Below, piece after piece: positions 1-64,000 of a stretch of 64,000 nucleotides of DNA; position 1 is the stretch's first letter; each line of letters begins with the position of its first letter. The position numbers were made by a program, and so were the translations under genes. The notes under the pieces were generated by a model that did no database searches, was not told where the DNA came from, and worked only from the letters and a program-made list of their open reading frames with translations. Origin of the DNA: Bauldia sp. (GTDB lineage Bacteria > Pseudomonadota > Alphaproteobacteria > Rhizobiales > Kaistiaceae); contig JAHCJY010000004.1 of NCBI GenBank assembly GCA_026126065.1, positions 310,001 to 374,000 of the forward strand, read 5' to 3'.

Positions 1-1494
1 GGCGGTACGATCACATTCAGCGGCATCGACCTGTCCGCTGCCACCGAGCGGTCGATGCGCGATTTCCGCGGCCGGGAGATCTCGATGATCTTCCAGAACC
101 CGCGGGCTGCGCTCAACCCGATCCGGAAGGTCGGACACCAGATCGAGGACATCCTCCGCCAGCACGTCCAGGCGTCCAGCATGGACGTGCTGGAGAAGGC
201 GATCGACATCCTGAAGCAGGTGCGGATCGCCCGGCCCGAGGAGCGCTACAACGCGTATCCGTTCGAGCTCTCCGGCGGCATGTGCCAGCGCATCGTGATC
301 GCCCTTGCCCTCGCCTGCCAGCCGCAGCTCCTGATCGCCGACGAGCCGACCACCGGCCTCGACGTCACCACGCAGAAGGCCGTGATGGAACTCGTCGTCG
401 AGCTGACCCGCGCCCGCGGCATGTCGACGATCCTGATCACCCACGACCTCGGCCTTGCCTCGACCTATTGCGACCGCATCGTCGTCATGGAGAAGGGCCG
501 GATCGTCGAGACCGCGCAGTCGGCGACGATCTTCCGCGATCCCGCTCACCCTTATACGCGGAAGCTCGTTCGGGCGACGCCGCGACCCGGCATATCGCTT
601 CGCGACCTGCTTCCCGATGACCACCCCCAGCGCAACATGCCGATCCCGGTCCAGGCGGTTCCGGAGGGCGCGCCGCTGCTGGAGGTCGAGAACCTCGTGA
701 AGGAGTATCCGCGCCAGCAATCCGGCCCGAAGCCCGGTTTCCTGAAGCGCAAGACCGAGCCGCTGCCGGCCTTCCGGGCGGTCGACGGCATCAGCTTCAA
801 GGTCATGCGCGGCGAGACGGTTGGCCTTGTCGGCGAATCCGGCTGCGGCAAGTCCACGACGTCGATGATGGTGACGCGGCTCATCGACACGACAAGCGGC
901 ACCATCCGGTTCAACGGCGAGGACATCGCGGGCATTCCGGCGGCGCAGTTCACGCGTTCGCCGCTACGGCGGCGGATCCAGATGGTATTCCAGGACCCTT
1001 CGGAGAGCCTCAATCCGCGCTACACGGCGGGCCGGGCCATCATCGATCCGATCCTCCGGATGGGCGAAACGACGACCGACCGCGACGCGCTCGCCGACCG
1101 CTGCGCCGAGCTGGCGCGGCTGGTCGGGCTGCCCGCCGATCTCCTCGACCGCTTCCCGCACCAGCTGTCCGGCGGGCAGAAGGCGCGTGTCGGCATCGCC
1201 CGCGCAATCGCGCTCAACCCGGATCTCGTGATCCTGGACGAGCCGACCGCCGCGCTCGACGTGTCGGTCCAGTCGATCGTCCTCAACCTCCTCAACGATC
1301 TCAAGGCCGAACTCGGCATGAGCTACCTGTTCGTGTCGCACGACCTCCATGTCGTCGGCCTGCTGTGCGACCGAATCATCGTCATGAACACCGGGCGAAT
1401 CGTCGAGCAGGGGAACGCTGCCGACGTGCTCGAACGGCCGACGGCGGCCTACACCAGCGAGCTCATCGCGGCGATCCCCCATCCGCCCGTCTAG
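1..1494 (+). CDS. Dipeptide/oligopeptide ABC transporter, fused dual ATP-binding protein (5' end missing)
   Basis: The frame is open from the first base, so the true start and the first Walker A lie upstream. What is visible is two ABC ATPase domains in one chain. The first shows a Q-loop (FQNP), a signature LSGGMCQR near nt 268, Walker B (LLIADEP) and an H-loop (ITHD). The second, after a linker with a peptide-transporter C-terminal segment, has a complete Walker A (GESGCGKST, about nt 835-860), LSGGQKAR, LVILDEP and SHD. This DppD-DppF fusion layout is typical of GsiA/YejF-type importers that drive uptake of peptides or related solutes at the inner membrane. The permease and binding-protein genes are expected upstream. 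The substrate cannot be told. A FadR-type regulator follows on the same strand. Confidence 0.95.
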   Translation, partial: GGTITFSGIDLSAATERSMRDFRGREISMIFQNPRAALNPIRKVGHQIEDILRQHVQASSMDVLEKAIDILKQVRIARPEERYNAYPFELSGGMCQRIVIALALACQPQLLIADEPTTGLDVTTQKAVMELVVELTRARGMSTILITHDLGLASTYCDRIVVMEKGRIVETAQSATIFRDPAHPYTRKLVRATPRPGISLRDLLPDDHPQRNMPIPVQAVPEGAPLLEVENLVKEYPRQQSGPKPGFLKRKTEPLPAFRAVDGISFKVMRGETVGLVGESGCGKSTTSMMVTRLIDTTSGTIRFNGEDIAGIPAAQFTRSPLRRRIQMVFQDPSESLNPRYTAGRAIIDPILRMGETTTDRDALADRCAELARLVGLPADLLDRFPHQLSGGQKARVGIARAIALNPDLVILDEPTAALDVSVQSIVLNLLNDLKAELGMSYLFVSHDLHVVGLLCDRIIVMNTGRIVEQGNAADVLERPTAAYTSELIAAIPHPPV

Positions 1495-1573
1495 CGGCGA
1501 TTCCCGCGAATTCTCCGCGGAACGCCCAGCCCGAGCCTTCGGGCGGCCGCTTGATGGTCCTTTCGGGGCCTGC

Positions 1574-2296
1574 GTGATAGGAGTGCGCACCATTTGGACC
1601 GGATCGGTGCTGGTGACGCAGTCTTCGCGCTCCTCCGGCGAAGGTGGCAAAGCAGGCCCGCGGGTGACCCGGACCGAAGCCCTTCGCCAGCAATTGTCGG
1701 ACGACATCATCAAGGGGACGCTCGAGCCCGGGTCGCCGCTCGACGAGGCGGATCTGGCGCGGCGCTTCGGAGTGTCGCGGACGCCGGTGCGCGAGGCGAT
1801 CCGCAACCTGGCAGCTTCGGGCCTGGTGGAAACGCGTCCGCATCGCGGCGCGGTCGTCGCCCTGCCGACGCCGTCGCGGCTGATGGACATGTTCAAGGCC
1901 ATGGCCGAGCTCGAAGCGCTGTGCGCCGGGCTTGCCGCCGAGTCCATGACCGCGGCGGAACGGGACGCGCTAGAAAAGCTCCACGAGGAGATGGCCGACT
2001 TCGTCCTGAAGGACGACGCGGCGAAGTACCGGGAACGGAACGAGCGCTTCCACGGCCTCATCTATGCCGGCGCCCACAACAGCTACCTGTCCGAAATTGC
2101 CGTCATGACACGCGCGCGCGTGAGCCCGTTCCGCCGGGCGCAGTTCAGCCAGCCGGGCCGGATCGCCGAATCGCACCGCGAGCACGGGCTGGTCGTGAAG
2201 GCGATCGTCGGCGGCGACCGGAGCGACGCCACGGACCAGATGCGGCTCCACATCGACATCGTCCGGGACGCGTATCGGCGGCTTTCCGCCCGCTGA
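1574..2296 (+). CDS. GntR-family transcriptional regulator, FadR/FCD subfamily
   Basis: The protein has an N-terminal winged helix (a segment around residues 55-90 reading ADLARRFGVSRTPVREA, the GntR recognition helix) and an all-helical FCD ligand-binding domain. Three histidines in FCD metal-site contexts are visible (ERFHGLI, ESHREHG, RLHIDIV), so a metal-linked carboxylate effector is plausible from family knowledge. Length, about 240 residues, is normal. The start is uncertain: GTG 1574 gives about 35 residues ahead of the domain, and GTG 1583 and 1607 are in frame. It lies just downstream of the peptide ABC ATPase and may regulate that operon. This is inference from position. Confidence 0.9.
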   Translation: MIGVRTIWTGSVLVTQSSRSSGEGGKAGPRVTRTEALRQQLSDDIIKGTLEPGSPLDEADLARRFGVSRTPVREAIRNLAASGLVETRPHRGAVVALPTPSRLMDMFKAMAELEALCAGLAAESMTAAERDALEKLHEEMADFVLKDDAAKYRERNERFHGLIYAGAHNSYLSEIAVMTRARVSPFRRAQFSQPGRIAESHREHGLVVKAIVGGDRSDATDQMRLHIDIVRDAYRRLSAR

Positions 2297-2333
2297 CGGC
2301 AAGCTCCCGGGCCCCCTGCCAGCGCGGCGGGCG

Positions 2334-2717
2334 TCACGTGGTGGCGTGCGCCTTCACGATCCGAACGCGGCTGCCGCTGCGGACCGGCCTGAGCCTGGTC
2401 ACGTCGTCCGTCGTCCGCGCCCAGACATTGGCCTCGGACGCGAGGCGGATCTCGTCGCCGCGCGAGGCGGGCGTGCGGCCGAAACCGATCGCAATCGCGT
2501 CGCCCGGCGGCCAGTAGGCGATGTCGCCGGGGTTCATCAACGTACGCGCGTCCGGCTCCTCGGCCAGCGCAACGCCGCAGTCGAAATAGACCTCGTCACC
2601 CCAGGTCGAGACGGAGGCCTCGATCGGCAGCGCGTCCCAGATCGCATCCGCGGTCGGCGTGTCGAGCAGGTCGGCCTCGATGACGATCGAGCCGAAGACG
2701 AAACTGATCCGCCGCAT
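2334..2717 (-). CDS. Cyclophilin-like fold protein (TM1367 type)
   Basis: A 127-residue protein whose pattern matches the small cyclophilin-like beta-barrel family typified by Thermotoga TM1367: an N-terminal strand motif, then TADAIWDALP, then W/Y-rich strands (STWGDEVYF, GDIAYWPPGDAIAIGFG). These proteins share the cyclophilin fold, but most lack the proline isomerase active site and their role is unknown. The ATG lies 51 bases from the downstream end of the usg gene on the same strand, so the two may be co-transcribed. No signal peptide is seen. The family call is from recognition of the motif order, not an alignment. Confidence 0.75.
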   Translation of the reverse strand: MRRISFVFGSIVIEADLLDTPTADAIWDALPIEASVSTWGDEVYFDCGVALAEEPDARTLMNPGDIAYWPPGDAIAIGFGRTPASRGDEIRLASEANVWARTTDDVTRLRPVRSGSRVRIVKAHATT

Positions 2718-2768
2718 GTCTGCTCCCGCGTTGCCTCCATCCGCCGATAGCAGCGCCGGAGCGGGCGA

Positions 2769-3038
2769 TCAATTCAGGCCGTATTCCGCAGCCGCGATCC
2801 GCACCTCGGCCGGCGAAAGGAGCCGGTGGTGGGCGATCTGGACGGAATGAAGCGGCCCCTCCAGTTTCGCCGCCCAGAAGTCGAGGAACTTCTTGAGCGC
2901 AGGGAAACGGGGAGCAATGTCGTAGTCCTGCCAGACGAACGTCTGGAGCAGTTCGCGGTGGTCGGGGATGCGGTAGAGTATCTCCGCTGTCGTCAGTCCG
3001 TATCCTTCGAGCGGAACGGTCTTTTGGGACTGCAGCAT
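2769..3038 (-). CDS. Usg family protein
   Basis: This 89-residue protein matches the small alphaproteobacterial Usg family (named from its position near tryptophan genes in Caulobacter): GYGLTTAEILYRIPDH near the start, then a tryptophan-containing core (FVWQDYD, PRFPALKKFLDFW) and the ending VQIAHHRLLSPAEVR. Its biochemical role is unknown. Length and start (MLQSQK) agree with the family. It is divergent from the uracil-DNA glycosylase gene, so the roughly 180-base gap between them should hold both promoters. Confidence 0.85.
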   Translation of the reverse strand: MLQSQKTVPLEGYGLTTAEILYRIPDHRELLQTFVWQDYDIAPRFPALKKFLDFWAAKLEGPLHSVQIAHHRLLSPAEVRIAAAEYGLN

Positions 3039-3222
3039 TCGAGCCTAAGCCTTTCACGTTGCGAACGTTACAGGCATTGGAGCTTCCCTCGGTCCTCGCG
3101 ATCGTGCAAGAGGCAATGTGCTGCTTTGTCGGTCGCCCATGCAGATTGGCAGCCTTCGCCGGCGGCTGCTAGCGACCCGGTGGCGGCTTGCATTGGCCGG
3201 TGCCTTGTGGCCGGTTCGGGCG

Positions 3223-4050
3223 ATGCAGACTTCACCCGGTTCCAACCCCTGGACCCCCGACGAGCTTCGCCGGCTCGTCGCGTGGTATGCCGCGATGGGC
3301 GTCGATGCTCCGCTCGAGGAAGAGCCGGTCGACCGGCTCGCCGCCAGGACCGCGGCGGCTCCACCCCGCGCGCCTGGCCCCGCCACAACACCCGGCGCGG
3401 ACGCCGTGCCCGCGACGGCGCGCCGGGCGCCGGTTGCCGTGCCTGCCGCCGAGGCAGAGAGCCTTGCCCGCACCACTGCGGCGGCGGCCAGCACGCTCGA
3501 CGAACTCCGGGCGGCGCTGGCGGCGTTCGAAGGCTGCAACCTCCGCCTGACGGCGACCAACCTCGTCTTCGCTGACGGGACGCCCGGCTCGCGGGTGATG
3601 TTCGTCGGCGAGGCGCCCGGGCGTGACGAAGACCTCCAGGGCCTCCCTTTCGTCGGCCGCGCCGGGCAACTGCTCGACCGGATGCTGAAGGCGATCGGGC
3701 TTGCGCGGAGCGATGTCTACATCGCCAACATCGTGCCGTGGCGACCGCCGGGCAACCGTACCCCGACGCCGCAGGAAACCGCGTCCTGCCGCCCGTTCAT
3801 GATCCGTCAGATCCAACTCGCCAATCCGGACTTCCTCGTCTGCCTCGGCGGCGTGTCGATGCGGGAACTGTTCGGCACCGACGGCATCCTGCGCCAACGC
3901 GGCAAGTGGCGGGACTACGACACCGGCACGCGAACAATCAGGGCCATGGCGATGCTCCATCCGGCCTACCTGCTGCGCCAGCCGCTCCACAAGCGCCTGG
4001 CGTGGCGCGACCTCGTCGCGCTGAAGGCGGCGTTGGACGGCGCGCCGTAG
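3223..4050 (+). CDS. Uracil-DNA glycosylase, family 4-like
   Basis: Removes uracil from DNA at the first step of base-excision repair. The domain begins about residue 105. Motif A is [12 protein letters not shown] followed by [13 protein letters not shown]. The active-site region reads [15 protein letters not shown], and the C-terminal motif is HPAYLLRQP. Family 4 enzymes normally hold a 4Fe-4S cluster with four cysteines; here the KCRPP cysteine is replaced by tryptophan (PWRPP) and the first CxxC keeps only one cysteine, so the cluster is probably absent. The first roughly 100 residues are Ala/Pro-rich linker. ATG 3223 ([12 protein letters not shown]) is chosen because the extension to 3118 looks non-coding; neither start has a strong ribosome site. 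Confidence 0.88.
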
Positions 4051-4410
4051 TCCGCAGGCTGTCGATCCCGTTCTGCTGGCAACCGACACCCATGTCCAGC
4101 GGCGGAACGTATTACGCCGGATCGCTTGTTGTTCTCATCCTGCGTGGAACAAAGGAGCCGTGCCGCACGAGCGTTGTAGACGAGGCAACGGTCTCGGCGC
4201 TCGCCTCCACTGCTGGCATCGCGCACCTTGCCGCGAGGGACCGACTCTTTTCCTGGAGCGTCTGTTCAACTGTCACAAACTCTAGAACCATTCAAGAGAA
4301 CGTGATCCCCTTCGAACGCTTCTCAATAGCAGGCCACCGGGACGGTCCAATATCCTGATGTTCGGGTTCATGTTTCGAACGAGACATGCCCGGGCAGAGG
4401 GAGGGAGACC
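4051..4410. other. Intergenic region of 360 bases, probable promoter of the haem protein gene
   Basis: No convincing gene is present. The stretch is less GC-rich than its flanks, as expected for a promoter region. A purine-rich ribosome site (gaGGGAGGgag) sits just before the TTG at 4411. A GGAAC at about 4146 followed by CGTT was examined as a stress promoter, but its 21-base spacer is too long. Confidence 0.5.
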
Positions 4411-4899
4411 TTGAGAAACATCGGGAAATACCAGGCCGCTGCGCTGGTCGCGGGAGCGGTGGCAATTGCGGGCGCGGCGGTAGCCCAGCCGCTCGGCCAG
4501 GGCTGGCTGTTGGGCGCACCGGACGACACGACGCGTTTCGAGATCCTCCAGCGCGACGCTGGCGGCACCGGCCGGACCATGCTGGAGATGTCGATCCGCT
4601 ACGAGCGCATGTACGAGGCCGTGGCCGACGGAAACCTCCAACTGGCGGCCCGCAACTGGGACGGCATCGACGGCTCGCTGTCGCGCGGCCTCGTCCGCCG
4701 GCCGGACCGGACGGAAACGGCCGACGCGTTCCTCTACGCCGTGTTCGACCAGGTGATGGAGGACTTCGAATCGGAGGACATCGTGCGCGCGCGGGCAGGC
4801 TTCATGACGGCGCGCGATGCCTGCATGGGTTGCCACGTGGCGAGCGACCTCGCCTACATCAACGACCAGCGCCTGTTCCGGAACCTCGTGTTCCAGTAG
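4411..4899 (+). CDS. Periplasmic c-type haem protein, cytochrome c'-like
   Basis: The protein starts with an export signal (basic MRNIGKYQ, a hydrophobic stretch, then a VAQP-type cleavage site near residue 25). It has a single haem-binding motif, CMGCH, at residues 138-142, near the C-terminus. A late CxxCH in a helical protein of about 140 mature residues is the layout of cytochrome c' and related four-helix haem proteins, which bind NO/CO or transfer electrons in the periplasm. The call is by layout only. The TTG start is supported by a GGGAGG site 5-8 bases upstream and by the signal peptide. It stands alone, with its own upstream gap and a hairpin after it. Confidence 0.72.
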   Translation: MRNIGKYQAAALVAGAVAIAGAAVAQPLGQGWLLGAPDDTTRFEILQRDAGGTGRTMLEMSIRYERMYEAVADGNLQLAARNWDGIDGSLSRGLVRRPDRTETADAFLYAVFDQVMEDFESEDIVRARAGFMTARDACMGCHVASDLAYINDQRLFRNLVFQ

Positions 4900-4953
4900 G
4901 CACGCACAGGGGATCGCGGCGGCGCTGGGCGAGCCGCGTCTTCACGGAATGAC

Positions 4954-4981
4954 GGGCCGGCCAGGGCACACTGGCCGGCCC
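4954..4981 (+). terminator. Hairpin after the haem protein gene, possible terminator
   Basis: A perfect 11-base-pair stem (GGGCCGGCCAG paired with CTGGCCGGCCC) around a six-base loop. The T-run that follows is weak (TGTTG), so termination is probable but not certain. Confidence 0.6.
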
Positions 4982-5003
4982 TGTTGCGCGGGGGTCCCGG
5001 GCG

Positions 5004-6179
5004 ATGGATTGTGCGGCATCGCCCATGAGCCGTGACCGCCGCATGCGACGCACCTTCCGCAGCCTCATCGTGGCCGTTGCGACGGCGGCGGCCCTCGCCA
5101 GCGCGCCGCCGGCGGCCGCGCAGATCCGCATCGGTGTCGCCGGGCCGATGACGGGAGCGATCGGCCAGCTTGGCGGCGAACTCGTCGCCGGCGCCGAGGC
5201 GGCGGTGTCCGCGCTCAACGCAGCCGGCGGCGTGCTGGGCCAGCAGGTCCGCATCGAGGTCGCCGATGACGCCACGGCCGCCGCCGCATGTTCGGATGAC
5301 CAACGCGCCCCGGCCGTCGCCAACCAGCTCGCCGGCGCGGGCGTGGTGTTCGTCGTCGGCCATCTCTGCTCGGCCGCCTCGATCGCGGCGGCAACGGTCT
5401 ACGCCGCCGAGGGTATCGTGCAGATCGCCCCCGGTGCGCCCGATCCGCGATTCACCGACGACCGTGCCGGACCGGGTGTCTTCCGCCTGTTCGGCCGCGC
5501 CGACGCACAGGCGGGCATCGCCGCCGCGCACATCGCCACGCAGTTCGCGGGCGTACCGGTGGCCGTCGTCGACGACCAGACCGAGTACGGCCGAAGCCTC
5601 GGCGGCGCGATCCGGGGGGCATTGGGGGGCTTGGGAATCCCCCTCGCCTTCAACGAGAGCTACCGGTCGTCGTCCGTCGACCTGGTCGACCTCGTCCGCC
5701 GGATCGGGGTCTCGGACGCGGGACTTGTCTATTTCGCCGGAAACGCAGCCGAAGCGGCGCGCCTCCGGCTCGAGCTGACGTCCCAGGGGTCGACCGCCGT
5801 CCTGTTCGGGGGCGATGCGCTCGCCGACCCGGATTTCACGGCAGCTGCCGGCGAGGCGGCGGATGGCGCCATCTTCACCTACCCGCCCGATCCTGCCACC
5901 GGTCCGACGGCGGCCGACGCCGTGGCCGCCATGCGCGCCGCGGGTCTCGAACCCACCCGCTTCTCTCTCCATGCGTACGCGGCCGTGGAGATTTGGGCCG
6001 CCGCCGTCGCCGAGGCGGGCACGACGAACCTGGCACCGGTGGCGCGGGAGATCGCGGCGGGTACTTTCGAGACCGTGCTCGGTCCGGTCACTTTCAACGC
6101 GGATGGCGAGGCGGACCTCGTCGGCTGGGTCGTCCACGAGTGGCGCGGCACGGCCTACATGCCGCTCCCCTCTCCGTAG
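5004..6179 (+). CDS. Branched-chain amino acid-type ABC transporter substrate-binding protein (LivJ-like)
   Basis: A periplasmic binding protein of Periplasmic_binding_6 type. After a signal peptide (RTFRSLIVAVATAAAL, cleaved after AAAQ) it opens with IRIGVAGPMTGAIGQLGGEL, the family's start. Other family features follow: GVVFVVGHLCSAASIAAA, a central VAVVDDQTEYGRSLGGA, and VYFAGNAAEAARL. Two cysteines (SDDQ region and GHLC) could form the conserved N-domain disulfide. No permease or ATPase neighbours are present, so this is an orphan binding protein; the ligand is unknown. The start is uncertain: ATG 5004, 5025 and 5043 are in frame, and 5043 (MRRTF) also gives a good signal peptide. Confidence 0.88.
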   Translation: MDCAASPMSRDRRMRRTFRSLIVAVATAAALASAPPAAAQIRIGVAGPMTGAIGQLGGELVAGAEAAVSALNAAGGVLGQQVRIEVADDATAAAACSDDQRAPAVANQLAGAGVVFVVGHLCSAASIAAATVYAAEGIVQIAPGAPDPRFTDDRAGPGVFRLFGRADAQAGIAAAHIATQFAGVPVAVVDDQTEYGRSLGGAIRGALGGLGIPLAFNESYRSSSVDLVDLVRRIGVSDAGLVYFAGNAAEAARLRLELTSQGSTAVLFGGDALADPDFTAAAGEAADGAIFTYPPDPATGPTAADAVAAMRAAGLEPTRFSLHAYAAVEIWAAAVAEAGTTNLAPVAREIAAGTFETVLGPVTFNADGEADLVGWVVHEWRGTAYMPLPSP

Positions 6180-6265
6180 CGCCGCGGCGGTTTGCCCGCT
6201 GCGTTCAATTGCGCCGGGACGGTCCCGCGTGCTACCGGCGCGCAACTCAAGCAACGAGGCGAGCC

Positions 6266-6940
6266 ATGTCCCGTCCGATCATCATTGCACCGTCGATCCT
6301 GTCGTCCGACTTCTCCCGCCTCGCGGACGAGATCAAGGCGGTCCAGAACGCCGGCGCCGACTGGATCCATGCCGACGTGATGGACGGCCACTATGTGCCG
6401 AACCTCACCTTCGGCCCGCCGGTGGTGAAGGCGATCCGGCCGCATGTGACGGGGGTCCTCGACGTCCACCTCATGATCGCGCCGGTCGATCCGTACCTCC
6501 AGGCGTTCGCGGACGCCGGCTCGGACATCATCAGCATCCATGTCGAATCGGGTCCGCACCTTCACCGGTCGCTCCAGGCGATCCGCAACATGGGCAAGAA
6601 GGCCGGCGTCGTCCTGAACCCGTCGACGCATGAAAGCGCGCTCTACTACGTCAAGGACCTCGTCGACCTCGTCCTCGTCATGAGCGTGAACCCCGGCTTC
6701 GGCGGCCAAGCCTTCATCCCGGAAGCGGTCGAGAAGGTGCGCAACATTCGCGCCATGGTCGGCCCGAACGTCATCATCGAAGTCGATGGCGGCGTGACGC
6801 CCGAGACCGCCCCGGCCCTCGTCAGGGCCGGCGCCGACGCGCTCGTGGCGGGCGCCGCGGTCTTCAAGGGCGGCAACGAGGAAGCCTACCGCAAGAACAT
6901 CACCGCGATCCGCCAGTCGGTGTCGACGATCACCGCCTGA
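6266..6940 (+). CDS. rpe: Ribulose-phosphate 3-epimerase
   Basis: Interconverts ribulose 5-phosphate and xylulose 5-phosphate in the pentose phosphate and Calvin pathways. The 224-residue TIM barrel shows all family hallmarks: IAPSILSSDF at the start, the metal/catalytic segment HADVMDGHYVPNLTFG, DVHLMI, the mobile loop MSVNPGFGGQAFI, and the phosphate site VDGGV with VAGAAVF. ATG 6266 begins directly at MSRPIIIAPS and has a GAGGCGAG ribosome site upstream; longer in-frame starts upstream belong to non-coding sequence. It lies between the orphan binding protein and a DUF2259 gene on the same strand. Confidence 0.97.
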   Translation: MSRPIIIAPSILSSDFSRLADEIKAVQNAGADWIHADVMDGHYVPNLTFGPPVVKAIRPHVTGVLDVHLMIAPVDPYLQAFADAGSDIISIHVESGPHLHRSLQAIRNMGKKAGVVLNPSTHESALYYVKDLVDLVLVMSVNPGFGGQAFIPEAVEKVRNIRAMVGPNVIIEVDGGVTPETAPALVRAGADALVAGAAVFKGGNEEAYRKNITAIRQSVSTITA

Positions 6941-6976
6941 AGCGGATAGCATCGCGGGGAACGGAGGAACGCCAAC

Positions 6977-7696
6977 ATGCGCCGTCTCATCCTTGCGATT
7001 GCTGCCCTCTTCGCCCTCGCTTCGGCGGCCGCGGCCGGCGACTACGCCGACCGCGAGTTCATCGGCTTCTCGCCCGACGGACGCTATTTTGCGTTCGAGG
7101 AGTACGGGATCCAGGACGGCTCCGGCTTCCCCTACTCCAACATCTACCTGATCGACACGTCGACCGATTCCTGGGTGACCGGAACGCCGGTCCGGGTCCG
7201 GCTCGATGACGAGAGCGCCACGCTCGAGGCTGCCCGCGCCCAGGCGCGCGCCGGCGCCGCGACGGCGCTCGCGAGCCGAGGAGTCGGCCTGCCGGGCCGG
7301 CTGCTCGTCAGCAATCCGCTGACCGAGGTCGTCGACCGGCATTTCGCAGAGTTCTTCACGCTGGTGTTCGTGCCGCCCCAGACGGACACCAACATCGTGA
7401 CGATCGACGAATACACGCTCCCGGTGAAGTCCTGTCCGGCCGATTTCGGTCAGACGATGGGCTTCGACCTGATGCTGCAGACCGTGGACGGCGCCGAGCG
7501 GCGGCTGCACCACGACAACGCCATCCCGGCAAGCCGCGGCTGTCCGCTCGCCTACGGCATCTCCGACGTCGTCGCCTTCGACACGCCCGGCGGCGAGGTG
7601 GTGCTGATCATCCTCGTGAACGTGTTCCAGATCGGGTTCGAAGGGCCGGACCGCCGGTTCATCGCGATCGCGACATCAATCCCGCAGCCGTACTGA
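6977..7696 (+). CDS. Predicted secreted protein, DUF2259 family
   Basis: The 239-residue product has a signal peptide (MRRLILAIAALFALASAAAAG, cleavage about residue 21). It continues with the DUF2259 opening ADREFIGFSPDGRYFAFEEYGIQDGSGFPY, which resembles a beta-propeller blade strand. Function is unknown in this alphaproteobacterial family. There is a purine-rich site (GGGGAACGGAGG) ahead of ATG 6977. Its stop codon overlaps the probable start of the following membrane-protein gene, suggesting translational coupling. Confidence 0.85.
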   Translation: MRRLILAIAALFALASAAAAGDYADREFIGFSPDGRYFAFEEYGIQDGSGFPYSNIYLIDTSTDSWVTGTPVRVRLDDESATLEAARAQARAGAATALASRGVGLPGRLLVSNPLTEVVDRHFAEFFTLVFVPPQTDTNIVTIDEYTLPVKSCPADFGQTMGFDLMLQTVDGAERRLHHDNAIPASRGCPLAYGISDVVAFDTPGGEVVLIILVNVFQIGFEGPDRRFIAIATSIPQPY

Positions 7697-8232
7697 GCGG
7701 GACGATCGGGCCACCTCTTCACCCGCTCCGGTTCGGCCTGATCTATGGCCTTGCGATCGGGACGGCGTACCTTGCCGGCGCGCTTGCGCAGCGCGGCACG
7801 ATCGAGCCGCGCCTCGGGCTCGCGCTTGCGCTCTACGCTATCGGCGCGCTCGCGGCGGGCGTGGCTTCCGCGTGGCTTCTGCCACGCTGGACGGCCCACC
7901 GGCCGCCATCCGCGCGGCTGGCGGCGAGCATCGCCGTCCTGTCCGGCCTTACTGTCGGCTTCGGCGCGTTCGCCCTTTTCGTGGCGGTGGCCGTGCTCCA
8001 GTCGAGCCGCTGGGGCGCGCCGTTCTCGCTCGAATGGATCGGCTCCATGATCGTGAACAGCGGGGCCTCCCTCGTGTACACGATCGCGCTTGGCCTCCCG
8101 ATGCTCATCCCGCTCGGCATCCCCGTGATGTTCCTGGGCGCGTGGCAGTTGGCCCGGCTGCCGCGATTGTCGGCCGCCGCAGCGCCTGTTAGACCGCGCG
8201 CATCCAACGAACCCGAAGGCCCCGCATCGTGA
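7693..8232 (+). CDS. Four-helix membrane protein of unknown function, probable CTG start
   Basis: The reading frame encodes four clear hydrophobic helices: around LIYGLAIGTAYLAGAL, LGLALALYAIGALAAGVAS, IAVLSGLTVGFGAFALFVAV and LVYTIALGLPMLIPLGIPVMFL. The first two lie upstream of the first conventional start (GTG 7861), so the gene must begin earlier. The only plausible site is CTG 7693, which overlaps the stop of the DUF2259 gene as CTGA, like the ATGA/GTGA junctions used elsewhere here. Its end overlaps the purB start (GTGA at 8229-8232), which supports the frame being real. Family and role are not recognised. A GTG 7861 start would cut off half the protein. Confidence 0.6.
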   Translation: MSGTIGPPLHPLRFGLIYGLAIGTAYLAGALAQRGTIEPRLGLALALYAIGALAAGVASAWLLPRWTAHRPPSARLAASIAVLSGLTVGFGAFALFVAVAVLQSSRWGAPFSLEWIGSMIVNSGASLVYTIALGLPMLIPLGIPVMFLGAWQLARLPRLSAAAAPVRPRASNEPEGPAS

Positions 8233-9548
8233 TCCCGCGCTACAGCCGCCCCGAGATGGCGGCCATCTGGTCCCAGGAAACCAAGTTCCGGATCTGGTTC
8301 GAGATCGAGGCGCATGCCCTGTCGGCCATGGCCGAGCTCGGACTCGTGCCGCAGTCCGCCGCCGACACGGTCTGGGCCAAAGGCCGCGACGCAAAATTCG
8401 ATGTCGAGCGCATCGACGCGATCGAGCGCGAGGTGAAGCACGACGTCATCGCCTTCCTCACGCACCTTGCCGAGATCGTCGGGCCGGACTCGCGCTTCGT
8501 GCACCAGGGGCTGACGTCGTCGGACATCCTCGACACCTGCTTCAACATCCAGCTCGTCCGCGCGTCCGACATCCTGCTGGCCGACATCGACGCGCTGCTG
8601 GCCGCGCTCAAGCGCCGCGCCTTCGAGCACAAGGACACCGTCACGATCGGCCGTAGCCACGGCATCCACGCGGAGCCCACGACGTTCGGCATCAAGCTGG
8701 CGCAGGCCTATGCCGAGTTTGCCCGCGCCCGACGCCGCATCCATGCCGCCCGCGAGGAAGTCGCGACCTGTGCGCTCTCCGGCGCCGTCGGAACGTTCGC
8801 CAACATCGATCCGCGCGTCGAGGAGAAGGTCGCGCACGCGCTCGGCCTTCGTCCCGAGCCGGTCTCGACCCAGATCATCCCGCGCGACCGCCATGCGATG
8901 TTCTTCGCCACGCTGGGCGTCGTTGCGTCATCGGTCGAGCGGATGGCTACGGAAATCCGCCATCTGCAGCGGACCGAAGTGCTTGAAGCGGAAGAATATT
9001 TCTCGCCGGGGCAGAAGGGTTCCTCGGCGATGCCGCACAAGCGAAACCCGGTGCTGTCGGAGAACCTGACCGGCCTTGCCCGCCTTGTCCGCGGCATGGC
9101 CCTGCCGGCGATGGAGAACGTGGCGCTTTGGCACGAGCGGGACATCTCGCATTCGGCGGTGGAGCGGATGATCGGCCCGGACGCCACCGTGACCCTCGAC
9201 TTCGCCCTCGCCCGCCTCACCGGCGTGATCGACAAGCTCGTTGTCTATCCCCAAAACATGAAGCGGAACCTCGACCTGCTGGGCGGACTGATGCACTCGC
9301 AGCGGGTGATGCTCGCCCTCATCGACAAGGGCTCGTCACGCGAGAATGCGTATTCCCTAGTCCAGCGGAACGCGATGCGGACCTGGAACGGCGAGGGCGA
9401 CTTCCTGGCGTTCCTCAAGGCGGACGACGATGTGCGGAAGCTTCTGTCCGACGACGATCTCGGCGCGCTGTTCGACCTCGGCTACCACACGCGGCACGTC
9501 GACACGATCTTCCACCGGGTGTTCGGCGTCGCCTCCGAACGGGACTGA
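8229..9548 (+). CDS. purB: Adenylosuccinate lyase
   Basis: Catalyses two fumarate eliminations in purine synthesis: SAICAR to AICAR, and adenylosuccinate to AMP. The 439-residue protein shows the fumarase-superfamily signature GQKGSSAMPHKRNP with the flexible catalytic loop serine, plus HQGLTSSDILDT and the catalytic histidine region GRSHGIHAEPTTFG. The family's N-terminus is IPRYSRPEMAAIW. The GTG at 8229 overlaps the stop of the membrane-protein gene by four bases. The other purine genes lie 1.3-9 kb downstream on the same strand, separated by the sulfotransferase remnant and the zeta subunit gene. Confidence 0.97.
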   Translation: MIPRYSRPEMAAIWSQETKFRIWFEIEAHALSAMAELGLVPQSAADTVWAKGRDAKFDVERIDAIEREVKHDVIAFLTHLAEIVGPDSRFVHQGLTSSDILDTCFNIQLVRASDILLADIDALLAALKRRAFEHKDTVTIGRSHGIHAEPTTFGIKLAQAYAEFARARRRIHAAREEVATCALSGAVGTFANIDPRVEEKVAHALGLRPEPVSTQIIPRDRHAMFFATLGVVASSVERMATEIRHLQRTEVLEAEEYFSPGQKGSSAMPHKRNPVLSENLTGLARLVRGMALPAMENVALWHERDISHSAVERMIGPDATVTLDFALARLTGVIDKLVVYPQNMKRNLDLLGGLMHSQRVMLALIDKGSSRENAYSLVQRNAMRTWNGEGDFLAFLKADDDVRKLLSDDDLGALFDLGYHTRHVDTIFHRVFGVASERD

Positions 9549-9592
9549 CCTACGATCGACATTCGTCGCTCAACTGGCCGGGGGGCCGCCGG

Positions 9593-10315
9593 ATGATCGT
9601 CTCGCACCGCCACCGATTCATCTTCCTGAAGACGGCCAAGACGGCAGGTACGTCGTTCGAAATCGCCCTCTAGAGCATCTGCGGGCCGCGCGACATCATC
9701 ACCGAGATAACGCCGAAGGACGAGGCTATCCGCCATCGACTGGGCTTTCGCGGCGCGCAGAACCACCGCGTGCCCTGGCGGAAGCTCGGCCTGCGAGGGC
9801 TTGCCCGCGTTTTCATACGCGGGGCGCGCCCCGCGGGGCCGTACAACCACACGTCGGCGGCCGAGATTCGCGCCGCAGTCCCCGACGAGGTCTGGCGCGA
9901 CTACTACAAGTTCACGATCGTCCGTAATCCGTGGGACCGGATGGTGAGCCTGTACTTCTACCAGACCCGCCGCGAGCCGCAGCCGGGCTCCTTCCACGAC
10001 TACCTCGTGGGCAACCCGGCGCGCGTGCTCGACAACTGGCGCCAGTACACGCTCGACGGACGACCGGTGATGGACGGCGTCGTCCGCTTCGAGGCATTCG
10101 ACGAAACGATCGCCGAGATCAGCCGCGCTGCCGGCATTCCGTCAACCGTCCTTGACGTGTTCCGGGCACAGAGTGCCAAGACGCAGTTCCGCGACCGGTC
10201 TTTCCGGATGTCCGCCGCGGATGCCGCGCTCATCGGAAGCCTGGCTGAACCGGAGGCGCGTGCCTTCGGCTATGAAGGTCCGCCGCCATGGCTGGTGGCC
10301 GAAGACGGGAGCTAG
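9593..10315 (+). pseudogene. Sulfotransferase family protein interrupted by an in-frame amber codon
   Basis: Read as one frame from ATG 9593, the product would be a 240-codon sulfotransferase of the Sulfotransfer_2-like type, with the 5'-phosphosulfate loop KTAKTAGTSFE near residues 14-24 and the 3'-phosphate motif FTIVRNPWDRM near residue 107. Codon 27 is TAG (9671-9673), directly after the PAPS-binding helix. The frame and family similarity continue without a shift on the other side. A single base change (for example TCG to TAG) would explain it. No internal start before codon 60 would restore the PAPS loop, so the gene is either broken, dependent on amber readthrough, or affected by a sequence error. 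The intact enzyme would transfer sulfate from PAPS to a glycan or similar acceptor. Confidence 0.8.
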
Positions 10316-10635
10316 CCTTCGCCGGCGATCTGTTCCATGGCCGTCGCCATGAACTCCGACATCTTGGAGCGTATCTGGGCGTCGGTGTGGTTGACCTTCG
10401 CAGCGTCGAAATCGCCGCGGATCTTGCGGAAGACGTCCTCCTCGCCGGCCTCGACGAAGTCGGCGGCGACCACTTCTCTCGCATAGGCGTCGGCCTCAGG
10501 GCCGGCCTTGCCCATCTCGCCGGCCGCCCAGATGCCGAGCAGCTTGTTCCGCCGCGCCTCGGCCTTGAAGCGAAGCTCGGCATCGTGCGCGAACTTGTTC
10601 TCGAAGGCGTCTTTCCGCTTGTCGAAGGTCGTCAT
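10312..10635 (-). CDS. ATP synthase F1 inhibitor subunit zeta (DUF1476)
   Basis: The 107-residue product matches the alphaproteobacterial zeta subunit, which inserts its N-terminus into F1 and blocks ATP hydrolysis: [21 protein letters not shown], then [10 protein letters not shown] and a four-helix remainder with the ending [12 protein letters not shown]. Start ATG 10635 is fixed by this conserved N-terminus; the longer open frame upstream is non-coding. The gene is convergent with the sulfotransferase remnant and shares a CTAG tetranucleotide at 10312-10315 that supplies both stop codons. The 250-base gap to purC upstream is divergent and should hold both promoters. Confidence 0.93.
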
Positions 10636-10885
10636 CGGCGTCTGCTGGCCTCGGGTTTCGGGAATGGTTTCCGCGCGGTTTGAAATAGAAGGCCGGCGTC
10701 CCCAAATCAATGGCGCGCCTTGGCCGCAACCCCGCTTACATTGTGCTTGCGGGGGTGATCGGCTACGGTCCCGCCGCGCCGCACGCTTCTGCATGCATGG
10801 CGCGAGTCGCCGCCTCGTGGCGCCCATCAAATGGCAACGGACGCAGGCAGGCGACGTGGATTTCCTCGAAAACCGGTACATACCC

Positions 10886-11695
10886 ATGAATCGCCGGCGG
10901 CGAATTTATGAAGGCAAGGCGAAGATCCTCTACGAGGGTCCGGAGCCCGGCACGCTCATCCAGTTCTTCAAGGACGACGCGACCGCCTTCAACAAGAAGA
11001 AGCATGAGGTCGTCGACGGCAAGGGTGTGCTCAACAACCGCATCTCCGAGCACATTTTCACGGCGCTCAACAAGATCGGCATCCCGACGCACTTCATCCG
11101 TCGGCTGAACATGCGCGAGCAGCTGATCCGCGAAGTCGAGATCATTCCGCTCGAAGTCGTGGTCCGCAACATTGCTGCCGGGTCGCTTGCGAAACGCCTC
11201 GGCCTCGAGGAAGGTACCGTCCTCCCCCGCTCGATCATCGAGTTCTACTACAAGAACGATGCCCTCGAGGACCCGATGGTCACCGAGGAGCACATCACGG
11301 CCTTCGGCTGGGCGACGCCGCAGGAGATCGACGACGTGATGGCGCTCGCCATCCGCGTCAACGACTTCCTCACCGGCCTCTTCCTCGGCGTCGGCATCCA
11401 GCTCGTCGACTTCAAGATGGAATGCGGCCGGCTGTGGGAAGGCGACCTGATGCGCGTCGTCGTCGCCGACGAGATCTCGCCCGATTCCTGCCGGCTGTGG
11501 GACATCCAGACAAAGGACAAGCTCGACAAGGACCGGTTCCGCCGCGACCTCGGCGGCTTGGTGGAGGCCTACCAGGAAGTCGCCCGCCGCCTCGGCATCC
11601 TCATCGAGCAGGAGCGTCCGCGCGCGACTGGCCCGGTGCTGGTGCAGGATTCGGGCGCGCCGGCTCCGGCAGACAAGCCACGGTCGCTGTCGTGA
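10886..11695 (+). CDS. purC: Phosphoribosylaminoimidazole-succinocarboxamide synthase
   Basis: Joins aspartate to CAIR with ATP to give SAICAR, the substrate of PurB. Family features are [18 protein letters not shown] at the N-terminus, FKDDATAFN, the [13 protein letters not shown] segment, and VDFKMECGR with [13 protein letters not shown] in the C-terminal half. ATG 10886 is fixed by the conserved start. At 269 residues it is slightly longer than the minimal enzyme because of a Pro/Ala-rich tail. The stop overlaps the purS start by four bases (GTGA), so purC and purS are translationally coupled. Confidence 0.97.
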
Positions 11696-11931
11696 AGGCG
11701 AAGGTCATCGTCACGCTCAAGAACGGCGTCCTCGACCCGCAGGGGAAGGCGATCGAAGGCGCGCTGTCCTCGCTCGGTTTTGAGGGCGTCAACCAGGTGC
11801 GGCAGGGCAAGCTGTTCGAGATCGACCTCGCCACGAGCGACGCCGACGAAGCCCGGCGCGACCTGTCGGCGATGTGCGACCGGCTTCTGGCCAATACCGT
11901 GATCGAGAGCTACCGGATCGAGCTGGTTTAG
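11692..11931 (+). CDS. purS: Phosphoribosylformylglycinamidine synthase subunit PurS
   Basis: The 79-residue PurS bridges PurQ and PurL in the three-part FGAM synthase and helps channel ammonia. The sequence begins [24 protein letters not shown] and contains [16 protein letters not shown], both hallmarks; it ends with the typical [11 protein letters not shown]. The start is GTG 11692, overlapping the purC stop. In relatives purS is usually followed directly by purQ and purL, but here those genes begin about 3.1 kb downstream, after two small genes, an opposite-strand pfp and a secreted-protein gene. Confidence 0.96.
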
Positions 11932-12013
11932 CGAGCGCCAGTCCCGGGCAGGCGTGGTCTCGTCAGGTCACGGTAGATCTCCTATATATTTCGGCATCAT
12001 TCGGAAGCAGGCG

Positions 12014-12217
12014 ATGACCGAGATCACGAACGAGTTGATCTACGAAGTCCTCAAGCGGATGCAGGATCGCCTCACCTCCCTCGATCGGAAGGTCGACGAG
12101 GTGAAGGCCGAGCTCGTGGCCATTCGCGGTCATGTCGTCCAGCTTGCCAGCCAGGACGCGCGACTCGAGCGCATCGACCGACCGCAGGATCTGATCGAGC
12201 CGGCGCCTCTCTCCTGA
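12014..12217 (+). CDS. Small coiled-coil protein of unknown function
   Basis: A 67-residue acidic/basic heptad-like protein starting MTEITNELIYEVLKRMQDRL and continuing LDRKVDEVKAELVAIRGHV, with regular leucine, isoleucine and valine spacing that predicts one long coiled coil. Similar short proteins occur beside small toxin-like or unknown genes in Rhizobiales, but I do not recognise a function. ATG 12014 follows a short AT-rich stretch (CTATATAT) that may be the promoter -10. It precedes another unknown small gene by 27 bases. The pair sits in the break between purS and purQL. Confidence 0.6.
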   Translation: MTEITNELIYEVLKRMQDRLTSLDRKVDEVKAELVAIRGHVVQLASQDARLERIDRPQDLIEPAPLS

Positions 12218-12244
12218 CGCCGCGACTCTCGCAAGACAGCCGTC

Positions 12245-12580
12245 ATGTCAGAGAATTACTTCGACATAGTCCTTGATGACCTGACCAAACGAGCGGTCGG
12301 GCGGCTTATCACGGTCGAGGTCTTCGACGAAAAAGCCTTCGATGCGCTGGAAGATTATCTCTGGCAGAAGGCCGAGGGCCTGCGAGACGAGTTCGCCATC
12401 TCGAAACAGGTTCTGACCTGCTTGCGGTCTGCCGCAAGCGCGATAAGGAACCGCTCCGAGTATGACTCCACGGTCCGAAAGCACGTCCATCGTGCCAACG
12501 ACTTCGAGGCGCTTCTCGACCGGCTGATCGCAGGCGAGGTCCGCTCCGACCGCCGGTCAGGAGCGCCTCGCGTCATCTGA
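12245..12580 (+). CDS. Hypothetical protein, 111 residues
   Basis: Not recognised. A soluble, mostly helical and acidic protein (MSENYFDIVLDDLTKRAVG) with a charged tail. It has no signal peptide or membrane segment. Base composition is less GC-biased than the purine genes around it. It follows the coiled-coil gene closely and is convergent with pfp, whose terminator lies just beyond its stop. A two-gene accessory pair (for example toxin-antitoxin-like) is possible, but nothing in the sequence establishes that. Confidence 0.55.
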   Translation: MSENYFDIVLDDLTKRAVGRLITVEVFDEKAFDALEDYLWQKAEGLRDEFAISKQVLTCLRSAASAIRNRSEYDSTVRKHVHRANDFEALLDRLIAGEVRSDRRSGAPRVI

Positions 12581-12634
12581 CGCTGGTGTGGTGTCGACTA
12601 TCGCACTCTAAGGCAGCACGTGCCGAAACGAAAA

Positions 12635-12652
12635 CGGGGCCCGAAGGCCCCG
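12635..12652 (-). terminator. Rho-independent terminator of pfp
   Basis: Read on the minus strand, a seven-pair GC stem (CGGGGCC with GGCCCCG, TTCG-type loop) is followed by a T-rich run (TTTTCGTTT). It begins only nine bases after the pfp stop. Confidence 0.88.
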
Positions 12653-12660
12653 CCCAAACT

Positions 12661-13938
12661 CTATTCCTTGCCGCTAATGTCGAAGGTCGTTTCGAGCTTC
12701 TTCGGCACCCCGACGTTCTTGAGCCGCACGTACTGCGGCATGCCGTTCTTGTAGGGCGGGTAGTGCTCGCCCTGGATGAGCGGCGTCAGGTAGGTGCGGC
12801 ACTTGTCGGTGATGCCGAAACCGTCCTTCGTGATGAAGTTCTTCGGCATCATCTTCTCGACGTTCGCCACCTTGTCGAGCGGCGCCATCGCGATCTTCCA
12901 CTTGTAGGGCTTGTCGCTCTTGCGCTCGATCGCGGGCATGACGGCGTTGTGGCCGGCGAGCGCAAATTCCACCGCAGCCTGGCCGACGGCGTAGGCCTGG
13001 TCGACGTCGGTCTTGGAGGCGATGTGGCGGGCGGCGCGCTGAAGGTAGTCGGCGACGGCCCAGTGATACTTGAGGTTCAGGCCCTGCTTGACGATCGAGG
13101 CGACGACGGGAGCGGCGCCGCCGAGCTGGGCGTGGCCGAACGCATCCTTGAGGCCCTGGTCGGCGAGGAACTTGCCGTCCTCGCCCTTGACGCCTTCCGA
13201 GACGACCACCGAGCAGTAGCCGTACTTCTTCACGTTCTCGTCCACCTTCGCGAGGAATTTTTCGCGGTTGAAGGCAACTTCCGGGAAGAGGATGACGACC
13301 GGGATCTCCGTGTCCTCGTCCGAGGCGAGGCCGCCGGCGGCGGCGATCCAGCCGGCGTGCCGGCCCATCACTTCGAGGATGAAGACCTTGGTCGAGGTCT
13401 TGGCCATCGACGCCACGTCGAAGGACGCCTCGCGCGTCGAGATGGCGATGTACTTGGCGACCGAGCCGAAGCCCGGGCACGTGTCGGTGATCGGGAGATC
13501 GTTGTCGACCGTCTTCGGGACGTGGACGGCGGTGATCGGGTAGCCGAGGCGCGCCGAGATCTGCGAAACCTTGTTGCAGGTGTCCGCGGAATCGCCGCCA
13601 CCATTGTAGAAGAAGTAGCCGATGTCGTGGGCGGCAAACACCTCGATCAGGCGCTCGTATTCGCGCTTGTCGACGTCGAAATTCTTGAGCTTGTAGCGGC
13701 AGGAGCCGAACGCGCCCGACGGGGCGTAGCGGAGGGCCGCGATAGACTTTGTCGACTCCTTGGTGGTGTCGATCAGATCTTCGCTCAGCGCGCCGAGGAT
13801 GCCGTTGCGGCCGGCATAGACCTTGCCGATCTTGTCCTTGTTCGCCCGCGCAGTCTCAATGACGCCACATGCCGACGCATTGATGACGGCCGTCACGCCG
13901 CCGGACTGCGCGTAAAAGGCGTTCTTCTTCTTGGCCAT
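12661..13938 (-). CDS. pfp: Pyrophosphate-dependent 6-phosphofructokinase
   Basis: Phosphorylates fructose 6-phosphate using pyrophosphate (reversibly) instead of ATP. The 425-residue protein shows GGVTAVINASACG at the N-terminus, the phosphoryl-donor loop YNGGGDSADT, and the catalytic segment PKTVDNDLPITD. The lysine in PKTVDND, where ATP-dependent enzymes have glycine, is the mark of PPi use. MGRHAGWIAAAGG supplies the substrate-binding helix. ATG 13938 (MAKKKNAFYAQSGG) is the natural start; the frame is open further upstream but without family sequence. It lies on the opposite strand between purS and purQ. A PPi-energised proton pump (hppA) is encoded about 26 kb away. Confidence 0.95.
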   Translation of the reverse strand: MAKKKNAFYAQSGGVTAVINASACGVIETARANKDKIGKVYAGRNGILGALSEDLIDTTKESTKSIAALRYAPSGAFGSCRYKLKNFDVDKREYERLIEVFAAHDIGYFFYNGGGDSADTCNKVSQISARLGYPITAVHVPKTVDNDLPITDTCPGFGSVAKYIAISTREASFDVASMAKTSTKVFILEVMGRHAGWIAAAGGLASDEDTEIPVVILFPEVAFNREKFLAKVDENVKKYGYCSVVVSEGVKGEDGKFLADQGLKDAFGHAQLGGAAPVVASIVKQGLNLKYHWAVADYLQRAARHIASKTDVDQAYAVGQAAVEFALAGHNAVMPAIERKSDKPYKWKIAMAPLDKVANVEKMMPKNFITKDGFGITDKCRTYLTPLIQGEHYPPYKNGMPQYVRLKNVGVPKKLETTFDISGKE

Positions 13939-14093
13939 GCCGATCTCCCCAGGCTCGCTTCGGAGCACCGCACCACAGGACCCTTCGCGGGTGCCATGGG
14001 CTGTAGCGAGCGCGCGTGGGTCTCGCAAGGGCGAAGGGGAATGACGTGCTGACGCGGACGGGCGCGCCGGCGAAACCTGAGGGGAACAGGAAA

Positions 14094-15068
14094 ATGGTTC
14101 GTGGAAGCCGGATGATCGCTGCCGTTGCGGCGGTGGCGCTCGCAGTCGCAGCAGGCACTGGCGGTGCGGCGGCACAGGAGGAGCCGCTGGAGGCAATCGC
14201 CGCGATCGGCGACCTTGCGCTCGCCTACGACCCCACCGTTTGGCTGGTCGAGATGTCCGGCGAAGCGGGCGTCATCACCTGCATCGCCGAGGACTGCAGC
14301 GAGGCGGTCATCGACGTGGCGATCGTCCGCGATGCTCCATGGTGCGACACGGAAGTGCTCCGCGCACTGTCGCTGGCCGCGTTTCCGGCCCTCACGCGCG
14401 TCGGCTCCAATCTCCACGGCTACAACGACCTCGCGCTCTACATCGCCCGGGCCGCGACGGAGGCGTACCAGCCCGATGTCGGCAATGCGGTCTATGCCTG
14501 CGTGAACCACGCTGGCGACCGGATCGATTTCCGGACGCGCCTTCCGGACGGGCCGATCCCGGAGGGCCAGGACTGGCCCGTGTTCGCCCTCCTCTTCGGG
14601 CTCAGCGCTCCTCCTGCCCCGGAGGCGACCTACCGGATCGGCGACCTCGAACTCCGTTTCCCTGCCGACCGGTGGACGGTCGCGCCGGATGGAGACGGGC
14701 GCCCGGTCCCCACCTGCCTCCCGCCGTTTTGCAGAGAGCATGTCGCCCTGAACGTCGAGGCGGTGGCGGTTCCCGAGAACACGACCCAATGCCTGCCAGA
14801 CGGTATAGCCTGGGAACCCTTCGATGCAGGTCTCGGTCTTGCGGCAACCGAGATCCAGACGGAAGGCGGGCTCACGCTGACCTACGCCGCCATTGGGTCG
14901 ATGTGCCGGGCGATGTCGCCGACACAACATGGCGCATGTCTTATCCATAACGGCGTGCGGTACAGGTTCTGGACAGACTGGAGCATGGGATGCCATTTCG
15001 GCCCCCATATTCCCGACCAGACCTACCTCGATCTCGTCCAATCCCTCCGTCCGGTGACCGCTCCTTGA
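14094..15068 (+). CDS. Secreted protein of two tandem cysteine-containing repeats, unknown function
   Basis: The 324-residue product has a signal peptide ([22 protein letters not shown], cleavage about residue 28). It then has two copies of a domain of about 113 residues, roughly residues 38-149 and 182-294. Shared landmarks are IGDL at the start of each copy, T-C-x4-C (residues 62-68 and 207-213), and [12 protein letters not shown] against [12 protein letters not shown] (residues 135 and 281 on). The cysteines are likely disulfide-bonded in the periplasm. I do not recognise the family. ATG 14094 has a strong purine-rich site (GAGGGGAACAGG). The stop overlaps the purQ TTG start by four bases, so it is coupled to purQL despite no evident link to purines. 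Confidence 0.7.
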
Positions 15069-15757
15069 AATCGGCCGTCGTCGTGTTCCCCGGCTCCAAT
15101 CGCGATGGCGACATGATCGCCGCGCTCGAGCTCATCTCCGGCCAGCGACCGATCTCCATCTGGCACGCGGAGACGAGCCTGCCGAAACTCGATCTCATCG
15201 TGCTCCCGGGCGGCTTCTCCTATGGCGACTATCTCCGCACCGGCGCGATAGCGGCGAGGTCGCCGGTGATGCGCGCCGTGGCGGACGCCGCAGCTGCCGG
15301 CGTACCGGTCCTGGGCGTATGCAACGGCTTCCAGATCCTCTGCGAAGCCGGCCTTCTGCCCGGCATCCTGATGCGGAACGCCCGCCTTTCCTTCATCTGC
15401 CGCGACGTGAACCTCCGGGTCGAGACGGCCGACAGCGCCTTCACCCGCGCCTACCGCAAGGGCGAGGTCTTCGCGACGCCGATGGCGCATGGCGAGGGCA
15501 ATTACCGCGTCGACGACGAGACGCTGAAACGCCTCAAGGGCGAGGACCGGGTCGCGTTCCGCTACGTCGACGAGCAGGGCCGGACCACGGATGCCGCCAA
15601 CGCCAATGGCTCGATCGATTCGATCGCGGGCGTCCTGTCGAAAAAGCGGAACGTCCTCGGCCTGATGCCGCATCCCGAGAACGCCGTGGAGCCGGCGCAG
15701 GGCGGGATCGGCGGGCGAAAGCTGTTCGAGGGTATTTTGGGCAAGGTGCTGGCATGA
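15065..15757 (+). CDS. purQ: Phosphoribosylformylglycinamidine synthase subunit PurQ (glutaminase)
   Basis: The class I glutamine amidotransferase subunit that supplies ammonia to PurL. The nucleophile cysteine sits in [17 protein letters not shown]. The oxyanion strand is [17 protein letters not shown], and the catalytic His-Glu pair is in [11 protein letters not shown]. The N-terminus [15 protein letters not shown] is conserved and follows the TTG at 15065, which overlaps the upstream stop (TTGA). Length (230 residues) matches the small-PurQ type that works with PurS and a small PurL. It overlaps purL by four bases (ATGA). Confidence 0.97.
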
Positions 15758-17961
15758 ACGCTCCCGTCGCCATCACCCCGGCCCTCGTCGCCGAGCACGG
15801 CCTCAAGCCGGACGAGTACGAGCGCATCCTGAAGCTGATCGGCCGCGAGCCGACCATCACCGAGCTCGGCATCTTTTCGGCGATGTGGAACGAGCACTGC
15901 TCGTACAAGAGCTCGAAGCGCTGGCTGCGCACGCTGCCGACCAAGGGCGCGCGCGTCATCTACGGGCCGGGCGAGAATGCGGGTGCCGTCGACATCGGCG
16001 ACGGGCAGGCGGTCATCTTCAAGATGGAATCGCACAACCACCCGTCCTACATCGAGCCCTACCAGGGCGCGGCGACGGGCGTCGGCGGCATCCTTCGCGA
16101 CGTGTTCACGATGGGCGCGCGACCTATCGCGGCGATGAACGCGCTGTTCTTCGGCACGCCGGAGCACCCCAAGACGCGGCACCTCGTGTCGGGCGTGGTC
16201 GGCGGCGTCGGCGGCTATGGCAATTCGTTCGGCGTACCGACGGTCGCGGGCAGCGTGCTGTTCGACAAGCGTTACAACGGCAACATCCTCGTCAACGCGT
16301 TCGCCGCCGGCATTGCCGACAAGAACGCGATCTTCACCTCGCAGGCCGAGGGCGTCGGCCGCCCGGTGGTCTATCTCGGCTCGAAGACCGGCCGCGACGG
16401 CATCCATGGCGCGACGATGGCGTCCGCTGCCTTCGGCGGCGCGGACGCCGAAGAGAAGCGTCCGACGGTGCAGGTCGGCGATCCGTTCTCCGAGAAGCTG
16501 CTGCTGGAGGCGTGCCTCGAGCTGATGGCGTCGGGCGCGGTGATCGCGATCCAGGACATGGGCGCGGCGGGACTCACCTCGTCGGCAGTCGAGATGGGCG
16601 CCAAGGGCGACCTCGGCATCCTCCTCGAACTCGACAAGGTGCCGACCCGCGAGACGGGGATGACGGCCTACGAGATGATGCTGTCGGAGAGCCAGGAGCG
16701 CATGCTCATGGTGCTGGACCCCGCGCGCGAGAAGGACGCCGAGGCGATCTTCCGCAAGTGGGGCCTCGATTTCTCGGTCATCGGCCGCACCACCGACGAC
16801 CTCCGCTTCCGTCTCGTCCACAACGGCGTCGAGGTGGCGAACCTCCCCATCAAGGAGCTCGGCGACCAGGCGCCGGAATACGACCGGCCGCGGACCGAGC
16901 CGGTTGCCCCCGCGCCGCTCGACCGCACCTCCGTGCCGGAGCCGGCCGACTACGGCGCAGCGCTCGTCAGCCTCATCGGCTCGCCCAACATGTCGTCGCG
17001 CCGGTATGTGTGGGAGCAGTACGACCACCTCGTGCAGGGCAACACGATCCAGCGGCCGGGCGGCGATGCCGCCGTCGTCCGCCTGCCCGGCACGTCGAAG
17101 GCGCTCGCCTTCACCACCGACGTCACGCCGCGCTACTGCGCCGCCGATCCGTTCGAAGGCGGCAAGCAGGCGATCGCGGAGGCGTGGCGGAACCTGACGG
17201 CGGTGGGCGCCCTGCCCCTCGCGGTCACCGACAACCTCAATTTCGGCAATCCCGAACGGCCGGAGGTGATGGGACAGTTCGCCGCCGCCATCCAGGGGAT
17301 CGGCGAGGCGTGCCGCGTGCTCGACTTCCCGGTCGTGTCGGGCAATGTGTCGCTCTACAACGAGACCGACGGCGCCTCGATCCCGCCGACGCCGACCATC
17401 GGCGGTGTCGGGCTCCTGCAGGACGCCTCGGCGATGGCGACGATCGCCTTCAAGGCCGAGGGCGAGGCGATCCTCGTCATCGGCAAGGCCGGCGTGCATC
17501 TCGGCCGTTCCGCGTATCTCGCGGAATTGCTCGGCCGCGACGAAGGCGCGCCGCCGCCCGTCGACCTCCGGGCGGAGAAGGCGAACGGCGACTTTGTCCG
17601 TTCGCTGATCGCCGCCAAGCGAATCACGGCGTGCCATGATGTGTCCGACGGCGGCATCGCGATTGCGCTCGCCGAGATGGCGCTGAGCGGGAATATCGGC
17701 GTTGCGATCAACCTGGCCCTGTCGGCCGACCGGCTCGCCTGGCTGTTCGGCGAGGATCAGGCGCGCTATGTCGTGACGGCGCCGCAGGAATCGGTCGCCG
17801 CCATCACGGGCGACGCGGCGGCGTCGGGAATCCCGGTGTCGGTCATCGGCCGGACGGGTGGTGCGGAGCTGACATGCACCGGTACGTTTGCCGTGCCGCT
17901 TGCAAAGCTGCGGTCGGCCCACGAAAATTGGTTCCCGGACTACATGGCCCGTCCCGCCTGA
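15754..17961 (+). CDS. purL: Phosphoribosylformylglycinamidine synthase subunit PurL
   Basis: The synthetase subunit converts FGAR, ATP and ammonia to FGAM. The 735-residue protein is the small PurL form. Landmarks are the N-terminal [15 protein letters not shown], the ATP/Mg segment [20 protein letters not shown], and [11 protein letters not shown]. The second half repeats the AIRS-type fold, with [16 protein letters not shown] near the C-terminus. ATG 15754 overlaps the purQ stop. bolA and grxD follow on the same strand, a common alphaproteobacterial order. Confidence 0.97.
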
Positions 17962-17995
17962 TGGCGCGGCGGCTGAAAGAGCGGAGGACCGGCCC

Positions 17996-18229
17996 ATGCC
18001 GATGGACGCTCGTGACATCGAGACGCTGATCAAGTCGGCACTGCCGGACGCCAAGGTCGTGCTTCGCGACCTTGCCGGGGACGGCGACCACTACGCCGCC
18101 GAGGTGGTCTCGGAAGCCTTCCGTGGCAAGAACCGCGTGCAGCAGCACCAGATGGTCTACGCCGCGCTCAAGGGAAAGATGGGCGGCACGCTCCACGCCC
18201 TCGCGCTCCAGACGAGCGTGCCGGAGTAG
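17996..18229 (+). CDS. BolA/IbaG family protein
   Basis: A 77-residue BolA-type protein with the class II KH-like fold, containing the invariant histidine in VQQHQMVYAALKGKMGG and the acidic GDGDHYAAEVVS segment. BolA proteins partner with monothiol glutaredoxins in Fe-S and iron homeostasis. The monothiol glutaredoxin gene is the next gene, 153 bases on, which fits that partnership. ATG 17996 has a strong GCGGAGGACC site. A longer in-frame start upstream lies inside purL and is discarded. Confidence 0.93.
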   Translation: MPMDARDIETLIKSALPDAKVVLRDLAGDGDHYAAEVVSEAFRGKNRVQQHQMVYAALKGKMGGTLHALALQTSVPE

Positions 18230-18382
18230 CGGCTTTCCGCGCAGGAGACCGAAGCGTCCCGCTCCGCGCGGGCCGGTCATGCGCTTTGCGCGTCGACAGT
18301 GCTGGAAATAAAGGCGGCTGAGGACTATTTTGATGACAAAGGCATGTCGCCGGGCGGGTGACGATCAGCCGAAAGGATCATC

Positions 18383-18724
18383 ATGACCGACGTACAGAGC
18401 TGGATCGACAACGAAGTAAAATCCAACGACATGGTGCTCTTCATGAAGGGCACACCGGCGATGCCGATGTGCGGCTTCTCCGGGCAGGTCGTGCAGATTC
18501 TCGACTATCTCGGCGTCCCCTACAAGGGCGTCGATGTCCTCGCCGACCCGGGTGTCCGTCAGGGCATCAAGGAATATTCGAGCTGGCCGACCATCCCGCA
18601 GCTCTACGTGAAGGGTGAGTTCATTGGCGGCTGCGACATCGTCCGCGAGATGTTCCAGGCCGGCGAACTGCAGGACATGCTGGCCGAGAAGGGCCTGACC
18701 GCGAAGCAGACCGCCGCGGAATAG
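18383..18724 (+). CDS. grxD: Grx4-family monothiol glutaredoxin
   Basis: A 113-residue monothiol glutaredoxin with the CGFS active site in [19 protein letters not shown], the cis-proline region [20 protein letters not shown], and the helical end. The family binds a 2Fe-2S cluster with glutathione and delivers it to target proteins, usually together with BolA, which is encoded just upstream. The ribosome site GAAAGGATC stands ahead of ATG 18383. A CPBP membrane protein gene follows after 10 bases, likely in the same transcript. Confidence 0.96.
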
Positions 18725-18734
18725 CCCGGCGCCG

Positions 18735-19514
18735 ATGTCGGCCTTCTGGTCGGCCACGGTCGCACTCACCCTCGCCGGCCTTGTTGGCGTCGTCGCGTTG
18801 GCCGTGTCGGTCGGGCCGGAAACGCTGAAGCTCGTTCCGATCCGGAATGCGCTCCTGAAGCGCCTGGTGCTGGTGATCCAGCCGGCGATCCTTCTCTTCC
18901 TCTGCGCCCTGATCGGCGCTGCGACCACTGACGCTGCCGGAACCCGCTCGCTGATCGCCGAATGGGCCGCCGGCTTCCCACCCGCGCCGGCCGCGCTGAC
19001 CGGGGTCTGGCGCGTGGCCCTCCTCGGCATCCTGTTCGGCTTCTCGCTATTCCTGTTCGACCGGCTCACCAAGCCGTACTGGGCGCCGCCGGGCCGCGGG
19101 CCGGACCTTGCCACCGACTGGAAGCCCTCCGGCTTTGTCGCCGGGCTGTTCTACGGCGGTGTCACCGAGGAAATCATGATGCGCTGGGGCATCATGAACC
19201 TCGTCCTGTGGCTCCTGGTCCGCGTGACGGGCGGGGCCGACGGCAACCCTTCCCTCCTTATGGTGTGGGTCGCGGTGGCGGTGGCGGCGCTGATCTTTGC
19301 GGCGGGCCATCTTCCCGCGGCCATCGCCGGCGGGCTCCGCAACCGCGGCTTCATCGTCCGGACGCTTGCGCTCAACTTCGTCGCCGGCCTCATCTTCGGC
19401 TGGCTGTTCTGGAGCTGGAACCTCGAGACCGCGATGATCGCCCACGCGGCCTTCCACGTCGGCGGTGCCGTGCTGGCGCTAAGCCTCCGGGCTACGGGCG
19501 CGAAACCGGCCTAG
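18735..19514 (+). CDS. CPBP-family intramembrane metalloprotease-like protein
   Basis: A multi-pass membrane protein of 259 residues with the CPBP (CAAX protease and bacteriocin-processing) motifs in order: motif 1 EEIMMRW (EExxxR type), motif 2 FAAGHLP, and a late histidine in IAHAAFHVGG. These glutamates and histidines form a metal site in the membrane in the known family. The substrate is unknown. ATG 18735 follows grxD after 10 bases. Hydrophobic segments predict about seven or eight helices. A palindromic repeat lies beyond its stop. Confidence 0.85.
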   Translation: MSAFWSATVALTLAGLVGVVALAVSVGPETLKLVPIRNALLKRLVLVIQPAILLFLCALIGAATTDAAGTRSLIAEWAAGFPPAPAALTGVWRVALLGILFGFSLFLFDRLTKPYWAPPGRGPDLATDWKPSGFVAGLFYGGVTEEIMMRWGIMNLVLWLLVRVTGGADGNPSLLMVWVAVAVAALIFAAGHLPAAIAGGLRNRGFIVRTLALNFVAGLIFGWLFWSWNLETAMIAHAAFHVGGAVLALSLRATGAKPA

Positions 19515-19542
19515 GCGAACCGCTCGCGCCCGAACGCTCCTC

Positions 19543-19646
19543 CGCTCATCCCCGCGAAGGCGGGGACCCATCCAAAGCAGAAATCCGCGCGAAGCGCGCC
19601 TTCCTTGCGAAGAGAGATGGGCTCCCGCCTTCGCGGGAGTGAGCGG
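19543..19646. repeat. Palindromic dispersed-type repeat between CPBP gene and rpsD
   Basis: Two inverted arms of about 30 bases, 19543-19572 and 19617-19646, differ at only a few positions. Each carries a core of the type CCCGCGAAGGCGGG. The 44 bases between them contain a smaller GC palindrome (CGCGCGAAGCGCG). Such bodies are common as dispersed intergenic repeats in Rhizobiales genomes. They can act as transcript ends or protein sites, but no function is shown here. Confidence 0.75.
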
Positions 19647-19700
19647 TTGTGGGTTCGATCGCGCCGATTTGACCGGTCAAGACCGGTGCAGAAAACGAAA

Positions 19701-19721
19701 AGGGCCGCCCGAGGCGGCCCT
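19701..19721 (-). terminator. Rho-independent terminator of rpsD
   Basis: Read on the minus strand, GGGCCGCC pairs with GGCGGCCC around a three-base loop, followed by TTTTCGTTTTC. It begins about 22 bases after the rpsD stop. A 12-base perfect palindrome (TTGACCGGTCAA, 19669-19680) lies just beyond it. Confidence 0.9.
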
Positions 19722-19743
19722 TCGAAATCTGCGGAGCGAAAGC

Positions 19744-20361
19744 CTAGCGCGAGTAGAACTCGACGACCAGATTCGGCTCCATCACCACCGGGTACGGCAC
19801 GTCGGCGAAGGCCGGGACGCGCATGAAGGTGGCGGTCATCTTCGAGTGGTCGGCCGCAATGTAGTCCGGCACGTCGCGCTCGCCGAGGGAAACGGCCTCG
19901 AGCACCATCACGCTCTGCTTGGACTTGGCGCGGACTTCGATCACGTCGCCGACCTTGCAGCGGTAGCTGCCGATGTTGACGCGCTTGCCGTTCACGTTGA
20001 CATGGCCGTGGTTCACGAACTGGCGCGCGGCGAACACGGTCGGCACGAACTTGGCGCGGTAGACGATTGCGTCGAGGCGGCTCTCGAGGAGGCCGATCAG
20101 GTACTCGGACGTGTCGCCGGTCTTGCGCGACGCCTCGGTGTAGATCTTGCGGAACTGACGCTCGGAGAGTTCGCCGTAGTAGCCCTTGAGCTTCTGCTTG
20201 GCGCGAAGCTGCACGCCGAAGTCCGAGAGCTTCTGCTTGCGCCGCTGGCCGTGCTGGCCGGGGCCGTATTCGCGCTTGTTGACCGGGCTCTTGGGCCGGC
20301 CCCAGATGTTCTCGCCGAGGCGGCGGTCGATCTTGTGCTTCGAGGCATTGCGCCGTGACAT
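19744..20361 (-). CDS. rpsD: 30S ribosomal protein S4
   Basis: A primary 16S rRNA-binding and assembly protein of the small subunit. The 205-residue sequence has the N-terminal [20 protein letters not shown], the [17 protein letters not shown] segment, and the S4 RNA-binding fold with [16 protein letters not shown]. It ends in VEFYSR as usual. ATG 20361 is the conserved start. The gene is monocistronic here, with its own terminator downstream and a roughly 200-base upstream gap that should carry the promoter. Confidence 0.98.
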
Positions 20362-20570
20362 CGCATATCCCTTTGGATGCTGGGGTAGCGCCCTCCTCTG
20401 TCCCGTTGCCGGGACCGACAGGAAGATGCGGAGGCTATCCGCGTCTCCCACGGGTGCGTGGAAACGCCCGGGAGCCGTGGCCACCGGGCGAAGGCGGCGA
20501 TGTACCGGCCGGGCCGGTACAAGTCAACCGATGAGGCGCGGACTCCCAAAGAGCCGCAGAGGGTCGAGCC

Positions 20571-21641
20571 TTATCCCGTGATCGGGATCGGCGGATTCAT
20601 GCCGCGACGGTGGACGATGAGGCCGCCGAGGAGGAGGAACGCGACGACCTGGTGGCCGAGCGCGAGACCGACCGGAAGGGTGGCGCCCGCGGCGACGACC
20701 GTGGCGATGCCCAGCGCCATCTGAAGGACGACCAGCCCGACCAGCCGATAGGACGAGAAGGCGACCCGGCTGCCCGGAAGGCGGCGGGCGAGCCAGAACG
20801 CCTGGACGACGACAAGGATGGCGATGAGATAGGCGACCATGCGGTGGAAGAAATGCACCGTGGTGCCGCGCTCCTCGAACAGGAGCGCCGGGATCATCTC
20901 GCCGTTCATGGCCGGCCAGCCGACGCCGCGGTTCCACGCATCGAGCCCCGCGACGAGGGCGCCGAGGAAGAGCTGGAAGAACAGCAACGCAATCAGGACC
21001 GCGCCGAACGTCTTCACGGCGCCATCGGGATAGTTCGCCACCGGCCGCCCGGGCCGGAGGCCCCGCGCCACCCACAGGAGGTAGCTGAAGATCAGCGAGG
21101 CAAGGATGAGGTGGATCGCCAGCCGGTACTCATCGACCGAAACCAGGGTCGTCCCCTCTTCGACGCCGCTCTGGACCATGAGCCAGCCGGCAAGGCCCTG
21201 GAGGCCGCCGAGCGCAAAGATAGTCACGAGCTGCGGCCACAGGCGGCGCTCGATGCGGCCGGTGAACAGGAAGAAGAGAAACGGAACGGCGAAGACGACG
21301 CCGACCAGCCGCGCCAGAACGCGATGCGACCACTCCCACCAGAAGATGCCCTTGAACTCGGACAGCGTCATGTCCGGGTTGATGACCTCGTACTGCGGGA
21401 TCTGCTGGTACTTGAGGAACTCTTCCTGCCATTCCGCCTCGTTCAGGGGCGGGATGACGCCGTGGATCGGCCGCCATTCGGTGATGGAAAGACCGGAGTC
21501 GGTGAGCCGCGTGGCGCCGCCAACGAAAACGATCAGCAACACCATCGCGGCGAGCGCGTAGAGCCAGAGCCGAACCAGCCGTCGATCCTTGTCGCGGTTG
21601 CGTGTGACAATGGGAGTCGTGGCGGTCGCAGCAATGGTCAT
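20571..21641 (-). CDS. ctaA: Haem A synthase (COX15/CtaA)
   Basis: Oxidises the C8 methyl of haem O to make haem A for aa3-type cytochrome oxidase, in the inner membrane. The 356-residue protein has about eight hydrophobic helices in the two four-helix bundles of the CtaA fold. Family landmarks are GGATRLTDSGLSITEWRP, the first-bundle histidine in WWEWSHRVLARLVG, GLQGLAGWLMVQSG, and the second-bundle HFFHRMVAYL. It starts at ATG 21641. No other oxidase gene is in the window. Confidence 0.96.
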   Translation of the reverse strand: MTIAATATTPIVTRNRDKDRRLVRLWLYALAAMVLLIVFVGGATRLTDSGLSITEWRPIHGVIPPLNEAEWQEEFLKYQQIPQYEVINPDMTLSEFKGIFWWEWSHRVLARLVGVVFAVPFLFFLFTGRIERRLWPQLVTIFALGGLQGLAGWLMVQSGVEEGTTLVSVDEYRLAIHLILASLIFSYLLWVARGLRPGRPVANYPDGAVKTFGAVLIALLFFQLFLGALVAGLDAWNRGVGWPAMNGEMIPALLFEERGTTVHFFHRMVAYLIAILVVVQAFWLARRLPGSRVAFSSYRLVGLVVLQMALGIATVVAAGATLPVGLALGHQVVAFLLLGGLIVHRRGMNPPIPITG

Positions 21642-21839
21642 GGGCGGATGTCCTGATTGCCGGTCGCATTACCCCCCGGCCGCGGGGCCTGCAACATCGG
21701 TCCGTGCGACAGATTCCCGTCCTGCCGGAACGGGGACCGCACGATGCCGCGCAACCCGCCAGTATTCGCGAGAAAGGGAGGCGCTTTGCCGGCGGCCGGC
21801 GATACGATAAGCAGTGACGTCACCTGGGAGCCGTCAACC

Positions 21840-22067
21840 TTGAGCATCCGAACCCGCAAGCTGATCGGCACGATCCTCCTGCTTCTGTTCGTCGGCTTCT
21901 ATGCCCTGCTCGTCATGGCGCTCGGCTCGTCGCGTCTCCTCGACATGAACGGCTTCGTGACGCTGCTCTTCTATGCCGGAGCCGGCCTTCTCTGGGTTCC
22001 CCCGGCTGCCCTGATCATCCGCTGGATGCAGCGGCCGGATCGGGAAACGCTCGCCGGCTCCCGCTGA
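21840..22067 (+). CDS. DUF2842 family small membrane protein
   Basis: A 75-residue protein starting SIRTRKLIGTILLLLFVGFYALLVM, with two transmembrane helices and the short conserved end WVPPAALIIRWMQRP. It matches the alphaproteobacterial DUF2842 family of unknown role. The start is TTG 21840, supported by a GGGAG site seven bases upstream and the family N-terminus; the longer in-frame extension upstream has no such sequence. Its last 53 bases overlap the end of the convergent deacetylase gene. Confidence 0.85.
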   Translation: MSIRTRKLIGTILLLLFVGFYALLVMALGSSRLLDMNGFVTLLFYAGAGLLWVPPAALIIRWMQRPDRETLAGSR

Positions 22068-23097
22068 GCCGACGCCTGAGCGCCGACGCGGCGAACGGGG
22101 CGCCGCTCAACAGCACCTCCACATGGCGCACATCCTGGAAGTGGCCGTTGAGCGAGATGCGCGGCAAGGCGGTCGGCTCGGCTGCGGATGCTGAGGTCAG
22201 CGTGCCGGGCGTGGTGCGGACCGCCGACGCGAAACCGAGTTCGGCGAGTAGGCGGTAGTCGCGCTCGCCGACCTTGCCGGGATAGCCGTAGGGATAGGCG
22301 AAGTGCCGGGGACGGCTGCCGAGTTCCCGCTCGAGCCGGTCGGCGCCCCGGACGACTTCTTCCCGCGCCCTCCGGTCGGACAGCCGGCCGAGCGCCGGAT
22401 GGTTCACCGTGTGGCCGCCGATGGTCGCGAGACCGCTCGCCGAGAGGCGTCGCAATTCGTCCCAGGTCATGAATGCGGCGTCGAGGAGGCCCGGAACATC
22501 GACGCCGTGGCGGGCGGCAAAATCGTCCATGACGGCGCGCTGGCCATCCTCGGAAAGGGATTCAACGCGCGCGGCCAAGAGGCTGTATGCCCTGTATTTC
22601 TCCTCGATCGTCCGTGTCAGCAGCGTGGCCGCCCTGCCGGCGGTCCATGCGACGCTGTCGGAGCCGGCGATTGCGGCCTCCAGCGTCATCCACCACGGGT
22701 TCGCATCGCGGTCGGGAAAGCCGGTGGCGACGAACACGGTGAACGGCACGCGATGGGCGGCAAAGACCGGGAGCGCCACTTCGAGGTTGTCGCGGTAGCC
22801 ATCGTCGAGGGTGAGGACGACGAACCTGCTTCCCTCCGCACCCCCGGAGAGTCGTGCGAGCGCCTCATCAAGCGTGACGACATCGATGGCGCTCGCCTCG
22901 AACCACGCCAGCAGGCGATCGAGGAAGGCCGGCGTTACTTCGAGGTGCGCGTTCGGCTGGAAGGCATCCGTCGGCGCCACGCGCACGCGATGCATGGTCA
23001 GGATCGCTCCCCGCCCGGCCGTCCACGGCGCGAACACGCGGTGGAGCCGCGTGGCCCCGAGCGTGCGAAGGACCGCCTTCTGGACGGTGCGCTTCAT
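22015..23097 (-). CDS. Polysaccharide deacetylase family protein
   Basis: A NodB-type carbohydrate esterase (CE4) of 360 residues. Motif 1 is LTLDDGYRDN, with catalytic Asp and metal Asp. The metal histidines lie in GGHTVNHPALG, and motif 3 follows in FAYPYGYPGK. Such enzymes remove acetyl groups from polysaccharide chains. The neighbours make exopolysaccharide, so it probably modifies that polymer. No clear signal peptide is seen, which suggests action on lipid-linked intermediates in the cytoplasm or a non-classical position. ATG 23097 (MKRTVQK) is preferred; ATG 23163 upstream is possible. Confidence 0.9.
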   Translation of the reverse strand: MKRTVQKAVLRTLGATRLHRVFAPWTAGRGAILTMHRVRVAPTDAFQPNAHLEVTPAFLDRLLAWFEASAIDVVTLDEALARLSGGAEGSRFVVLTLDDGYRDNLEVALPVFAAHRVPFTVFVATGFPDRDANPWWMTLEAAIAGSDSVAWTAGRAATLLTRTIEEKYRAYSLLAARVESLSEDGQRAVMDDFAARHGVDVPGLLDAAFMTWDELRRLSASGLATIGGHTVNHPALGRLSDRRAREEVVRGADRLERELGSRPRHFAYPYGYPGKVGERDYRLLAELGFASAVRTTPGTLTSASAAEPTALPRISLNGHFQDVRHVEVLLSGAPFAASALRRRLSGSRRAFPDPAAASSG

Positions 23098-23223
23098 GGC
23101 CTTCGCCCTCCCCGGGCGAGTTGCGGCGATCTTCGGTCGCCTTCCTTTGTGTAAAGGTCGCACACGGAATGTTTACGTTGCGTTGATATCTCCGGGCATC
23201 CGGCCTCCAGGCGTAACGCTCTG

Positions 23224-24471
23224 ATGCAGCACGAATTCCGCCCGCTCGACAGGCCGCTGCTCAGTGACCGGAGGCCCATGGACGATCCTGCCGCGTCGAT
23301 CGGCTTCGGCGAAGTGATCCTTTCAGTCCATTCCCGACCGGACGCGATCGAGGCCATCTGGCGGTCGTTCGAGGCAACCGCGATCAAGTCCGTCTACCAG
23401 CGGTACGACTGGGTAAAGGCCTGGTGCGAACACGCGGCGCCAGGCCTCGGCATCGAGCCGGTGATCGTGCTCGGCTCACGCCGCGGACGGCCTGTCATCA
23501 TCCTGCCGCTCGGCCGCCGCCATACGCGCGGCGGCTGGGTCGTCGAGTGGCTGGGATGCTCCCATGTCAACATCGGCTTGGGCCTGTTCGACCGTTCCTT
23601 CGCCACGTCCCTCGACGGGGCGGGCACGCGCAAGCTGCTCGACGAGGTTCTTCGCTCGATTGCACCGGTGGACGTCCTCGCCCTGCGCAACCAGCCGCTC
23701 CGCTGGCAGGGCGTCGCCAATCCGTTCGCTGGACTTCCCGGCCGGATCACCGACCAGCCGGTCCTGGCGATCGCGCTCCAGCCCGACTTCGAGACAATGC
23801 TGGCGGGGCCCGACGGCGCGAGGAAGCGCAAGAAGATGCGCTGGCAGGCGAACACGCTTGTCTCCGTCGGCGGCCACCGTTTCGTCCACGCGACGGACCG
23901 CGAGACCGCACTCGGACTCCTCGACGCCTTCCTCCGCCAGAAGGACGCCCAGTTCGCCCAGGCAGGGATCGCCAACGTCTTTGCCGACGCGGGAACGATC
24001 GCGTTCTTCCGGTCGCTGGTCCTGAACTCGCTCGGGCAGACGGCCCCGCTGATCGAGCTTTACGGCATCGAGATCGAGGGCGTGGTACGTGCGACATTTG
24101 CCGCCGGCATCGATGACGGCCGGCTGCATGGCTATTTTAGCGGCATGAATCTCGACGCCTACCAGCGCGTCAGTCCGGGTGAACTGCTGCTCGCGAACCT
24201 CATCCGCCGCAGCTGCGAGCGCGGCCTCGGCGTCGTCGACCTCGGGGTCGGCGAGGACCGCTACAAGGCATCGTGGCATCCGGTACGCGAGGAGCAGTTC
24301 GCGACCTTCCTCGGCGCTTCGGTGCGAGGCCGGCTCGCCGTGACGTGGCACGCCCTCGCGCAGTCGGCCCGCGTCCGCATCCGGGCCAACCGGACCGCCT
24401 GGGCGGTCGTGAAGCGGATCCGGCGCACGCGTGCGTCGCTGCAGCGGGGCGACGAGGAATCTGGCGCCTAA
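23224..24471 (+). CDS. GNAT-type acyltransferase, CelD/BioF2-like (FemAB-related)
   Basis: A 415-residue protein of the family often annotated as cellulose biosynthesis protein CelD or FemAB-like. It has the early SVYQRYDWVKAWCEHAAP motif, a central KRKKMRWQ basic segment, and the C-terminal half with LIELYGIEIEGVVRATFAAG and LGVGEDRYKASWHP (ending a double GNAT fold). Members act on extracellular polysaccharides or peptidoglycan precursors. Location between the deacetylase (divergent) and the Wzz gene (convergent) suggests it acylates the exopolysaccharide. ATG 23224 or ATG 23278 could be the start. Confidence 0.82.
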   Translation: MQHEFRPLDRPLLSDRRPMDDPAASIGFGEVILSVHSRPDAIEAIWRSFEATAIKSVYQRYDWVKAWCEHAAPGLGIEPVIVLGSRRGRPVIILPLGRRHTRGGWVVEWLGCSHVNIGLGLFDRSFATSLDGAGTRKLLDEVLRSIAPVDVLALRNQPLRWQGVANPFAGLPGRITDQPVLAIALQPDFETMLAGPDGARKRKKMRWQANTLVSVGGHRFVHATDRETALGLLDAFLRQKDAQFAQAGIANVFADAGTIAFFRSLVLNSLGQTAPLIELYGIEIEGVVRATFAAGIDDGRLHGYFSGMNLDAYQRVSPGELLLANLIRRSCERGLGVVDLGVGEDRYKASWHPVREEQFATFLGASVRGRLAVTWHALAQSARVRIRANRTAWAVVKRIRRTRASLQRGDEESGA

Positions 24472-24492
24472 CCTGCCCAGGCCAAGCGTGGG

Positions 24493-26637
24493 CTACGCCG
24501 CGGCCCCCGCCCGTTCCTCGATCGGCGCCTCGGCAACCAGGACCATCACCTCGGCCTCCGACACGGCGCGGACGGATTCGAACGTCGCGACGGTTTCCGG
24601 ATCGGTGGGCTCGCGGTCGGTGACGACGACGGCAACACCTGCGCCCGGCCCGAGCAACGGCAGCATCTCGGAGCCGATGTCGTAGACGACGTGGTCGTAG
24701 GTGTGATCGAGGGCGGTCACCAGGGTCGTCATGCGATCCCCGTCCATCATGTCCGACAGCCGGCGCCGGCGTCCGGCGGGAATGAAATGGGCCGGCGAGG
24801 CCCGGTCGCGGAAGATGACCTGGGCGAACGACGCGTCACCCGCGAACAGGTCGCCGAAGCCGGACAGATTGCCCGCCTCGCCCATCGCCATCCGGTCCGC
24901 CTCGTCGCCGTGGAGGTCCACCAGGAGGACGCGCGCGCCGGTCCGGGCGAGCGCGCGGGACAGCGCGACGGCGGCGAGCGGACGCCCGCCATCCGCCGCC
25001 GAGGGCGTCATGGTGATGAGGACGCGGCGGGCTGCCATCGTGCGGATGTGAGCGGCCATGCCGGCGAGCGCCTCCTCGACCTGTGCGGCGAGGGCATCGA
25101 CGCCCGGATCGCGCGGCATCATGCGCCGAACATCGCCCCCCTCCGACCAGCGAACGGGTTCGGATGCCTCGGCGGGCTGGAGCGGCGGCGCCGCGACGAC
25201 GGGCGGCGGCACCACAATTGACGCGGGCTGCGCGACGAAGACCGGCCGGGTCGCCCGACCTGAGGCGAGTTCGCGGACCAGAACGATGGCGGCGCCCAGC
25301 ATCATCACGACGAGCGCCGCAATGATGCTCATCGGCACCGGCTTCGGATAGGACGGATCGAGCGGCGGGGCGGCGGGCGATACCACGCGGACGTTCACCG
25401 GCAGGAAGCTGGCGTTCTGGCGCGAGACCGCTTCGCGCGAGAGGGCCAGATAAGTCTCGAGGAGGTCGCGCTCGGCCGTCGCTTCGCGCTCGAGTGCCCT
25501 GAGCTGGACCTCGGCCTGGTTCGACGTGGCGGCGGCGGCGCGGAGCTCCGTCTCCGTCGCGGCGAGCTGCGCCTCGTAGTTCCGCGCGAGTTGCGCCTCC
25601 GTCTCGAGGCCGGCAAGGACGTTCCGCGCTTCGGCGCGGACGGCCTCCGCGATGTCGGCCAGCTGTGCGTTCAGTTCGCGGATACGGGGATGGCCCGGCA
25701 TCAGCGTGGCCGACGCCTCGGCAATCTGGCTCCGGATCGCGACCTCCTGCTGGCGGAGATTGGCGACGACCGGCGAATTGAGAATGTCCAGCGACGAAAG
25801 CGCGCCGCCCTGTTCGAGGGTCGTCCGGATGAGCGCCGCCTTCGATTCCGCCTCGGCGCGGGTGGTACGGACGCGGGCGAGTTCGGCCGACGCATCGGCG
25901 AGCCGCTGCGTGGTGATCGTCACAGCCGCATTCTGGCCCGCGAGGAACAGATTGTTGTCGGCCCGGAAGGTCTCGACGGCCTCTTCCGCCGCGACGACGC
26001 GGGCCGAGAGTGCATCGATCTCGGCGCGGAGCCAGTCTGTCGCCACCGCGGTGGCGGAGCGCTGAACCTGGCGTTGCTGCGCGATGTACTGCGCGGCCAC
26101 CGCGTTGGCGATGTCGGCGGCGAGCTGCGGGTCGCCGGCCTCGAAGGCGATCGAGATGACGCGCGTGTCGGTGATCGGATTGACGCTCAGCCGGCTCAGG
26201 AAGTCGGCAAGGACCACCTCCCCGACCGGCGCCGACGGTCCATCGTCGCCGAGCCCGACCATGCCCATGACACGGTCGATGAGGCCCGGCTCCTTGAGCG
26301 AGGGATCGAAATCCGGATGGGCTTCGAGGCCAAGCTGCGCGATGACGGCGAGCGCCACGTCGCGCGAGCGGATGAGTTGCACCTGGCTGGCGACACCCTG
26401 CTGGTCGAGGAGCGCTGCCCTCGTCGCGGCATCGTCGGCGCGGGTGATATCGGTCTCGTCGCCTTCGATGAGGAGCGTCGTCTCTGCGCGGTACACCGGG
26501 TCGGCCAGATTCAGCACGTAGTACACGCCGGCCGCCGCCGCGATCGCGAGGAGGATCAGCAGCGGCAGCTTGCGGAAGACGGAACGGAAGACCGTCCCGA
26601 GATCGATTTCCACATCGCTGGCGTAAGTATTGCTCAT
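24493..26637 (-). CDS. GumC/Wzz-type exopolysaccharide chain-length protein with degenerate kinase domain
   Basis: The 714-residue protein begins with the Wzz domain (first membrane helix about residues 24-43) and continues through long periplasmic coiled coils. The second membrane helix follows a proline-rich PSYPKPVPMSI. It ends in a cytoplasmic domain of the bacterial tyrosine kinase fold. That domain keeps the Walker A'-like strand VLLVDLHGDE and a Walker B-like VVYDIG. The Walker A lysine region is gone: where GxxGEGKT is expected it has SAADGGRP (residues 546-553). There is no tyrosine cluster at the C-terminus. It probably sets chain length and spans to the Wza protein encoded divergently, without kinase activity. 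Confidence 0.9.
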   Translation of the reverse strand: MSNTYASDVEIDLGTVFRSVFRKLPLLILLAIAAAAGVYYVLNLADPVYRAETTLLIEGDETDITRADDAATRAALLDQQGVASQVQLIRSRDVALAVIAQLGLEAHPDFDPSLKEPGLIDRVMGMVGLGDDGPSAPVGEVVLADFLSRLSVNPITDTRVISIAFEAGDPQLAADIANAVAAQYIAQQRQVQRSATAVATDWLRAEIDALSARVVAAEEAVETFRADNNLFLAGQNAAVTITTQRLADASAELARVRTTRAEAESKAALIRTTLEQGGALSSLDILNSPVVANLRQQEVAIRSQIAEASATLMPGHPRIRELNAQLADIAEAVRAEARNVLAGLETEAQLARNYEAQLAATETELRAAAATSNQAEVQLRALEREATAERDLLETYLALSREAVSRQNASFLPVNVRVVSPAAPPLDPSYPKPVPMSIIAALVVMMLGAAIVLVRELASGRATRPVFVAQPASIVVPPPVVAAPPLQPAEASEPVRWSEGGDVRRMMPRDPGVDALAAQVEEALAGMAAHIRTMAARRVLITMTPSAADGGRPLAAVALSRALARTGARVLLVDLHGDEADRMAMGEAGNLSGFGDLFAGDASFAQVIFRDRASPAHFIPAGRRRRLSDMMDGDRMTTLVTALDHTYDHVVYDIGSEMLPLLGPGAGVAVVVTDREPTDPETVATFESVRAVSEAEVMVLVAEAPIEERAGAAA

Positions 26638-26850
26638 CGAACTCGGGCCTACGAAGTCGTCTCGGCAGCAAGAACTATGGTGAGCGGTATCCTAACGACG
26701 CGCTCCCCATTCAACAGGGTATTCATCGAAGTTAATATTCGATGAAGCTAGTCTGCCGACCTCACAACCCTACTGCACACCTGCTTTACGGAACATTAAC
26801 CATGAACGCCAAGATTGGCGGACAGAACAGACCCGTCGCGCACGGCCAGC
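26638..26850. promoter_or_regulatory. Divergent regulatory region of the exopolysaccharide genes
   Basis: The 213 bases between the Wzz gene (minus) and the Wza gene (plus) are clearly more AT-rich than the coding flanks, as expected for two facing promoters. No specific operator could be assigned. This one region probably controls both transport components. Confidence 0.55.
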
Positions 26851-27411
26851 ATGAATCTCGTCCGCCTCATCAGCTGCCTGGCTGCGCTCACGATTCTGGC
26901 CGCCTGCGCGACGACGCCGCCGGCGCCGACGGGCGGCGGGCCGCAACCGTCAATGCAGCTCCTCCTCGACAGCGGCGACCAACTCCGGGTCGTCGTCCTC
27001 GACCAGGCCGACCTCACGGGCACCTACATGGTCGACGAGAGCGGCCGGATCGCGATGCCCCTCGTCGGCCAGATCCAGGCACGCGGCCGGACAGCCGAGA
27101 GCCTCGAAGGCGTCATCGCCGCGGCCCTCAGGCAGAACTACCTCCGCAACCCGGACGTCACCGTGAGCGTCGAGACGTTCCGGCCGGTGTTCGTTCTCGG
27201 TGAGGTCGCCTCGCCTGGCCAGTACCCATATGTCGCCGGCCTCACCGTGCAGCAGGCCGTCGCGATCGCGGGCGGCTTCACGCCGCGGGCGCGGCAGACC
27301 TTCGTGGAGGTCATCCGCCGGGTTGACGGACGTCCCGTCCCGCTCCGGCTCGAACTCCTCGATCCCGTCGTGCCGGGCGACACGATCACCATCGGGCAGA
27401 GGCTGCTTTGA
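26851..27411 (+). CDS. Polysaccharide export lipoprotein, Wza/GumB-like
   Basis: A short (186-residue) outer-membrane export protein. It has a lipoprotein signal with lipobox ILAAC (cysteine about residue 16), the Poly_export domain (LDSGDQLRVVVLDQADLTGTYMVDESGRI, LVGQIQARG) and one SLBB domain (VFVLGEVASPGQYPYVAGLTV). It would form the outer-membrane channel for the polymer and dock to the Wzz protein. ATG 26851 is chosen because it begins the signal peptide. Its end overlaps the glycosyltransferase start by four bases (TTGA). Confidence 0.93.
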   Translation: MNLVRLISCLAALTILAACATTPPAPTGGGPQPSMQLLLDSGDQLRVVVLDQADLTGTYMVDESGRIAMPLVGQIQARGRTAESLEGVIAAALRQNYLRNPDVTVSVETFRPVFVLGEVASPGQYPYVAGLTVQQAVAIAGGFTPRARQTFVEVIRRVDGRPVPLRLELLDPVVPGDTITIGQRLL

Positions 27412-28580
27412 GCGATGACCGCAGCACAGAAGCGGCCGGCCCGCTCCGCATCGTCCACTGCTTCCGCAATCCGATCGGCGGACTCTTCCGGCATGTCCGC
27501 GACCTCTGCGGAGCGCAGGCGCGCGCCGGACATATGGTCGGCATCGTATGCGATTCCACGACGGGCGGCGCATTCGAGGAGAGGCTCTTCGCCGAGCTTT
27601 CCCCTGCCCTCGCCCTTGGCCTTCACCGGGTTCCGATGGAGCGCAGCATTGCGCTCTCCGATCTCTCCGGCGCGCGGCGCGTCCATCGCGCCGCCAAACC
27701 CCTTTCCCCCGATGTGCTGCATGGGCACGGCGCCAAAGGCGGCGCCTATGCCCGCATCGGAGGCACCTTCTTGCGGGCATCTGGTAATCGCGTAGCCCGC
27801 ATCTACACCCCGCATGGCGGCAGCCTGCACTACGACCCGAAGCCGCTGAAGAACCGGGTCTACTTCATGGCCGAGCGCGTCCTCGAGACGATGACGGACG
27901 CGTTCATCTTCGTCAGCCGCTACGAGGCGAACGCCTACGCGACCAAGGTCCATCCGCCGAAGCCGATCGCGAAGATCATCCCGAACGGCCTTCGCGAGGA
28001 GGAGTTCGTGCCGGTCCAGCCGGCGGCGGACGCAAGCGACTTCCTCTATGTCGGCATGCTGCGCGACCTGAAGGGCGTCGATGTCTTCATCGGCGCCCTC
28101 GCGCTGCTTCGCGACCGCGGCCACCCGTACACCGCCAACATCTTTGGCGCCGGCGACGATGCCGAGCGCTACCGGGCGATGGTGGCCGAGCTTCGCCTGG
28201 ACGACGCGGTCGCCTTCCATGAGCCGACGCCGGCACGAATCGCTTTCGCCACGGGCCGCGTCCTCGTCATCCCGTCGCGCGCCGAATCGATGCCCTACAT
28301 CGTGCTCGAGGCCGCCGCGGGAGCGATCCCGATGATCGCCACGCGAGTCGGCGGTATCCCCGAGATCTTCGGCGACAAGTCCGACCGGCTGGTGGAGCCG
28401 GGGAGTATCGATTCCCTCGCGGCGGCGATGGAGGCGGCAGCCGCCAACCGTGCCGCAGCGGAGCGCATGGCGGCCGATCTCCGCGACGAGGTCCGCCAGG
28501 TCCACACCGTGGACGCCATGGCAGCCGGCGTGGAAGGCGTCTATCGGGCGGCCATCTCGCGACGCCGCGGTGCAGCGTGA
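27408..28580 (+). CDS. Glycosyltransferase family 4 protein
   Basis: A retaining GT-B glycosyltransferase of 390 residues. The N-terminal half opens IVHCFRNPIGGLFRHVRDL, with a glycine-rich acceptor loop. The C-terminal half carries FLYVGMLRDLKGVDVFIGAL and the nucleotide-sugar motif RAESMPYIVLEAAA (the E-x7-E type). It transfers a sugar to the growing lipid-linked repeat at the inner face of the membrane. The donor is not evident. The TTG at 27408 overlaps the stop of the export protein gene. It is the only non-initiating glycosyltransferase in the locus, so the repeat unit is either simple or completed by enzymes encoded elsewhere. Confidence 0.92.
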   Translation: MSDDRSTEAAGPLRIVHCFRNPIGGLFRHVRDLCGAQARAGHMVGIVCDSTTGGAFEERLFAELSPALALGLHRVPMERSIALSDLSGARRVHRAAKPLSPDVLHGHGAKGGAYARIGGTFLRASGNRVARIYTPHGGSLHYDPKPLKNRVYFMAERVLETMTDAFIFVSRYEANAYATKVHPPKPIAKIIPNGLREEEFVPVQPAADASDFLYVGMLRDLKGVDVFIGALALLRDRGHPYTANIFGAGDDAERYRAMVAELRLDDAVAFHEPTPARIAFATGRVLVIPSRAESMPYIVLEAAAGAIPMIATRVGGIPEIFGDKSDRLVEPGSIDSLAAAMEAAAANRAAAERMAADLRDEVRQVHTVDAMAAGVEGVYRAAISRRRGAA

Positions 28581-28718
28581 CGGAAACGGTCGCTTAACCG
28601 AGAATCCCAACAAGTGGGCGGGTTAATCCTAACCTGTAAAACTGTAGCGATCGGCGCAAGGCACCGTTAGCCGCGCTGTTCGCAATGTCCGGCCCATGTC
28701 CCGCGCCGGGCTCTTCTC

Positions 28719-30257
28719 ATGAACGACCTCCAGTCACCGGGTCAGTTCACCACGCGAGCGGTCGTTGCCACGGCCGCCATGCGTGGTGACACCGCCGTGT
28801 CCAGACCGCTGTCCGACGAAGCGCGGCTGATCGCGAACGGGCTCGCCAGCGGATCCATCTCCGCGACGCTCCTCACCGGCTCCGTCCGGCTGTTCGAGTT
28901 CGCCGCGATCATCGCGCTGGCCCTTGGCATCTACGCGTTTCATGTCGTGCCTGTCGAAGGCCTCGACCTCTGGTACGCCGTCCCCGTCCTTCTCGGCGCC
29001 ACGCTCGCCACGATCCTCATCCAGGCGGCTGACGGCTACACGGTGCCGTCGTTCCGAAGCCATATCCGGCAGATCTGGCGGATCTGGGCCGCGTGGGCGC
29101 TGGTCTTTGCGATCTTCGCGGTGGTCGCCTTCCTCACCAAGACGGGCGCCTATTTTTCGCGCGGCTTCTTCGTCGCCTGGCTGCTCTTCGGGTTCGCCTT
29201 CTTCGCCCTGTTCCGCATGGGGCTGTCGGCGGTAGTCCGAGGCTGGACGCGGAACGGGCGGCTCGAGCGACGCGCCGTCATCGTGGGCGGCGGCCAGCCC
29301 GCCGCTGACCTGATCGCCGCGCTCAAGGCGCAGCCGGACAACGACATCCGTATCTGCGGCATCTTCGACGACCGCAACGACGCGCGCTCGCCGCAGACGG
29401 TGGGGGGCTATCCGAAGGTCGGCACGGTGGGCGAACTCGTCGAGTTCGGCCGCATCGCGCGCATCGACATGCTGATCGTGTCGCTGCCGATCACAGCGGA
29501 GAACCGCCTCCTCCAGTTCCTCAAGCAGATCTGGGTGCTTCCGGTCGACGTGCGGCTCTCGGCGCACAGCAACAAGCTCCGCTTCCGGCCGCGGTCGTAC
29601 TCGTATGTCGGCGCGGTGCCGTTCCTCGATGTGTTCGACAAGCCGATCGCCGACTGGGATTCGGTGGTGAAGCGCATCTTCGACATCGTCTGCGGGACAG
29701 GACTCCTCGTCCTGTTCTCGCCGGTGATGCTGCTTGCCGCGCTCGCGATCAAGCTCGATACGCGCGGACCGGTGCTGTTCCGCCAGAAGCGCTATGGCTT
29801 CAACAACGAGGTCATTGACGTCCTGAAGTTCCGGTCGATGCACCACGCGATGGCCGACCCGGACGCCCGAACGGTCGTGACCAAGGGCGATCCACGCGTC
29901 ACGCGGGTCGGGCGGTTCATCCGGAAGACCTCGATCGACGAACTGCCGCAGCTCATCAACGTCATCCGCGGATCGCTGTCGCTCGTCGGCCCGCGCCCGC
30001 ATGCCGTCGGAGCCCACACCGACAGCCGCCTCTGGAACGACGTGGTCGACGGCTATTTTGCCCGGCACCGCGTGAAGCCGGGCGTCACGGGCTGGGCGCA
30101 GATCAACGGCTGGCGCGGAGAGGTTGATACGCCCGAGAAGATCCGCGGCCGCGTCGAGGCTGATCTCTTCTATATCGAGAACTGGTCGGTCCTCTTCGAC
30201 CTCTACATCCTCGCGCTCACCCCGATCCGGCTCTTCACGTCGGAGAACGCGTATTGA
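28719..30257 (+). CDS. Undecaprenyl-phosphate sugar phosphotransferase (WcaJ/ExoY-type)
   Basis: Starts exopolysaccharide synthesis by moving a sugar-1-phosphate from a UDP-sugar to undecaprenyl phosphate. The 512-residue protein has four N-terminal membrane helices, a Rossmann-like CoA-binding fold (RRAVIVGGGQPAADLI), a fifth membrane hairpin, and the catalytic bacterial sugar transferase domain. That domain runs KRIFDIVCGTGLLVLFSPVM, FRQKRYGFNN, LKFRSMH, KTSIDELPQLINVIRGS and LVGPRPHA. The full length matches the glucose-specific (WcaJ) class. Its stop overlaps the start of the polymerase gene. Confidence 0.94.
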   Translation: MNDLQSPGQFTTRAVVATAAMRGDTAVSRPLSDEARLIANGLASGSISATLLTGSVRLFEFAAIIALALGIYAFHVVPVEGLDLWYAVPVLLGATLATILIQAADGYTVPSFRSHIRQIWRIWAAWALVFAIFAVVAFLTKTGAYFSRGFFVAWLLFGFAFFALFRMGLSAVVRGWTRNGRLERRAVIVGGGQPAADLIAALKAQPDNDIRICGIFDDRNDARSPQTVGGYPKVGTVGELVEFGRIARIDMLIVSLPITAENRLLQFLKQIWVLPVDVRLSAHSNKLRFRPRSYSYVGAVPFLDVFDKPIADWDSVVKRIFDIVCGTGLLVLFSPVMLLAALAIKLDTRGPVLFRQKRYGFNNEVIDVLKFRSMHHAMADPDARTVVTKGDPRVTRVGRFIRKTSIDELPQLINVIRGSLSLVGPRPHAVGAHTDSRLWNDVVDGYFARHRVKPGVTGWAQINGWRGEVDTPEKIRGRVEADLFYIENWSVLFDLYILALTPIRLFTSENAY

Positions 30258-31534
30258 CCGTCACGGCTGATGCGGCCGGCGCGCGTCCCGCGCCGCGGCT
30301 GTTCGTCCCGTCGGGGCGGCTCCTCAACGCCGGGCTTGCCCTCGTCGTCTTCCTCGGCGGCTTCGTCATCATAGAACCCGCGCCGTACGAGCTCCTCCTC
30401 ATCGCTCTCATGGCGGTGTGGCTGTTCGCCGGCCTCCGCGTCACGCGCTACGTGCTGCCGCTGATCGTCCTCCTGCTCCTGTATCTCGCCGGCGGGGCGA
30501 TCGCCCTCGCCAACGTGGAGACCCTGTCCAAGCCGCTCGTCTATTTCGGCACCACGATGCTGCTGGCCTTCTCGGCGTTCTTCTTCGCGACGATCATCCC
30601 CGCCGATCCGGAGCGACGGCTCCTTCTCATCATGCGCGCCTACACCTGGTCCGCGGTGATCGCTTCTGCCGTCGGCGTCGCCGGATACGCGCTCGGCATC
30701 GAGTTCTTCACCCTCTACGACCGCGCCCGCGGCCCGTTCCAGGACCCCAACGTCTTCGCGCCGTTCCTCGTGATGCCGCTGTGCTATCTCGCACACCAGA
30801 CCCTGACGCAGCCCCTGCGGAAGTCGTTCTGGCACGTCGTCGGCGCGCTCATCATCACGCTGGCGGTCGTGCTCGCCTTCTCGCGCGCCGCCTGGGCGAT
30901 GGCCGCGCTCGCGCTGGCCGTGACCGCGACCGTCGCATTCATCAACAACCGGAGCGGCCGGAAGCGCCTCCGCATCCTGACCTACATCGGCTTCGGCGCG
31001 GTCGCGATCGTCGCGATCGTGGCGGTGCTTCTCATCCTCCCCGCCACCTCAGGGCTGTTCCTCGAGCGCGCCCAGCTGGTCCAGAGCTACGATGCAGGCG
31101 CGCTCGGCCGGTTCGACCGGCAGCAGCTCGGCTTCCTTCTCCTGTTCGACCATCCGTTCGGCATCGGCCCGTTCGAGTTCGGCAAGCTGTTCGTCGAGGA
31201 CGAGCACAACATGTGGCTGAAGGGCTTCACCGTGTACGGCTGGCTCGGCGGCCTGTCCTACATCGCGCTCGTGGTGTGGACGCTCGTCATCGGCTTTCCG
31301 CTCATGTTCCGCCCCCGGCCATGGCGGGTCGTCGTCATCGCCGCGTTTTCCGCCTATCTCGGCCAGGTCCTCATCCACAACGTGATCGACAACGACCACT
31401 GGCGGCACCTCTTCCTGCTCTATGGCGTCATCTGGGGCGCCTACGCCGCGGAACGCCTCCACCGCCGGAAGCGGGTCGTACCGACGGTCCGGGTGTTCAC
31501 GGCACGCATCGAACGGGCGACGCACGGCACCTGA
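30254..31534 (+). CDS. O-antigen ligase/polymerase-like membrane protein (Wzy_C domain)
   Basis: A 426-residue protein of about eleven membrane helices with the Wzy_C-type large periplasmic loop. It contains the arginine-rich RARGPFQDPNVFAPFLVMPL signature of polymerases and, near the end, FGIGPFEFGKLF and EDEHNMWLKGFTVYGWLG with a conserved histidine. In this context it most likely polymerises the exopolysaccharide repeat in the periplasm. The TTG 30254 start overlaps the preceding stop (TTGA). No Wzx flippase is encoded nearby. The stress-promoter-driven small membrane protein follows. Confidence 0.88.
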   Translation: MTVTADAAGARPAPRLFVPSGRLLNAGLALVVFLGGFVIIEPAPYELLLIALMAVWLFAGLRVTRYVLPLIVLLLLYLAGGAIALANVETLSKPLVYFGTTMLLAFSAFFFATIIPADPERRLLLIMRAYTWSAVIASAVGVAGYALGIEFFTLYDRARGPFQDPNVFAPFLVMPLCYLAHQTLTQPLRKSFWHVVGALIITLAVVLAFSRAAWAMAALALAVTATVAFINNRSGRKRLRILTYIGFGAVAIVAIVAVLLILPATSGLFLERAQLVQSYDAGALGRFDRQQLGFLLLFDHPFGIGPFEFGKLFVEDEHNMWLKGFTVYGWLGGLSYIALVVWTLVIGFPLMFRPRPWRVVVIAAFSAYLGQVLIHNVIDNDHWRHLFLLYGVIWGAYAAERLHRRKRVVPTVRVFTARIERATHGT

Positions 31535-31547
31535 CCGCCCGATCAAC

Positions 31548-31573
31548 GGAACCGCAGGGCCCCGTCCGCCGTT
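31548..31573 (+). promoter_or_regulatory. EcfG-type general stress response promoter
   Basis: GGAAC at 31548-31552 and CGTT at 31570-31573 are separated by exactly 17 bases. That fits the alphaproteobacterial EcfG sigma factor consensus (GGAAC-N16/17-CGTT). It lies about 27 bases ahead of the start of the DUF883-like gene and just past the polymerase stop. Expression of the small protein under general stress is the expected consequence. Confidence 0.75.
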
Positions 31574-31599
31574 TCCCTTCGGCTTCTCCCGAAAGGACA

Positions 31600-31896
31600 A
31601 TGAACATGGCGATCAGCAAGTCGATCCAGGATCTTCGCGAAATGGCGCGCTCCCGCCTCGACGAGGTCGAGGACGCCGGCGCGTCCATCGGACATCACCT
31701 CAGCGACGCCGCGCACACCGTGACCCAGGCGGCCGAGCGCGCGCGACAGACCGGCACCGTCGTCGCCCGCCGTGCCAACCAGGGCGTCCACGAAGTGCAG
31801 GACCAGATCTCCCACCATCCGCTGACAGCGGCATTCCTCGCGATCGGGGTCGGGTTCTTGCTCGCGGCGATCACGCTGCGGCGGAACAAACGATAA
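31600..31896 (+). CDS. DUF883/ElaB-like membrane-anchored small protein
   Basis: A 98-residue protein with an amphipathic helical/coiled-coil body (SKSIQDLREMARSRLDEV to GVHEVQDQI) followed by one C-terminal membrane anchor. The ending HHPLTAAFLAIGVGFLLAAITLRR is the pattern of ElaB/YqjD/DUF883 proteins. E. coli relatives are stress-induced membrane-anchored proteins associated with ribosomes. ATG 31600 has a GAAAGGA site five bases upstream. The GGAAC-N17-CGTT promoter ahead of it agrees with stress control. Confidence 0.85.
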   Translation: MNMAISKSIQDLREMARSRLDEVEDAGASIGHHLSDAAHTVTQAAERARQTGTVVARRANQGVHEVQDQISHHPLTAAFLAIGVGFLLAAITLRRNKR

Positions 31897-32082
31897 GCTG
31901 ACAAGTCGGGGCAGGTTGGTGCCGACATCCGCCACCCTTCGTCACCAAGCGTCGCTTCGAGCAATTCGAGTGAGTAGGTGGCATGGCAACAAATTCGGGA
32001 GTCACGGGGGGCGTGCTAACCTCAAGTTGCCCTTTGAGTTCTCCTCCCATACATTTGGCTGGTTGGTGGTAGGGGATTGGTT

Positions 32083-32826
32083 GTGGCGGACTGGCTGACG
32101 GACCAGGTGCGGCTTACGCTCTTCCTGGAGAAACCGCTCAACGAACACGCCGACGGTGCCTGGCAAGTCACCACCGGTTCTCTTCCGGAGACCGATGTTT
32201 CCAAGCCGCGAGACGCTTCGCGGCGACAAGCAGGCGCGTGGAACGACGGAGTGTTGGCAATCAACACCCAAGCCACTCGCATCGATTGGGTCTATACCCC
32301 TTCTCCCGACGACGGTGGCCCGGCTGGCTTTGCTACCAACGCACCCGAAAGGGTGACAGCATTGGTCGGCGTCGCACATCAATGGCTCGGCAAGATCGGA
32401 GCCAAAGTACTCCGCGCGGCTCTTGCACCAGTATACTATGACCAGGTTGCCGGACGGCTGGAGGGCTATAGGGCAATTGAGGAGCGTGTACCGTGGCTGC
32501 GAGATATTTCTCGTGAGGGCATCTCTGATATTACGCTTCAGATCAACCCTTTGGGTCGAATTGAGCGTCCGCTCCCACTGACGATCAATCGGGTTTCAAG
32601 ATGGGCCGTGGCTGCCGTGAGCCCGTTTACTATCGGAGTTGAAGATGACGCGGTTCGCGCAAACGCTACAGCGGATACCCGTCACTATCTCCGCATCGAT
32701 CTGGATTTGAATACACGGCCAATGGATCAGGCCGCAGTGCGTGAGTTGAACCCTGATGAGGTAGTAGCCATATTGTACGAGTTGGCAGCAGCAGGAATTG
32801 GAATAGCCGAACAGGGCCTGCGTTAG
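32083..32826 (+). CDS. Accessory-cassette protein 1, unknown function
   Basis: I do not recognise this roughly 247-residue protein. It is soluble, with many tryptophan and charged residues. It contains a mid-section WLRDISREGISDITLQINPLGRI and an end in which strands (HYLRIDLDLNT) are followed by a helix (LNPDEVVAILYELAAAGI). The general layout, a beta-rich body ending in a short helix, recalls small stand-alone proteins of mobile or defence cassettes, but no specific family is claimed. GTG 32083 is preferred over TTG 32077 because AGGGG lies eight bases before it. The next gene starts three bases after its stop. Codon use is visibly less GC-rich than the flanking genes, suggesting transfer. 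Confidence 0.55.
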   Translation: MADWLTDQVRLTLFLEKPLNEHADGAWQVTTGSLPETDVSKPRDASRRQAGAWNDGVLAINTQATRIDWVYTPSPDDGGPAGFATNAPERVTALVGVAHQWLGKIGAKVLRAALAPVYYDQVAGRLEGYRAIEERVPWLRDISREGISDITLQINPLGRIERPLPLTINRVSRWAVAAVSPFTIGVEDDAVRANATADTRHYLRIDLDLNTRPMDQAAVRELNPDEVVAILYELAAAGIGIAEQGLR

Positions 32827-32829
32827 TTC

Positions 32830-33474
32830 ATGAGCTATTTCGAACCTCCCCGTACCATCACTGTTGGCGCCACCGATGTGGCTCCGCCACCGATGTTCCC
32901 GTTGGACAGCGAGATATCTCGCACCGAGTCTCGGCTGAGCCGTCGCGTTGCTGGGCGTCGGTCAGGATGGCTTGAGCGGGGCACGTTCTCGCCCACTTGG
33001 AAACGTAACCTTGCGCCGCAGCCGCGCGATCTCCTTCAAGGCTATGAGGCGTACGCCTGTTCCAATTGGGATGCGGATGGTGCTGAGCCTATTCGGCCGG
33101 AGGTTGTCAGATTCGCGCGCGCACTCTTGGCACGACTCCGCCCTTATCAGCGTTCGGAACCTGATCCTGCACCAGGGCCGGATGGATCGATCGGCCTAGA
33201 GTGGTGGTTTGAGGAAGACCACCTCTTCATCGACATCGGTCCCAAAGACTATGTGCATTCTTATATTAGGGCAGCAGGCGTAGCGCGGGAGGATGCGTGG
33301 CAATGGGGGGATCTGGGGCTCCTGAAGCTCCTGAGAGCGAGGTTCGACCTTCTATATCATCGGTCCCCAGTGGCATCTTGGAGTGGATCACCTGCTCTGG
33401 GTGCCGACGAGTTCTCCGGCGACACCTCAGAGATAAGCAGCGACCGTGCAACTGCGAGGTTTGGTATCGAGTAA
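32830..33474 (+). CDS. Accessory-cassette protein 2, NWD-motif protein of unknown function
   Basis: A 214-residue protein. The centre carries YEAYACSNWDADGAEPIRPEV followed by PGPDGSIGLEWWFEEDHLFIDIGP. This resembles a small group of hypothetical proteins with an N-W-D-x-x-G-A-x-P-I motif and an aromatic beta segment. I know of no established function. The last roughly 40 residues are Ser/Ala/Gly-rich and may be a non-conserved tail. ATG 32830 sits three bases after the stop of gene 1, so the two are almost certainly co-translated. Its end overlaps the start region of gene 3 in another frame. Confidence 0.6.
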   Translation: MSYFEPPRTITVGATDVAPPPMFPLDSEISRTESRLSRRVAGRRSGWLERGTFSPTWKRNLAPQPRDLLQGYEAYACSNWDADGAEPIRPEVVRFARALLARLRPYQRSEPDPAPGPDGSIGLEWWFEEDHLFIDIGPKDYVHSYIRAAGVAREDAWQWGDLGLLKLLRARFDLLYHRSPVASWSGSPALGADEFSGDTSEISSDRATARFGIE

Positions 33475-33938
33475 TTTCGGATGATCGCTACCTTCGGGCA
33501 GGACGACTTCATCACTCCGCGTTCAAATCTCGGGCAATAGAGCCACCGCGAAACCCTGAGGATTGGACGTTTGAACTGTCCGGCAGATTGGTGTCGATGT
33601 CGGGCGCAACGGAGCACATCGTTGCCGATGGCGAACGTCGCGCGGAGGAGCGCCGCCAAGGCGCCCTGACTATGAACGTCCCGGTGTCCTCGCACATCAA
33701 GTTCGTTGGCGTTGGCTATGTCACATGCGGCGCCGTCCGCGATTGGCAGTTTTGCGATGCCGAAGCGCGCTATTCTCCACTAGCCGGCGACACCGCGCAC
33801 TCCAACATCGTATTCTTTGGTCTTGAGAATCCGGTGCGCAGCGCTGCGGACTTGGCAAGGCAGATACATGTTGTTGAGGCCTCAGACCTTGCAAAGCTTC
33901 CCATTGAAGGCTTTCTGCGAAGGAGGGAACAAGGGTAG
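33303..33938 (+). CDS. Accessory-cassette protein 3, possible zinc-ribbon N-terminus, unknown function
   Basis: The frame encodes about 210 residues. An early ITCSGCRR and PCNC give a CxxC...CxC spacing that could bind zinc. A strand-rich part follows (EVWYRVISDDRYLRAGRLHHSAF), and then VPVSSHIKFVGVGYVTCGAV. Function is unknown. The start is uncertain: ATG 33303 has a GGGAGG site nine bases upstream but overlaps gene 2 by about 170 bases; TTG 33378 would halve that overlap; a start at ATG 33597 would lose the WYRV segment. Composition matches genes 1 and 2 rather than the core flanks. tRNA-Pro follows 110 bases downstream. Confidence 0.5.
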   Translation: MGGSGAPEAPESEVRPSISSVPSGILEWITCSGCRRVLRRHLRDKQRPCNCEVWYRVISDDRYLRAGRLHHSAFKSRAIEPPRNPEDWTFELSGRLVSMSGATEHIVADGERRAEERRQGALTMNVPVSSHIKFVGVGYVTCGAVRDWQFCDAEARYSPLAGDTAHSNIVFFGLENPVRSAADLARQIHVVEASDLAKLPIEGFLRRREQG

Positions 33939-34048
33939 CGCACCTCTCCTAGCTTTCGAGGTCGCGTTTTCTAGTTAGATCTTGGCTGATGCCTAGGGCT
34001 TGCGTCGGGCCGGCGAACCGCCTACGAACGCCCTGCCCTTGAGGCAGT

Positions 34049-34125
34049 CGGAGCGTGGCGCAGCCTGGTAGCGCACCTGCATGGGGTGCAGGGGGCCGGA
34101 GGTTCAAATCCTCTCGCTCCGACCA
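34049..34125 (+). tRNA. tRNA-Pro (anticodon GGG)
   Basis: A full cloverleaf of 77 bases. Acceptor CGGAGCG pairs with CGCTCCG, followed by discriminator A and encoded CCA. The D-arm has GCGCAGCCTGGTAGCGC. The anticodon stem is CCTGC/GCAGG around loop ATGGGGT, with GGG at 34083-34085. The T-loop is GGTTCAAATC. It reads CCC and CCU proline codons. It lies directly after the accessory cassette. Confidence 0.96.
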
Positions 34126-34175
34126 TTATTCCCCGACGGCACAGGAAACGACAACGGTGTGCCGGCGACGCGGTC

Positions 34176-34784
34176 CTATCGTGCCGCGTCGAGGAGACGC
34201 TTGCATTCGAGCAGTTCGGACAGCATCGCCTCGAGCCGCCGCACGTCGTCGCCCGACAGGGCCGGCGGTGACGCCGCGCTGAAGCCCGGGGCCTCGGGTC
34301 GGTTGGGATCATCACCGCGGAAGAGGTGGTGCGCCATGGCGGCCGCGCCCTCGTCGTCGTCCTCGTCGGCCATGTGCACCGCCGGACTGCGGCCGCGAAC
34401 GGTCGCGTCCTCCTCGTAGGAGGCAGCCTCGTCGTCCCCGGGCTCGAAATCGGCCGGGAGTGGTCCGACGGGCACGCCCTGGGCGGACGCGATCACCGCG
34501 CGGAGCCCCTGCTCCTTGAGGATGCGCTGGACGCCGCGGATCGTGTAGCCCTCGCCGTAGAGGAGATGGCGGATGCCGCGGAGAAGATCGACGTCCTGCG
34601 GGCGATAGTATCGCCGGCCGCCACCGCGCTTGAGCGGGCGGATCTGGCTGAAGCGGGTTTCCCAGAAGCGGAGGACGTGCTGCGGCAGGTCGAGATCCTC
34701 GGCGACCTCGCTGATCGTGCGGAAGGCGTCGGGCGCCTTTTCTTCCCGGCGTGCCTCGCGAGGTCTGTCGCCCGGCTCGTCCAT
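34176..34784 (-). CDS. MerR-family transcriptional regulator
   Basis: A 202-residue regulator with an N-terminal MerR winged helix: [25 protein letters not shown], then [20 protein letters not shown] and [19 protein letters not shown]. The C-terminal half is acidic and lacks the paired cysteines of metal sensors, so a simple DNA-binding role is likely. Its target is unknown. It follows ihfA by eight bases on the same strand; this ihfA-merR order is conserved in Rhizobiales. Confidence 0.92.
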
Positions 34785-34792
34785 CGGCCCCG

Positions 34793-35119
34793 TCAGTCCT
34801 CGACGGCCGCGCCGCTGCCGTTGGCGAGGCCGTGGTTGATACGCTGCTTGAGGACATTGCTCGCCTTGAAGACGAGAACCCGGCGCGGCGAAATCGGAAC
34901 CTCTTCGCCGGTCTTCGGATTGCGGCCGATGCGCTTGCCTTTCGGCCGGACCATGAACGTACCGAAAGAGGACAGTTTCACCGCCTCGCCGCGAACGACG
35001 CAGTCACCGATCTGCCCGAGGACCGTCTCCACGAGGGCCGCGGACTCGGTCCGGGACAGCCCTACGCGTTTGTAGACTGCCTCGCAGAGATCGGCACGCG
35101 TGATCGTTTTGCCGCCCAT
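34793..35119 (-). CDS. ihfA: Integration host factor subunit alpha
   Basis: A DNA-bending nucleoid protein of the HU/IHF family, 108 residues. The body reads [25 protein letters not shown]. The flexible DNA-binding arm carries [12 protein letters not shown] with the conserved intercalating proline, then [15 protein letters not shown]. It works as a heterodimer with IhfB. ATG 35119 gives a short extension (MGGKT) before the family start. It lies downstream of fabH on the same strand, in the usual plsX-fabH-ihfA order. Confidence 0.95.
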
Positions 35120-35262
35120 CGTCCCCTTGCCCCGCCGGTGACCCGCACACCGGACGACGCGGCAAGATCGGCCGCCCGCCCAACGATGAGACCCTATTCA
35201 TCCATTTTGGGACGGTCAACACGAATGGCCGCCAAGCACATGAGACTTAGGAGAAAATCGCG

Positions 35263-36231
35263 CTACCAGCGCAGCAGGACCGCGCCCCAGGTGAAGCCGC
35301 CCCCCATCGCCTCGAGAAGGACGATGTCGCCCTTCCGGATACGTCCATCGTCGACCGCGACCGACAGGGCCAGCGGAATCGAGGCCGCCGACGTGTTGCC
35401 GTGGAGCGCGACCGTGCGGACCACCTTCTCATCGGCGATGCCCAGCTTCCTGGCGCTCGCATCGATGATGCGGATGTTGGCCTGATGCGGCACGAACCAG
35501 TCGATCCGGTCCGCATTCAGTCCCGTCAGAGCGAACGAATCCTCGATGACGTCGGTGATCATGCCGACGGCGTGACGGAAGACCTCCTTGCCCTCCATCC
35601 GGAGGTGGCCGACCGTGCCCGTCGAGGACGGGCCGCCGTCCGCGTAGAGCTTGTCCTGGTGACGGCCGTCCGAGCGGAGGCGCGCGGCAAGAACGCCGGA
35701 GGCGTCCGGGTCGTCGCCCTCCTCCCGCTGCAGCACGACCGCACCGGCGCCATCCCCGAAGAGGACGCATGTGGTGCGGTCGGTCCAGTCGAGGAGACGC
35801 GACATGGTCTCGGCGCCGATAACCAGTGCGCGGCGCGCGAGGCCGGCCTTCATCATCGAATCGGCGGTCGCGATGCCGAAGACGAAGCCGGAACAGACGG
35901 CCTGGATGTCGAATGCGGCGCCGTGGGTCATGCCGAGCTTGGTCTGCACGGCGACGGCTGTCGCGGGAAAGGTCTGGTCCGGCGTCGTGGTGGCGACGAT
36001 GATGAGGTCGATGTCGTCCGGGGTCAGGCCGGCGGCGTCGAGCGCACGCCGCGCGGCATTGGTCGCCAGATCGGAGGTCACCTCGCCTTCGGCAGCAATG
36101 TGCCTCTGGCGGATGCCGGTTCGCTGGACGATCCACTCGTCGGACGTATCGACCATCCGCGAGAGTTCGTCATTGGTGAGAATCCTGGCCGGAAGGTAGC
36201 TGCCGGTGCCGACGACGACGGAGCGGGCCAT
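35263..36231 (-). CDS. fabH: 3-oxoacyl-ACP synthase III
   Basis: Starts fatty acid synthesis by condensing acetyl-CoA with malonyl-ACP. The 322-residue thiolase-fold protein has the active-site cysteine in [13 protein letters not shown], the histidine in [13 protein letters not shown] and the asparagine in [13 protein letters not shown]. The N-terminus reads [18 protein letters not shown]. The start codon follows the plsX stop directly (TAG then ATG), so the genes are tightly coupled. Confidence 0.97.
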
Positions 36232-37299
36232 CTAGACGGCGCCCACGGCGTCGGCCCGGTCTGCGCCCGTCCCGGCGTCCGGGTGCATGTAGGCGTGGTC
36301 CTGGCGGATCTTGGCGACCAGGCCGTTCTTCACCATCGCATGGCCGCGCAGCAGCGCACTGCAGAAGCCGTCCACCTTGGCGCCCCCGTGGCTCTTGATG
36401 ACGATGCCGTTGAGGCCAAGCATGATGGCTCCGTTGACGCGGTTGGGATCGAGTTTCTCGCGCAGCGTCGCAAACGCACCGCGCGCGAGGAGATAGCCGA
36501 GACGGGCCGGCAGCGTGCGGCTCATCTCCTGGCGGAGGTATTCTGCGATCTGCCGGGCGGTGCCTTCGGCGGTCTTGAGCGCGATGTTGCCGGCAAAGCC
36601 CTCGGTCACGGCGACATCGACGACACCCTTGCCGAGGTCGTCGCCCTCGATGAAGCCGACATATTCGAGATGCGGCGGGTTGGCCTCACGAAGGAGCTTC
36701 GAGGCGTCGCGAACCTCTTCCAGTCCCTTCACCTCCTCGACGCCGATGTTGAGGAGGCCGACCTTCGGCCGGTCCTTGAGGAGCAGCGCCCGCGCCATTG
36801 CACCCCCGAGGATGGCGTAGTCGACGAGTTCGCTCGCCGTGGCGCCGATCGAGGCGCCGAGGTCGAGGACGATGCACTCGCCCGTCAGGGTCGGCCAGAT
36901 ACCGGCGAGCGCCGGACGGTCGATCCCGGGCATGGTGCGAAGGCAAAGCCGGGACATCGCCATGAGCGCGCCGGTATTGCCGGCGGAGACCGCGATGTCG
37001 GCCTCGCCCTTCTTCACGGCCTCGATCGTCCGCCACATGCCGGACTTCCACCGGCCGCGCCGCAGCGCCTGGCTCGGCTTTTCGGCCATGTCCACGGCGA
37101 TGTCGCAGTGCTGCACATCCGAGACGCGCGCGAGTTCGGCGTGGGCGGCAAGAGCCGGACCGATGACGGCCTGGTCGCCAAAGAAGCGGAAGCGAAGGTC
37201 GGGGCTCCGCTGCAGTGCAGCGGCGGAACCTGCGACGGTCACGGCGGGACCGTGGTCTCCGCCCATCGCGTCCACGGAAATGGTTACGGTGTCAGCCAT
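36232..37299 (-). CDS. plsX: Phosphate acyltransferase PlsX
   Basis: Makes acyl-phosphate from acyl-ACP, the donor for PlsY in phospholipid synthesis. The 355-residue protein has [16 protein letters not shown] at the N-terminus, [13 protein letters not shown], and the conserved [29 protein letters not shown] in the second half. The order DUF177-plsX-fabH is standard. ATG 37299 precedes [14 protein letters not shown], the normal start. Confidence 0.96.
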
Positions 37300-37413
37300 G
37301 CAGCTCCGGCCACGGCGACTGGGAATGCCGATGGCAACATGAGAAGCCGGCTTCGGTGTGCCGGCGTGCGAAAACGCGCGACACGCTTACAACCGGTCAC
37401 CGGGAGGGTCCAG

Positions 37414-37944
37414 TCACGTCGCGTCGGACTTGCCCAGCGACTTGAGGACGGCGAACGGCGAGTCCGGCTCGTCGGCCGCAGCGTCCTCCGGCACGACGAA
37501 CTCGACACCGGGCGCCCGCGGATACGGGTCGAGCGCAAGCGCGAATTCCTCGAGCAGAACGAGGCCGACGTCGATCGAATCGCCCGCGAAGACATCCGGA
37601 GGATCTTCCTCGCCGATCTCGATGGTCTCCGCGACAGTGGACGGCTCCGCCGGCTGGCCGCGCATGAGGCGCCGTGTGAACGTCTGGTCAATCCGCTCGA
37701 CGACTGGCTGGAGGCTGACGACGCAGCTCTGGACGGCCTCGGCTACGATCCGGCCCTCGAGGGTGACGAGATCCCCCGATCGCCTGAGGTTCACGTGCGC
37801 GACGAACGACCGGAGTTCGACCAGGCCGAACTCCTCAACGATCGCCGCCCGTTCCGAATCGGTTGCCGCAAACTCGCGTTCGCCGCCCGCGGGCGAGATC
37901 GCCGACAGGGCCAGGTGCCGGGTGAAGGGGTGAGCGTCCGGCAT
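37414..37944 (-). CDS. DUF177/YceD family protein
   Basis: A 176-residue member of the YceD family linked to 23S rRNA accumulation and to the plsX cluster. It contains the family's CVVSLQPVVERIDQTFTRRL (a conserved cysteine in the middle) and the acidic end with DVGLVLLEEFALALDPYPRAPG. In gammaproteobacteria rpmF follows; here plsX follows directly. Its ATG 37944 shares a base with the stop of the chaperone gene upstream. Confidence 0.9.
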   Translation of the reverse strand: MPDAHPFTRHLALSAISPAGGEREFAATDSERAAIVEEFGLVELRSFVAHVNLRRSGDLVTLEGRIVAEAVQSCVVSLQPVVERIDQTFTRRLMRGQPAEPSTVAETIEIGEEDPPDVFAGDSIDVGLVLLEEFALALDPYPRAPGVEFVVPEDAAADEPDSPFAVLKSLGKSDAT

Positions 37945-38489
37945 CAGGCGGCCGCCGGCATTGTTGCGGGATCGGGAAAGGCGATCGTGCCGCCTGCGAT
38001 CGCCTTCGTCGGCTGTCCTGACAACTGCGTGGCGGCCGCCATGGCGTAGGCGGCGAGGGGCGCGAGCGACGGTGCGTTGCCGTCAGGGAAGAGATTGCGC
38101 TCGAGCGCCTCCAGAAGGCCTGCCTCGTCTTCCTTGGCCAGCACCGTGCCATAGGTCGCCAGACGGCCGTAGAAGCTCTGGCCGATCTTCTTCATGCGCT
38201 TGGGGACACCGAGGTCGCCGACGCCCATTTCGCGAAGCTGCTGGTCCATGTCGGCAAGGAAGATGTCGAAAACCTCCTGCGCGATCGCCTGGCCGGAATC
38301 GCCGTCGCGGCCGAGCCGGCGGAACAGGAGGACGACGTGCAGGACGATCATCTCGAACCGGCCGTCCACCGTGTCGGGGACACGCCAGACACGATAGATC
38401 AGCGGCAGGCGCGCCTGCGCCACAATCGCCCGGTAGAGCGTGTCGCCGGCAACGTTGGTGCGGGATCGTCCGAACAGGCGTGAAAGCAT
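37944..38489 (-). CDS. Ubiquinol-cytochrome c chaperone family protein (Cbp3-like)
   Basis: A 181-residue protein with LYRAIVAQARLPLIYRVWRVPDTVDGRFEMIVLH, VFDIFLADMDQQLREMGVGDLGVPKRMKKIGQSFYGR and the helical end. These are the hallmarks of the Cbp3/UQCC1 family that helps assemble cytochrome b in the bc1 complex. ATG 38489 (MLSRLFGRSR) is the family start. It overlaps the DUF177 gene by one base (TGATG). The gap to bamE on the other strand is about 100 bases. Confidence 0.93.
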   Translation of the reverse strand: MLSRLFGRSRTNVAGDTLYRAIVAQARLPLIYRVWRVPDTVDGRFEMIVLHVVLLFRRLGRDGDSGQAIAQEVFDIFLADMDQQLREMGVGDLGVPKRMKKIGQSFYGRLATYGTVLAKEDEAGLLEALERNLFPDGNAPSLAPLAAYAMAAATQLSGQPTKAIAGGTIAFPDPATMPAAA

Positions 38490-38590
38490 GGGCTGACCAG
38501 AATATGGGGCGGCTCCGTCCGGCCGCCAAGCGTTGCGTCGAGCCCTAGCGCAGGCTAGGGAGAATGCCAACAATCGCACCGGAGTTGACC

Positions 38591-39052
38591 ATGCTGCCGA
38601 CCGCCTCTCTCCGCCGACCGACAGCATGGATTGTTGCAGGCGCCGCGGCCCTTGTGCTCGCCGGATGCGCCAGTTCCGGCGCCGGCCTGGGCCAGGTGAC
38701 CCAGCATGGATACATCCTTTCGGAGACGGCGCTGCAGCAAGTTCCCATCGGGTCGAGCCGCGAGCAGGTGCTGATCGCGCTCGGCACGCCTTCGACCACG
38801 GCCGAGTTCGGCGGCGAGGTGTTCTACTACATCAGCCAGACGCGCCGCCGGCCGGTCCAGTTCGTCAACGCGCGCATCGTCGACCAGCGCATCCTTGCGG
38901 TCTACCTCGACGGCAACGACCGCGTCGCGCGAATCGCCGACTACGGGATGCAGGACGGTCAGGTCTTCGACTTCCTCACCCGGACGACACCGACGGGCGG
39001 TGAGGACCTGACGTTCGTCCAGCAGATGTTCCGCGGCCTGTTCGGCGGATAG
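38591..39052 (+). CDS. bamE: Outer membrane protein assembly factor BamE
   Basis: A lipoprotein of the BAM complex. The signal ends in the lipobox LVLAGC (cysteine about residue 28). The SmpA/OmlA domain follows, with LQQVPIGSSREQVLIALGTPSTTAEFG and FYYISQTRRRPVQF, which makes the two-strand/helix fold. The alphaproteobacterial form is longer than in E. coli. ATG 38591 is preferred (GGAG six bases upstream); ATG 38564 is in frame. A strong bidirectional terminator follows. Confidence 0.92.
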   Translation: MLPTASLRRPTAWIVAGAAALVLAGCASSGAGLGQVTQHGYILSETALQQVPIGSSREQVLIALGTPSTTAEFGGEVFYYISQTRRRPVQFVNARIVDQRILAVYLDGNDRVARIADYGMQDGQVFDFLTRTTPTGGEDLTFVQQMFRGLFGG

Positions 39053-39095
39053 TAGCGGCGACATTCCCACAGGTTTCTTCGTCAACAATAAAAAG

Positions 39096-39120
39096 AGGCC
39101 CCGCTCATCGAGCGGGGCCT
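39096..39120. terminator. Bidirectional terminator between bamE and hppA
   Basis: An 11-pair perfect stem (AGGCCCCGCTC with GAGCGGGGCCT) around an ATC loop. It has A-rich sequence on the left and TTTC on the right, so it can end transcripts from both converging genes. Confidence 0.92.
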
Positions 39121-39143
39121 TTCGATTCCGGCGTCCGTTCCCG

Positions 39144-41273
39144 TCAGTGCGCGAGCACCGCGAGGAGGAGGAGCGCCACGATGTTGGTGATCTTGATCAT
39201 CGGGTTCACGGCGGGGCCGGCGGTGTCCTTGTAGGGATCGCCGACGGTGTCGCCGGTCACCGACGCCTTGTGCGCCTCGGAACCCTTGAAGTGCTTCACG
39301 CCGTGCCTGTCGGTGTAGCCATCCTCGAAGCTCTTCTTGGCGTTGTCCCAGGCGCCGCCGCCGGCCGTCATCGAGATGGCGACGAAGAGGCCCGTGACGA
39401 TCACGCCGACGAGCATGGCGCCGAGGGCAGCAAAGCCGGCCGCCGGCCCGCCGATCCACTGAATGACGAAGAACACCAAAATCGGCGACAGGACCGGCAG
39501 CAGCGACGGGATGATCATTTCCCTGATCGCCGCCTTGGTCAGCATGTCCACCGCGCGACCGTAATCGGGGCGCTCGGTGCCAGCCATGATGCCCGGCTTT
39601 TCCTTGAACTGCCGTCGGACCTCGACGACCACGGACTGGGCGGCCCTGCCCACCGCGGTCATCGACATGCCGCCGAAGAGGAACGGCAGGAGACCGCCGA
39701 ACAGCAGGCCCGCGACTACATACGGGTCGGCCAGCGAAAACGCGATCGGACCGAGTCCCTCGAAGATGGACCCCGGTTCGGCCGTGGCCGTGAAGAAGTT
39801 GAGGTCCTGCGTGTAGGCCGCGAAGAGCACAAGAGCGCCGAGTCCGGCCGAGCCGATCGCATAGCCCTTGGTCACGGCCTTGGTCGTGTTGCCGACGGCG
39901 TCGAGGGCGTCGGTGTTGTGGCGGACTTCCTTCGGCAGGCCGCTCATCTCGGCGATGCCGCCGGCATTGTCCGTCACCGGGCCGAAGGCGTCGAGGGCGA
40001 CGATCATGCCGGCAAGCGCCAGCATCGTCGTGACGGCGACGGCAATGCCGAAGAGCCCGGCGAGATTGAAGGTCGCGAGGATGCCCGCGATGATCACGAT
40101 GGCCGGCAGCGCCGTCGACTCGAGCGACACCGCAAGGCCCTGGATGACGTTGGTGCCGTGGCCGGTGACCGATGCTTCGGCGATCGAGTTCACCGGGCGC
40201 CGGTTGGTGCCCGTGTAGTACTCGGTGATGACGACGATCAGGCCCGTGATGACAAGGCCGATCGCGCCGCACCAGAACAGCGACATTGGCGTGAAGGTCT
40301 TGCCGGCCACGGTGATCTCCTCGCCGAGGCCACCAAACACGGCGAGCAGCGCCGGGATCAGGGCGACCAGCGAGAGCAGGCCGGTGACGATGAGGCCCTT
40401 GTAGAGGGCGCCCATGATGTTGTTGCTCGGGCCGAGCCGGACGAAGAACGCTCCCACGATCGACGTGAGGATGCAGACGCCGCCGATGGCGAGCGGGAGC
40501 AGCATCCCCTCCTCGCGCCATTCGACCGGCAGCAGGATCGCCGCGAGGACCATCGTGGCGACCGCGGTCACGACGTAGGTCTCGAAGAGGTCGGCGGCCA
40601 TGCCGGCGCAGTCACCGACATTGTCGCCGACATTGTCGGCGATCGTGGCCGGGTTGCGGGGATCGTCCTCCGGGATGCCGGCTTCGACCTTGCCGACCAT
40701 GTCGCCACCGACGTCCGCACCCTTGGTGAAGATGCCGCCGCCGAGACGGGCGAAGATCGAGATGAGCGAAGCGCCGAAGCCGAGCGCGACCAGCGAGTCG
40801 ATGACTTCGCGGTCGGTGTATTCAAGGCCCATCGGGCCCGTGAGAACCCAGAAGTAGACGGTGACGCCGAGAAGGGCGAGGCCCGCCACATACATGCCGG
40901 TGATCGAGCCGGAGCGGAACGCGATCGCAAGGCCCGCCGCAAGGCTGCGCGATGCAGCCTGGGCGGTGCGGACATTGGCGCGGACAGAGATCGTCATGCC
41001 GATGAAGCCGGCAATGCCGGACAGAACGGCGCCGATCGCGAAGCCGAGCGCAACACGCCAGCCGAGCAGCCAGAAGCCGAGGGCGAAGATGAGGATGCCG
41101 ACGATCGCGATCGTCGTGTACTGGCGGATCAGGTACGCCCGCGCGCCTTCCTGGATCGCGCCCGCGATCTCCTGCATGCGGGCGTTGCCAGCGTCAGCCG
41201 CCAGCACAGAGCGGGTGGCCCATACGCCGTATCCGACGGCAACAAGGCCAGCCACAATAATGGCATAGATCAC
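39144..41273 (-). CDS. hppA: Membrane-bound proton-pumping pyrophosphatase, potassium-independent
   Basis: Couples hydrolysis of pyrophosphate to proton export. The roughly 709-residue protein has about 16 membrane helices and the PPi site [30 protein letters not shown]. It also carries the [16 protein letters not shown] segment. The lysine and threonine there, rather than two alanines, mark the potassium-independent class. GTG 41273 ([15 protein letters not shown]) is chosen because a GAGGGGG site lies at the right distance; GTG 41282 would leave no space. It shares PPi as a substrate with the phosphofructokinase at 12.7-13.9 kb. Confidence 0.96.
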
Positions 41274-41434
41274 AGAACTCACCCCCTCGGTATGACCGGT
41301 CCTCCCGCGAACCGCACACGGCCGCGCCCCGGCTGATTGGACGAAAATACTTGAGAAGTCCGCGCTGCGGCCCCCCAACAGCGCGACGACCTTGGCTGGT
41401 AGGTTGGAGCCAGTCAAGGCGGAGAATCAACGGT

Positions 41435-42616
41435 CTAGTCGGCCAGGGCTCGTCGTCCACGGGACTGATAGACGAGAATAAAAAGGGACAGCATCACTGT
41501 CCCAACCAGCGGCAGGACTATCCAGTTGACGCTGCTCCAGCCGCCGGATTCCAGAACTCGGCCGGCCATCAAAGCAGCGACGGCCACGGCGGCGAAGACG
41601 ACGGAATCGTTGAAGCCTTCGACCCGTCCGCGCTCGAACGGTGCGTAGGTGTCCGAGAGCATTGCGGTCGAGCCCACAAAGCTGAAATTCCATCCCACGC
41701 CCAGCAGGATCAGCATGATCCAGAAATGCGCGAGGCCGGTCCCCACGAGCGCGGTTCCGGCACTCGCCAGCAGGAGGAGAAGCCCGGCCGAGACGACCGC
41801 ATCCTTGCCGAAGCGATCGATCAGGCGGCCGGTGAAGAAGCTCGGCACGAACATGGCAAGGACGTGCCACTGGATGCCGAGAACCGCCTCGGCCTCGCTG
41901 TGGCTGTGTCCGACCATCGCCAGGGGCGCGGCGGTCATCACGAAGGTCATCACTGAGAACGACGCGGCGGCGCAGAGGAGCGCGATGATGAAGCGCGGCT
42001 GGCGGATGATCACCAGCAGCGGGCGACCCTCCTTCTTGACAGTGCCCCGCGGCGGCCGCGGCGGAAAGCGAAGGAAGCTCAGCACCACGAGGCCGATGAT
42101 CGCGACGAGCGCCAGCGCCGCGAACGCGCCGGCGAAGGGCAGCGGTGCGAGCGTGTCGCGCGTGAGGATCACGAGGGGCGGCGCGAAGAGAGCGGTAAGG
42201 ATGCCACCCAGCATGACGCGGGAAATGGCCGTGCCTCGCCTTGCCTCGGGCACGCTTTCGATCGCGGCGAACCGGTACTGCTGCACGAAGGAGGACGACA
42301 CGCCGATGAAGGCGAAGCCGACGACGAACAGCCAGAACAGGCCGGCCTCGATGGCTGCGATCGTGAGCAATGCGCCAAAGACGGCGAAGACCGTCCCCGA
42401 CATGAAACCGAACCGGCGGCCGATCCATTGCATCAGGATGGCCGCAGGGTAGGCACCAAGGGCAAGCCCAACCGAGTAGCCGGCGGCAGGAAGCGTCGCC
42501 AGCGCCTTGTCGGGACCGAGGAGATAGGCGCCGGTCAGGCCGCCTAGGGAGATGGCGACGACACCGCTGGAGCCGTTGAGCGCGTTCGCCAGCAGCAGGA
42601 TCCAGGTGTTCCGCAT
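41435..42616 (-). CDS. MFS transporter
   Basis: A 393-residue major facilitator with twelve hydrophobic helices. The N-terminal helix reads WILLLANALNGSSGVVAISLGGLTGAYLLG. The loop between helices 2 and 3 reads QWIGRRFGFMSG, in place of the usual GxxxDRxGRR. The central cytoplasmic loop is basic (RFPPRPPRGTVKKEGRP). The second half repeats the GRLIDRFGKDAV loop. No binding residues identify the substrate; the domain resembles putative drug/metabolite MFS of the YcaD/riboflavin-like type only in general. The start ATG 42616 lies 15 bases from the stop of thiL. Confidence 0.85.
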   Translation of the reverse strand: MRNTWILLLANALNGSSGVVAISLGGLTGAYLLGPDKALATLPAAGYSVGLALGAYPAAILMQWIGRRFGFMSGTVFAVFGALLTIAAIEAGLFWLFVVGFAFIGVSSSFVQQYRFAAIESVPEARRGTAISRVMLGGILTALFAPPLVILTRDTLAPLPFAGAFAALALVAIIGLVVLSFLRFPPRPPRGTVKKEGRPLLVIIRQPRFIIALLCAAASFSVMTFVMTAAPLAMVGHSHSEAEAVLGIQWHVLAMFVPSFFTGRLIDRFGKDAVVSAGLLLLLASAGTALVGTGLAHFWIMLILLGVGWNFSFVGSTAMLSDTYAPFERGRVEGFNDSVVFAAVAVAALMAGRVLESGGWSSVNWIVLPLVGTVMLSLFILVYQSRGRRALAD

Positions 42617-42631
42617 CGCCCCATCCCGTCC

Positions 42632-43627
42632 TCAGTCCGCTGCGAAGTGATCGTGTCCCGGACGCTCGATGCCGAGGGGTTTGCCGTCGGCGGCGACGAA
42701 TACCGGCGCCGCGTCCCCCGCAGCGATCGTGCCGATGGCGGCGCATGGCACGCCCGCTGCCGCGGCCCCGGAAGCGAACGCTTCCGCGTCCGACGCCGGG
42801 ACGGTGCAGAGGATCTCGTAGTCCTCCCCGCCGCCGAGAATGACCTGCCAGAGCGCTGAGTCGACCTCGACGAACGCCCGGGCGGACGGCGACAGCGGCA
42901 CGCGGGACATTTCGACGACTGCGGTCACCTCGGACGCCTCGCAGAGCCTGGCGAGGTCAGCGGCGAGGCCATCGGAGACATCCATGGATGCGGAGGCATG
43001 CTTCCGGACGACTCCGATGAGTTCGAAGCGCGGCTCGGGCGTGAGGAAGCGGCGGAGAAGATGGAGATGGCTCACCTCGGGCTGCGGCATCAGTTCGCCC
43101 CGGCGGAGACGGAGGCCGAGCGCCGAATCGCCGATCGTACCGGAGACGAACACGACGTCACCGGGCTGCGCGCCGTGGCGGCCGACAAGCCGGCCTGCCG
43201 GCACGCGGCCGAACGCCGTGATGACGATGGTGGTGGTGCCGGCGCGACTGAGATCGCCGCCGACGAGGTCAGCGCCGTAGCGGCCGATATCGCGGGCGAG
43301 CCCGGCGGTGAACCGGCCGACCCACGCCTCGTCCCGGTCAGACCCGAGACCGAGCGCCATGACGAAGGCGAAAGGCTCGGCGCCCTTGGCGACGAGGTCG
43401 GAGATGTTGACGCGGAGGGCGCGCGAGGCGATCGCCTCGGGCGGATCGTCTGGGAAGAAATCGACGTTCTCGACGACCATGTCGGTCGTGACCACGAGCT
43501 CCGTTCCGGGCTCTGGCTGGATCAGCGCGACATCGTCACGGAGGTCGAGGCTGCCCCTGCCGGCGAGCGGCCGGAGATAGCGGTCGATCAGATCGGATTC
43601 GCCGGCGATCTGCGGCGAACGGGTCAC
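42632..43627 (-). CDS. thiL: Thiamine-monophosphate kinase
   Basis: Phosphorylates thiamine monophosphate to the pyrophosphate cofactor. The 331-residue AIR-synthetase-fold protein has the N-terminal SDLIDRYLRPLA and DDVALIQPEPGTELVVTTDMVVENVDFF. It also has the ATP/Mg site SDLVAKGAEPFAFVMALGL, ASMDVSDGLAADLARL and GGGEDYEILCTVP. The GTG at 43627 overlaps the stop of nusB (GTGA). thiL after nusB and ribH is a conserved order. Confidence 0.95.
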   Translation of the reverse strand: MTRSPQIAGESDLIDRYLRPLAGRGSLDLRDDVALIQPEPGTELVVTTDMVVENVDFFPDDPPEAIASRALRVNISDLVAKGAEPFAFVMALGLGSDRDEAWVGRFTAGLARDIGRYGADLVGGDLSRAGTTTIVITAFGRVPAGRLVGRHGAQPGDVVFVSGTIGDSALGLRLRRGELMPQPEVSHLHLLRRFLTPEPRFELIGVVRKHASASMDVSDGLAADLARLCEASEVTAVVEMSRVPLSPSARAFVEVDSALWQVILGGGEDYEILCTVPASDAEAFASGAAAAGVPCAAIGTIAAGDAAPVFVAADGKPLGIERPGHDHFAAD

Positions 43628-44142
43628 CGCGCCGGCCGGACCGGCGCGGCGGTGTCGAACTCCGCGGGCCGGTACCCCCGGGCCAGCGTGTCGAGGACGC
43701 CATTGACCATGCGCGGCTCGTCGCTGCCGAAGAACGCCTTCGCGACATCGACGAACTCGGTGATGACAACCCGGGCCGGGACGTCGCGCTTCGCCGAGAG
43801 TTCCCACGCCGCGGCACGCAGGATCGCGCGGAGCGTCACATCGAGACGCGCCAGCGGCCAGCCCTCGACGAGGCTTTCGTGGATGCGGGCGTCGAGTTCG
43901 CGCTGCTCGGCGACCACGCCGCGGACGAGATCACGGAAGAACGCGGCGTCCGCACCGCGGTAGGTATCGCCGTCGAGTTCCTGCCCGAGGCGCCAGGTCT
44001 CGAATTCGGCCAGCACTTCTTCGATCGAGGCGCCACCAAGCTCCATCTGGTAAAGCGCCTGCACGGCCGCGAGCCGCGAGGCGCCGCGGGCGTTCGCCGG
44101 GCGCGCGCCGGGACGTCTTTCGGGGGCGTTGGCCGCGGTCAA
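43624..44142 (-). CDS. nusB: Transcription antitermination factor NusB
   Basis: An all-helical RNA-binding factor for rRNA operon antitermination. The 172-residue sequence has RLAAVQALYQMELGG at the N-terminal helix, WPLARLDVTLRAILRAAAWEL in the middle and RVVITEFVDVAKAFFGSDEPRMVNGVLD at the end. The start overlaps the ribH stop by four bases (ATGA); its own stop overlaps thiL. Confidence 0.95.
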   Translation of the reverse strand: MTAANAPERRPGARPANARGASRLAAVQALYQMELGGASIEEVLAEFETWRLGQELDGDTYRGADAAFFRDLVRGVVAEQRELDARIHESLVEGWPLARLDVTLRAILRAAAWELSAKRDVPARVVITEFVDVAKAFFGSDEPRMVNGVLDTLARGYRPAEFDTAAPVRPAR

Positions 44143-44624
44143 GTGGAAACCCCGAAGAAATGCTCGCGGAGGGCGATCATCGCGAGCGCCGCCTTCGCCG
44201 CACCGCCGCCCTTGTCCTGCCCGCTCGCGCGGGCGCGCGCCCAGGCCTGCGTTTCGTCCTCGACCGTGAGGATGCCATTGCCCACGGCGAGCTGCCGATG
44301 GGCCGAAAGGTCCGCGACCACGCGCGCGGATTCGCCGGCGACGATGTCGTAGTGCGAGGTCTCGCCGCGGATGACGCAGCCCAGCAGCACGTAGCCGTCG
44401 TGCGGCTGGTCGATCTCGGACGCCATCGCGAGCGCGGTGGGAATTTCGAGGACACCCGGCACGGAAACGCGCTCGACGACGGCGCCGGCCGCCTCGAGGA
44501 CGGCTGCGGCGCCGGCGTAGAGGGCATCGGCAATGCCCTCGTAGAAGCGGGCGTCGATGACCAGCACCCGCGGATTGGGGCGCTTTGGCACGACGAAGTT
44601 CAATGACGGCGCGACGGCGACCAT
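44139..44624 (-). CDS. ribH: 6,7-dimethyl-8-ribityllumazine synthase
   Basis: Condenses the pyrimidine intermediate with dihydroxybutanone phosphate, the step before riboflavin synthase. The 161-residue lumazine synthase fold shows the VPGVLEIPTALAMA substrate region, GCVIRGETSHYDIVAGESAR with the catalytic histidine, and the helical end AALAMIALREHFF. It lies between ribE and nusB. Confidence 0.95.
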   Translation of the reverse strand: MVAVAPSLNFVVPKRPNPRVLVIDARFYEGIADALYAGAAAVLEAAGAVVERVSVPGVLEIPTALAMASEIDQPHDGYVLLGCVIRGETSHYDIVAGESARVVADLSAHRQLAVGNGILTVEDETQAWARARASGQDKGGGAAKAALAMIALREHFFGVST

Positions 44625-44666
44625 GTCGGTACTCTACTCTGTCCGGGCGTAAGCGGCGCGATCACT

Positions 44667-45266
44667 TCAACCGGCCGCGAAGAGCCGCTCGGTGTAGCGC
44701 GCGATCAGGTCGACTTCGAGGTTCACGAGGTCGCCCTTTTGCCGCGCCTGCCATGTCGTGACCGCAAGCGTGTGCGGGATGAGGTGGCAGTCGAAGATAT
44801 CACCTTCCACGCCGTTCACGGTCAGCGACGTGCCGTCGAGGCAAACGGACCCCTTCTGGGCCACGAAGCGTGAGAGCGCAGGCGGCGCGCGGAAGTGGAA
44901 CTCGACCGTCTCGGGATGCTCGATGCGCGCGACGATCTCGGCCGTACCATCGACATGGCCGCTGACGAGATGACCGCCGAGTTCATCGCCCATCCGGAGC
45001 GCCCGTTCGAGGTTGAGCGTTGTGCCTAAGGCCCACCGGGAGGCCGTGGTCAGCGCGAGCGTCTCGGGGCCTGCCTCCACGAGGAAGCGAAGCCGGTCCG
45101 AGGTGGTCGCCTCGACGACGGTGAGGCAAACACCGGAACAGGCGATCGACGCACCGATCGCCGGCGGCCTGTCGGCCTCCGGGCTCTCGATGACGAAGCG
45201 CGTCAGTTCGGGGTGTTTTTCGACCGACACGACGGTGCCGATCGCGGTGACGATGCCGGTGAACAT
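44667..45266 (-). CDS. ribE: Riboflavin synthase alpha chain
   Basis: Makes riboflavin by dismutation of two lumazine molecules. The 199-residue protein is two tandem half-barrels: MFTGIVTAIGTVVSV followed by CSGVCLTVVEA, and then GHLVSGHVDGTAEIVAR followed by DGTSLTVNGVEGDIFDCHLIPHTLAVT. This is the normal two-repeat pattern with the catalytic cysteine of the first repeat. ATG 45266 is the conserved start, six bases downstream of the ribD stop. Confidence 0.96.
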   Translation of the reverse strand: MFTGIVTAIGTVVSVEKHPELTRFVIESPEADRPPAIGASIACSGVCLTVVEATTSDRLRFLVEAGPETLALTTASRWALGTTLNLERALRMGDELGGHLVSGHVDGTAEIVARIEHPETVEFHFRAPPALSRFVAQKGSVCLDGTSLTVNGVEGDIFDCHLIPHTLAVTTWQARQKGDLVNLEVDLIARYTERLFAAG

Positions 45267-45271
45267 GGTGC

Positions 45272-46366
45272 CTAGATGGGGGTTCTGAGGTAGCGCCGCA
45301 TCTGGTCGTCCCCGACCTGCGCTTCCTCGACCAGCCGATAGCGCGGGCTGCGCTCGATGGCCGACAGCGCGTTGCCGTCGAGCGCACGCACGCCACCAGG
45401 GCCGACGACGACCGAAGCCCGGAAGAGGAAGACCTCGTCGGCGAGGTCGTTGCTGATCAGCGACGACGCGATGCGCGAGCCGCCTTCGACCAGCACGCGG
45501 GTCAGTCCGGCGGTTCCGAGCGCGTTGAACACGGCGACGATGTCGAGGCCGCCGGAGCCGGACCTGACGCGCAGCACGCGGGCGCCCGCTTCCGCGAGCG
45601 CCGCGACACCGGCGTCGTCGGCCCCCTCCCCGGCGACGATCCACAGCGGCACGTCGCGGGCGGACCTGACGAGATTGCTGTCGAGCCGGATGCGGGCGGT
45701 GGAATCGACTATGATGCGAACCGGTTCGGCCGGGGTCGCGCCCGCCTGCCGGAAGGTGAGGCGCGGGTCGTCCACGTCGACGGTGCCGATGCCCACGAGG
45801 ATGGCGTCATGCTCGGCGCGGATGCCCTGGACGCGGTCGAAGGTCGGCTTGCCGGTGATGAGCATGCGCTCGCCCTCGCGGCGGCCGATCATGCCGTCGG
45901 CCGAGACGGCAAGCTTCAGCGTCGCCCAGGGACGGCCGCGCGTGACGCGGCTGATGTGGCCGCCATGCGCCACCCGGGCCGCCGCCTCCAGCACGCCGGC
46001 GGTGACGTCTATGCCGGCCTCCTCCAGCCGGGCGATGCCGCGGCCGGCAACACGGGGATCGGGGTCGGTCATGGCAACCACCACACGCGCGACGCCGGCC
46101 GCCGCGAGGGCGTCGGCGCAGGGCGGCGTCAGCCCGTGATGCGAGCAGGGTTCGAGCGTGACGTAGACCGTGGCGCCGCGGGCCTCCTCGCCGGCCTGCG
46201 CCAGGGCTCGCACCTCGGCGTGTGGGCGTCCGCCCTTGGCCGTCCAGCCGCGTCCGACGATGCGCGGGCCGGCGCCTTCCATCTGGACGATGATCGCGCC
46301 CACGGCGGGGTTGGGCCAGGTGCGGCCAAGATTGCGCCGGCCGAGGCGAAGCGCCGCCGCCATCAT
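45272..46366 (-). CDS. ribD: Riboflavin biosynthesis deaminase/reductase RibD
   Basis: A bifunctional enzyme: an N-terminal cytidine-deaminase-type domain (HAEVRALAQ with zinc histidine and glutamate, then EPCSHHGLTPPC) and a C-terminal NADPH reductase (LKLAVSADGMIG, VEGGSRIASSLI). It performs the second and third steps of the riboflavin ring branch. ATG 46366 (MMAAALRLGRRN) gives 364 residues. The frame stays open to the end of nrdR, and a non-ATG start nearer the overlap with nrdR (about 46405) cannot be excluded. Confidence 0.94.
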   Translation of the reverse strand: MMAAALRLGRRNLGRTWPNPAVGAIIVQMEGAGPRIVGRGWTAKGGRPHAEVRALAQAGEEARGATVYVTLEPCSHHGLTPPCADALAAAGVARVVVAMTDPDPRVAGRGIARLEEAGIDVTAGVLEAAARVAHGGHISRVTRGRPWATLKLAVSADGMIGRREGERMLITGKPTFDRVQGIRAEHDAILVGIGTVDVDDPRLTFRQAGATPAEPVRIIVDSTARIRLDSNLVRSARDVPLWIVAGEGADDAGVAALAEAGARVLRVRSGSGGLDIVAVFNALGTAGLTRVLVEGGSRIASSLISNDLADEVFLFRASVVVGPGGVRALDGNALSAIERSPRYRLVEEAQVGDDQMRRYLRTPI

Positions 46367-46406
46367 GCGCCGGTCGAGCTCGGGGTCGGGGGCAGGCCCG
46401 GCCAGC

Positions 46407-46898
46407 TCAGTCCTCCGACGGGACGGAGGGTCGCTGGAGGTCCAGCGTCGGCTCCTTCGACAGTTCGTCGAGCACCGATTCGAAGTCCTTTGCCTCGCGG
46501 AAGTCGCGATAGACTGAGGCGAAGCGGACATAGGCAACGTCGTCTAGGCGCTTGAGCCCTTCCATGACGAGAAGGCCGATCTGGTCCGAGGTGACCTCGC
46601 CGTCGCCGTTCTCGAGCTGGCGAACGACGCCGTTGAGCATCCGCTCGACGCGGTCCGGCTCGACCTGGCGCTTGCGGAGCGCCACCTGCACCGAGCGGAC
46701 GAGCTTGTCGCGGTCGAAGGGCACGCGCCGGCCGCTCTTCTTCAGCACCGTCAGTTCGCGGAGCTGGATACGCTCGAAGGTGGTGAAGCGGCCGCCACAG
46801 ACGGCGCAAACCCGTCGCCGCCGGATCGAGGTGTTATCCCCCGACGGACGCGAGTCCTTCACCTGCGTGTCGTCGCTGCCGCAATAGGGGCACCGCAT
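46407..46898 (-). CDS. nrdR: Transcriptional repressor NrdR
   Basis: The zinc-ribbon/ATP-cone repressor of ribonucleotide reductase genes. The 163-residue protein begins [17 protein letters not shown], with CxxC at residues 3-6. The second pair is [13 protein letters not shown]. The ATP-cone follows, with [14 protein letters not shown] and the regulatory [23 protein letters not shown]. Located between glyA and ribD, its usual place. Confidence 0.96.
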
Positions 46899-46923
46899 CC
46901 ACGGCCTCCGCAGCCAGACAGTC

Positions 46924-48204
46924 TCAGGCGACGCCGTAAATCGGGAACCGGCCCGCGAGCGACTTCACACGGGCCCGGACCGACGACTCGACGGCACCAT
47001 TGCCAGCATCGCCGTTGGCGACGAGCCCGTCGAGGGTTTCCCGGATCATGTCGCCGATCTCGGTGAACTCCTTCACCCCGAAGCCGCGCGTCGTGCCGGC
47101 CGGACTGCCGAGGCGGATACCCGAGGTGATCGCCGGCTTCTCCGGATCGAACGGCACGCCGTTCTTGTTGCAGGTAATGTTGGCGCGCCCGAGCGCAATC
47201 TCCGCGGCCTTGCCGGTGAGGCCCTTCGGCCGCAGGTCGACAAGGAGGAGGTGCGTGTCGGTCCCGCCCGAAACGACCTCGAGGCCGGCGCTGTACATCG
47301 CGTCGGCCAGCGCCTTGGCGTTCGCGATCACGTTGCCCGCGTAAGTCTTGAACTCGGGCCGGAGCGCCTCCCCGAACGCCACCGCCTTGCCCGCGATGAC
47401 GTGCATCAGCGGACCGCCCTGAAGGCCGGGGAAGACGGCCGAGTTGATCTTCTTCGCCACATCTTCGTCGTTGGTCAGCACCATGCCGCCGCGCGGGCCG
47501 CGAAGCGTCTTGTGCGTGGTCGTCGTCACGACATGGGCATGCGGCAGCGGATTCGGATAGAGGCCGGCGGCAACGAGGCCGGCGAAGTGGGCCATGTCCA
47601 CCATGAACAGCGCGCCGACCGAGTCCGCGATGGCGCGGAACGCCGCGAAATCGATGATGCGCGAATAGGCCGAGCCGCCGGCGATCATCACCTGCGGCTT
47701 CGACTGCCTGGCGATCGTCTCGACTTCGTCGAGGTCGATCTCGCCGTCCTGCTTCCGGACGCCGTACTGCACGGCATTGAACCACTTGCCGCTCATGTTC
47801 GGCGGGGCGCCGTGCGTAAGGTGGCCGCCGGCGGCAAGGCTCATGCCGAGGATCGTGTCGCCGGGCTTTGCGAGGGCGAGGAAGACGGCCTGGTTGGCCT
47901 GGCTGCCTGAATTCGGCTGGACATTGGCGTAGCCGGCGCCGAACAGCTGCTTGGCCCGCTCGATCGCAAGGTTTTCGGCGATGTCGACGAACTGGCAGCC
48001 GCCATAGTAGCGGCGGCCGGGATAGCCTTCGGCGTACTTGTTGGTGAGGACGGAGCCCTGCGCCTCGAGGACGGCGCGCGAGACGATGTTCTCCGACGCG
48101 ATCAGCTCGATCTCGTCGTTCTGCCGATGGAGCTCCTTCCCGATCGCATCGGCGATCTCGGGATCGCTCTCCGCCAGCGATGTGGTGAAGAAGCCACTGG
48201 TCAT
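46924..48204 (-). CDS. glyA: Serine hydroxymethyltransferase
   Basis: Interconverts serine and glycine with transfer of a one-carbon unit to tetrahydrofolate (PLP enzyme). The 426-residue sequence has [20 protein letters not shown], the [15 protein letters not shown] strand, and the PLP lysine in [18 protein letters not shown]. It ends in the usual helical region. ATG 48204 is preferred (AGGAG ten bases upstream); ATG 48213 is too close to the ribosome site. A large palindrome lies upstream, between it and parC. Confidence 0.97.
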
Positions 48205-48352
48205 CGGGTGCATTCTCCTCTCGGCGCGCCGGAGGCGACCCGACGGTCGGCCGGCAGGGCCGCGCCTTAGCACAGGCGGTCCGGTGATGCCACGCGGCGC
48301 AATCGGGGCTGCCCTCCCCGCGGCGCACTACTTGGCGTCAGTTCCAACTTCC

Positions 48353-48490
48353 CCGTCGTTCCGGGGCGCGCAGCGGAACCCGGAACCCTTTGTTCCCGTG
48401 GCACGGCGAATCGCCGCGGGGTAGATCAGGCAAGGCCTTGCGAGCGGAACAAAGGGTTCCGGATCAGCCTTCGGCTGTCCGGAACGACGG
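48353..48490. repeat. Large imperfect palindrome between parC and glyA
   Basis: A 138-base inverted repeat. The outer arms are CCGTCGTTCCGG (48353-48364) and CCGGAACGACGG (48479-48490). The inner arms are CCGGAACCCTTTGTTCC (about 48380-48396) and its reverse complement GGAACAAAGGGTTCCGG (about 48446-48462). A smaller hairpin forms the centre. It occupies most of the 313-base gene-free gap at 48205-48517. Its layout resembles the repeat family in which arms carry GGAACCCTTTGTTCC, known as an intergenic dispersed type in Rhizobiales. I saw no gene in the gap. Confidence 0.72.
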
Positions 48491-48517
48491 TGAACGCAAA
48501 GTTCCGGTGCTCTCGTC

Positions 48518-50767
48518 TCAGGGGAGCGACGGCGTGCCGAACGTATTCGTCCGCGGGAAGCCTGTCGGAGGCAGGCGGCCAGCCTGGGCTCTGTCGCCGA
48601 TCCACTCGCGAAGGTCGTCCATCGAGCGCGTGAAACTGCGGCCGGAGCTGTCGATCCAGGTCAGGCCGGTCGCTCCGGCGAAGACGCGCGCATCGGAGAC
48701 GGTGCCGTCCTTGTAGCGCTGGAGGCGGACGCCCTTGCCGCGCGGCAGTTCCGGCACCTCGGCCAGCGGGAAGACCAGCAGTTTCCGGTTCTCGCCGATG
48801 ATGGCGACCTGATCGCCGCGCGCGGCGACGACGAGGCGCGCCTCGAACGGCGCATCGACGGTCATCACCGCCTTGCCCTTGCGGGTATTGGCGACGACAT
48901 CGGACTCCGCCACGACGAAGCCGCGGCCCTCGGTCGATACCAGCAGGAGCTTCCGCTCCGGATCGTGCGCAAACACCGAGACGATGTCCTCGCCGTCGGC
49001 GAGGTCGGCCATCAGGCGGATCGGCTCGCCCTGCCCCTTGCCGCCCGGAAGTCCGTCGGCGCCGAGCGTGTAGAAGCGGCCGGCGGTCGAGAAGACGAGG
49101 AGCTTGTCGGTCGTCTGGGCGTGGAAGGCGGTGCGGAGTTCGTCGCCGGTCTTGAAGGTCAGGCCGGAAAAGTCAGCGATATGGCCCTTCATCGCCCGGA
49201 TCCAGCCGAGGCGGGAGACGATGACGGTGATCGGCTCGCGCTCGATCATCGCCATTTCGATGTCGCTCACCGCATGGGTCGGCGCGACCGCGAATGTCGT
49301 ACGGCGTTTCCCGAGCGGCGTGTCCGGCCCGAAGGCCTTCTTCACCTCGCCAACCTGCCAGGCGACCGTCGCCCACTGCTTCTCGGGCGAGGCCAGGAGC
49401 GTCTCGATCTGCCCCTGCTCCAAAGTGAGTGCGTCGTGCTCGGTGCGGATTTCCGCCTCTTCGAGCTTGCGGAGGTTGCGAAGCCGCATGTTGAGGATGG
49501 CTTCGGCCTGGTTCTCCGTCAGCGCGAAGGTGGCGACCAGAACCTCCTTCGGCTCGTCCTCGTAGCGGATGATGCGGATCACCTCGTCGAGGTTGAGGTA
49601 GGCGACAAGGAAGCCGCTGAGGAGTTCGAGGCGCGCCCTGATCTTCTCGAGGCGGAACTCGGACCTGCGGATGAGGACGACGCGGCGGTGCTCGAGCCAT
49701 TCGAGGAGGATCGCGCCGAGCGGCATGACCTTCGGCACCACGCCGCGCGACAGCACGTTCATGTTGAGCGAGATGCGCGATTCGAGATCGGTCAGCTTGA
49801 ACAGCGATTCCATGAGGATCGCCGCATCCACGGTGCGCGATTTCGGCTCCAGCACGACGCGGATGTCGTCGGTCGATTCGTCCCTGATATCGGCAAGGAG
49901 CGGCAGGCGCTTGTTCTGCAGCAGCTCGGCGATGTGCTCGATGAGCTTCGACTTCTGGACCTGGTACGGGATCTCGGTGACGACGACGACGTAGCCACCG
50001 CGACCCAGTTCCTCCTTGTCCCAGCGCGCGCGGACACGAAAACCGCCGCGGCCGGTGCGGTAGGCTTCGCGGATCGCGGCCGGCTCGTCGATGATGATGC
50101 CGCCGGTCGGGAAATCCGGGCCGGGCACGAAATCGACAAGCTTCTCGATCGTGGCGTTCGGGTGCTTGATGAGGTGGAGCGCGGCGTCGCACAGCTCGGC
50201 CGCGTTGTGCGGCGGGATCGACGTCGCCATGCCGACGGCGATACCGGCAGATCCGTTGGCGAGGAGGTTCGGGAACGCGCCCGGAAGGACGATCGGCTCC
50301 TTCTCCTCGCCATCATACGTCTCGCGGAAGTCGACCGCGTTCTCGTCGATGCCGTCGAGAAGGAGGCCTGCGACCTCCGTCATGCGCGCTTCGGTGTACC
50401 GCATCGCCGCGGCGTTATCGCCGTCGATGTTGCCGAAATTGCCCTGCCCGTCGACGAGCGGATAGCGGACCGCGAATTCCTGCGCGAGGCGGACGAGCGC
50501 GTCGTAGACCGACTGGTCGCCGTGCGGATGATATTTGCCGATGACGTCGCCGACGACGCGGGCGCTCTTCTTGAAGCCCGAGCCCGGATCGAGCCGGAGC
50601 TGGCGCATGGCATAGAGAATGCGGCGGTGGACCGGCTTCAGCCCGTCGCGCGCATCCGGCAGCGCGCGGTGCATGATCGTCGAGAGTGCGTAGGCAAGAT
50701 AGCGCTCCTCGAGCGCTGCCCTGAGGTCGACGCCTTCGATCCTGCCCGGAATCAACTCGGTTCCCAT
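48518..50767 (-). CDS. parC: DNA topoisomerase IV subunit A
   Basis: The decatenating type IIA topoisomerase subunit of 749 residues. The N-terminus [37 protein letters not shown] is the gyrase A/ParC winged region. The catalytic tyrosine is in [14 protein letters not shown]. The coiled-coil gate and a C-terminal beta-propeller follow (shorter than in GyrA and without its GyrA-box). This supports ParC rather than GyrA. The partner parE is not in the window. Confidence 0.93.
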
Positions 50768-50906
50768 TTGTTCCCATTATCGGCCGGGCCGGCGGCGGGC
50801 AAGGAAGGCAACGTCGCGGGCACGCGTTTCGCTGCTTGCCCCCGCCTGCCGGACTCGTCGCGGACGGGGTTGTCGCGGCAGCCCGCCGGATCGAGGCCGC
50901 GGGGGC

Positions 50907-51629
50907 TCAGCCGAGCGCTCCGATGATGGCGAGGAGGCGTTCTCGCGCCGGCGACGGCTCGATGCCGCGCGGCTCGTGGACGTGGCGGGCGAGAAAGTAG
51001 CCGGTCAGGGCGAAAGCGTCGCGGAGATCCTCGGCGTTCGGGGATACCGACCTTGTCGTCAGGAACGCAGGAAGCGCCAGGAGTCTCCCGTGATAGGGGG
51101 AGCCGGCGCTGCGACTGACGGCGCGGCCGGTCTTCGGCGAGACATAGGCGAGGTCGTCATTTGTCCCGGTGGCAGCGCACGTGCCGAGGTCGAGGCCAAA
51201 ACCCAGCTCGTTGAGGATCGCGAGTTCGTAGCGGACGAGGAGTTCGCCGGCGGCGATCGGGGAATCGAGGGCGTCGAGAATCGCGCCGAGCGTCTCGTAG
51301 AGGGCGGGATGCGGGTCGCGCTCCGGCAGCAGGCGCAGGAGGGTGCCGAGCATCTGGATGCCGTAAATGCCGGTCGATCCGGCCATCAGCGCGCTCGCCC
51401 GCTCCGTGACAGGCTCGGTGACGAACGTGCCGAGGTGCTCGTCGAGCCGCGCGCGCCATACGACTGTGACCGTGTTGCCGGCCTGGAGGAAGGGCTGCTG
51501 CTTCCGCGAGCGCCCGCCATGCACCAGGCCGAGATGCCTGCCGTGCCCGCGCGTCATAAGTTCGAGGATGAGGCTCGTCTCCCCGTGACGGCGCGTCGCC
51601 AGGATGATGCCTTCGTCGGACCACTGCAT
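50907..51629 (-). CDS. recO: DNA repair protein RecO
   Basis: Loads RecA onto SSB-coated DNA in gap repair. The 240-residue sequence has the OB-fold start [41 protein letters not shown]. The helical second half holds FYGIQML-type [18 protein letters not shown]. Cysteines that form a zinc site in some RecO proteins are reduced here. It is divergent from the AAC(3) gene. In relatives it usually follows era directly; here an acetyltransferase and an accessory gene lie between. Confidence 0.92.
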
Positions 51630-51670
51630 AGTGCCGGAGTATAGCGCTTCCCGACCCCGCGAGCACCGAC

Positions 51671-52489
51671 ATGCCCGTCTCCCGCGCCGATCTCATTGCC
51701 GATCTCCGTCGCCTCGGCGTCGCACCGGGGCAGAGCGTGATGATCCATGCCTCGGTGCGGGCGATCGGCCCGGTGTTCGGCGGTCCCGACCAGATTCACC
51801 TCGCGGTGGCCGACGCCGTCGGGCCGGAGGGCGGCGTGCTGATGTATCTCAGCGTCCCGGACGGGATGGACGACATCGGCCGGGGCGTGTTCCCGGCCGA
51901 GGAAGAAGTCGCCATGCGCCAGAACATGCCGCCTTTCGACCCGGCCACGGCGCGGGCGGCCCGCGACCACGGCGTACTGGCGGAGTTCTTCCGGACGTGG
52001 CCGGGCACAATCATCACGCCGCATCCGACGCGGTTCGGGGCTCGTGGCGGTAAGGCTTCGGCCCTGCTCGCGGACCAGCCGTGGGACTTTGCGCTGGGTG
52101 CCGGCTCGCCACTCGACCATCTGTGCGCGGATGGCGGCAAGGTCCTCCTCCTTGGCTCCGACCACGACGCGGTGACGCTGCTCCACTACGCCGAGCACAT
52201 TGCGGATTTCCCCGACAAGATCATCACGCGATTCGAAGTGCCGATGCTGCGGGACGGCGAGCGGGTGTGGATGCCCTGCCTCGAGGTCGATTCGAACCGG
52301 GCGCATGCGAGTTGGCCGGACCGGTTCTTCGCGACGATCGTCGATCGGTTCGTTGAGGCGCGCGTGGGGGCGGGCGAGGCGAAGGTCGGGCGCGTGGGTG
52401 GGGCAGAGTGTGTGCTGCTCGATGCGGCGGCGCTGGTCGCTTTCGCGGTGCCCATCATGGAGGCTCAGGCGAAAAGCCAAGGCGTCTGA
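51671..52489 (+). CDS. Aminoglycoside N(3)-acetyltransferase family protein
   Basis: A 272-residue member of the AAC(3) family: [17 protein letters not shown] near the N-terminus (acetyl-CoA binding), [16 protein letters not shown], and [36 protein letters not shown]. Enzymes of this fold acetylate aminoglycosides at N3, but chromosomal members often act on unknown small substrates. Resistance is therefore possible but not shown. The GC-rich composition equals the core genome. ATG 51671 follows a weak site. Confidence 0.9.
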
Positions 52490-52605
52490 GTGTCACAAAA
52501 TCAGTCAGTCGCTATCCAGACCACGGCCAACTCAGCAGGAGCGTGCACCCTTTGGTCTGTGTTAGCTGTGCGAGTTGGAGAGAGGCAAACCAGCCGAGGG
52601 TTGTG

Positions 52606-53553
52606 GTGAAGAAACCTGTTCCCGGCATATCGCGTTCGAAGACCAAGTCTAGCAAGAAGACCTCCGAACGTAGGCCGCAGACGCCCATCTCGCTCTCGGC
52701 AAGCGCAGGTGTTGAAGCTTCCGCTCGCTACGTTCGCGAGCGCAAGACGACCGAGGTCATTCCGCCTGACGTCACGCGAGCAAAGTCCCGCGCTTGGCTC
52801 GATCTGATCTCGCCCATCACGGAGTGGGCGGGTCTGAAAGGTGACAAGCTTCGCCACAAGCGCGATCTGCTTCGACTGCAGCGGGAAGACACTCTTACTC
52901 AGATTGTCTCGCGCGCAATGGAACAAGTAGGAGGCAGTCCCACGAGACCCGTTCCAGTAAAGTTCTTGGTCCCGTTTCTTGAGCAAGCGTCTCTGGAAGA
53001 ACCCGACTCAGCTCTCGTCGAACTGTGGGCGAATTTGCTGGCGACTGCAGCTGAAGAATATGATCCTAGACACGTTCATTTTTCCAGCATCATGTCGCAA
53101 ATTTCTTCAAACCAAGCTTCGGCATTTCGAACACTCCTATTCGTCACCAGCGAACGGGATTTGGAGTTCGCACGAGATGCAGTGACGCAGGATTACCTTC
53201 CGCAGAGGATTCAGCGCTTTCTAGTGGAAAGCCTCCGCGGCCGGGAGGCCAATGTTAGTATTGATAGCTTCCTAAGTGCCGTTGAAGCTGTCTTCAATAT
53301 TCACGGGATTGAAGTAGTGTACATATCGGTAAATGAAGGCGACGCATCATACGAATCTGACCTATGGTACTCCAATTATTCCGACTCCACGGAGGCTGAC
53401 TATGAAATACTTGAGGCGGTTGGACTAGTTCGACGCGTTGAGGCTGAAGTGTCAATCGGAAGGTTCGAGCTGTACGGGGCCTACTATGCAATGACTGCCC
53501 TCGGATATCACTTTGCCAAGGCCTGCAAGGTGTTTGTGTCTGAATCGGTATGA
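52606..53553 (+). CDS. Abi-alpha (DUF4393) family protein, possible phage-defence factor
   Basis: A 315-residue protein with a basic N-terminus (SRSKTKSSKKTSERR, residues 9-23) and a helical core. The core section VKFLVPFLEQASLEEPDSALVELWANLLATAAE (residues 118-150, key residues FLEQASLEE and LWANLLA) matches the Abi-alpha/DUF4393 family, which has been linked to abortive infection. That section is followed by HVHFSSIMSQIS. The rest is strand- and aromatic-rich. GTG 52606 is preferred (GAGGG five bases upstream). Codon use is distinctly AT-richer than its neighbours, and the gene ends one base before era, so it is probably acquired. Defence is inferred from family and context, not shown. Confidence 0.78.
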   Translation: MKKPVPGISRSKTKSSKKTSERRPQTPISLSASAGVEASARYVRERKTTEVIPPDVTRAKSRAWLDLISPITEWAGLKGDKLRHKRDLLRLQREDTLTQIVSRAMEQVGGSPTRPVPVKFLVPFLEQASLEEPDSALVELWANLLATAAEEYDPRHVHFSSIMSQISSNQASAFRTLLFVTSERDLEFARDAVTQDYLPQRIQRFLVESLRGREANVSIDSFLSAVEAVFNIHGIEVVYISVNEGDASYESDLWYSNYSDSTEADYEILEAVGLVRRVEAEVSIGRFELYGAYYAMTALGYHFAKACKVFVSESV

Positions 53554-53554
53554 C

Positions 53555-54484
53555 TCAGTCCTTCGGGAATTCGATGCCCATCTCGCGGTAGCGTTCGGGG
53601 TCGTCGCCCCATTTCTCGCGGACTTTCACGAACAGGAACAGGTGGATCGGCCGGTCCGCGGCTTCCGCGATGTCCTTCCGCGCGGCCATCGAGATCGCCT
53701 TGATGGTCTCGCCGCCCTTGCCGAGAACGATCTTGCGGTGGCCCTCGCGTGTGACGAAGATCGTCTGCTCGATGCGGGCGGAGCCGTCGGGCCGATCCTC
53801 CCACGAGGCGGTCTCGACCGTCAGCGAATAGGGCAATTCCTCATGGAGGCGGAGGAACAGCTTCTCGCGGGTGATCTCGGCGGCAAGGTTGCGGAGCGGG
53901 AGGTCGGAGACCTCGTCCTCCGGGTAGAGCCACGGACCCGATGGCACCATCGCCGCAAGGCCGTCCATGAGGTCGCCGCAGCCGTCGCCGTTCAGCGCCG
54001 AGATCATGTAGACGCGCTCGAAGATCACGCGCTTCGAGACCTCGTCGGCAATCTGCAGGAGCTTTGGCCGGTCGACCGAATCCACCTTGTTGAGGAGGAG
54101 GATCTTTGGCTGGCGGACCTCGCCGAGCCGGTCGACGATCGCGTTCGTCTCGGGATCGATGCCGCGGGCCGCATCGATGAGCAGCGCCACGATGTCGGCA
54201 TCCCTGGCGCCGCCCCAGGCGGTGTCGACCATGGCGCGGTCGAGCCGGCGGCGCGGGCTGAAGATACCGGGCGTGTCGATGAAGATGATCTGGGAGGCGC
54301 CGCGCATGGCGATGCCGCGGACGATCGATCGCGTCGTCTGCACCTTGTGGGTCACGATCGAGACCTTGGTGCCGACGAGCTGATTGATCAGCGTCGACTT
54401 CCCGGCGTTCGGCGCGCCGATCAGTGCGACGAAGCCACAGCGGGTTGCCGGCACTGCGGAGCCGGGCTGGTCTTCCGTCGTCAT
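53555..54484 (-). CDS. era: GTPase Era
   Basis: A KH-domain GTPase for 16S rRNA maturation and 30S assembly. The 309-residue protein has the P-loop GAPNAGKSTLINQLVG, switch and G3 motif DTPGI, G4 NKVD, and the C-terminal KH domain KIVLGKGGETIKAI with LFLFVKVREKW. ATG 54484 overlaps the rnc stop. Its stop meets that of the convergent Abi-alpha gene. Confidence 0.97.
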   Translation of the reverse strand: MTTEDQPGSAVPATRCGFVALIGAPNAGKSTLINQLVGTKVSIVTHKVQTTRSIVRGIAMRGASQIIFIDTPGIFSPRRRLDRAMVDTAWGGARDADIVALLIDAARGIDPETNAIVDRLGEVRQPKILLLNKVDSVDRPKLLQIADEVSKRVIFERVYMISALNGDGCGDLMDGLAAMVPSGPWLYPEDEVSDLPLRNLAAEITREKLFLRLHEELPYSLTVETASWEDRPDGSARIEQTIFVTREGHRKIVLGKGGETIKAISMAARKDIAEAADRPIHLFLFVKVREKWGDDPERYREMGIEFPKD

Positions 54485-55194
54485 TGGGTCGCCTTCCACT
54501 GTCCTTCGCGGATCAGCACCTCGCGCGCGGCGGCCTGCTCGGCCTCGCGCTTGGACGATCCCTCGCCACGGCCGGGCTCGTAGCCGGCCAGCGTGACGCC
54601 GACCGCGAAGCGCGGCGCGTGATGCGGCCCGCTCCGTTCTAGCACGGCGTAGTGTGGCGGCGGCAGGCCGCGGCCCTGCATCCATTCCTGGAGCGCCGAC
54701 TTGGCATCGCGCAGGGGACCGTTGAGGTTCGCCATCCGCGGGCTCCAGTGGCGCTCGATCAGTCGGCGGGCCGGATCGAGGCCACCGTCGAGATAGACCG
54801 CGCCGATCACCGCCTCGCAGACGTCGCCGAGAATGGTCGCCTTCATGCGGCCGCCCGAGCGCGCCTCGCCCTCGCCGAGGAGAAGCGCCTCGCCGATGCC
54901 GAGTTCCTGCGCCACCTCGGCGCAGGTCTCGTTGCGGACGAGTGCGTTGAGACGGCGCGCGAGCTCGCCTTCCGCCGCCCGTGGATGCGCGGCCGAGAGC
55001 ATCTCGGCGACCACGAGCGCGAGGACGCGGTCGCCGAGGAATTCGAGGCGCTGGTAGCTGCCGTTCGGACCGAGGCTCAATTCCGCCGCCGCGCTGTCAT
55101 GTGTGAGGGCGCGGCCGAGCAGCTCGGCCGACGCGAACCGGTGGCCGATGCGATCCTGCAAAGCCTCGATGACGGTGTCGGGAGAGCGGCTCAC
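54481..55194 (-). CDS. rnc: Ribonuclease III
   Basis: Double-strand RNA endonuclease for rRNA and mRNA processing. The 237-residue protein has the catalytic signature RLEFLGDRVLALVVAEM, GDVCEAVIGAVYLDGG with the second acidic cluster, and a C-terminal dsRNA-binding domain (DAKSALQEWMQGRG). GTG 55194 overlaps the lepB stop (GTGA) and is taken as the start. The stop overlaps era by four bases. Confidence 0.96.
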   Translation of the reverse strand: MSRSPDTVIEALQDRIGHRFASAELLGRALTHDSAAAELSLGPNGSYQRLEFLGDRVLALVVAEMLSAAHPRAAEGELARRLNALVRNETCAEVAQELGIGEALLLGEGEARSGGRMKATILGDVCEAVIGAVYLDGGLDPARRLIERHWSPRMANLNGPLRDAKSALQEWMQGRGLPPPHYAVLERSGPHHAPRFAVGVTLAGYEPGRGEGSSKREAEQAAAREVLIREGQWKATQ

Positions 55195-55982
55195 AAGGTC
55201 CGGAACAGGCGGTCGCCGCGGACGGTCCACGGCCATCTCCAGAACTCCCACGCCCGAGCGCCGCCGTCGACGGAGAAGAAGATGATCTCGGCGCGGCCGA
55301 TGAGATTCTCGAAGGGAACGAAGCCGACGCCACCCTGCGAGGTGGGGAAACGGCTGTCCAGCGAGTTGTCCCGATTGTCGCCCATCATGAAGTAATGGCC
55401 TGCCGGGACCACGAAGACATCCGTGTTGTCGGCGCGCGAAACCATCGAGTCGAGGACATCATGCGAGACGCCGTTCGGCAGCGTCTCTCGGTACCGCGTA
55501 ATCGTGCCGCGCGGCCCGCCGGCCTGGGTTTCGACGACCTCCATCTGGACGGGGGCGCCGTTGATGTTGAGGACGCCGTTGACCATCTGGATGCGGTCGC
55601 CGGGCAGGCCGACCACGCGCTTGATGAAGTCGGTCGCATTGTCGCTCGGTGTCTTGAAGACGACGACGTCGCCGCGCTCCGGCTCCGCCGGCCAGATGCG
55701 GCCGTCGTCGCCCGCGAGGCCGCTGACGAAGCCCGGCGAGAACGGGAACGAATAGCGGCTGTAGCCGTACGAGTACTTCGAGACGAAAAGAAAATCGCCG
55801 ACGAGAAGCGTGTCCTCCATCGAGCCCGATGGGATGCTGAACGGCTGGAACAGGAAGGTGCGGACCAGGAACGCGAGGATCAAGGCCTGGATAACGACCT
55901 TGATCGTCTCCCAGACGCCGCCGCCGCTGCTGGGTTTCGCGGCCTTGGCCTTCGACTTGGGATCCTCGTCCGCCACGGTCAT
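55191..55982 (-). CDS. lepB: Signal peptidase I
   Basis: Cleaves signal peptides of exported proteins at the inner membrane. The 263-residue protein has one N-terminal membrane helix (IKVVIQALILAFLVRTFLFQPF). The catalytic serine is in PSGSMEDTLLVGDF and the catalytic lysine in DFIKRVVGLPGDRI. The late box is GDNRDNSLDSR. It precedes rnc in the transcript. Confidence 0.97.
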   Translation of the reverse strand: MTVADEDPKSKAKAAKPSSGGGVWETIKVVIQALILAFLVRTFLFQPFSIPSGSMEDTLLVGDFLFVSKYSYGYSRYSFPFSPGFVSGLAGDDGRIWPAEPERGDVVVFKTPSDNATDFIKRVVGLPGDRIQMVNGVLNINGAPVQMEVVETQAGGPRGTITRYRETLPNGVSHDVLDSMVSRADNTDVFVVPAGHYFMMGDNRDNSLDSRFPTSQGGVGFVPFENLIGRAEIIFFSVDGGARAWEFWRWPWTVRGDRLFRTL

Positions 55983-56095
55983 GTCAGGTCGGTCCTTCGG
56001 AAGAAATCGAGCGCGGGCGGAAGATCGCCCCTGATAGCCGCTCGCCGGAAACGGCGCAACGCAGGCCTCCGGAAAGCGGCTGTTTTGCGGCCCCC

Positions 56096-56497
56096 TCAGC
56101 CGATCGGCAGCGCCTCAATGATCACGAAGGCCTGAGCGAGCGGGAAATCGTCGGTGATGGTGAGGTGGATCCTTGCGCGATACCCCGCCGGCGTGATCTC
56201 GGCAAGCCGTTCGGCCGCGCCGTTGGTGAGCGCCATCGTCGGCGCGCCCGAAGGGAGGTTCACCACCCCCATGTCGCGCCAGAACACACCATCGCGAAGG
56301 CCCGTGCCGAGCGCCTTGGCACAGGCCTCCTTCGCGGCAAAGCGCTTGGCGTAGGAAGCCGCCCGCTGATTGCGGCGATCAGACTTGCGCTGCTCGACGG
56401 GCGTATAGACCCGCTCGATGAACCTGGCGCCGTGACGCTCGATGGTCTTCTCGATGCGCCGGATGTCGATGAGATCGCTCCCGATGCCGATGATCAT
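56096..56497 (-). CDS. acpS: Holo-[acyl-carrier-protein] synthase
   Basis: Transfers phosphopantetheine from CoA to acyl carrier protein. The 133-residue protein has [21 protein letters not shown] and the magnesium-site [19 protein letters not shown], both diagnostic. The start overlaps the pdxJ stop (ATGA). It lies upstream of lepB with a 113-base gap, so there may be a promoter between. Confidence 0.96.
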
Positions 56498-57264
56498 CGT
56501 GCGCCCGCCGCATCCGCGTCGGCCCGGGCGGCATCCATCAGACGCCGCATCGTGCGGATGCTCTCGTCGAGGCCGACGAAGATCGCCTCGCCGATGAGGA
56601 AATGGCCGATGTTCAGCTCCACGATCGGCTTCATCCGTGCCACCGGTGCGACGGTATCGTAGGCGAGGCCGTGCCCGGCATGGATCTCGAGGCCCATGGC
56701 CGATCCCTCGTCGGCGGCCGTCTCGAGCCGCTTCCGTTCGCGCTCGAACGCGCCGGCATCATGGAGAAAGGCCTCGCAATAGGTGCCGGTGTGGAGTTCG
56801 ACGACCGGCGCGCCAACGGCGACAGCCGCATCGAGCTGGCGCCGGTCCGGCTCGATGAAGAGGGAAACCCGGATGCCGGCGTCGCGCAGTTGCGCGACGA
56901 TCGGTCCGATCTGCGCCATGCCGCCGGCGACGTCGAGGCCGCCCTCGGTCGTGCGCTCCTCGCGCCGCTCGGGGACGAGGCAGGCGGCGTGCGGCCGGTG
57001 CTTGAGGGCCACGGCGGCCATGTCCTTCGTCGCCGCCATCTCGAGGTTGAGCGGCAAGGGAATCTCGCGGCTCAGGCGCTCGATGTCGCGGTCGGAAATG
57101 TGGCGGCGATCCTCGCGGAGATGCGCGGTGATGCCATCGGCGCCGGCCAGGACTGCAATTTCCGCCGAGCGGACCGGATCGGGATGGGTGCCGCCGCGGG
57201 CGTTCCGGATGGTCGCCACGTGGTCGATGTTCACGCCGAGGCGGAGCGCAGGACGAACTCTCAT
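56494..57264 (-). CDS. pdxJ: Pyridoxine 5'-phosphate synthase
   Basis: Closes the pyridoxine ring from 3-hydroxy-1-aminoacetone phosphate and deoxyxylulose phosphate. The 256-residue TIM barrel has [36 protein letters not shown] and [20 protein letters not shown] 57264 is the conserved start; long upstream reading frame belongs to non-coding sequence over rel. It sits directly after rel. Confidence 0.97.
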
Positions 57265-57287
57265 GGCAGTCCCCCTTGTTCCGGCCG

Positions 57288-59501
57288 TCAGCCGTAGACG
57301 CGGCTGGCCGAGCTTACGGCAGGCAATGCGCGGATGCCGGCGATGACCCGCGTGAGGTGCTTCAGATTGGCGACCTCGAGGTCGATGACAAGCTCGGAGA
57401 AATCCTCCGGCATCTGGCGGATGCGAAGGTTCGAGATATTGGCGTCGGCGGCGGCGATGATCTGGGTGACCTGCGCCAGCGTTCCGGGCTCGTTGAGCAC
57501 GGTAATCGAGATGCGGGCGGGGAACCGGAGGTCGCTGTCCTGGTCGACCTCCCAGCGCACGTCGAGCCATCGATCGGGAAACTCGTCGAAATCCTTCAGC
57601 GACGGCGACTGGATCGGGTAGATCGTCACCCCCTCCCCGGGCGTGATGATCCCGATGATCCGGTCTCCCGGCACCGCCCCGCCATCGGGGGCGTAGCGAA
57701 CCGCTAGGTTGCCCTCGATGCCGCGGATCGGCACCGGGGCGATACCGGCGTTTGCCTTCTTCGCCCGCGAACGGCGCGCCTGGGCGGTGGCCGAAGGCGA
57801 CGGCGAGGCGTTCGACGGCGAGGCATCCTTGTACTCGGGGTGCACGGCCTTCACGACATTGCCGGGCGGGATTTCGCCGCGACCGACCGCAGCCAGCATG
57901 TCGTCGAGATCGCTCTGGGCAAGGCGCGGCAGCGCGGCCTTCAGCAGGGCGTCGTCGAGCGGCAGTTCCGCCTTGCGGAAGGCGCGCTCGACGAGCAGCC
58001 GGCCAAGGCCGGCATATTGCTTCCGCACCGCCACGCGGGTCGCCCGCCTGATGGACGAGCGCGCCTTGCCGGTTCGCACGAGGTTCTCCCACGCGGCCTG
58101 GGGCACATGCCCCTCCGCGCGGATGATCTCGACCTCGTCGCCGTTCTGGAGCTCGGTCGAGAGCGCCATCGTGCGACCGTTGATGCGCACGCCCACGGCG
58201 GTGTCACCGACATTGGTATGGACCGCATAGGCGAAGTCGATCGGCGTGGCGCCGCGCGGCAGCGCGATCAGGCGCCCCTTGGGCGTGAAGCAGAACACCT
58301 GGTCCTGGAACAGCTCGAGCTTGGTGTGCTCGAGGAATTCCTCCGGCGTGTCGCCGTCGGCCAGCATCTGGATGGTGCGGCGCAGCCATTCATACGCCTT
58401 CACCTCGGCCGAGAAGCCCGTGAGATTCGCCCCCGGCGGCCGCTCGATGGGCATGCCCTTCGGCGGGGCGACGCCGTCCTTGTACAGGGCGTGCGCGGCG
58501 ATGCCGAACTCGGCCACCCGGTGCATGGCCTCGGTGCGGATCTGCAGTTCGACGCGCTGGTGCTGCGGGCCGATCACGGTGGTGTGGATCGAGCGGTAGT
58601 CGTTCTGCTTCGGGGTCGAGATGTAGTCCTTGAAGCGGCCCGGAACGGTCGGCCACGTCGTGTGGATGACGCCGAGCGCGCCATAGCACTCCTCGAGCGA
58701 GCCAACGACCACGCGGAAGCCGAAGATGTCGGAGAGCTGCTCGAAGGAAACGGCCTTCCGCTCCATCTTGCGAAAGATCGAGTACGGCCGCTTCCGCCGG
58801 CCGATGACGCGGGCGCCGAGCCCGCGGTCGGCGAACCGGCGGCCAAGATCGGTCTCGATGTCGGTGATCAGGTCCTTGTGGCGCTGGGCGAGTTCGGCGA
58901 GCCGCCCGACGATCGTCTCGTGCGCCTCCGGGTTCACCACCTTGAAGGCGATCTCCTCGAGTTCCTCGCGCATGTCCTGCATGCCCATGCGGCCGGCGAG
59001 CGGCGCATAGATCTCCAGTGTCTCCTCGGCGATCCGGCCGCGCTTGTCGGGCGGCATGAAGTGGAGCGTCCGCATGTTGTGCAGGCGGTCCGCCAGCTTC
59101 ACGAGGAGGACGCGGATATCAGCGGAGATGGCGAGGAGAAGCTTGCGGAGGTTCTCGGCCTGCGCCGCCTTCTTCGAGACGAGGTCGAGCTTCCTGATCT
59201 TGGTGAGGCCCTCGACGAGGCGGCCGATGTCCTCGCCGAACATCGCGTCGATCTCGCTCCGCGTCGCGTCGGTGTCCTCGATCGTGTCGTGGAGGAGCGC
59301 GACCGCGATGGTGGCGTCGTCGAGCTTGAGGTCCGTCAGGATCGCGGCGACCTCAAGGGGGTGCGAGAAGTACGGGTCCCCGTTCGCGCGGAGCTGCGCA
59401 CCATGCTTCTGCATGGCGTAGACGTAGGCCTTGTTGAGGAGCCCCTCGTCGGCTGCCGGGTTGTAGCGCGTCACCCGCTCGACGAGTTCGTACTGCCGCA
59501 T
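57288..59501 (-). CDS. rel: Bifunctional (p)ppGpp synthetase/hydrolase Rel
   Basis: Makes and degrades the stringent alarmone. The 737-residue protein has an intact HD hydrolase domain (HPLEVAAILTDLKLDDATIAVALLHDTIED). The synthetase domain (RFKDYISTPKQNDYRSIHTTVIGP) keeps the RFKD and the catalytic surroundings. TGS and ACT domains follow (the latter ending with VINDLEVANLKHLTRVI-like). Both active sites look complete, as in single-Rel alphaproteobacteria. ATG 59501 is the usual start (MRQYELVERV). Confidence 0.96.
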   Translation of the reverse strand: MRQYELVERVTRYNPAADEGLLNKAYVYAMQKHGAQLRANGDPYFSHPLEVAAILTDLKLDDATIAVALLHDTIEDTDATRSEIDAMFGEDIGRLVEGLTKIRKLDLVSKKAAQAENLRKLLLAISADIRVLLVKLADRLHNMRTLHFMPPDKRGRIAEETLEIYAPLAGRMGMQDMREELEEIAFKVVNPEAHETIVGRLAELAQRHKDLITDIETDLGRRFADRGLGARVIGRRKRPYSIFRKMERKAVSFEQLSDIFGFRVVVGSLEECYGALGVIHTTWPTVPGRFKDYISTPKQNDYRSIHTTVIGPQHQRVELQIRTEAMHRVAEFGIAAHALYKDGVAPPKGMPIERPPGANLTGFSAEVKAYEWLRRTIQMLADGDTPEEFLEHTKLELFQDQVFCFTPKGRLIALPRGATPIDFAYAVHTNVGDTAVGVRINGRTMALSTELQNGDEVEIIRAEGHVPQAAWENLVRTGKARSSIRRATRVAVRKQYAGLGRLLVERAFRKAELPLDDALLKAALPRLAQSDLDDMLAAVGRGEIPPGNVVKAVHPEYKDASPSNASPSPSATAQARRSRAKKANAGIAPVPIRGIEGNLAVRYAPDGGAVPGDRIIGIITPGEGVTIYPIQSPSLKDFDEFPDRWLDVRWEVDQDSDLRFPARISITVLNEPGTLAQVTQIIAAADANISNLRIRQMPEDFSELVIDLEVANLKHLTRVIAGIRALPAVSSASRVYG

Positions 59502-59615
59502 TCCGATCCGGCGCGAGCGCGCCGCCCCGATCGTCGTCCCGTTATTGGTCCGACAACCCTAATATGGGCGGCGTTACCGTGTCGGAAACGCCGCCGGGCC
59601 GGTATTTCCCGGAGG

Positions 59616-60011
59616 CTAGAATTCTTCCGTCTTGTCGGGCGGCAGAATGCTCTCGAGGCCGCGGAGCAATTCCTCCTCCGACATGCGATCGAAGGAGATG
59701 TTGCCGTCGTCCTCGGGGGCAGGACGGGTCGTGCCGGACTCGGATGCGATCATCGGCAACGGATCGGCCTCGGGCTCATCGACCTCGACGTGCTTCTGCA
59801 GCGAGTGGATGAGGTCTTCCTTGAGGTCGCCGGGAGAAACGGTCTCCTCGGCGATCTCGCGCAAGGCAACGACCGGGTTCTTGTCGTTGTCGCGCGGCAG
59901 CGTTGCCGGCGAGCCGGCAGCGATCATCCGGGCCCGGTGGCCGGCAAGAAGAACGAGTTCGAAGCGGTTGGGGACCTTGTCCACGCAGTCTTCAACGGTG
60001 ACGCGGGCCAT
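59616..60011 (-). CDS. rpoZ: DNA-directed RNA polymerase subunit omega
   Basis: The small RNA polymerase subunit that assists beta' folding and takes part in ppGpp response. The 131-residue protein starts [29 protein letters not shown], the universal omega sequence, with [12 protein letters not shown] and an acidic C-terminal extension typical of alphaproteobacteria. It is transcribed ahead of rel, its normal neighbour. Confidence 0.96.
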
Positions 60012-60291
60012 GGGCACTCCTCGGAATGTCGGTGAAGGGCGTTGAATAGGGGATGGCCGCCCCGATTTGCAAGAGCACTGCTGTCGCGGGCGGGCGAAAA
60101 CGTCATATTTCCGCGACAAAGTGGCGGGATCGTGATTCCGCGGCGATCAACCGGGAGCCAATTTGCTCTGACACGACCCGCAATATCCGACGTTTGTTCT
60201 GCGGCGATTCCGCCGACTTCATTCCTTTTTCCGCAACGCGCCGGCACGCCTGGCGGCCACTGCCGGCCGTATTCCGAGTAGAGCGTACCCA

Positions 60292-60894
60292 ATGTTTGAC
60301 CCTCGCGAGAAAGTCGCGCTGTTCATCGACGGCGCCAATCTTTATGCTACCGCAAAGTCTCTTGGCTTCGACATTGACTACAAGAAGCTTCTTCATCATT
60401 TCCAGGAGAAGAGTTATCTTCTCCGTGCATATTACTACACGGCTCTGGCCGAGGATCAGGAATATTCCTCCATTCGGCCGCTGATCGACTGGCTTGACTA
60501 CAACGGCTACACGGTCGTGACGAAGCCGACCAAGGAGTTCGTCGACAGCGCCGGCCGCCGCAAGGTGAAGGGGAACATGGATATGGAGCTGGCGATCGAC
60601 GTGATGGAGATCGCCGAGCACATCGACCATGTCGTGCTGTTCTCGGGCGACGGCGACTTCCGCTCGCTGGTCGAGGCGGTACAGCGGAAGGGCCGCAAGG
60701 TCAGCGTCATCTCGACGCTCTCGACCCAGCCGCCGATGATCGCGGACGAACTTCGGCGCCAGGCCGATACGTTCATCGACCTCGTCACCCTCCAGGCGGA
60801 ACTGGGCCGCGCGCCGGGCGAACGCTCGGCCCGCAGCGCGGAACGGATGGCCGCCCGCGAGGCTTACGCCGACGAGTTCGACGACAATCGTTGA
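60292..60894 (+). CDS. NYN domain protein (LabA/DUF88 family)
   Basis: A 200-residue PIN-like nuclease domain protein. The opening has ALFIDGANLYATAKSLGFDIDYKKLL, with the first metal aspartate. The centre carries KGNMDMELAIDVMEIA, and VLFSGDGDFRSLVEAVQRKGRKVSVIS supplies the last aspartates. These acidic residues suggest RNA cleavage. ATG 60292 follows a weak site. It is divergent from rpoZ and precedes the uracil-DNA glycosylase gene after seven bases. Confidence 0.92.
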   Translation: MFDPREKVALFIDGANLYATAKSLGFDIDYKKLLHHFQEKSYLLRAYYYTALAEDQEYSSIRPLIDWLDYNGYTVVTKPTKEFVDSAGRRKVKGNMDMELAIDVMEIAEHIDHVVLFSGDGDFRSLVEAVQRKGRKVSVISTLSTQPPMIADELRRQADTFIDLVTLQAELGRAPGERSARSAERMAAREAYADEFDDNR

Positions 60895-60901
60895 AGGCCC
60901 G

Positions 60902-61558
60902 ATGCCCGACCTGAAGCTCTCCGCGACCGAGCCCGGCCGCGACTGCCCGTTGTGCCCGCGGCTCGTCGCCTTCCGCGAGGAATGGCGACGAAAGGAGCCG
61001 ACCTGGCACAACGCGCCCGTCCCGACATTCGGCGGGCTCGATGCCCGGTTCCTCGTGGTGGGCCTTGCGCCCGGGCTCCGCGGCGCCAACCGGACCGGGA
61101 GGCCGTTCACCGGCGACTACGCCGGCACCCTCCTCTACGGGACGCTGCTCAAGTTCGGGTTCGCGACCGGGACGTTCGACGCGCGGCCGGACGACGGGCT
61201 GACACTTCATGATGTCGCAATCACCAACGCCGTTCGCTGCGTGCCGCCGGAGAACAAGCCGACGCCGGACGAAGGCCGGACCTGCCGCCGGTTCCTGACC
61301 GCGACGATCGAAGCGATGCCAAGGCTGCTGGCAATCCTGGCGCTCGGGCGGATCGCGCATGACAACGTGCTATCGGCGATGAACGCGCCGCGGCCGGAGT
61401 ATCCCTTCGCCCACGGCGCCGAGCACCGTGTCGGCCCGCTCGTCACGGTGTTCGACAGTTTTCACTGCTCGCGGCTCAACACGAACACGGGCCGGCTCAC
61501 GACGGAGGTGTTCGAGGCTGTCCTCGGCAGCGTGAGGAAGCACCTCGAGGGGTCGTAG
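60902..61558 (+). CDS. Uracil-DNA glycosylase, family 5 (UDGb) type
   Basis: A 218-residue uracil-excision enzyme with the family-5 motif A GLAPGLRGANRTGRPFTGD, motif of the NAVRCVPPENKPTP loop, and the C-terminal FHCSRLNTNTGRLT. The N-terminal cysteines (DCPLCPRL) and later cysteines (AVRC, RTCRRF) match the four 4Fe-4S ligands of the family. The second uracil-DNA glycosylase in this window, distinct from the family-4 gene at 3.2 kb. ATG 60902 follows the NYN gene after seven bases. It converges with smpB, with two bases between. Confidence 0.92.
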   Translation: MPDLKLSATEPGRDCPLCPRLVAFREEWRRKEPTWHNAPVPTFGGLDARFLVVGLAPGLRGANRTGRPFTGDYAGTLLYGTLLKFGFATGTFDARPDDGLTLHDVAITNAVRCVPPENKPTPDEGRTCRRFLTATIEAMPRLLAILALGRIAHDNVLSAMNAPRPEYPFAHGAEHRVGPLVTVFDSFHCSRLNTNTGRLTTEVFEAVLGSVRKHLEGS

Positions 61559-61560
61559 CC

Positions 61561-62040
61561 CTAGGCGCCGCCGGTCTTCATGATGCGGGCCTTCTCGCGG
61601 CCCCAGTCGCGCTTCTTCTCGGCGTCGCGCTTGTCGGGCGCGGTCTTCCCCTTGGCCAACGCGACCTCGACCTTGGCCCTGCCCTGGTCGTTGAAGAAGA
61701 CCTTCAACGGCACGATCGTCATGCCCTCGCGGTTGATGCCGTTGGCGAGCCGCGCGATCTCGCGCTTGTGGAGCAGCAGCTTTCGCGGCCGCTTGGTCTC
61801 GTGGTTGAACCGGTTCGCCTCGAGATACTCTGGGATGTACGAGTTGATCAGCCATGCCTCGCCGTCCTTCACCGTGGCATAGCTCTCCCCGATCGTCGCC
61901 TTGCCGCCGCGCAGCGACTTCACCTCGGTACCGGTCAGCATGATGCCGGCCTCGAAGACCTGGCCGAGGAGATAATCGAAGCGCGCCCGCCGGTTGAGGG
62001 CGGCAATGCGCTTTTCGGTGTCGCGGCCTTTCGATGCCAT
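61561..62040 (-). CDS. smpB: SsrA-binding protein
   Basis: Binds tmRNA and brings it to stalled ribosomes. The 159-residue beta-barrel has [43 protein letters not shown] at the start and [13 protein letters not shown] in the middle. The basic helical tail ([22 protein letters not shown]) is typical. The tmRNA itself was not seen in the window. It follows dapA by one base. Confidence 0.96.
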
Positions 62041-62041
62041 C

Positions 62042-62917
62042 CTAGGAGATCAGTCCCGCGCGTTGCATTGCGGTGCGAATCTCGGCCTCGGCGACGGCGC
62101 CCGCCTTCACGAGGGGTAGCCGCAGTTCGTTCTGCATGCGGCCGAGGAGGGAGAGCGCGTACTTCGTGCCTGCCGGGTTGGGGTCGACGAACAGCGCCTT
62201 GTGGAGCGGCATTGCCTTGTCCTGGATGGCGAGGGCCGCCCGGAAATCGCCGGCGAGACAGGCGTTCTGGAAGTCTGCCATCAGCCGCGGGGCGACGTTC
62301 GACGTCACGGAAATGCAGCCATGACCGCCATGCGCCATGAAGCCGAGCGCGGTTCCGTCCTCGCCCGAGAACTGGATGAAGTCCGGTCCGCACGCCTCGC
62401 GCTGGAGGCTCACGCGGTCGATCTTCGCCGTGGCGTCCTTGACGCCCGCTATGTTCTTCAGCGTCGCGAGTTGAGCCATCGTCTCAACGCTCATGTCGAT
62501 GACCGAGCGCGGCGGGATGTTGTAGATGATGATCGGGATGCCGACCGCATCGTTGATCGCGGTGTAGTGCGCGATGAGGCCTGCCTGGCTCGGCTTGTTG
62601 TAGTACGGCGTAACGACGAGGAGCCCGCTCGCGCCAGCCTTCTCGGCGTGCCTGGCGAGCTCGATCGCCTCGATCGTGTTGTTCGATCCGGTGCCGGCGA
62701 TGACGGGCACGCGCCCCGCGGCGACCTCAATGCAGATCTCGATGACGCGGCGGTGCTCCGGATGGCTCAGCGTCGGGCTCTCGCCGGTCGTCCCGGTCGG
62801 AACGAGACCGTGCGTCCCCTCGGCGATCTGCCACTCGACGAAGTCCGCGAAGGCCTTTTCATCCACAGCGCCGTTTCGCATCGGCGTAACGAGCGCCGTG
62901 TAGGAACCCCTGAACAT
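62042..62917 (-). CDS. dapA: 4-hydroxy-tetrahydrodipicolinate synthase
   Basis: First committed step of lysine and diaminopimelate synthesis, joining pyruvate and aspartate semialdehyde. The 291-residue TIM barrel has [44 protein letters not shown] and [11 protein letters not shown]. The Schiff-base lysine is in [12 protein letters not shown] 62917 is the conserved start; the frame reaches further upstream without family sequence. Diaminopimelate feeds peptidoglycan, as the divergent transglycosylase gene also touches the cell wall. Confidence 0.96.
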
Positions 62918-63044
62918 GCTCTCTCTCGGTGAAGCCGCGGCGCACATGCAAAAGCGGCGCGAACAGGCGCCATAGTTAGTCGCTGGCCCTTTTGCCCGCA
63001 ACAAGAGCGGGGAAGAAGCGTTGATTCCACCCGCGAGCGCGGCG

Positions 63045-64000
63045 ATGGTGCGCCGCCTCAAGTCTTCCGGTCATACCGTGTTCCCTCCCCGCCCTGTCCC
63101 TACCCGTCATCGCCGCTCGATCGTCTTGTCCCTGATCGCAACGGGCGCCCTTGTCGCGCCGGGCGGCCCGGCGGCGCCGGCACGTGCTCAGACCCCAATC
63201 GTCGTCGCGCAGGCAGAGATTCCGCTGCCGCGGGAGAATCCGGAGCGGACTGACGACGCCGGTCCGGTTGTCGCCCCCGTGGCGGAACTGGCGCCCGAAC
63301 CGCGAATCGACCTGCCGCAGCCGAGCCTGTTCGTGAATACGGCCTATCGCCGGCTCGCCAGCGGCGACATTGCCAACGCGACGCGCATCGCCCAGTCGGC
63401 GGGCGATCCGCTGACGCTCCAATTCATCGACTGGCTGGTCGCCACGAACCTCTATCCGAACGTCCCCTCGGAACGGATGGCGCAGGCGATGGTCGACCTC
63501 GCCGGCTGGCCGGGCCGATCGCTGATGCAGATTCGCTACGAGCAGGCCCTGATCCGCGAGAATCCGACGCCGGCGGAAGCGATCGCAGGGCTCGGCGGGA
63601 CCGCGCCGGCGATGGAACCATCGACGCTGCTCCTCGCCCGGTCGCTCCGGGCGGAAGGACGCGATGCCGACGCCGCCACCTTCATTACCCGCTATTGGCG
63701 CACGCAATCGTTCTCGGACGCGATGGCGACCGCCATAATCGACGAATTCGGCGACCTCCTGAGCAATGACGACCTCGCCTTCGGCATGAACCGGTTCCTC
63801 TACGCCGGCCAGAACGAACGCGCGCTGGCCGTGGCCGAGCGCCTCGGGACCGACTACCGGCGCCTCGCCGGCGGCTGGGCGGCGGCGAACGACGGAAGCG
63901 GGAATGCGGCGGGCCTTCTGGACGCGGTGCCGGCGGCTCTCCGCTCCGACCCGGGCTACCAGTATGCACGCCTGGCGATCGCGGTCCGGACCGGCAACCG
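63045..64000 (+). CDS. Soluble lytic transglycosylase, N-terminal part (3' end missing)
   Basis: The frame runs open to the window end. A signal peptide ([27 protein letters not shown]) leads into a Pro-rich stretch and then a helical repeat region of Slt70 U-domain type: [20 protein letters not shown], then paired-helix repeats such as [19 protein letters not shown] and [25 protein letters not shown]. The catalytic SLT domain lies outside the window, so the call rests on the helical repeats and on the conserved order transglycosylase-dapA-smpB in Rhizobiales. ATG 63045 or TTG 63021 (which has a GGGGAAG site) could start it. Confidence 0.7.

Follow-up and report, generated by a model that had tools for sequence, protein, structure and literature searches.

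The closest described relatives of the locus presented here are a candidate defence system and an orphan protein family. PDC systems are unpublished PADLOC candidates (PMC11811056), one of which, PDC-M32, was reported from Sinorhizobium prophages (PMC12429752). The family TIGR04255 (NCBIfam sporadTIGR04255) has no assigned function and was named in no paper found in the searched open-access literature. A module is defined here in which A is a TIGR04255 protein, B a protein of the W-D-G type and C a small protein with an invariant histidine; this A-B-C cassette is widespread and apparently undescribed. Here we present three genes of Bauldia sp. that follow the same plan behind a first component of another appearance, located in a stretch of 64,000 nucleotides, referred to as a whole as the window.

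The trio shares with the TIGR04255 operons the gene order (B protein second, C protein third), the sporadic distribution and the mobile context, but differs in gene 1, which has no TIGR04255 match (E≤1, profile-profile). Regarding PDC-M32, the B domain corresponds to approximately residues 260-366 of PDC-M32A, whereas the trio lacks the N-terminal 250 residues of that protein and no relative of PDC-M32B was seen; a complete system consists of full-length PDC-M32A and PDC-M32B, and only gene 2 of the trio matches PADLOC. Judged from sequence, the trio does not qualify as a PDC-M32 system or, by the defining test, as a TIGR04255 operon, and the C-terminal part of PDC-M32A is its only such link to defence. 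Fic, SocA/Panacea, RelE/HTH and BrnA genes are likewise small accessory cassettes at the same tRNA-Pro gene in relatives; unlike these, the trio consists of three genes, shares no domains with them and contains no known toxin.

The trio occupies positions 32077-33938, entirely on the plus strand, with reading frames that are open and intact in the ORF list. Gene 1 (32077-32826) encodes 249 amino acids, or 247 if the alternative start GTG 32083 is used, and is followed after 3 nt by gene 2 (32830-33474, 214 amino acids), which carries NWDADGAEPI at residues 79-88 (positions 33064-33093). Gene 3 (33297-33938, at most 213 amino acids) has its best start at GTG 33297, with GGGAGG just upstream, and contains CSGC at residues 33-36 (33393-33404) and CNC at residues 51-53 (33447-33455). 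The initial annotation had described three tightly spaced plus-strand genes with 3 nt between the first two, which the ORFs confirm, and both motifs that it named, the second as a CxxC...CxC start, were located. Its tight spacing of gene 3 is right as to closeness, but gene 3, read from its best start, in fact shares 178 nt with the end of gene 2, in a different frame.

The lower GC content reported relative to the flanks is borne out for most neighbours: both whole-gene GC and third-position GC of the trio are 0.58-0.59, against a third-position GC of 0.82-0.92 in the EPS, MerR, IHF, FabH and PlsX genes and 0.71 in a small gene at 31604-31896. The GC content of the trio lies below that of all 311 tiles of 1850 bp in the window, where it is the lowest-GC stretch. 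A second low-GC dip (0.54) was observed at 52408-53553 by an Era-like GTPase gene; it contains a gene of 300-381 amino acids, which may be of the DUF4393/Abi-alpha type.

Searches of genes 1-3 against Pfam and NCBIfam yielded zero matches at E≤1, in agreement with the earlier statement that no family was recognised for these genes; they match no characterised family. A confident PADLOC or PHROG match was found for none of them; PADLOC has no models for A or C proteins, and no known toxin or antitoxin domain was detected in the trio with Pfam, NCBIfam, PADLOC or PHROGs. Integrative elements at tRNA genes are recognised by an integrase and flanking att repeats. In agreement with the initial annotation, no integrase was seen among the ORFs listed for 29.5-36.5 kb; direct repeats of at least 14 nt flanking the trio were not found either, so no att repeats were seen.

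A gene 1 search of 297 genomes of the order yielded a single relative (G094, E-value 1.2e-7), which has all three genes in order; the scan of species genomes assigned its locus to Mesorhizobium sp. B2-4-15. Identities to the window trio are 28, 37 and 38% for genes 1, 2 and 3, respectively. In this copy genes 2 and 3 abut without overlap, and the last 13 nt of a tRNA-Thr gene are shared with the third gene. Just upstream of the Mesorhizobium trio lies a small gene (L005, 7194-7700) that appears HEPN-like by eye, with a sub-threshold match to DUF6432 (0.18). Profile searches of hundreds of genomes of the class and phylum revealed no further trio with gene 1, the close subfamily being rare; the window proteins found no relatives in a direct search of plasmids and viral contigs, and a gene 3 scan across 84,980 species genomes returned Mesorhizobium only.

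The wider module was reached through gene 2. A profile built from the two gene 2 sequences found three loci in other families, each of which encodes first a TIGR04255 protein, then one of the W-D-G type and then a third protein. A TIGR04255 search of the order and class then gave 29 loci that were read, 21 with A-B-C order, six in which A is accompanied by an HTH gene, a C-D motif protein (e.g., SQTCDI or SQDCDL) or both, and two of neither type; a 22nd A-B-C trio, next to a mobF relaxase, comes from a Mycobacterium plasmid. Leave-one-out profiles recovered A in 22/22, B in 22/22 and C in 20/22 cases at E<1e-3 (the two missed C proteins scored 0.001 and 0.052), and among the 202 neighbouring ORFs used as decoys the best value for B and C was only 0.09; the 'decoy' that matched the A profile is itself a TIGR04255 gene. 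The trio thus occurs as a unit elsewhere, whole in Mesorhizobium and as the A-B-C module at 22 loci, and the earlier proviso that it might be found in no other genome does not hold. TIGR04255 is distributed patchily (17 of 250 genomes in the class and 11 of 150 in the order), and TIGR04255 and B searches of viral contigs gave no confirmed case. The scattered distribution and the low GC content point to horizontal spread of the module. The genome of the window itself (G000, contig C3) contains a true TIGR04255 gene paired with a 'SQDCDL' protein rather than with B and C (L038, 9815-10606 and 10943-11566).

Gene 2 is the B protein of the trio, in second position. It matched a profile of 22 B proteins with an E-value of 1.9e-10 (best decoy 0.31), and hhalign gave 6.7e-10. 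B proteins are short, have no recognisable domains and yielded chance-level matches only when their profile was used to search the PDB; they resemble the C-terminal part of PDC-M32A with E-values down to 1.2e-8, and PADLOC reports a weak partial match of gene 2 to PDC-M32A (1.2e-3) over residues 273-341 of 375. On an Acetobacter persici plasmid (L028, 7896-8789), two tandem domains of the W-D-G type were observed within one protein, followed by a gene annotated SspB, another partner of the B domain.

Gene 3 is assigned to the C proteins, as third gene, on the basis of its Mesorhizobium ortholog, the gene order and the invariant histidine; the window protein alone scored 2.7 against the C profile, which is no match. 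The ortholog (38% identical) scores 2.9e-6 as a C protein, and His168 of gene 3 (33798-33800) corresponds to the one histidine that is invariant in C proteins (24/24), in which an arginine and a serine are mostly conserved and a Cys-rich start is found in a subset. Matches of C to granzyme A in a PDB sequence search were weak and were judged to be due to chance. An AlphaFold2 model of gene 3, built from two sequences, had a pLDDT of 32.

Gene 1 occupies the A slot, where the 22 A-B-C loci have TIGR04255. Neither NCBIfam nor hmmsearch or hhalign gave a signal between the two (E≤1; profile-profile), and either homology below detection or a non-homologous replacement may account for this. A PDB sequence search returned no structure related to gene 1 or to the A profile, and an AlphaFold2 model of gene 1, built from two sequences, had a pLDDT of 35. 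In PHROGs, gene 1 has a weak match (7e-3) to a family without function; phrog_15160 was considered as a bridge to TIGR04255 and dropped, as 0 TIGR04255 proteins matched it. A supposed relative in G278 was likewise dropped, its weak match falling within an unrelated gene. Besides Mesorhizobium, a relative of gene 1 was found in G376 (7.6e-20), accompanied by two other partners, one of them weakly HEAT-like. A cyanobacterial plasmid has the order TIGR04255 gene, weakly HEAT-like gene, third gene, and the first 60 residues of this third gene resemble the third gene of G376 (24% over 63 residues, E 0.024, a single comparison); the two HEAT-like proteins have no BLAST match to each other. If this likeness holds, it would be suggestive of the gene 1 family replacing TIGR04255 in two operon types. 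Partner sets of TIGR04255 other than B and C comprise HTH and 'CD' proteins, HEAT-like proteins and a zeta toxin.

Most copies of the module are chromosomal. A tRNA gene lies within 300 bp of the cassette at four (G096, G066, G068, G346) of the 19 trio loci that were scanned for tRNAs, i.e., those found via TIGR04255 or gene 2, besides the window and Mesorhizobium. Assuming 45-80 tRNAs per 4 Mb, proximity in 4/22 would be expected with a probability of only about 1e-5 to 1e-4, and is thus above chance. Other neighbours include a C5 DNA methylase and a resolvase (G046), a 29-copy CRISPR array about 500 bp away (G037), a phage integrase gene in the same region or element (G049), and a Toprim gene with further phage-type genes (G056); several copies (G094, G066, G536) are found among ordinary core genes. 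This defence-type context was read by eye from the neighbours at about 20 loci and is uncontrolled for neighbour content. TIGR04255 also occurs without B and C in a database entry labelled Acinetobacter phage (HTH and CD type), on a Vibrio parahaemolyticus plasmid (L111, 158-2105), where it is followed by a hypothetical gene and then by a zeta toxin gene, and on a Crinalium plasmid with restriction-modification genes about 3.4 kb away.

The tRNA gene said to stand beside the trio was identified with ARAGORN and Rfam as tRNA-Pro(GGG), at 34049-34125 on the plus strand, 111 bp past gene 3. It is followed by a MerR-type regulator gene (34176-34784, minus strand), the conserved right flank, which 24 of 26 relatives possess. 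The closest relative (G001, 84-85% DNA identity) aligns by blastn to 26003-31884 and 34044-36033 of the window; in place of the variable interval that holds the trio (31885-34043) it has a different segment of about 1.1 kb, in which a gene for a Fic-domain protein is found (Pfam, 1.5e-15), in accordance with a small acquired cargo cassette by a tRNA gene. At the same tRNA-Pro(GGG)/merR/ihf site other relatives carry SocA/Panacea (G002), BrnA (G005), RelE with an HTH gene (G037) and GIY-YIG (G008), whereas G007 has kept the tRNA gene with no toxin-antitoxin-type or nuclease gene. Such a gene thus accompanies tRNA-Pro in five of the six relatives that retain the tRNA there, which marks the site as a cargo hotspot. 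Cargo is found on either side of tRNA-Pro, and in three relatives (G002, G007, G037) the tRNA gene is inverted relative to merR, so that the hotspot itself has been rearranged; inverted copies were recorded at L067 (1807-1883), L071 (1958-2035) and L072 (1757-1833), in comparison with 34049-34125 of the window.

With regard to function, the context makes the trio a plausible anti-virus or toxin-type system. The defence or toxin role suggested in the initial annotation is partly supported, by context: relatives carry Fic, Panacea, BrnA, RelE or GIY-YIG genes at this site, and CRISPR, methylase and phage-type neighbours occur elsewhere. The alternative suggestion of a surface-related role was rejected, since in no sampled relative is the module linked with genes for exopolysaccharide; G001 has kept the EPS genes and has no trio. 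Our preferred reading, somewhat short of probable, sees in the trio a diverged copy of an A-B-C operon that is mobile and widespread and would act like anti-phage or toxin-antitoxin cargo. It is possible, if doubtful, that there is a whole undescribed family of mobile immune or toxin-type modules, with a single A slot that can be filled by TIGR04255 or by the gene 1 family and with alternative partner sets (W-D-G and His protein; HTH and 'CD' protein; HEAT-like and third protein; zeta toxin), of which the window trio would be a variant with A replaced or diverged beyond recognition. As A pairs with several unrelated partner sets, A or gene 1 may be the subunit that senses or controls, combined with effectors that can be exchanged, and as no residue other than His168 is common to all C proteins, C is the best effector candidate. 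Gene 1 would then sense a trigger or keep the complex inactive, gene 2 would be the connector coupling A to C, and infection or the loss of an inhibitor would release gene 3 as the effector, leading to a growth stop or a phage block.

The same cargo can be read as stabilising rather than defending. The relatives' genes at this site are mostly of the toxin-antitoxin type, copies exist on plasmids and within mobile elements, and the gene overlaps suggest coupled translation, all as expected of an addiction module in which C or B is a toxin neutralised by its partners and phage protection is incidental; however, an addiction module of three genes and 600-700 residues would be a large one, the trio has no known toxin or antitoxin domain and most copies are chromosomal, and we consider this explanation rather unlikely. 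Similarly improbable is a regulatory or stress-related accessory module that has neither a defence nor a toxin role and is carried along by mobile DNA: the HTH gene of the second type of TIGR04255 operon and the several copies among core genes would fit, but the patchy distribution, the alternative partner sets and the hotspot cargo neighbours suit conflict systems better. That the three genes cluster by accident, or that gene 3 is no real gene, might be concluded from the 178-nt overlap and the missing C-profile match of gene 3 alone, but is very improbable: an accidental cluster is contradicted by the ortholog trio in Mesorhizobium, where the order is kept at 28-38% identity for all three genes, and gene 3 is there free of overlap with gene 2 and itself a C protein, while in the window GGGAGG precedes its GTG.

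TIGR04255 is annotated in many bacteria without a function, and most of the copies examined belong to a three-gene mobile module with alternative partner sets and neighbours of the defence type, so that the orphan family becomes open to testing as a system. With the window copy, the module gains a version whose first component is unrecognisable, and the tRNA-Pro/merR/ihf site is a hotspot for cargo of the toxin-antitoxin type in the relatives of this bacterium.
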